Shown here: one piece after another, positions 1-23,141 of the stretch
Layout: every line of letters begins with the position of its first letter
Numbering within the stretch: the stretch's first letter is position 1
IMG/VR virus record: IMGVR_UViG_3300020442_001984
Span: 1 to 23,141 of that record
DNA length: 23,141 bases
Origin: a virus
Direction: 5' to 3' (one strand)
The notes under the pieces: model-generated
Databases searched by the model: none
Seen by the model: the letters and a program-made list of their open reading frames with translations, nothing else
What the model was told of the DNA's origin: nothing
Program-made: the position numbers and the translations under genes

Positions 1-35
1 TTCTTCAGAAAGTTTTCTAATCTTGATAGAGGCAT
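1..35 (-). CDS. Virion structural protein, N-terminal fragment (runs off the window)
   Basis: Twelve codons are visible, reading MPLSRLENFLK from an ATG at 35-33 with a purine-rich AGAAGG ribosome site just upstream. The rest lies beyond the left edge. I recognise this opening as that of a large virion structural protein common in T4-like cyanophages, but the fragment is too short to prove it. A late-type promoter element lies about 30 bp upstream, consistent with a late structural gene. Confidence 0.5.
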   Translation of the reverse strand, partial: MPLSRLENFLK

Positions 36-66
36 TTTACCTTCTTACTATAAATTTCTTCTAACC

Positions 67-73
67 TATTTAG
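67..73 (-). promoter_or_regulatory. Late-type promoter -10 element (CTAAATA)
   Basis: On the minus strand this reads CTAAATA, close to the T4 late consensus TATAAATA and to ATAAATA-like elements of cyanophage late genes. It lies 31 bp before the ATG of the left-edge structural gene, and no -35 element is evident. This is inferred from the motif and its position only. Confidence 0.5.
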
Positions 74-90
74 ACAGGGCAAATAACTAT

Positions 91-795
91 CTATATGAAT
101 ATGGCCTGTGTTATACGATCTATGTCAGTAAATTTACCAGTATTCATAATAGGAGCTTGCAATAAATCGGCAGGAATGATCACTGCTCTATTATATTTCA
201 TACCAAAGGTAAACTCTCTATGCCAAGTAAATGCAGATTCATAGACATCTTTTATGATATCAAAATGTTTTTTAGAGGCATACATCGCCTTCATGTCCTC
301 AACTATAGAGGTCTTTCCAGCAAAGTTCCATATGTTTGTGCCACCAAAACATTCTTCTGTTTTGTTCAAGTATATCTCTACCTTAAATTGAAAAGGCGAT
401 GGGTTATGTTCATACCATAATTGAAAAGGTATGAGTCGATCTGGTTCATCTACCATTGTCTGTTCATTCAAAAACTCAACAAGAAACCACATAAACTCCA
501 TATTTTCGTGAAGAGTTTGTTTATGACATGGCCTGCCCCAGTGTCCGTCATCATGGCATATCTGTTTGAGTATATGTTCTAAATTTTTTCTTACTTCACC
601 TGTTTCATATGCCGCCCTTTCTATACCATTTGGATGATTATTAAATGGTATATTTTTTTCTCTTGGTAACTTCAATGCGAGATTTCTCACTTCATCTGGA
701 TTTGCATAAAAGTTATCTATTACTATGGCACTTCTATCTTCTGGGCCAATATCCGTGATGGCAGTTATTTCTAGGTCTGGGTTGACTTCAAACAT
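91..795 (-). CDS. Probable 2OG-oxygenase-fold protein (DUF6445-like)
   Basis: About 234 residues from the ATG at 795. A longer frame opens with TTG at 813, but the ATG gives a tight 8-nt ATGTTTGA overlap with the upstream gene, so I prefer it. The N-terminal IVIDNFYANPDEVRNLAL matches the opening of cyanophage and bacterial DUF6445/2OG-Fe(II) oxygenase-like proteins. The central EIYLN...FGGTN segment resembles the YLN...GGT strand motif of that fold. The usual iron-binding histidines are not clear: the expected H-x-D reads EHN, and the distal histidine position reads LLQAP. It may be catalytically degenerate. The substrate is unknown. It sits in a run of small accessory genes between the tmRNA and a structural gene. 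Confidence 0.55.
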   Translation of the reverse strand: MFEVNPDLEITAITDIGPEDRSAIVIDNFYANPDEVRNLALKLPREKNIPFNNHPNGIERAAYETGEVRKNLEHILKQICHDDGHWGRPCHKQTLHENMEFMWFLVEFLNEQTMVDEPDRLIPFQLWYEHNPSPFQFKVEIYLNKTEECFGGTNIWNFAGKTSIVEDMKAMYASKKHFDIIKDVYESAFTWHREFTFGMKYNRAVIIPADLLQAPIMNTGKFTDIDRITQAIFI

Positions 796-976
796 CTTTA
801 TTTCTTTCTTCAACTAAATGTTCAACTTCTGAGGCAACTTTATCCATCACCTCTCTTACATCAGTTCCTGATCCAGAGGTATGATAGTAGTCTTGTCCTT
901 TTGGAGCGTAATGTCTGGTGTGGAGTGTCCAATGCCACTGCTTTACACCTTTAGAATACCAAAATTGTAAACGCAT
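788..976 (-). CDS. Hypothetical 62-aa protein
   Basis: Small protein opening MRLQFWYSKGVKQWHWTLHTR. It is rich in aromatic residues and histidine in the first half, with a charged helical C-terminus (VREVMDKVASEVEHLVEE). No family is recognised and no signal peptide or membrane segment is seen. No Shine-Dalgarno precedes the ATG. The stop overlaps the start of the next gene by 8 nt, which supports translation as a pair with the oxygenase-like protein. It lies just downstream of the tmRNA 3' hairpin. Confidence 0.55.
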   Translation of the reverse strand: MRLQFWYSKGVKQWHWTLHTRHYAPKGQDYYHTSGSGTDVREVMDKVASEVEHLVEERNKDV

Positions 977-984
977 AAAGTTTT

Positions 985-992
985 AATTTATA
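985..992 (-). promoter_or_regulatory. Possible late-type -10 element (TATAAATT)
   Basis: The minus strand reads TATAAATT, one base from the T4 late consensus TATAAATA. It is only about 9 bp from the ATG of the 62-aa gene, so a transcript from it would be essentially leaderless. The AT-rich run could equally be the tail of the tmRNA terminator. Confidence 0.25.
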
Positions 993-996
993 TATG

Positions 997-1015
997 AAAG
1001 GGGGCAGAGCCCCCT
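997..1015 (-). terminator. GC-rich hairpin at the tmRNA 3' end, probable terminator
   Basis: On the minus strand, AGGGGGC and GCCCCCT form a 7-bp stem with a 3-nt loop, followed by UU, C and an AU-rich stretch. The U run is short, so it may be a weak intrinsic terminator or a protective 3' helix that stops processing of the coding piece. Confidence 0.55.
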
Positions 1016-1059
1016 ATGGTCACTTGGGTAACAAGGAGTAACCAATCCCCGATTGCCCC

Positions 1060-1134
1060 TTAGGCAGTGACGAGTTCGTCAGTGCGGGCAAATTCTCTCG
1101 TAAGAATACGAGAGAACGCTACGATGTTGTTCGC
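1060..1134 (-). CDS. tmRNA proteolysis-tag reading frame (24 aa)
   Basis: The frame starts at a GCG resume codon (1134-1132) and reads ANNIVAFSR..., then ends ...DELVTA before TAA (1062-1060). Cyanobacterial tags begin ANNIV or ANKIV and usually end VAA, so the start identifies the lineage. The frame could begin one codon earlier (GCT, 1137-1135), adding one Ala. At 24 residues it is clearly longer than the roughly 15-16 residues typical of cyanobacterial tags. The C-terminus is VTA rather than VAA, which may change recognition by ClpXP-type proteases. There is no initiation codon or ribosome site, as expected for a tag. Confidence 0.82.
   Translation of the reverse strand, partial: ANNIVAFSRILTREFARTDELVTA
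1093..1116 (-). repeat. Perfect 10-bp inverted repeat inside the tag frame
   Basis: TTCTCTCGTA and TACGAGAGAA are exact reverse complements separated by a 4-nt loop (TTCT in the minus-strand sense). The hairpin covers the codons for FSRILTRE in the middle of the tag. It may be the counterpart of the P5-type helix found around the tag in other tmRNAs, or an insertion that lengthened the tag. Confidence 0.85.
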
Positions 1135-1306
1135 AGCAGTGTCAGATGATTTTGCATCTGTGGTTTGCTCTCCGAGCAGGTTTTCAGTCATGCTCCTTGT
1201 ACCCTGTCGAAACCATTGCACCCCCTAGCTTATGGAGGTGAGGGGAGTCGAACCCCTGTCCAAAATATCGGTGGCATCACCTACATGGCTTTTTTAAAGT
1301 CGTCCA

Positions 1307-1453
1307 TCAGGACTTGACAGTTGGTTTCTCGTTTAAAACTTTTGCTCCTGTCTGCTTAGCAATGTATGCTGCAAGTTCTGGTGTCTCTTCCCATTCCCAT
1401 ATCTGATTATGTTGGGGATTTTTTTTCTCAATCGTGAGTGTGCGTTTTACCAT
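1307..1453 (-). CDS. Hypothetical 48-aa protein
   Basis: The start chosen is the ATG at 1453 (MVKRTLTIEKKN...). It has a strong AGGAGG Shine-Dalgarno at the right distance, whereas the longer in-frame extension to 1534 lies inside the upstream gene and has no such site. The product is small, basic at the N-terminus and carries IWEWEETPELAAYIAKQTGAK, probably one helix. No family is recognised. It overlaps the upstream gene by 26 nt, and its stop lies immediately before the tmRNA acceptor piece, so the tmRNA may be cut from a transcript that also carries this gene. Confidence 0.6.
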   Translation of the reverse strand: MVKRTLTIEKKNPQHNQIWEWEETPELAAYIAKQTGAKVLNEKPTVKS

Positions 1454-1709
1454 TTTCAACCTCCTGTGATAATAGTTCGATCTCATGTTCGAGTCCAATG
1501 ATTCTGAGTTCTGCATCACTGGCAGACCTCTCAAGGGCTCTCACTTTGGTACTCAAGTTTGCAATTTCTACTCCAAAGGCATTTATATTTTGAAGTAGTA
1601 ACTCATTACCAAAGGTTGTAGGATTACCTTTCTCAGCGTAAGCGGTATCTTGAACCTTCTCACACTCAGCTAGATATTCTTCTCTTGACATTCTGTTTTC
1701 TTTTGCCAT
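1428..1709 (-). CDS. Hypothetical coiled-coil protein, 93 aa
   Basis: Opens MAKENRMSREEYLAECEK. Residues about 40-86 show heptad-like spacing (VEIANLSTKVRALERSASDAELRIIGLEHEIELL), predicting a coiled coil. No enzyme motif is seen. The ATG overlaps the stop of the upstream oxygenase by 1 nt (TAATG), suggesting coupled translation. It could be a small virion or assembly protein, but its function is unknown. It shares a short PTTFG string with the adjacent oxygenase, probably by chance. Confidence 0.6.
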   Translation of the reverse strand: MAKENRMSREEYLAECEKVQDTAYAEKGNPTTFGNELLLQNINAFGVEIANLSTKVRALERSASDAELRIIGLEHEIELLSQEVENGKTHTHD

Positions 1710-2233
1710 TAGGAATATTCCATGTAAATGTTACCTGATATTGTGGTTCCTCCTTCGCCAGTGTTTACCATGTGCATGAGGAATGATGGGAATATAATTA
1801 TACTCCCAGGCCCTAGTTTGGGTTTGTAATCTAGTGGAAATTTTACCACTTGATTACCCACCTGATTTTGAATATCCCTCATGGAGGGATTCAAAAATGA
1901 AGTCTTTGAATATGTATCTACATATATCACAAAGCTCCATTGACAATTAGGATGTATGTGAACATCCTGATAATCATGTTTACCATATACATTCTTCCAT
2001 ATATGGCCAAATCTAGGATTGGCACCCATTAATTGTGCTGGATATAAATTATTCTCAACAACCTGAGAAAGATATTTCCATGTTTCTTTTGGAATACCCT
2101 CTACTGTCTGTGTGCCAAAAGTTGTAGGCGTACCAGAATCCCATGTTTTTTCTAATGCTACGTCTGGTAATATTATCTTTTCTAAATCAACTTCATCCTC
2201 AAAGATAGGAATACCAAATAATAATTTTTCCAT
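1709..2233 (-). CDS. 2OG-Fe(II) oxygenase family protein
   Basis: The 174 residues match the small 2OG-Fe(II) oxygenases common in cyanophages (2OG-FeII_Oxy_5 type). HIHPN at residues 92-96 and the following WSFVIYVDT strand give the first metal-binding region. LGPGSIIIFPSFLMHMVN (about 140-157) gives the conserved P-G-x-hydrophobic-FPS-x-x-x-H block, with H154 the probable distal iron ligand. Family members usually have an Arg in the following R-x-S-x-SFN strand that binds the 2OG carboxylate; here the strand reads TTISGNIY, so that Arg is absent. The substrate is unknown; hydroxylation of a host or virion protein is possible. It starts 2 nt after the stop of the upstream gene. Confidence 0.75.
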   Translation of the reverse strand: MEKLLFGIPIFEDEVDLEKIILPDVALEKTWDSGTPTTFGTQTVEGIPKETWKYLSQVVENNLYPAQLMGANPRFGHIWKNVYGKHDYQDVHIHPNCQWSFVIYVDTYSKTSFLNPSMRDIQNQVGNQVVKFPLDYKPKLGPGSIIIFPSFLMHMVNTGEGGTTISGNIYMEYS

Positions 2234-2235
2234 AG

Positions 2236-2550
2236 TTAGTAAAGCCAGTCTTGATACTCGCCCTCTATATCTAATTCGGCAAGTTTACTCTCCTGTAATT
2301 GTTGTCTTATGTCATCATGCAATCTCTCCACTGCTGGGTTTATTCCACGTTGGCCAGGCAACTCACCCTCTCTTTGTGCGTCTACATCAACTATCACTGG
2401 TGGTAGTGGTTTTGGAGCATCTATTCTTTTGTAAGTGAACTCCTCACCTTCATGCAACTCCAGAGTTGTAATTGCATATTTTTCGTGACTACAATCGCAG
2501 TATTTTTGTCCTAGTCCGTCATAAACAGACCAATAAGGGTAATGTGGCAT
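2236..2550 (-). CDS. Hypothetical 104-aa protein
   Basis: Opens MPHYPYWSVYDGLGQKYCDCSHEKYA. Two close cysteines (C-x-C, followed by H) might bind metal, but no second pair is present. The middle is proline-rich (APKPLPPVIVDVD) and the C-terminal half is charged and helical. No family is recognised. It lies between the oxygenase (2 nt apart) and a structural gene 31 nt upstream, so it probably belongs to the late transcript. Confidence 0.6.
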   Translation of the reverse strand: MPHYPYWSVYDGLGQKYCDCSHEKYAITTLELHEGEEFTYKRIDAPKPLPPVIVDVDAQREGELPGQRGINPAVERLHDDIRQQLQESKLAELDIEGEYQDWLY

Positions 2551-2581
2551 AATGTTATTTTACTATAATAATGAGCAAATG

Positions 2582-4198
2582 TCAACGAAGTCCGTCTTCC
2601 CAATCAAAATCTTCTATACTTTCTGCTTGACCTAGTTGTCTTGAAGCCTTATTTGTATTATATCCTAATGCTTGTAGAAGTCCCCATGCGTTTGTTTCAT
2701 CATCATTTCTTAGTTGTCGCAATGCGTCTGCTCCATTTATATAGTGGTTTATTACAGGCACATTTCGGGCAATTTCCTCTGCCAAATTATTTTCTGCGGT
2801 AACTATGGCAGTGTCATAGTCTCCACAATCGCCTGGAATGGCTCCTGATGGAGGAGTTCCTGTGTATCCAATAGAAGTTCCAACCGAGGCTCCAGCACTA
2901 ACAATTACTCTCTGACCTATAACTGCATGAGTGGTGTTTACATCTCCATCTGCATTACGAGTCGTAATGGTTGGCCACTGAAAATTACCCACATAATATT
3001 CTACTCTACCAGCACCCACTCTTGGCTCTGGTTCTTCCTGTACCTCTTTCCACTGAGATAAAATATTTGGATCTCCATTGTTAATGAGTTCTAATTTATG
3101 CCCTCTTCCTATATTTTTACCCTCAGCTATACCTATCTCTACTGGGTCTATAGGATTCTTAGAAGATTCAAATACAATGTCATCTACATCTGATCTAATA
3201 ACTATGAACTGACTACCAATTCCAGTTGCGGCTGGTTCTGCACTTAAACTTGCAAAGTAATATGAGGATACCATTCCAACATAAAAAGTAGTTCCAATAT
3301 TGGCATCTATAGTTTGAGTTACTGGATTGCTCAAAGTCATAAAATCTAAAACAACTTCTACACCTGTAGAAATACCAGCATCATTAGCTATGGTTACAAT
3401 ACCAACGGCAGTTCCAAAACCTGTAATTGTAGTTCCAGCTGCAAGTATGCCGCCACCACTCTTATATTGATCTGCATAGACCTCATCGCCAATGTTGAAT
3501 GAAGTTAATATTCCTATCTTTTGATCTGAATAGATTTTATTATCAGTTGATGTACAAAATCCACTGAGAGGATAGTTATATGCAGCATAATTAGTTAATC
3601 CAAATCCTGTAACAGAAGTTCCAGCCCCAGCTAAAAATACTTGTGGATTATCTAAATCATCTGTGATGAAATCCCCAGTTTTGATACCAGAAACAACACC
3701 TGTGGTGAATCCAGCCAAATATTCTGCATCGTCATCAAGTATAATGAGTGCCGAACTACCTACATTAGCGTCTGCCTTGTCTATGGTTTCTACTACATTT
3801 GATCCATAATCTCTATTTTTGGGAAACTTATAGAACTTTGCTCCATAGAATCCTAAGAATCTAAATTGACTTGGATCTTTTTGAACCTCATACACTTTCA
3901 CATTCTGTATTCCACCACCAAAGTAATTCATAACTCCAGAGTCAACCTCTGCCCATGTCAAATCATTTCTACATCCATGAAAAATTCTGGCATGATAAGC
4001 ATTACTTACTTGTTGCACTCTCGTATTGAGAGGTTGTATATAACCTGGCAATTTATTATCTAACTTAATGATTATTTCATCATACTCATCAATGACCGCA
4101 TCAAGTATAGCGAGTTGTTCAGAAAGAGCAGTAGATTCTTTCTTAGTGTCCTCCCTAGCTTGCCTTAATCTTTGAGCAATTACCTTCGGGTCAATCAT
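2582..4198 (-). CDS. Virion structural protein, 538 aa
   Basis: Residues 1-50 form a charged helix (RLRQAREDTKKESTALSEQLAILD). A long central region is rich in Gly, Thr, Ser and Val with repeated AGxxVTGFG / AGTTITGFG / TxIGxT motifs, typical of beta-structured tail fibre or baseplate proteins of marine myoviruses. The C-terminal 100 residues become helical and acidic, ending IEDFDWEDGLR. No enzyme motif is seen. The ATG overlaps the upstream stop by 4 nt (ATGA), so it is translationally coupled to the preceding structural gene. I cannot match it to a specific T4 protein. The virion assignment comes from composition and operon position. Confidence 0.65.
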   Translation of the reverse strand: MIDPKVIAQRLRQAREDTKKESTALSEQLAILDAVIDEYDEIIIKLDNKLPGYIQPLNTRVQQVSNAYHARIFHGCRNDLTWAEVDSGVMNYFGGGIQNVKVYEVQKDPSQFRFLGFYGAKFYKFPKNRDYGSNVVETIDKADANVGSSALIILDDDAEYLAGFTTGVVSGIKTGDFITDDLDNPQVFLAGAGTSVTGFGLTNYAAYNYPLSGFCTSTDNKIYSDQKIGILTSFNIGDEVYADQYKSGGGILAAGTTITGFGTAVGIVTIANDAGISTGVEVVLDFMTLSNPVTQTIDANIGTTFYVGMVSSYYFASLSAEPAATGIGSQFIVIRSDVDDIVFESSKNPIDPVEIGIAEGKNIGRGHKLELINNGDPNILSQWKEVQEEPEPRVGAGRVEYYVGNFQWPTITTRNADGDVNTTHAVIGQRVIVSAGASVGTSIGYTGTPPSGAIPGDCGDYDTAIVTAENNLAEEIARNVPVINHYINGADALRQLRNDDETNAWGLLQALGYNTNKASRQLGQAESIEDFDWEDGLR

Positions 4199-5091
4199 TC
4201 ATCTTCCCCCATAGTCATATTTGCACCAACAAATTCTTTGCCTGGATAATCTTCCATACTTTCTCCCTCATATTCTGTAATCAATGGTTCTAAATCCTTT
4301 CTTGTAGCATGAACTATGTAACTACAATGAATATAGTGTGTGTTAAACTCGTGAGGATTAACCAATATAGAAGTTTTATTTTTCATTTTGGCAACACTAT
4401 AACATAAATTCTGATGTTTTCCAATAGGAGTCAGTTGTACTGTGATACTATCCTCATCCACAAGGTCTTTCCAATAATATGGCAACTCTATCTCATTATC
4501 GCCTTTTAAAACTCCCCTTACATATACACCTATTTCTGGGCCTTCTAAAGATACATGGCGAAGTCTATGTCCTTTTCCTTTTGTTGGGTGTTCAATGTCA
4601 AATGGTTTAGCAGGCGATGCCATTGCTTTTGCTATTTCAGCCGATAACCAAGGAGAAATTATTCTAGCACATGATATAACACCTGTAACTAATAGTTTAC
4701 CCTGTACAGTTACAAGTCCATTGAATGTTGATGGAGCGTTTCCTACATTGAGTCCGTTTTTATTATTAACACCATTAGTAATACTTGCTGAGTTTCTTAC
4801 TGTAAGACCATTCTTTGTACACAATCCTGTGAAGTTACTTACCGCAATAACATTAAGTACACCAAAGACATTAGCAATTCCTTTTACCTCTAAACTAACT
4901 GGCACAGGAAGATTCATTGGTGGGCCAATCATTACTCCAGCAGTAGGAACTGGTTGACATAACCCCATAAAAGTAGGGCCATTGAAAACACATGTGCCTG
5001 GAATAATTGGAACGGCTGGTAAAAATGATACGTCTAACGCTCCAACGACAGTCTTGTCGCCAACCATAGATATCGAACAGGTTGCTGGCAT
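4195..5091 (-). CDS. Virion structural protein with a cyanophage fibre-type C-terminal domain
   Basis: Two parts are visible. Residues 1-155 are rich in Gly, Val and Asn with repeating NGLxV / GLxVxG units (CTKNGLTVRNSASITNG, NKNGLNVGN, FNGLVTVQGKLLVTG), suggesting a beta-helix or trimeric beta stem. From about 160, FDIEHPTKGKGHRLRHVSLE and the following GPEIGVYVRG begin a domain often seen at the ends of T4-like cyanophage fibre and structural proteins. It continues ELPYYWKDLVDEDSITVQLT and ends EGESMEDYPG. Its position three genes after the gp27-like hub, next to the spike proteins, suggests a baseplate or short-fibre part. No catalytic residues are evident, and host binding is a guess. Confidence 0.65.
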   Translation of the reverse strand: MPATCSISMVGDKTVVGALDVSFLPAVPIIPGTCVFNGPTFMGLCQPVPTAGVMIGPPMNLPVPVSLEVKGIANVFGVLNVIAVSNFTGLCTKNGLTVRNSASITNGVNNKNGLNVGNAPSTFNGLVTVQGKLLVTGVISCARIISPWLSAEIAKAMASPAKPFDIEHPTKGKGHRLRHVSLEGPEIGVYVRGVLKGDNEIELPYYWKDLVDEDSITVQLTPIGKHQNLCYSVAKMKNKTSILVNPHEFNTHYIHCSYIVHATRKDLEPLITEYEGESMEDYPGKEFVGANMTMGEDE

Positions 5092-5095
5092 AATT

Positions 5096-5659
5096 CTAGT
5101 TCAGAGGGTTTGTAGCGAAGTTCAAGAGTCTTCCTAAGAATCCTCCTTTTTTTGAGTCGGCCTTTGTGCCACTTTCAACTGATGTTCCACCTTCGTTCTT
5201 CACAAAGTTAGCACCCATTGTTAGACCCTGACTTGTTAAAATGTTCGTATTAGTTGATTTGCAATGTAGAGTAGAACTATCTAAGTTTATAATTCCAGTG
5301 CAGCTTAGTGTAAGTTCTTCTTCTGCTTGGAATCTTATATTTCTACCTTTTATTAATACATCACCATCTTGAGCTTCTAGAACTATATGTCCACTACCAG
5401 CTGCAATTAGTTTTGCTGGTAGATTATTCTTCTGTACTTCCCCGACACCAACAGTTTCATAAGAACAACCATTACATACTAATCTTTGTAATCCATGTTT
5501 ATACCATGCTATGCCTTGATACTCGTCTGTAAATACGCTATAGTCGGTAATATATTCTTTTAGTTCTCCCTCAACTAATTTGACACCAGAAGTGACCCTA
5601 AATCCAGGCTTGTTTTCAAAAAATATCTTATCTGCGGGCTTTAATGGTTCTTTAGTCAT
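5096..5659 (-). CDS. Small baseplate spike-like beta-repeat protein, 187 aa
   Basis: Directly follows gp5, overlapping by 1 nt (TAATG). Residues 80-150 alternate short strands (HIVLEAQDGDVLIKGRNIRF, QAEEELTLSCTGIINLDSST), a pattern like the repeats that build the triple-stranded beta-helix needle of T4 gp5. Five cysteines are present. The C-terminus is Gly/Lys-rich and ends FATNPLN. T4 gp5 carries its needle in the same chain; here the needle may be split off as this separate protein. That is inference from the repeat pattern and gene order. No lysozyme or PAAR motif is seen. Confidence 0.6.
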   Translation of the reverse strand: MTKEPLKPADKIFFENKPGFRVTSGVKLVEGELKEYITDYSVFTDEYQGIAWYKHGLQRLVCNGCSYETVGVGEVQKNNLPAKLIAAGSGHIVLEAQDGDVLIKGRNIRFQAEEELTLSCTGIINLDSSTLHCKSTNTNILTSQGLTMGANFVKNEGGTSVESGTKADSKKGGFLGRLLNFATNPLN

Positions 5660-8600
5660 TAGTATCCTCCTCCATAGCCACCGCCACCGCTGGATCCTCC
5701 GCCCCCACTTGATCCAGAAGACCCAGAGCTATCAGTATTGTCAGTAGGAGGAGTAGGGTTAGATTGTTGAGTTGGTTGCTGAGGTGTTTGCTGAGTTTGA
5801 CCCATTGAAGGAGTATCACTTGTGTTAGTTTCACTTGTGCTAGTGGTGTCGGAAACATTTGATTCTGGTAATGTAGATTGTTCTATAGCAGCTTGTTCTG
5901 CTGGAGTGTATGTGACAGGTGCAGATAATCCCAAACTTTCTTCTTTGGTATTATATATCGTAGCATGAGGAGTGGATACATGTTGAGCACCAACCATCTT
6001 CACTCCTGTTTCTGGGTGAACATGGAAATCACCGTAGTAAGGATTGCCATTGACCCAACCGACCTGTCTCTTACCTAAACTATAGACACAATCAACAACA
6101 TTTACCACAAGCATACCAGTGCTAGGTCTTTCTCCTATATCGGAAACAAAGTCAGGGCTGTATGCTATGACTGGTTTTAGATCTGCATTTAAACCAGTTT
6201 TTGTATTTATTATGACATCAGGGATTACAGCGTGTTTATCTTGACAATTTATATTCTGGACTCCTACGATAGAACCAGCTGGGGTTAACAAGAAATCAAA
6301 GGTACACTGCCCCACTCTTCCAGAATCGCCAGGCGTGTATCCCAATCCAGGCTTAACTGGTATTAGATTAGTAACAATACCAACTGGCTGACTACCGATT
6401 CCCGAAACACCTCTAGTAGTAAAGTTGTAAGTATCTGTTCTTGCTATACCAGCAAAGGCATTATCGTTGTAGTCTTTGAATGACCCTTCTGACATTGATA
6501 TGAAATATTCGGTATTAGGCCTTAAATCAACATCTGGGTCAACCTGTATGATTCTATCTGATAAGTAAGTTATTCTTCTATCATTTACATTTATTCTCTC
6601 ATGAACAGTATTATTAATTGACTCTGTTATGACTACCTCGCCCTCGCCCTTTCTAATGGGTTCATTAAATGTAATTGATAATTTGATGGCAGTCTGAACA
6701 CCTACTGCATCATCAGCTGGAGTTGTAAAAGTGATGAATGGAGCAATACTATCTAAATTAGTTCCATCATCGCCATATCCACCTGTAATTCCAATACCAG
6801 GCCCTTCTGTGACAGGATATTTTGGTGGAACTACGTTAGTTGCTGGGCAGTATCCTCCACCAGCAGATAACATATAGATATCAACAATAGATCCATTTTC
6901 ATCTAAGATTGCTTCTGCTATTGCACCACCACCATGTCTGGTTTTATCAATAACAGTTATCTGTGGAGGAACACTATATCCAAATCCTTTCTCTAATATT
7001 TCCAAAGTTAGAATACTTCCATCTATAGATGAAACTATGGGTAGTAGAGCGGCAGTCTTTGTTCCATCTCCAAGAACTTCTACCTTTGGAGGTATACAAT
7101 CGCCCCATATGAATCCAGCGGGAACTCCTCTACCCAAATCATCTTGATTTTTTGGATTTCTGACTTTTTCATTACAATCAAAGAAATCAGCCACATCATT
7201 ACCTAAGATACTGAGTAGAGAGAACCTGTCGCCATAGTTCATATCATCTTCATCAGCTAATTCGTTAAGTGTAACAAAAATATTATTGAGTCTCCAATTC
7301 TTTTTCCTATCCTTATCTTGTTGTTTAACATAACCTGTCAGTTGAGTTTTGAGTTCTTTTGTCACTGTAACTCCACCACCAGCGGCAGATGTTTTCCCTA
7401 TATCAGTTTCTAATATACTATTGATTTGTCCATCTGAGAAAGTATCAAACACAGCTTTATTTGAGTCAGTAACCTTGATTGGCTTATTCATCTTCTCTGT
7501 CGCATTTAAAACATTCAGCCAACTTCTAGGTGGTTTCTTAAATCCTCCTTCTCCTTGAAGATAATCTTCGTATTCCTTACATTGTAAAGAATCACATGCT
7601 AGGAAAGATAATAACATATCAACATAACTACTCACTGATGATAATAAACTACCAATACCACCTAAGGCACCTGTCAACCAATCTATACCACCCATTATTG
7701 GAGATAGAAAACTTTGTATTTTATCATTAACTTCTCCCATGATAGCACCAACAGTCTGTTCGATGGCACATACAGTTGGGTTTAGGGCTTTACCGATCAT
7801 GTCTTTGAAAAGACCTTTTAACATGCCCAAGAGATCAGTTCCAAGCTTATCGAAAATACAGAAAACTATATCCATTATTCTCTTAAATGCCTTAACAATC
7901 GGACTTTGCTGTGGCTCTGGAGTAAGAAATGCAATAAAGTCTTGGAACCTCTTACCCAAAAACTTTATAACCTTATCTCTAATTAATTTTATAACTTTCT
8001 TTATCGCACCATTTACTATTCTAGTAACTTTATTAAGTAATTTGTTAATATCTACTAAAGTGTTTCTTGCTGTATCAATATACTCACCAGCAAACTCTGT
8101 TAGGCCATTTACTGTTGTAAGGAAACTGCCGATGGCATGAGTTATATCGCTGATTGCATCGTTCTCACATGCATTATTAAACGTATGAGGGCCAAGTCCT
8201 TTAGGAGCATGTTGATCTACGTTACTTCCACTACTAAAAATTCCCTCAAAGTCATTTGGATTGAATTCTTTAGTTATTCCAACTGAATTATCTGAATTAC
8301 CTGATGGGTTATTATTAGTGTTGGTATCACTTACTTTTCTAGTGGTTTCACCAGTAACATCCCTAGCGGTAAATATGCCCAATTCAGACATATCATTATT
8401 TTTAGGGCCATGTGGTTCAGTTGGTTTAATAGACCTAGCTAAGGCACCAAAAATTACTGGTTGTTGTCCTTCCTCTCCATCTAAGAAAAATCCAAAAACA
8501 GTTTCACCACCAAGCATCATAGAACTGGAACCAAGACAACCTTGGCCAGCTCCTTTCGATGCATCTAACAAGACATGAGCCCAAGGCAGATCGTCATCTG

Positions 8601-8781
8601 GGAGATCCTTTTTTTCAAAAGTATGATACCCAATTATTCTTACTTTACATCTAAATGCCCAACCGTCTTCGTCATCTACGGCTCCATCTCGCCAAGATTC
8701 TTTAGGAGCGACCTGTCCTATCCACCAGACAAATCCGTCCCTTCCAACAAAGTTGGTCTTTAGCAGTGAACTGTCTAACAT
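5659..8781 (-). CDS. 5: Baseplate hub / tail spike protein (gp5-like), 1040 aa, no lysozyme domain seen
   Basis: Residues 1-115 match the T4 gp5 N-terminal OB fold: FVGRDGFVWWIGQVAPKE, KVRIIGYHTFEKKDLPDDDL, PWAHVLLDASKG, then GETVFGFFLDGEEGQQPVIF. A helical hydrophobic stretch follows (about 210-400). Then come GFGYSVPPQITV-type marine-phage repeats (about 590-680), a bacterial Ig-like domain (about 685-795, PADDAVGVQTAIKLSITFNE), a YYGDFHVHPETGVKMVG motif near 920, and a Ser/Thr/Gln then Gly-rich tail. T4 gp5 is about 575 residues with an internal lysozyme; I see no lysozyme motif, so cell-wall cutting is probably done by another tail protein. It overlaps its neighbours by 1 nt on both sides. 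The domain borders are approximate. Confidence 0.82.
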   Translation of the reverse strand: MLDSSLLKTNFVGRDGFVWWIGQVAPKESWRDGAVDDEDGWAFRCKVRIIGYHTFEKKDLPDDDLPWAHVLLDASKGAGQGCLGSSSMMLGGETVFGFFLDGEEGQQPVIFGALARSIKPTEPHGPKNNDMSELGIFTARDVTGETTRKVSDTNTNNNPSGNSDNSVGITKEFNPNDFEGIFSSGSNVDQHAPKGLGPHTFNNACENDAISDITHAIGSFLTTVNGLTEFAGEYIDTARNTLVDINKLLNKVTRIVNGAIKKVIKLIRDKVIKFLGKRFQDFIAFLTPEPQQSPIVKAFKRIMDIVFCIFDKLGTDLLGMLKGLFKDMIGKALNPTVCAIEQTVGAIMGEVNDKIQSFLSPIMGGIDWLTGALGGIGSLLSSVSSYVDMLLSFLACDSLQCKEYEDYLQGEGGFKKPPRSWLNVLNATEKMNKPIKVTDSNKAVFDTFSDGQINSILETDIGKTSAAGGGVTVTKELKTQLTGYVKQQDKDRKKNWRLNNIFVTLNELADEDDMNYGDRFSLLSILGNDVADFFDCNEKVRNPKNQDDLGRGVPAGFIWGDCIPPKVEVLGDGTKTAALLPIVSSIDGSILTLEILEKGFGYSVPPQITVIDKTRHGGGAIAEAILDENGSIVDIYMLSAGGGYCPATNVVPPKYPVTEGPGIGITGGYGDDGTNLDSIAPFITFTTPADDAVGVQTAIKLSITFNEPIRKGEGEVVITESINNTVHERINVNDRRITYLSDRIIQVDPDVDLRPNTEYFISMSEGSFKDYNDNAFAGIARTDTYNFTTRGVSGIGSQPVGIVTNLIPVKPGLGYTPGDSGRVGQCTFDFLLTPAGSIVGVQNINCQDKHAVIPDVIINTKTGLNADLKPVIAYSPDFVSDIGERPSTGMLVVNVVDCVYSLGKRQVGWVNGNPYYGDFHVHPETGVKMVGAQHVSTPHATIYNTKEESLGLSAPVTYTPAEQAAIEQSTLPESNVSDTTSTSETNTSDTPSMGQTQQTPQQPTQQSNPTPPTDNTDSSGSSGSSGGGGSSGGGGYGGGY

Positions 8782-9008
8782 TAATCGTCATACACCAAGC
8801 ATTCTGGTTCGTCAGGATGCATATCACAAAATAGTTCTAAAGCGTTAGGATCATGATGATCTCCTGCCTCGATCTCTTCTTTGTGATGTTCTGCATAAAC
8901 TTCTAGTTCATGCAATTCTTCCTTAGCATGTCTGCGTGCTGCAGGGTTTGCTAGAGGATCTTCTGCGATCTTTCGATCCAACTCCATGTGTTTTTCTATA
9001 CTTTCCAT
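8781..9008 (-). CDS. CP12-like small protein, 75 aa
   Basis: CP12 proteins are small, partly disordered regulators that bind GAPDH and phosphoribulokinase and shut down the Calvin cycle. The last 18 residues, LELFCDMHPDEPECLVYDD from L58, keep the CP12 C-terminal pattern: a Cys-x8-Cys pair (C61, C70) with a Pro in the loop and a terminal YDD. Residues 29-43 (KEELHELEVYAEHHK) align loosely with the AWDxVEEL helix. The N-terminal Cys pair of full CP12 is absent, so only the GAPDH-binding half appears to remain. The ATG has an AGGAG site. It lies between the gp27-like hub and gp5, within the late baseplate operon. The alternative is a small virion protein that resembles CP12 only at its end. Confidence 0.65.
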   Translation of the reverse strand: MESIEKHMELDRKIAEDPLANPAARRHAKEELHELEVYAEHHKEEIEAGDHHDPNALELFCDMHPDEPECLVYDD

Positions 9009-9018
9009 AAATTTTCTC

Positions 9019-10455
9019 CTAGTTTAGTCCATAAGAATCTCTTACGAGATTTAAAGATGTAACGTTTCTACCGTCACCCAATTCAAAATGATGTCTCAAG
9101 GCTCGAACTAAGTAAATACCACTTATTTCGAGGTCTGCCCCTTTGTCATCCGCTCCTCCGTCACCTGACTCGGAAGGGCCAACATCAGGAATAACCACGT
9201 TTATGACTTGTCCGACTCTGATGCCGTTATTGCATGCTATAGTTATATTTAGGGACTGTTGGAAGAGCAATGAATACCTAGAGAATGATTTTGCCATGTC
9301 TCGTTCATCCCTTCCAGAACCCCTAGCCTTGCCATCATCATTTGGTTCAAGATTTTTTTCAATCATACCACTGTCCATGATCCTAACTAAACGTCTTGAC
9401 GGATTATCCGCAAAAAGGTCGTTTTGGGGTATAGGAACATCAGGCCCAGCAGTAGTTTGGCCATCTTTACCATTTACATTATCTTTGAGTTTATATGGGG
9501 TAGACTTCATCTCCCAGTTTACAGGATCAAACGTAATTGTCAAGTTACTGTAAAGTCCAACTCTTAAATTTTTCTGTATATCTACTGCCTTATCAATAAA
9601 GTAGTCCAAAATTTTATTTTGATCTTCACCTTCCTCAGCTCTACCAATAGCAGTAGTATATGTAAATGTGTCAACCTTTTTTCGATCATCGTCATCACCA
9701 AGTTTTTGCACTTCATCGTTTGCTTTGTCCAATAAACTATCAATAGATCTAAACTTATACCCTTCATAATCTTCATAAAAGACAAATCCAGATGTTCCCT
9801 GCTCTCCTTCCTTAACTGGTTGTGTCTTTGGTGCCAAACCAGTTATCAAAAAGAATGGTTTTCTCATATTGCCTTGGAAATCATATTCAGTTGCACAAGG
9901 ATCAACCTTGAGTCTCCCCTCATCTATTTTTAATTTTTCTTTAAGTATACTTCTCACATGTTCACTTATTGGGGCTTTCTTATATCTTTTTTCACATCTT
10001 GTAATTTCATTTCTTAAATTTCCAACTGTGCTCATACATATGACAAAAGTTTCTTGACTCTCTGTTCTCTGTATGTTTTCAATACTTTGAACAAAGAGGG
10101 GGGTGTTATCATTATTGAAAGAAAACGATTGATTCTCCGTTAATGATACCTTAAGATCAACTCTTTCATATCCTCGTATGGGTAATTTAGCAAGTAAGTT
10201 AGTTGTATCAGATACATGAACGTAACATGATATTGCTGGGGAAAGAATATCCTCAAAATAATCAATAGCAGTTATTGATTTTGATTTGGCTAAATCAGGA
10301 AATTTATCACTAACATCTTTCTCATCTTCTAGGTCAGGTTTATCTACACCTGACTCAGCACCACCTATACCGTCAGGATTATTCTTCAAATAATATTCAA
10401 CATCATTTGGAGTTATCATACATTGTGTAAATTCTACTTTGTTAAGTGTTGACAT
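9019..10455 (-). CDS. 27: Baseplate hub subunit, gp27-like
   Basis: gp27 trimers form the ring that joins the tail tube to the gp5 spike. Residues 60-170 fit the hub pattern: ITAIDYFEDILSPAISCYVH, a Dt-x-nLL-x-LPI-x-G segment (TTNLLAKLPIRGYERVDLKV) and NLRNEITRCEKRYKKAPISE. The C-terminus, ISGIYLVRALRHHFELGDGR followed by VTSLNLVRDSYGLN, matches the Y-V-x-x-x-x-H-F...L-x-RD ending of hub proteins. At 478 residues it is longer than T4 gp27 (391), with acidic insertions around 240-260 and 425-440. A strong AGGAGGT ribosome site precedes the ATG, which overlaps the upstream stop by 1 nt. It is followed by the CP12-like gene and gp5. Confidence 0.75.
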   Translation of the reverse strand: MSTLNKVEFTQCMITPNDVEYYLKNNPDGIGGAESGVDKPDLEDEKDVSDKFPDLAKSKSITAIDYFEDILSPAISCYVHVSDTTNLLAKLPIRGYERVDLKVSLTENQSFSFNNDNTPLFVQSIENIQRTESQETFVICMSTVGNLRNEITRCEKRYKKAPISEHVRSILKEKLKIDEGRLKVDPCATEYDFQGNMRKPFFLITGLAPKTQPVKEGEQGTSGFVFYEDYEGYKFRSIDSLLDKANDEVQKLGDDDDRKKVDTFTYTTAIGRAEEGEDQNKILDYFIDKAVDIQKNLRVGLYSNLTITFDPVNWEMKSTPYKLKDNVNGKDGQTTAGPDVPIPQNDLFADNPSRRLVRIMDSGMIEKNLEPNDDGKARGSGRDERDMAKSFSRYSLLFQQSLNITIACNNGIRVGQVINVVIPDVGPSESGDGGADDKGADLEISGIYLVRALRHHFELGDGRNVTSLNLVRDSYGLN

Positions 10456-12200
10456 TATGAACCTCCTAAAGATTGTACTGTAAGCATAGCAAAGGCCTCA
10501 TGTACACTAACGCCTTGACTACCAGCCATTGATGATGGATCTGAGTTACTATCACCACCGCTGCCTCCTGATGGTGCTGGGGATGGTAAGTTTTTAGGGC
10601 CTGAAGGTACTTTCATCGAGAGAATTACAACTGGATTTTCTTCTTCTCTATCAGTTGATGTGTAATCTTCAATATCTTCTATTTCATCTTTCATCATTAA
10701 ATTTCTCATAGATGACATCAACAGCGATCCTCCCTTTTTAACTTTTTCGATAAGTGGCTCATTTTCAGACAATATTCTAATTAACTTATCAGCATATACT
10801 GGTTTGCCCGTTACGTCTTTATCTGTTGCGAATCCTTCTTTCTCTAAGTTTCTTGCTACGTCTTCAGCAGATTCAGCATTTGTTTCTACACCAATATACC
10901 CTTTATAATCTTTATACCATACTTTTACCAAATAGTCAACTGCCTCCTGAGCATTTTGGAAATTAATAAACTTAGCCTTCTCGTAATATTTCTCTCCATC
11001 TTTCTCATATTCATGAACTACTTTCTCAGTATAATCTTGACCTTCTACTGCTTTTAAATTAAAGAAATTATTTGTTCCAATATTACTCTCACCAGCGCCA
11101 GTCTCTAACTGAAACTGTGCTACAACTGCTTCTGGATATTTGGCTCCAGCATTCACAGCCATCTGATATATAATTTTCTTCCTCTCTTCTATTGGAAGAT
11201 CCTGATCATACTCCAAAGGTTTCTCCACTGCTTGCCCCATGATATTTTCTTGTGGTCGTATTCCACTTACGTTATCACCAATATCCTCATCATCAAATGC
11301 ACTTGCTTCTAGATTACTTGTATCGTCAGTTAATGTTACTGTTTTAACTCCACCCAAACTAAATGTTTGAGACATATCCGCAGCTTTTGCTGGTGGCGAA
11401 AATGCATTAAGCAGACCAGCACTTAAAACACCAACTATACCACCCCTACTGACATCAACACCAAACAATTTTTGTGATGCTTTTTTACCAACACCAGCCA
11501 TAGGAGTTCCAGACTCCACTAATTTAGTGAATCTTTCTATCAACTCCGCCAATCTGTCTATTCCCATGGCCTTGGGTTTTTTCTTTTTATTTTCTTTTTT
11601 CTTTTCCTCCTCCTCTCTTTTTTCTTTATCTTCTGTCTTTTCGCCTTCCTCTAATTCTTTAGCATCCAGATTATCTTTCTCCGCCTCTACCTTTGACTTC
11701 TTTTTATCTGTTTCTTGTTGATCTTGTTCTGGTTCTTTTATCTTGTCAACCTCAACTTTCTTATCTGCACTAACTTTATTGTCTTCCTTTACCTGTTCAT
11801 CAATTATCTTTTTACCCTCATCTCTTTGTTTCTTCTCCTCATCTAATTTTTCTTTCATCAACTCATCATCACCACCGTAATTCTGCCTTAGTTCTGTCTC
11901 AGGATCTACCTCATTGGTTTTAGATCCTCTACCAAGAAGAAATGGCAACATAAAAAGAGTGCTAAAGTATCCTGGCATGGCTGGATTCTTTTTACCTTTT
12001 CCAACTCTCTTATCAACGAAATTTTTTGCCTTCTCAATCGTAGATTCTGATGGGACTTTATTCTTATCCATCATTCGACCAAGAAGTCTTGTAAACTTCT
12101 CAACCTTATACTCAGTCCCATCAATAGTTTTGGTGAGTTTATCTCTAACCTTTATTGTGGATACATCAAGTCCACCTCTACCAGTAGTTATTTTAGCCAT
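10455..12200 (-). CDS. Tail protein with FlgJ-type glucosaminidase domain
   Basis: Probable tail-associated peptidoglycan hydrolase, 581 residues. Residues about 340-480 match the glucosaminidase (FlgJ/LytG) family: PEAVVAQFQLETGAGESNIG with E366 as the likely catalytic Glu, NNFFNLKAVEG, FINFQNAQEAVDYLVKVW, and GFATDKDVTGKPVYADKLIR (the GYATDP...YA-x-KL ending). Residues 110-212 are an extreme Lys/Glu coiled coil, preceded by a hydrophobic patch (YFSTLFMLPFLLG, 78-90). A Gly/Ala-rich hydrophobic segment spans about 248-273. The C-terminus is Ser/Gly/Pro-rich. Length, position between gp51 and the hub, and the coiled coil suggest a tape-measure (gp29-like) or hub-bound lysin. It opens MAKITTG, like the upstream 558-aa protein, and shares an LEASA...QENIMG block with it. 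Confidence 0.75.
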   Translation of the reverse strand: MAKITTGRGGLDVSTIKVRDKLTKTIDGTEYKVEKFTRLLGRMMDKNKVPSESTIEKAKNFVDKRVGKGKKNPAMPGYFSTLFMLPFLLGRGSKTNEVDPETELRQNYGGDDELMKEKLDEEKKQRDEGKKIIDEQVKEDNKVSADKKVEVDKIKEPEQDQQETDKKKSKVEAEKDNLDAKELEEGEKTEDKEKREEEEKKKENKKKKPKAMGIDRLAELIERFTKLVESGTPMAGVGKKASQKLFGVDVSRGGIVGVLSAGLLNAFSPPAKAADMSQTFSLGGVKTVTLTDDTSNLEASAFDDEDIGDNVSGIRPQENIMGQAVEKPLEYDQDLPIEERKKIIYQMAVNAGAKYPEAVVAQFQLETGAGESNIGTNNFFNLKAVEGQDYTEKVVHEYEKDGEKYYEKAKFINFQNAQEAVDYLVKVWYKDYKGYIGVETNAESAEDVARNLEKEGFATDKDVTGKPVYADKLIRILSENEPLIEKVKKGGSLLMSSMRNLMMKDEIEDIEDYTSTDREEENPVVILSMKVPSGPKNLPSPAPSGGSGGDSNSDPSSMAGSQGVSVHEAFAMLTVQSLGGS

Positions 12201-13876
12201 CAGTTAGCATCCACAATATTATACACAGCCCTTGAGTATGGTATATGTATGTTCTTAGTATTAATAGCAAAGAGTATTGGTATCTTATTACCTGTTTTAG
12301 ACATTGTAGGAACGGTGGGCGCCTGTTGTCCACTCATGTCACCACCATCACCTGTTTTGCCTCCACCCATGTCCATAAATTTAGGACTCATCTCGGTTCC
12401 ACCAGCTGACTTCAAACCTGATGGTTTCGTAGATATCTCCTTAGCAGTGTCATGCATGAAATTCTTATCAACATTATTCACTATAGACTCTTTGAACTCT
12501 TCTTTATTCTGTTCTGCCTTTATTTCTTCTGAAAGTTTTTCTTCCTTTGGTTTTCCTAATCCTAAGAATTCTTTAACATTGTTAACTACGTTCTTAATCT
12601 GCATCATCGGATTGAAAGCAAATTCTTGGGATTTATCGTTTATATTTCTAGATGAGGATTCTAAATTAGATCCAGGCAAACCTAGGCGGCCTCTAACACC
12701 CTTTTCGCCATCCCTTCCATCTTTTCCATCTTTAACTTTTGCATTAATTCTTAAGGCTTTTAAACCCTGTTCCTCCATTAATGCAATTACCTTTTCATAA
12801 TATTGGATATACCTCTGTGTTCCCGCCATTCTTTTATTGTCACCAGCCTCTTCATACTTTTTGTATTGCTCCTTCTTTTTTTCTAAAAGGTTTTCATAAT
12901 CTTCTTTTGTTCTGATGATTGTTTTTGTTTTACGTTTGCTATCGTCTGTTGATGATGAACTTTTTCTTTCTATAACTAACTTGCCATCATCAGTAACAGA
13001 TATTTTGGCATCAGAAAGAGTTGCACCACCCATCACATTTTCCTGTGAATCAACAGCGGATGCTTCTAATTTCTGTTCCTCTTCTTGAAGTATTTGTTTC
13101 TTTGCTGCTGCAGCTGCAATGGTATCAAGGTTCTTCTCAAGAAGGGCATTTATCTTTGCAAACTTATCTTCCTCTTTCTTTTTCTTTTCTTTTTCTTTTC
13201 TGTTTTTAAATAAACCCTTTCCAGTAACAAAGTCATAAATTCCCTTGCCAGCAAGAACAAGTCCACCAGCAACCGCAGCAACTGGGGCGAGGACAGGTAG
13301 TACTGCGCCAACTAATGGCACTGCCAATGCAGCCACACCAATACCAGCTGCAATCTTCAATATATTACCTACTACTCTCATAAATCCTCCACCACCTTTA
13401 CCACTGGCTAACTTATCTACAAAATCAGTAGCTAATCCAAGTGCGGTTCCAAGAAACTGCATCTGGCCTGAGTTGGCCATTTTCTCAACCATACTTCCAA
13501 AATCACTTAACCTCTGTAGTCCTCCTTCAAATACTTTTCCTAAGAATTTATTTGGATCAAATGATTCTACGTTTTGTTCTATCCTATCTGCTGCATTAGA
13601 TATGAATGATTTTACTTCATTCCTAGCTATCCTTGCAATAGATGGCTTTTTGATAGCTGTGTCCGCATTTAACGGCAGTTCTAACTGTTTAGGAACACCT
13701 AATAAATTATTCTTTCCTCTTGCTGTTGTCTTATTGAGATTTCCAAACTGCTTTGCTATAGTCCTTCCCTTTCTACCAATCTTTCTTCCTATGAAGGCAT
13801 TAGTTCTTCTAACGAGACTATTACCTTTTTTAGCAATTTTACCTGTTTTTAGTAGTCCAGATGTTATCTTAGCCAT
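12200..13876 (-). CDS. Tape-measure-like structural protein, 558 aa
   Basis: Order of parts: a basic N-terminus (residues 1-60, many Lys/Arg), amphipathic helices, a Gly/Ala/Val hydrophobic stretch at about 165-212 that could cross a membrane, a Lys/Glu coiled coil (224-270), the block LEASAVDSQENVMGG (270-284), a second coiled coil (325-372), and six collagen-like Gly-x-y triplets from G384 to G402. It ends IPYSRAVYNIVDAN. No enzyme motif is seen. Its position after gp51 and the hydrophobic plus coiled-coil design fit a tape-measure or internal tail protein, the place of T4 gp29, but direct similarity to gp29 is not visible. It overlaps gp51 by 8 nt. The next gene, which has a similar start and shared block, may be its partner. 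Confidence 0.6.
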   Translation of the reverse strand: MAKITSGLLKTGKIAKKGNSLVRRTNAFIGRKIGRKGRTIAKQFGNLNKTTARGKNNLLGVPKQLELPLNADTAIKKPSIARIARNEVKSFISNAADRIEQNVESFDPNKFLGKVFEGGLQRLSDFGSMVEKMANSGQMQFLGTALGLATDFVDKLASGKGGGGFMRVVGNILKIAAGIGVAALAVPLVGAVLPVLAPVAAVAGGLVLAGKGIYDFVTGKGLFKNRKEKEKKKKEEDKFAKINALLEKNLDTIAAAAAKKQILQEEEQKLEASAVDSQENVMGGATLSDAKISVTDDGKLVIERKSSSSTDDSKRKTKTIIRTKEDYENLLEKKKEQYKKYEEAGDNKRMAGTQRYIQYYEKVIALMEEQGLKALRINAKVKDGKDGRDGEKGVRGRLGLPGSNLESSSRNINDKSQEFAFNPMMQIKNVVNNVKEFLGLGKPKEEKLSEEIKAEQNKEEFKESIVNNVDKNFMHDTAKEISTKPSGLKSAGGTEMSPKFMDMGGGKTGDGGDMSGQQAPTVPTMSKTGNKIPILFAINTKNIHIPYSRAVYNIVDAN

Positions 13877-14060
13877 TGTTTGCTTGTGCTTCTCTAGCCT
13901 TTTGTTTTAGGTTTTCTTCTTCAATGTGTAATTTAAGTAGTCCAACATAAATGTCTCTCTCCCAAGGAGGCATATTCTCAATTTCTGTTAGAGAATATTT
14001 ATGATACTGCATGAGAGCGAAATTGATTCGGAAGTATGTCTCAAGATCAACATGAGACAT
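13869..14060 (-). CDS. 51: Baseplate hub assembly protein, gp51-like
   Basis: Sixty-three residues. The segment YSLTEIENMPPWERDIYVGL followed by LKLHIEEENLK matches the small gp51-type hub assembly factor of T4-like cyanophages. In that family a Tyr-x-x-ME/IE...PWER-xxY start leads into a helix. T4 gp51 is a catalyst of hub assembly, not a virion part. It starts 2 nt after gp26 stops, keeping the gp26-gp51 pairing usual in marine T4-like phages, and overlaps the next gene by 8 nt. The short length makes a motif-only call less certain. Confidence 0.7.
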   Translation of the reverse strand: MSHVDLETYFRINFALMQYHKYSLTEIENMPPWERDIYVGLLKLHIEEENLKQKAREAQANNG

Positions 14061-14062
14061 AC

Positions 14063-14782
14063 TTAAGCGAAAAAATCCGTTAGCCCCTCTAGTTCTATAG
14101 TATTTTCTTTGTTGGTCTTAGGATTTGTTACCTTTAATGTATGTTTCAATTTGGGCATAGTATCAAAGAATTTTTCAATCTTCTGAAACTGTTCCGATGT
14201 CAATGATTCGACCCATTCTTTAAGTTCTTTTTTAGTACACTCAGATGCTGAGAACATCTCTTCATCATTATAAACCATGTCAATGGATTGTGCTACAATG
14301 TTAAATGATTTTTCAACTTGATTTTTTTCATCATCTTGGAAGTTAGTTTCTACAAACTGGCTCAATGATGGGTATTTCATTTTGACAGTGTATCCATCAG
14401 CTAATTCTATATCTGGAGAATGATCATCATCTTTCACAACCTTAATATCATCAATACTCACAGTTACAGGAACTTCTGTAACTCCATCATCACCACATGT
14501 TACTATGAGTTCAATTGTTTCACCCACAGATTTGCCACGAATATTTAAGAATAAGTATTCTATGTCAAAGCTAGGTAGAGTGTCAATCTTTATTCCTTTG
14601 GTTAAAACACATTCTTTGAGAACTTGCTTAACAGCATTAGAAATTTGTTTTTGATCTTGAGATTCAAGCGAAAGTATGAGAATTTTTTCTTCTCTCACCA
14701 AAAATGGTCTGTATTTTACAGTTTTTCCATTTGATGGCAATTTCAATTCATACTCAGCCGTCGTAATTTTAGGTAAGGGCAT
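14063..14782 (-). CDS. 26: Baseplate hub assembly protein, gp26-like
   Basis: Family T4_baseplate (gp26). MPLPKITTAEYELKLPSNGK, then YRPFLVREEKILILSLESQD and FDIEYLFLNIRGKSVGE (about 70-86) are the diagnostic blocks. The C-terminal half is helical with ELKEWVESLTSEQFQKIEKF and ends IELEGLTDFFA. The length of 239 residues is a little above T4 gp26 (208). It is the first gene of the long minus-strand baseplate operon, with a late-type CTAAATA element about 20 bp before its ATG. In T4 it acts in hub assembly. Confidence 0.88.
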   Translation of the reverse strand: MPLPKITTAEYELKLPSNGKTVKYRPFLVREEKILILSLESQDQKQISNAVKQVLKECVLTKGIKIDTLPSFDIEYLFLNIRGKSVGETIELIVTCGDDGVTEVPVTVSIDDIKVVKDDDHSPDIELADGYTVKMKYPSLSQFVETNFQDDEKNQVEKSFNIVAQSIDMVYNDEEMFSASECTKKELKEWVESLTSEQFQKIEKFFDTMPKLKHTLKVTNPKTNKENTIELEGLTDFFA

Positions 14783-14802
14783 AATAAGTAATTATTCGTT
14801 AT

Positions 14803-14809
14803 TATTTAG
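14803..14809 (-). promoter_or_regulatory. Late-type promoter -10 element (CTAAATA) for the gp26 operon
   Basis: The minus strand reads CTAAATA, ending 20 bp before the gp26 ATG and lying in the short gap after the gp54 stop. It has the same sequence as the elements at 67-73 and 15855-15861. No -35 box is seen, as expected for T4-type late promoters. Confidence 0.6.
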
Positions 14810-14813
14810 AGGG

Positions 14814-15854
14814 TTAACTTAAGGGTTCTTTGGGGACTGTCCCTAATGGTATTTCAGCCATTGTGTCGAGATCATTAGTCTGTACAACATAATATCTATC
14901 ATACGAAAAGTCAACTTGTACCTGTAATATTTGACCGTTTCCATATGACAAAGGAATGTCCTGTATTGCTATTGGAAATGCATTTATAAAGTTATAACTT
15001 ATGACATCGGGTGTACCTCTCAAATCGGGCCCACCAAAATCGTATATGGTTGGTTCTTCACTCGGAGGAAATACTTTATTAAATCCCTCAAATACATCTT
15101 TACCACCAATACCAATATCTGTGTAAGAGGGCCCTAAATTTGAGGAGTATCTGTTTTTTACTCTTTCATAAGGTTTTAGATGCATATCTCTTTCAAATTT
15201 AGTAATTTGGATATCTCTCTTATATTGATTAGGATATCTAAATCTATGGAATCCATTTAATGCTCCTGATGTAGGATATCCGCCACGAGATCCTTGAGGA
15301 AAAGGTTGGCCATCATTGCCTGTGAAGAGAGGATTCATATAGTTAACCCACTCTTGAAATAGTCTAAGAGATGTATAATCGCTTGTTACATAAAATCCAA
15401 TTGAAATATCAGTATATTGTCTCTGTGTCGCAAATCTTTCTCTAATACCTTGTCTACTACCTACTTCCTGTACAACAGACATACTGGTGCCAGGCAAGGT
15501 AGCCTCAGTTGCTAATAATTCAAATCTTCTCTGTTTATCGTTATCTCTAAAAACTCCACAACTTGTCAACCACTGATCCAAATTTTGAGCTACGAGTTGA
15601 TTTTTAGAGTCTGCTTGGATTTGTGCCAAAGTTTTACCACCATCATCTATCGGAAACTGTGTTCTTGGGGTGGGATTAGATGGCGATAAATCCATAGACA
15701 CTTTAAAATAATTAGATAAGGATGGTGCTCCTAGTGCCTCTTGGAAGTTCTGTAAATGAGCAGGATTATTTGTATCAACAGATCCCAGATCCACACTAGC
15801 GCCTAGTGGCCCTACCTTATTGAAGTAATTTTTGATGTGGTTTATTTCTGCCAT
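14814..15854 (-). CDS. 54: Baseplate tail-tube initiator, gp54-like
   Basis: gp54 sits on the hub and nucleates the tail tube. It has a tube-protein (gp19-like) fold: FELLATEATLPGTSMSVVQE (about 111-130), ERFATQRQYTDISIGFYVTS, then YTSLRLFQEWVNYMNPLF, YKRDIQITKFERD, and the closing strand block NAFPIAIQDIPLSYGNGQIL with VDFSYDRYYV. The length of 346 aa compares with 320 in T4. No clear Shine-Dalgarno lies before the ATG. It is divergently arranged with gp4 across a 43-bp gap and separated from gp26 by 31 bp containing a late element. Its partner gp48 is on the opposite strand 1 kb away. Confidence 0.8.
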   Translation of the reverse strand: MAEINHIKNYFNKVGPLGASVDLGSVDTNNPAHLQNFQEALGAPSLSNYFKVSMDLSPSNPTPRTQFPIDDGGKTLAQIQADSKNQLVAQNLDQWLTSCGVFRDNDKQRRFELLATEATLPGTSMSVVQEVGSRQGIRERFATQRQYTDISIGFYVTSDYTSLRLFQEWVNYMNPLFTGNDGQPFPQGSRGGYPTSGALNGFHRFRYPNQYKRDIQITKFERDMHLKPYERVKNRYSSNLGPSYTDIGIGGKDVFEGFNKVFPPSEEPTIYDFGGPDLRGTPDVISYNFINAFPIAIQDIPLSYGNGQILQVQVDFSYDRYYVVQTNDLDTMAEIPLGTVPKEPLS

Positions 15855-15861
15855 CTAAATA
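15855..15861 (+). promoter_or_regulatory. Late-type promoter -10 element (CTAAATA) for the gp4-gp53 block
   Basis: CTAAATATA on the plus strand, directly beside the gp54 ATG and 36 bp before the gp4 ATG. It is identical to the minus-strand late-type elements before gp26 and at 67-73, which supports a shared signal. It would drive gp4, the 164-aa gene, gp48 and gp53 up to the terminator at 19330. Confidence 0.6.
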
Positions 15862-15897
15862 TACATATGACTTACCATACTATGTATACGAGTTTTT

Positions 15898-16356
15898 ATG
15901 GCTTATAAGGGGAAATTTAAACCAAAACATACTAAAAAGTATAAAGGCGATCCCACTCAGATCATTTATCGCTCTCTTTGGGAGAAAAAGTTTATGGAAT
16001 ACTGTGATCTGACAGAGAATATAAGTCAATGGCAGTCAGAGGAGTTTTGGATACCATACAAAAATCCTTTAGATAAAAAGATGCATAGATACTTTCCTGA
16101 TTTTTTTATTAAATATCAAGATGCAAACGGAAAGAAAAGATCTGTGGTAATTGAAGTCAAACCAAAGAAACAATGTAAAGCTCCACCAAGAAACCCAAAG
16201 AAAAGAACTAAGGCATGGGCACATGCTGTTCAAACATGGGTTATAAATGAAGCAAAGTGGAAAGCAGCAGAACAATACTGCGCTGACAGAAAATATGAAT
16301 TTAAGATCATGACCGAAGACGATTTAGGTATTTCACATGATCGCAGAAGATATTAA
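15898..16356 (+). CDS. 4: Head completion protein, gp4-like (TnsA-like nuclease fold)
   Basis: MAYKGKFKPKHTKKYKGDPT and IIYRSLWEKKFMEYCDLTEN match T4 gp4 (also called gp50/4), a 150-residue head completion protein. Next come the HRYFPDFFIKY and RSVVIEVKPKKQ segments. These supply the D and E-x-K residues (D66, E83, K85 region) of a TnsA-like PD-(D/E)XK fold. The highly basic stretch PKKQCKAPPRNPKKRTK may contact DNA. gp4 acts at the head portal after packaging, before tail joining. The length of 152 aa is normal. It overlaps the next gene by 20 nt. Confidence 0.87.
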   Translation: MAYKGKFKPKHTKKYKGDPTQIIYRSLWEKKFMEYCDLTENISQWQSEEFWIPYKNPLDKKMHRYFPDFFIKYQDANGKKRSVVIEVKPKKQCKAPPRNPKKRTKAWAHAVQTWVINEAKWKAAEQYCADRKYEFKIMTEDDLGISHDRRRY

Positions 16357-16831
16357 ACAAAAGGCTGGTGTAACAAACCATAAGAGTTCATGGTATGTGA
16401 ATGCTCTTATAGAGGCCTTATCTGGTGTTCAAGAGGAGGAAAGAGATACCATAGATACTGGCGGTATCACACTAGGATCTCTATTCTTTTTTTCATATAG
16501 TGTAAAACATCCAGAAAAATATCCATTTTGGGATGTCCAACCATTAGCAGTGGCATTGAGATTTGATGGAGATGGGTTTCTGGGGTGTAATTTACATTAT
16601 GTTAATCCAGATTATCGTGACGCTGTTGCAACTAGCTTACTAAATAGCGGTGGCGGGTCTGTAGTACCCAAGAACAGCATACACAAATACCTATTTTCTG
16701 GAATGGGTAGCCTATATAAAGTCCCTGATGATGAAGATTGGGCAAGTATATCTTTACTTCCCACAGAAAGATTCGTAGATAAAAGGGGCAGAGCATATCC
16801 TAAAAACAGAGCCTTTAACTGGAGAAAATAG
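16337..16831 (+). CDS. Conserved phage protein of unknown function, 164 aa
   Basis: The centre reads ITLGSLFFFSYSVKHPEKYP, FWDVQPLAVALRFDGDGFLG and NLHYVNPDYRDAVATSLLN, with a YDxxPL...GxLGxNLHY-like pattern that I recall from other large marine phages but cannot name. The C-terminus is basic (KRGRAYPKNRAFNWRK). No nuclease or protease motif is seen. It sits between gp4 and gp48, so a head-tail or baseplate role is plausible. The ATG at 16337 gives a 20-nt overlap with gp4, and its stop overlaps the gp48 GTG by 1 nt. Confidence 0.7.
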   Translation: MIAEDIKQKAGVTNHKSSWYVNALIEALSGVQEEERDTIDTGGITLGSLFFFSYSVKHPEKYPFWDVQPLAVALRFDGDGFLGCNLHYVNPDYRDAVATSLLNSGGGSVVPKNSIHKYLFSGMGSLYKVPDDEDWASISLLPTERFVDKRGRAYPKNRAFNWRK

Positions 16832-18582
16832 TGGCAGAAGAACAAAACATTATAGAAACATACGGTGGTTATGATGAAATCAACCCAAAGATAGATGCGC
16901 TTAGAAATCTTGAAATAAAAAAAATACCCTACAAGGGTAGAAATAATGAGGGGACTGCAACCAGTTACAGAGTTTTTTACAATCCTGATACTCAAACGGT
17001 TCAAGTTTTACCTGTAGACTTAAATGGAGAGGTTGTGCAAGGTGCTGAATCAATATACACTAACGGTGTATTTGATTTAGATAAGATGGAGGTTGAACTA
17101 TCGAGAACTGGTCAAGGTAACAAGGTAGTATATGGCCCTTTCTTAGATGAAGAGGAGAGAAAAAGAATCAATGAATTAATAAAAGATGGAGTAGAAAATT
17201 ATTCCGTGGCTACTGGAACAGCTATTCCTAAATGGGTAACTCAAGATGGTTTTGCTAATGACCTAGAGAGTTCAAACAAAGAAAAAAAGGACATAAACTT
17301 AGGGTTGGTAAATGAAAGTTCGAGTGTTGAACAATCAAACATGTATGCCAATACAGAGAATAACAATAATTCAAAAACTAATAAAGGTCTAGTAGATCTA
17401 GGAGTTCCTTTTGGCCAATATAATAATATAGTAAAGAAAAATCAAAAAGGTTTTGGTAGAGATCACAATTTATCGGACTATGATGATGATGCGGACGTAA
17501 TGTTCAGAAAGATAGTTAGATACCCAATAGACATGGCGGATAATATGGATCACATGATGATTCAATGTTATGCCTACCAACCACCATATGCTCCAGCATT
17601 TAGAAAAGAATTTGGAGAGAAGGTGCTAGACGAAAAGACAAAAAAGAAAGTATATGAAACTAACGTTGGCTTTGGTATACCAAGACAAACTCCTTTTAAG
17701 AGAAAATTAGGTGCTGGTATTAAACTCCCCATGCCTAATAATATGATGGATCAAAACCCAAGGATGTGGGATGAAGGAACAATGAACACTGGTTCTATGG
17801 GTGCAGTTCAAAATGCTAAAAAGAATGCTCTCACATCTTTCTTCACATTCGACTACTTCGGATTTGGTGGCCCAACAAGGAGAAATGCTATTGCACTCCA
17901 AAGATTGAAGAGAGAGGCGGGTAGAGCAGACATGCTTGCAAATCAGGTGAGTCAGTTAGTAAGTAATATGGGTTATGATGTTCCAGCAGAACAAATACTT
18001 TCTAGAAGTGTGGGTGTCATAGCAAACTCAAACACAGAATTACTATTCAGTGGAGTGTCTTTAAGAACATTTGAGTTTCAATGGCAAATGAGTCCTAGAG
18101 ATGAACTAGAAGCTGCTAATGTGAGAATGATTATTCGTGCATTTAAACAATGGTCTGCTCCTAGAAAACTTGCAAAGATTGACACTGGGATGGAGAAAAA
18201 TTCAAGGAACACTGGTGTCGGTCAGGCTGGTGGGCCATCTTTCTTCTTAGGTACGCCTAATATATTCAGACTTAGGTATTTGACCAGAGGTAAAGAAGAT
18301 ATCATGGGAGTTAATAAATTTAAACCTTGTGCATTGACAAACGTTTCTGTCAACTATACACCAGAGGGTCAATGGATGGCATATGACAGAGGTATGCCTA
18401 TTTCTGTTGTAATGACTCTATCATTTAATGAATTAGAACCTATATACAATACAGATTACACAGCAGAAGTTCAACAGGGTAGGAAATTCATAGACAGTCC
18501 AGATGGAGGTAATAGAGGTGATTTATTCCCCATCAGTATCATAAAACAACATGATCCAGCAAATGCAGAGATAGGTTACTAA
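16831..18582 (+). CDS. 48: Baseplate tail-tube cap, gp48-like
   Basis: gp48 caps the hub and, with gp54, starts tube assembly. The C-terminal half carries the family blocks: NTELLFSGVSLRTFEFQWQM followed by SPRDELEAANVRMIIRAFKQ, then PNIFRLRYLTRG and FKPCALTNVSVNYTPEGQWM, and finally GMPISVVMTLSFNELEPIY. At 583 residues it is much longer than T4 gp48 (364). The extra N-terminal 200 residues are Asn/Lys/Glu-rich and may be a marine-phage addition. It starts with GTG (TAGTG overlap with the upstream stop) behind a GGAG site. gp53 follows after 1 nt. Confidence 0.78.
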   Translation: MAEEQNIIETYGGYDEINPKIDALRNLEIKKIPYKGRNNEGTATSYRVFYNPDTQTVQVLPVDLNGEVVQGAESIYTNGVFDLDKMEVELSRTGQGNKVVYGPFLDEEERKRINELIKDGVENYSVATGTAIPKWVTQDGFANDLESSNKEKKDINLGLVNESSSVEQSNMYANTENNNNSKTNKGLVDLGVPFGQYNNIVKKNQKGFGRDHNLSDYDDDADVMFRKIVRYPIDMADNMDHMMIQCYAYQPPYAPAFRKEFGEKVLDEKTKKKVYETNVGFGIPRQTPFKRKLGAGIKLPMPNNMMDQNPRMWDEGTMNTGSMGAVQNAKKNALTSFFTFDYFGFGGPTRRNAIALQRLKREAGRADMLANQVSQLVSNMGYDVPAEQILSRSVGVIANSNTELLFSGVSLRTFEFQWQMSPRDELEAANVRMIIRAFKQWSAPRKLAKIDTGMEKNSRNTGVGQAGGPSFFLGTPNIFRLRYLTRGKEDIMGVNKFKPCALTNVSVNYTPEGQWMAYDRGMPISVVMTLSFNELEPIYNTDYTAEVQQGRKFIDSPDGGNRGDLFPISIIKQHDPANAEIGY

Positions 18583-18583
18583 T

Positions 18584-19330
18584 ATGGCTAGTTACTTTTC
18601 ATACTTTCCAGAAATAGCATATGTTTCAAGAACTAATGATAGGAGTTCTAGTGATGAGTATATTGTTGTCAAAAATATTTTCAAAAGAGTTAAACTTCGT
18701 GATGATTTTTACAATGTAGTTACTGCTTTTGATGATTATATGATTATTTCAGACGAAAGGCCAGATCAAGTAGCAGAAGCCGTATATGGAGATCCTCGTT
18801 ATGATTGGGTAGTTCTTATTACCAATAATATTACAAATATAAGAGATCAATGGCCTCTCAATGCTCAAGATTTTCAGAAATACCTTTTAGACAAGTATGG
18901 ATCAGAAGAGGAATTGACTAAGGTTCATCATTATATAACTGAGGTTAGCATTGACACCAAAAAAAGAATAGTTGTGCCTGAAGGTTTGAGAGTAGATTCT
19001 AATTTTAATTCTCAATATCTAGATCAAACTACAAGACAGGAAATTAATTATGGAGGCACATTAAATTCTCTATCTACAATAGATAGTGTCGGAACTGTTA
19101 AAGATGCCAATGGTAATGTAGTAACACATGACAATATACTTGCAGTAAGTAACTATGAATATGAGGAAAACTTAAATGATGCTAAAAGAAGAATTAAACT
19201 ATTGAAAAAAGACTTCATAAATGTACTGATAAGTGATATGAGAGGCATAATGAAATATAAGAAAGGAACTGGTCAATTTATTACTAGGGGATTGAAACAA
19301 GCATTTAACCCTAGACTTAGTGGGTCATAA
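18584..19330 (+). CDS. 53: Baseplate wedge subunit, gp53-like
   Basis: MASYFSYFPEIAYVSRTNDR opens the typical gp53 N-terminus. Next come NIFKRVKLRDDFYN, YMIISDERPDQVAEAVYGDP and RYDWVVLITNNITNIRDQWP, the strongest family block (GDP-x-Y-x-W-V-x-L...N...WPL). In T4, gp53 clamps wedges together around the hub. At 248 aa it is longer than T4 gp53 (196), with an extra Thr/Asn-rich region near 150-190. It is the last gene of the plus-strand block, and a strong terminator begins at its stop codon. Confidence 0.83.
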   Translation: MASYFSYFPEIAYVSRTNDRSSSDEYIVVKNIFKRVKLRDDFYNVVTAFDDYMIISDERPDQVAEAVYGDPRYDWVVLITNNITNIRDQWPLNAQDFQKYLLDKYGSEEELTKVHHYITEVSIDTKKRIVVPEGLRVDSNFNSQYLDQTTRQEINYGGTLNSLSTIDSVGTVKDANGNVVTHDNILAVSNYEYEENLNDAKRRIKLLKKDFINVLISDMRGIMKYKKGTGQFITRGLKQAFNPRLSGS

Positions 19331-19357
19331 AAAAAGGGGTCGTAAGACCCCTTTTTT
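19330..19357. terminator. Bidirectional intrinsic terminator
   Basis: A perfect 12-bp stem (AAAAAAGGGGTC / GACCCCTTTTTT) with a GTAA loop. The A and T runs give a U tract on both strands. It lies between convergent gp53 (plus) and gp32 (minus), so it can stop transcription from both sides. The remaining bases up to 19388 hold nothing else recognisable. Confidence 0.92.
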
Positions 19358-19388
19358 ATTAGCAAACTACTTCAACTATGCAGTATGC

Positions 19389-20279
19389 TTACTCTTCAGC
19401 GAGTTTCTGAAAATAACTTAGTGCGTCATCTTCTTCTTCTGTAGTCTCTTCTACAGTAGCCACTGGTTCTGGTGTAGGTGTAAGACCTTCACTTAAATCC
19501 TCAAGATCTTCAGTGTCCATTTTAGGTGTGACGACTGCCTTTCTTGCTAGAACTGAGTCCAAACGTGCTTTAAGTTCATCATAAGACTTAAATTGGTCTG
19601 CAGCAGTAAACTCACTGAGATCATAGATCTTATCGTAGATCTTTTCTAACTCAGCATCATCATCTAAAAGTGCCTCTGTCTTACCAAACTCTGAACTATC
19701 ATAGTTCCAGAATCCAGCGACCTGTTTGATCTTCAACTTGAAGTTGGCACCCTTCCAGAAATCAAATGGGTTGATTGGTTCTTCATCTTCAAACTCAGGT
19801 TGCATTGCAGCAGTGATCTTATCAAAGATCTTCTTGCCAAACTTATAAAGTTTGACTTGTCCTTCGTTCTCAGGATTTGCAGAATCCTTCACAATGTAAA
19901 CATTTGCGTAATAAGATAACTTACGTTTTTGTTTACGAGCAATATCTTTGTCAGATTCACGACCACTGTTCCACAGAGTTCTGTTAAGTTCTCCTACAGG
20001 GTCATTCTTTCCAATAGTTGTTAAACTATTTTCAATATACCAACCGCCAGGCCCTTGAAATGCATGACTCCATACTTGAGTCCATGGCAACTCAGCGTTG
20101 GCATGTGCAGGGAGGAATCGTATGACAGCGAATCCGTTACCAGCTTTATCTACAGATGGTTTCCATAGACGTTCATCAGTATTACTTCCACCTTTTTCGT
20201 TGAGTTTCTCAACTTTTTTCATCAATCTCTCTGTTAGAGAGCCTGCTTTAGATTGTTTCTTTAGTGCAGCAAATGACAT
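19389..20279 (-). CDS. 32: Single-stranded DNA-binding protein, gp32
   Basis: gp32 coats ssDNA during replication, recombination and repair. Blocks seen: MSFAALKKQSKAGSLTERLM (N-terminal self-association region), FAVIRFLPAHANAELPWTQV, then HAFQGPGGWYIENSLTTIGK, the RKQKRKLSYYANVYIVKD strand of the OB core, and a long acidic tail (EETTEEEDDALSYFQKLAEE) that recruits partner proteins. The T4 zinc site (one His, three Cys) is missing: the whole protein has no cysteine. The length of 296 aa is normal. Its own sigma70-like promoter and a CGGAG ribosome site lie upstream. It ends against the bidirectional terminator. Confidence 0.92.
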   Translation of the reverse strand: MSFAALKKQSKAGSLTERLMKKVEKLNEKGGSNTDERLWKPSVDKAGNGFAVIRFLPAHANAELPWTQVWSHAFQGPGGWYIENSLTTIGKNDPVGELNRTLWNSGRESDKDIARKQKRKLSYYANVYIVKDSANPENEGQVKLYKFGKKIFDKITAAMQPEFEDEEPINPFDFWKGANFKLKIKQVAGFWNYDSSEFGKTEALLDDDAELEKIYDKIYDLSEFTAADQFKSYDELKARLDSVLARKAVVTPKMDTEDLEDLSEGLTPTPEPVATVEETTEEEDDALSYFQKLAEE

Positions 20280-20318
20280 TTAGTATTCTCCGTATTTTTG
20301 TATTGTTGGATTGTTTAT

Positions 20319-20347
20319 ATTATAACATGTAATAATATATTGGTCAA
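20319..20347 (-). promoter_or_regulatory. Sigma70-type promoter for gp32
   Basis: On the minus strand the -35 reads TTGACC (20347-20342) and the -10 reads TATAAT (20324-20319), separated by exactly 17 bp. That is five of six and six of six consensus bases. Transcription would start near 20312, leaving a leader of about 30 nt before the gp32 ATG. The -35 overlaps the stop codon of the upstream gene. It would be read directly by host RNA polymerase, in contrast to the late-type elements elsewhere. Confidence 0.85.
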
Positions 20348-20688
20348 TCATCTGGAATGTTATTTTCTAACTTTTCCAAAGTTTGACTTAGAGTGTCAAA
20401 AAATTGTTGAATATTTTGACCATCTTTTAATCCTAAAAACTTTGCAGATTCTAGGATCTGTGCTTTCATTTCAAGAGCATCAGGATCTTCTTGTTCTAGG
20501 GACAGCCTAAACATAAAGTTTCTCTGTTTCTCTAGAAGTTTTTTCATCTTATTAATGTACAAATACCCCTCCTCTGAGGAAGGATCTCTCATTCCTCTAA
20601 CAGCGATACCTGTCATTATATCTTCTTGTAACTCCTGTATCTCGGCCATTGCGGCTCTGACTGCTGGAGCTCTAAAAAATTCACTCAT
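20344..20688 (-). CDS. DUF1825-like cyanobacterial-type protein, 114 aa
   Basis: MSEFFRAPAVRAAMAEIQEL, GYLYINKMKKLLEKQRNFMF and the C-terminal FFDTLSQTLEKLENN resemble the short helical DUF1825 proteins found across cyanobacteria: FF...V...A at the start, then YI..M..LL...R.FM.R and a terminal helix with LE. Their function is unknown. The protein is mostly alpha-helical with no cysteine or enzyme motif. A late-type GATAAATA lies 22 bp before the ATG. It is followed by the gp32 promoter, so the two genes are probably expressed at different times. The family call is by eye. Confidence 0.6.
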   Translation of the reverse strand: MSEFFRAPAVRAAMAEIQELQEDIMTGIAVRGMRDPSSEEGYLYINKMKKLLEKQRNFMFRLSLEQEDPDALEMKAQILESAKFLGLKDGQNIQQFFDTLSQTLEKLENNIPDD

Positions 20689-20708
20689 TAATAGACCTAA
20701 TGTTATTA

Positions 20709-20996
20709 CTATTTATCTGTTTTAGCTACCCACATAGGTAGGTATATCAGGGTAAATGCACTACCCCAAAAGGCGAGAAAAACGTATAAATGACTACCTC
20801 TATGAGGCGAAAATGCGAATCCTAAGGCTGTAACAATCACCCAAACGTAGTCTACTATACCATGAAAGGTTTGCCAACCATCACCATATTTTTCTATAAG
20901 ACTTTCTCTTTGTTTTGCAGCCCAAGGCGAAACGTGTCTCATCATCACAAATCCTTCGTTTAGAAACATGATGGTGAACCCTATCCAGAATATCAT
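20709..20996 (-). CDS. Small membrane protein, 95 aa
   Basis: Three hydrophobic segments are visible: about residues 1-19 (MIFWIGFTIMFLNEGFVMM), 47-62 (IVDYVWVIVTALGFAF) and 69-89 (LYVFLAFWGSAFTLIYLPMW). A charged loop (AAKQRESLIEKYGDGWQTF) separates the first two. No enzyme or holin family is recognised. It overlaps the gp33-like gene by 4 nt (ATGA), so the two are translated together. A holin role is possible from size and topology but unsupported. Confidence 0.65.
   Translation of the reverse strand: MIFWIGFTIMFLNEGFVMMRHVSPWAAKQRESLIEKYGDGWQTFHGIVDYVWVIVTALGFAFSPHRGSHLYVFLAFWGSAFTLIYLPMWVAKTDK
20710..20717 (-). promoter_or_regulatory. Late-type promoter -10 element (GATAAATA)
   Basis: The minus strand reads GATAAATA, seven of eight bases of the T4 late consensus, 22 bp before the ATG of the DUF1825-like gene and overlapping the stop of the membrane-protein gene. 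Confidence 0.55.
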
Positions 20997-21247
20997 AGTG
21001 GTAATTTAGATCTACTTGTTCTTTTTAGGTAATTTAGTTCTGTTGCTTCTGCTTTTAATTTATCTTTGAGAGGTTTAGAAATTAATTTACCTACTGATTC
21101 AAACTCAATATTCTTCTCTTCACAATAACTAATAATTGCTTCAATATAATTGAGTTCAGTGGTAAGTACAAGTTGCTCAATGTCACTTGTAAACTTATTC
21201 TGACAGAGAAATTTCTCCTTTAGCAGTTCATTAACTTCTTTCTCCAT
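20993..21247 (-). CDS. 33: Late transcription coactivator, gp33-like
   Basis: T4 gp33 links the sliding clamp, RNA polymerase and the late sigma factor at late promoters. The 84-aa product begins MEKEVNELLKEKFLCQNKFT and contains NYIEAIISYCEEKNIEFESV, then GKLISKPLKDKLKAEATELN. It ends YLKRTSRSKLPL. This is the pattern of the marine phage late-transcription coactivator (Trans_coact) family: a two-helix core and a short hydrophobic C-terminal tail that could bind the clamp. The start at 21247 is chosen for its CGGAGAG site; a longer frame to 21352 lies inside the nuclease gene. It overlaps the nuclease by 17 nt. Confidence 0.78.
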   Translation of the reverse strand: MEKEVNELLKEKFLCQNKFTSDIEQLVLTTELNYIEAIISYCEEKNIEFESVGKLISKPLKDKLKAEATELNYLKRTSRSKLPL

Positions 21248-21914
21248 ACTCTCCGAGTTTGTGTGTGACGAATTCTTTAATATACTTGGTAAGAAGTTTA
21301 ATATAGTCACGTTTGTTGGTTTTTTCATAAACTTTAACATCTCCGTTTTCACATACCATCAAGGTCACAATCTTATCTACAGCAATACCTGTCATTTCAT
21401 AGTACATACAGGCGTAGGCAGTCTCTTGTACAAAGTAATTTTCCAACCACTTCTCTGGTTTAACTTTCTTAGATGTTTTGAAGTCTATTATGGCTAATTC
21501 GCCATTGTATTCTGCAATGCAATCAACTCTTCCCGCTATCCCAAAATACTCACTATATAGTGGTTTTTCGAGAGCATGAATATTATTTATGTTATCTAAA
21601 GATTTTTTCCCTTTTAGAAAAAGAGCCTTAGTTGTGGGTAATACATCTAAAGAGTTGATATCTTCATTTGAAAGATATTTTTCAACCAGATCATGAAACT
21701 TGGTTCCTCTATCAGTAGCAACCTTTGTGATCTTATTGGCTTCCTCCTCACCAACTCTCTTTCGCCATTTGATAAATGTCTGACGATTATAGAAACTGGT
21801 TATAGAAGTAATAGAAGGAGCCTTCTGTCCACTTGGAAGAGTGTAATATCTGACTCCATCTATAGTATTGGCTTCTAACTCAAAATCACCAAGTTTATTC
21901 AAATGAGTAAACAT
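21231..21914 (-). CDS. PD-(D/E)XK exonuclease (Cas4/RecB-like family)
   Basis: Catalytic core of the PD-(D/E)XK superfamily: RGTKFHDLVEKYL (H74), GRVDCIAEYNG with D131, IIDFKTSKK with D144 and K146, and a QETAYACMYYE helix with Q163. Arrangement and size (227 aa) fit the small RecB-like exonucleases common in T4-like cyanophages and the MGME1 type. Motif II/III reads D-x-K rather than E-x-K, which is allowed in this superfamily. It probably processes DNA ends during recombination or host DNA degradation. It overlaps PhoH by 1 nt (TAATG) and the gp33-like gene by 17 nt. Confidence 0.83.
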   Translation of the reverse strand: MFTHLNKLGDFELEANTIDGVRYYTLPSGQKAPSITSITSFYNRQTFIKWRKRVGEEEANKITKVATDRGTKFHDLVEKYLSNEDINSLDVLPTTKALFLKGKKSLDNINNIHALEKPLYSEYFGIAGRVDCIAEYNGELAIIDFKTSKKVKPEKWLENYFVQETAYACMYYEMTGIAVDKIVTLMVCENGDVKVYEKTNKRDYIKLLTKYIKEFVTHKLGEYGERS

Positions 21915-22675
21915 TATAAAGACAAAGCGAGTTTAGTAACCAAATAGTTTCTCACTAATCCTGATCGAACAATATCATCTATACCGAATTCAACAACACC
22001 GAAATCATCTTCCATGATCTCGATGATACGTTTAAAGTCTAAGATGCCATTCTTCTCATTGGACTTTGTAAGATCCGTTTGAGTAGAGTCACCACAAAAC
22101 ATTATTTTACAGTTATCTCCTACTCTTGTTATTATACTATCTAATTCATGAAAATTCAAGTTTTGCATCTCATCTACTAACACAATGCAATTATCAAGTG
22201 TTGTACCCCTGATAAATGATGTGCTCCAGAATGAAATGGTTTCTTGTGCTTTCAAATTACCGTATAACATTTCAAAGTCATTGTCTGAAGGCATTTCAAA
22301 CATATACTTTACCATATTCTTATAAGGAATCTGATAGAGTGATGACTTATCTTCATGGTCTCCTGGCAAGAAACCAATCTCTCTCGTAGATACTAATGAC
22401 CTAACAATATACACTTTATCATATGGTGTCATTTCGTCAAGTACATCTTTGAGTGCCAAGTACAAACTTATAAAAGTTTTACCTGTACCAGCAGCCCCAT
22501 ATGCAAACATGTTCTTTCCTTTTGCATAATGATCAAATAATATCTTTTGATTATCTGTGATAGGTTCGATGTCAACCAACATACCATTGTTGATTGGCCT
22601 CTTCCTACGCATTTGTTTAGCAGTCATTCCAGCACCGACAGTGCTATTAGTGTTCCTTCTTTTTTTAGTTGACAT
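21914..22675 (-). CDS. phoH: PhoH-like P-loop ATPase
   Basis: The Walker A GAAGTGKT is at residues 60-67 and Walker B IVLVDE at 164-169, followed by MQNLN. The segments VRSLVSTREIGFLPGDHEDK (91-110) and FCGDSTQTDL (193-202) are PhoH signatures. PhoH is widespread in marine phages; it is an ATPase with proposed RNA-linked or phosphate-stress roles, but its job in infection is unsettled. The N-terminal 30 residues are basic (KKRRNTN, KQMRRKRP) and may bind nucleic acid. The length of 253 aa is normal. It lies between an 87-aa gene and the nuclease with near-zero spacing. Confidence 0.92.
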   Translation of the reverse strand: MSTKKRRNTNSTVGAGMTAKQMRRKRPINNGMLVDIEPITDNQKILFDHYAKGKNMFAYGAAGTGKTFISLYLALKDVLDEMTPYDKVYIVRSLVSTREIGFLPGDHEDKSSLYQIPYKNMVKYMFEMPSDNDFEMLYGNLKAQETISFWSTSFIRGTTLDNCIVLVDEMQNLNFHELDSIITRVGDNCKIMFCGDSTQTDLTKSNEKNGILDFKRIIEIMEDDFGVVEFGIDDIVRSGLVRNYLVTKLALSL

Positions 22676-22677
22676 AC

Positions 22678-22941
22678 TTAAACAATACCTCTGTTAGCTA
22701 AACGACCCTGTATTCCACCAGCTTTCTCAGATTTCTTTAGAATCTCTCCCCAGCCTGGATGTTTGTTGGTGAGTTTGTCTTTCCACTCTCCAACTTCTCC
22801 AACGCCTGGCACTGTTGATGGATCTGAGTAGTCACGTTCCCAATCTGGGTTATCAGTTTTCCACTGATCCCAATCATGGATACTCATAACCACCTCTTTT
22901 TGTTCTCCAGTTGATTTGTTGACCACAGGGTATGTTGCCAT
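22678..22941 (-). CDS. Conserved cyanophage protein, 87 aa
   Basis: Opens [20 protein letters not shown] followed by IHDWDQWKTDNPDWERDYS, then a Gly/Trp-rich second half (GWGEILKKSEKAGGIQGRLANRG). The start resembles FmdB-like proteins, whose usual opening is a zinc ribbon (Y-x-C-x-x-C); here no cysteine is present, so no zinc can be bound that way. Cyanophages commonly carry such a protein, but its function is unknown. The ATG overlaps the thyX stop by 1 nt, and phoH starts 2 nt after its stop. Confidence 0.65.
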   Translation of the reverse strand: MATYPVVNKSTGEQKEVVMSIHDWDQWKTDNPDWERDYSDPSTVPGVGEVGEWKDKLTNKHPGWGEILKKSEKAGGIQGRLANRGIV

Positions 22942-23141
22942 TAAGATTCCTCTCCGTGAAGTTCTTTTTTAATTTGTTTTTGAATTTCAACCACACCATT
23001 TCTCCATTCTAATGCTTCAGAAACAATTGGAAACTGTTCTATGAATACAGTTTTACATGCCTGAGCAATGTCCATGTGTTCCTTCTGAGTTCCATGAGCG
23101 GATCTCAGTTCAATATAATGAATCCATGATCTACAAGAACC
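22941..23141 (-). CDS. thyX: Thymidylate synthase ThyX, C-terminal part (runs off the window)
   Basis: Flavin-dependent thymidylate synthase makes dTMP from dUMP for phage DNA synthesis. The visible 66 codons read [20 protein letters not shown], then [20 protein letters not shown], and end KKELHGEES before TAA at 22943-22941. The N-x-R-S-x-x-H-x-x-x-LR-like block and the following Q-x-E-x-x-x-x-A helix are the C-terminal ThyX signature that helps bind dUMP. The RHR...S motif and N-terminus lie beyond the right edge. It overlaps the 87-aa gene by 1 nt. Confidence 0.82.

Follow-up and report, generated by a model that had tools for sequence, protein, structure and literature searches.

The tmRNA locus and its surroundings

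The window, that is, the whole stretch of 23,141 bases analyzed here, is an IMG/VR virus record carrying T4-like genes (tail tube, baseplate tube cap, gp32 and PhoH). The encoded gp32 shares 81% identity with its counterpart in Synechococcus phage S-SSM7, and the genes around the tmRNA have homologs in the same order in that phage. Based on the homology of structural and replication genes and on synteny, the contig is assigned to a T4-like cyanophage (Kyanoviridae, S-SSM7-like), in agreement with the phage origin initially proposed for the tmRNA. The features of the locus are as follows:

1307–1534, minus strand: small phage ORF (phrog_558) just upstream, its stop about 8 nt from the start of the tmRNA model; homolog in S-SSM7
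1001–1299, minus strand: complete circularly permuted two-piece tmRNA gene of the cyanobacterial type (whole RF01851 model and ARAGORN)
1233–1299, minus strand: acceptor half, first in the gene, with 5' leader, T stem, T loop, acceptor 3' strand and A73 (sequence and covariance model alignment)
1226–1232, minus strand: intervening sequence TAAGCTA, 7 nt (from sequence), presumably removed in maturation
1219–1225, minus strand: acceptor 5' strand GGGGGTG, 7/7 pairs with the 3' strand, position 3-70 being G-U
1206–1215, minus strand: tmRNA D-loop signature TGGTTTCGAC (sequence and RF01851 alignment)
1060–1134, minus strand: tag frame ANNIVAFSRILTREFARTDELVTA, 24 aa, with TAA at 1062–1060 (translation; start by comparison with cyanobacterial tags)
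1092–1117, minus strand: 11-bp hairpin A with loop TTCT, within the tag frame (fold and apical-pair changes)
1084–1107, minus strand: in-frame 24-nt insert encoding ILTREFAR, absent from the 16-aa phage tag ANNIVAFSRTRELATA (comparison with L047/L071)
1064–1085, minus strand: H5-like hairpin B where the tag frame ends, adjoining hairpin A (two-sided changes)
999–1015, minus strand: GC-rich 3'-terminal stem GGGGGC/GCCCCC followed by TTTC (terminal stem of RF01851)
788–976, minus strand: small phage ORF (phrog_2818) downstream, conserved beside the tmRNA (homology)

The upstream ORF at 1307–1534 is probably co-transcribed with the tmRNA. Further out, a homolog of the phrog_1644 "minor coat protein" (91–813) and a 2OG-Fe(II) oxygenase gene (1709–2233) flank the region, both with homologs in S-SSM7 and Sf-FS3. 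The late-promoter motif CTATAAATA was not enriched near the tmRNA gene relative to shuffled sequences. Scans for sigma-70 promoters and terminators yielded nothing above chance and nothing at the tmRNA gene; the 3'-terminal stem was likewise not among the terminator output.

Identification and anatomy of the tmRNA gene

Three detectors concur on the gene. RF01851 (cyano_tmRNA) matched positions 1299–1001 over its entire model (1–288 of 288) with 123.1 bits (gathering threshold 70; E=2.6e-33), RF04321 (tmRNA_permuted) matched 1281–1060 with 88 bits (gathering threshold 47), and ARAGORN called a permuted tmRNA at 1322–969. Beyond these scores, the acceptor half precedes the coding half with the intervening sequence between them, the alanine identity elements G3-U70 and A73 are present, and the open tag frame has a cyanobacterial start and a stop codon. 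The original prediction of a complete permuted two-piece tmRNA of cyanobacterial type, for which it had proposed a covariance model search and named a missing hit as counterevidence, is thus borne out. The region also folds far more stably than shuffled sequence (z -7.3). The Rfam scan of the window revealed no riboswitch; a mir-1302 match at 14074–14025 scored below its gathering threshold and was dismissed as a chance hit.

The tRNA-like parts could be read directly from the sequence. The T stem AGGGG/CCCCT encloses the loop TTCGACT (1252–1246), and the acceptor 3' strand CACCTCC (1240–1234) is followed by the discriminator A73 at position 1233. The perfect 7-bp acceptor stem with its G3-U70 pair, the 7-nt spacer, the T loop and the D-loop signature had all been predicted correctly. 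Spacers of 4–9 nt are found in most phage relatives. The gene sequence lacks CCA, which must therefore be added by a nucleotidyltransferase.

Relation to known tmRNAs

Two-piece tmRNAs of phages are an already published kind to which the gene in the window belongs, and the novelty implied in the original prediction does not hold. A 2022 catalog covers 402 phages and 133 unique tmRNA structures, among them 53 of the two-piece form, 50 of which are aquatic; it includes cyanophages, and marine phage tmRNAs were grouped with host lineages (PMC9004378). A tmRNA database holds 79 unique phage sequences (PMC11915505), and the S-SSM7 genome, which contains the gene, appeared in 2010 (PMC3037559). In S-SSM7 the gene is unannotated in GenBank GU071098, where RF04321 matches 21008–21227. 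The hypothetical ORF SSSM7_025 at 21009–21227 (L002 4033–4251) coincides with it and almost certainly encodes no protein; annotation has thus missed the tmRNA, and a spurious ORF overlies it.

The tmRNAs of S-SSM7 and S-SSM6a share locus and permuted architecture with the window copy, and the tag DNA of S-SSM7 is identical. S-SSM7 differs in its acceptor strands (GGGGATG/CATCTCC instead of GGGGGTG/CACCTCC, a compensatory change), in a spacer of 5 rather than 7 nt, and in its D-loop signature (TGGCTTCGAC instead of TGGTTTCGAC). Permuted tmRNAs above the RF04321 cut-off are also present in S-CAM1, S-CAM3, Sf-FS3, AG-345-P14, S-CRM01 and S-CBWM1. In contrast to the window, the tags of S-CAM1/3 (ANNIVAFSRSTVAA), Sf-FS3 (ANNIVAFSRTRELATA) and AG-345-P14 (ANNIVVFSRIRQLATA) comprise 14–16 aa and lack the insert, and the gene of S-CAM1/3 lies in a different neighborhood. 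Methylophilales phage Melnitz and Pelagibacter phage Mosig resemble the window phage in being marine, T4-like and equipped with a two-piece tmRNA, whereas the Melnitz tmRNA is of the alphaproteobacterial type and linked to a glutamine riboswitch (PMC9004378).

The ssrA genes of marine Synechococcus and Prochlorococcus, whose two-piece tmRNA was confirmed by Northern blot (PMC1242208), share the permuted layout, G3-U70, A73, the ANNIV start and the unencoded CCA with the window copy. They differ in the acceptor stem (GGGGCTG/CAGCTCC, with C5-G68) and in a tag of 16 instead of 24 aa.

The tag and its insert

ARAGORN proposed a tag of 31 aa that starts seven residues earlier; this is a choice of the program rather than evidence, and the ANNIV start common to the hosts was preferred. 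The tag is conserved in a coding-like manner, with 50 distinct phage tag DNAs encoding 29 peptides and differing mostly at third codon positions, a pattern partly biased by the search anchor, to which the first five tag codons belonged. Host tags from 16 picocyanobacterial ssrA genes follow ANNIV[R/S]FSRQ[A/T]APVAA (16 aa; one ANKIV). Phage tags begin with ANNIVAFSR in nearly all cases and continue into a variable tail with divergent C-termini. All 16 host tags end in -PVAA, while the distinct phage copies end in TA (29), AA (23), TV (7), AV (5) or others (3). Position 6 changes from R/S in hosts to A in 65 of 68 phage copies; one collection scan had fixed this A, but a T-arm scan had not, and its loci agree.

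The window group carries a tag of 24–25 residues, ANNIVAFSR[I/V/L][L/M][T/S]REF[A/S]R..., that is eight residues longer than in relatives with 16-residue tags, where the sequence is 24 nt shorter and the insert is absent. The insert contains an inverted copy of the codons before it and thereby forms hairpin A (TTCTCTCGTA-TTCT-TACGAGAGAA). Setting the long-tag rows apart from the host rows requires one change on the tree. As L035, L101 and L346 stand apart from the other long-tag rows behind weak forks in the drawn tree, a single origin of the insert is as compatible with it as two.

Hairpins A and B together fold with a z of -5.67. Hairpin B shows clear covariation, with two-sided changes at three pairs, and occurs in a shifted register with different sequence in three relatives. 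The apical pair of hairpin A varies among A-U, G-C and C-G, and the encoded amino acids change with it; one internal pair, however, is broken by a C-A mismatch, which 8 of 14 relatives show. All 15 long-tag copies encode Ser8 by TCT, where TCC prevails in other phages, and Arg13 by AGA, which is what pairing in hairpin A would require. We consider hairpin A probably real, without claiming selection on it as proven. In the papers that we searched (literature only, not the tmRNA databases), no description of the insert or of the phage-wide tag shift was found.

Lineage and distribution

Among 70 distinct phage copies from IMG/VR and GenBank, all have G3-U70 and A73; rows without 5' GG or without A73 had been dropped as mis-registered, so that the invariance of those letters partly reflects row selection, while the 3-70 and 5-68 pairs are unaffected. 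Pair 5-68 is G-C in 45 copies, A-U in 16, C-G in 6 and U-A in 3, which in the alignment is compensatory change. Apparent spacer-nested tRNAs or odd acceptor stems in L262, L264, L265, L314, L324 and L343 resulted from mis-registration with upstream tRNA genes and were excluded.

In the tree, the 16 picocyanobacterial ssrA genes lie on one side of a branch (99/100) and the phage copies on the other, with uncertain positions for L387 and the long-branch L111. Alignment with the marine Synechococcus and Prochlorococcus genes, as suggested in the original prediction, found the same type of tmRNA, with at most 70% identity between the window copy and the closest of the 16 host genes. The tmRNAs of S-SSM7 and S-SSM6a are 89.9% and 89.6% identical to it as a whole. 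In the mRNA-like half, the window and S-SSM7 share 95.0% identity, compared with 61–79% for the flanking genes. The proposed search for the locus in other cyanophages recovered it in S-SSM7 and Sf-FS3. The phage tmRNAs look like an old lineage of their own and not like a recent acquisition.

No tmRNA was found in 17 other sampled cyanomyovirus genomes, in a search in which four known carriers score but whose filters were stricter, so that weak copies could be missed. Such a patchy distribution implies that the tmRNA is not essential for the lifestyle. Between the window and L034, block 788–1220 is 98–100% identical, compared with 63% for ORF 91–813 and 72% for the 2OG gene, which suggests that the tmRNA and the downstream small ORF are also exchanged between phages by recombination. 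The block, in which the coding half of the tmRNA lies together with the small ORF, is probably a recently exchanged cassette.

Proposed function

A search for smpB, positive in 10 of 14 genomes as a control, found none in eight records (seven tmRNA-bearing cyanophage records and the window fragment). The combination of smpB with ssrA that would mark autonomous trans-translation is therefore lacking in all of them, and the phage RNA must use SmpB and AlaRS of the host. The original proposal that the phage copy replaces host ribosome rescue is hence at most half right.

We consider it probable that the window carries a working phage-borne ssrA gene that serves ribosome rescue together with host SmpB during infection. 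The gene would be transcribed from the minus strand with its neighbors into one precursor, from which host tRNA-processing enzymes would excise the 7-nt spacer and to which they would add CCA, leaving two RNAs joined by the acceptor stem and a long tRNA-like helix. Host AlaRS would charge the product via G3-U70, and host SmpB would bring it to ribosomes that have stalled at the ends of broken messages. There the nascent chain would receive Ala and then ANNIVAFSRILTREFARTDELVTA (or this tag counted from its first Ala), and the ribosome would be released at UAA. The benefit would most likely lie in keeping ribosomes available during the destruction of host RNA. Infection by a T7-like cyanophage is reported to increase host RNase E (PMC10989914), from which truncated messages would arise, and we infer that this also applies to T4-like cyanophages. 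As the hosts already have ssrA, a second copy may bring only a modest gain. The literature that we searched contained no proof of a role of phage tmRNA in infection.

Other readings have to be weighed against such host-assisted rescue. The original prediction also raised a recoding of degradation tagging. It is conceivable, though rather unlikely, that the phage tmRNA competes with that of the host and that its different, longer tag is read differently by proteases, in favor of the phage. The systematic difference between phage and host tags, greatest at the C-termini but also affecting position 6, and the eight additional residues in the window clade would fit such recoding. However, AA still ends many phage tags and QAAPVAA, the tail known from hosts, persists in some, a tail under weak constraint and coupled to the H5-like hairpin would look alike if it drifted, and the A at position 6 was preset in one scan, even if the T-arm scan agrees. 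We regard as similarly speculative that the tmRNA of the long-tag clade is a phage-specific instrument, in which the inverted-repeat insert, by turning a 16-residue tag into one of 24 residues and placing a second hairpin in frame, alters RNA stability or decoding as well as the protease handling of tagged proteins during infection.

It is improbable that the gene is a non-functional passenger, picked up recently from a host or retained solely because it serves as a site of recombination or integration. Its sporadic distribution and the recombination-like contrast between the nearly identical downstream ORF and mRNA-like half shared with L034 and the much less similar flanks are what a passenger might display, but the gene is intact, it is conserved among phages of a clade that is itself divergent, its acceptor stem changes in a compensatory fashion, and both the tree and the distance to every host copy compared separate it from the hosts. 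Very improbable is a decoy that titrates host SmpB or blocks host trans-translation. This was proposed for the tag-less tmRNA of phage DS6A (PMC4131195, PMC11915505), and the lack of smpB in carrier phages would agree with it, yet the gene in the window retains an open, conserved tag, a stop codon and tag hairpins that a decoy would not need. Since phage (...SRILTREFARTDELVTA) and host (...SRQ[A/T]APVAA) tags can be distinguished by mass spectrometry or RNA probes, and S-SSM7 is available as an isolate together with its host Synechococcus WH8109, which of the two tmRNAs rescues ribosomes in infection is directly testable.

Related loci

In several permuted phage tmRNAs a complete tRNA gene lies inside the spacer, between acceptor half and coding half: tRNA-Asn (gtt) in L092, L101, L312, L344, L346 and L347, and tRNA-Tyr (gta) in L093, L271, L283, L288 and L319. 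A spacer-nested tRNA-Ala in a nominally archaeal MAG was reported as a unique case (PMC11915505). The nesting in cyanophages involves two different tRNAs, and excision of the tRNA would itself help to mature both tmRNA pieces. Permuted phage tmRNAs in L011, L012, L016, L020, L022, L025 and L084 form a second group, whose tags are unrelated. Upstream, these loci have in common a conserved motif near GTAGGATGGTAGTAGA; the reading frame downstream contains an SGGADS-like motif reminiscent of an ATP-pyrophosphatase.
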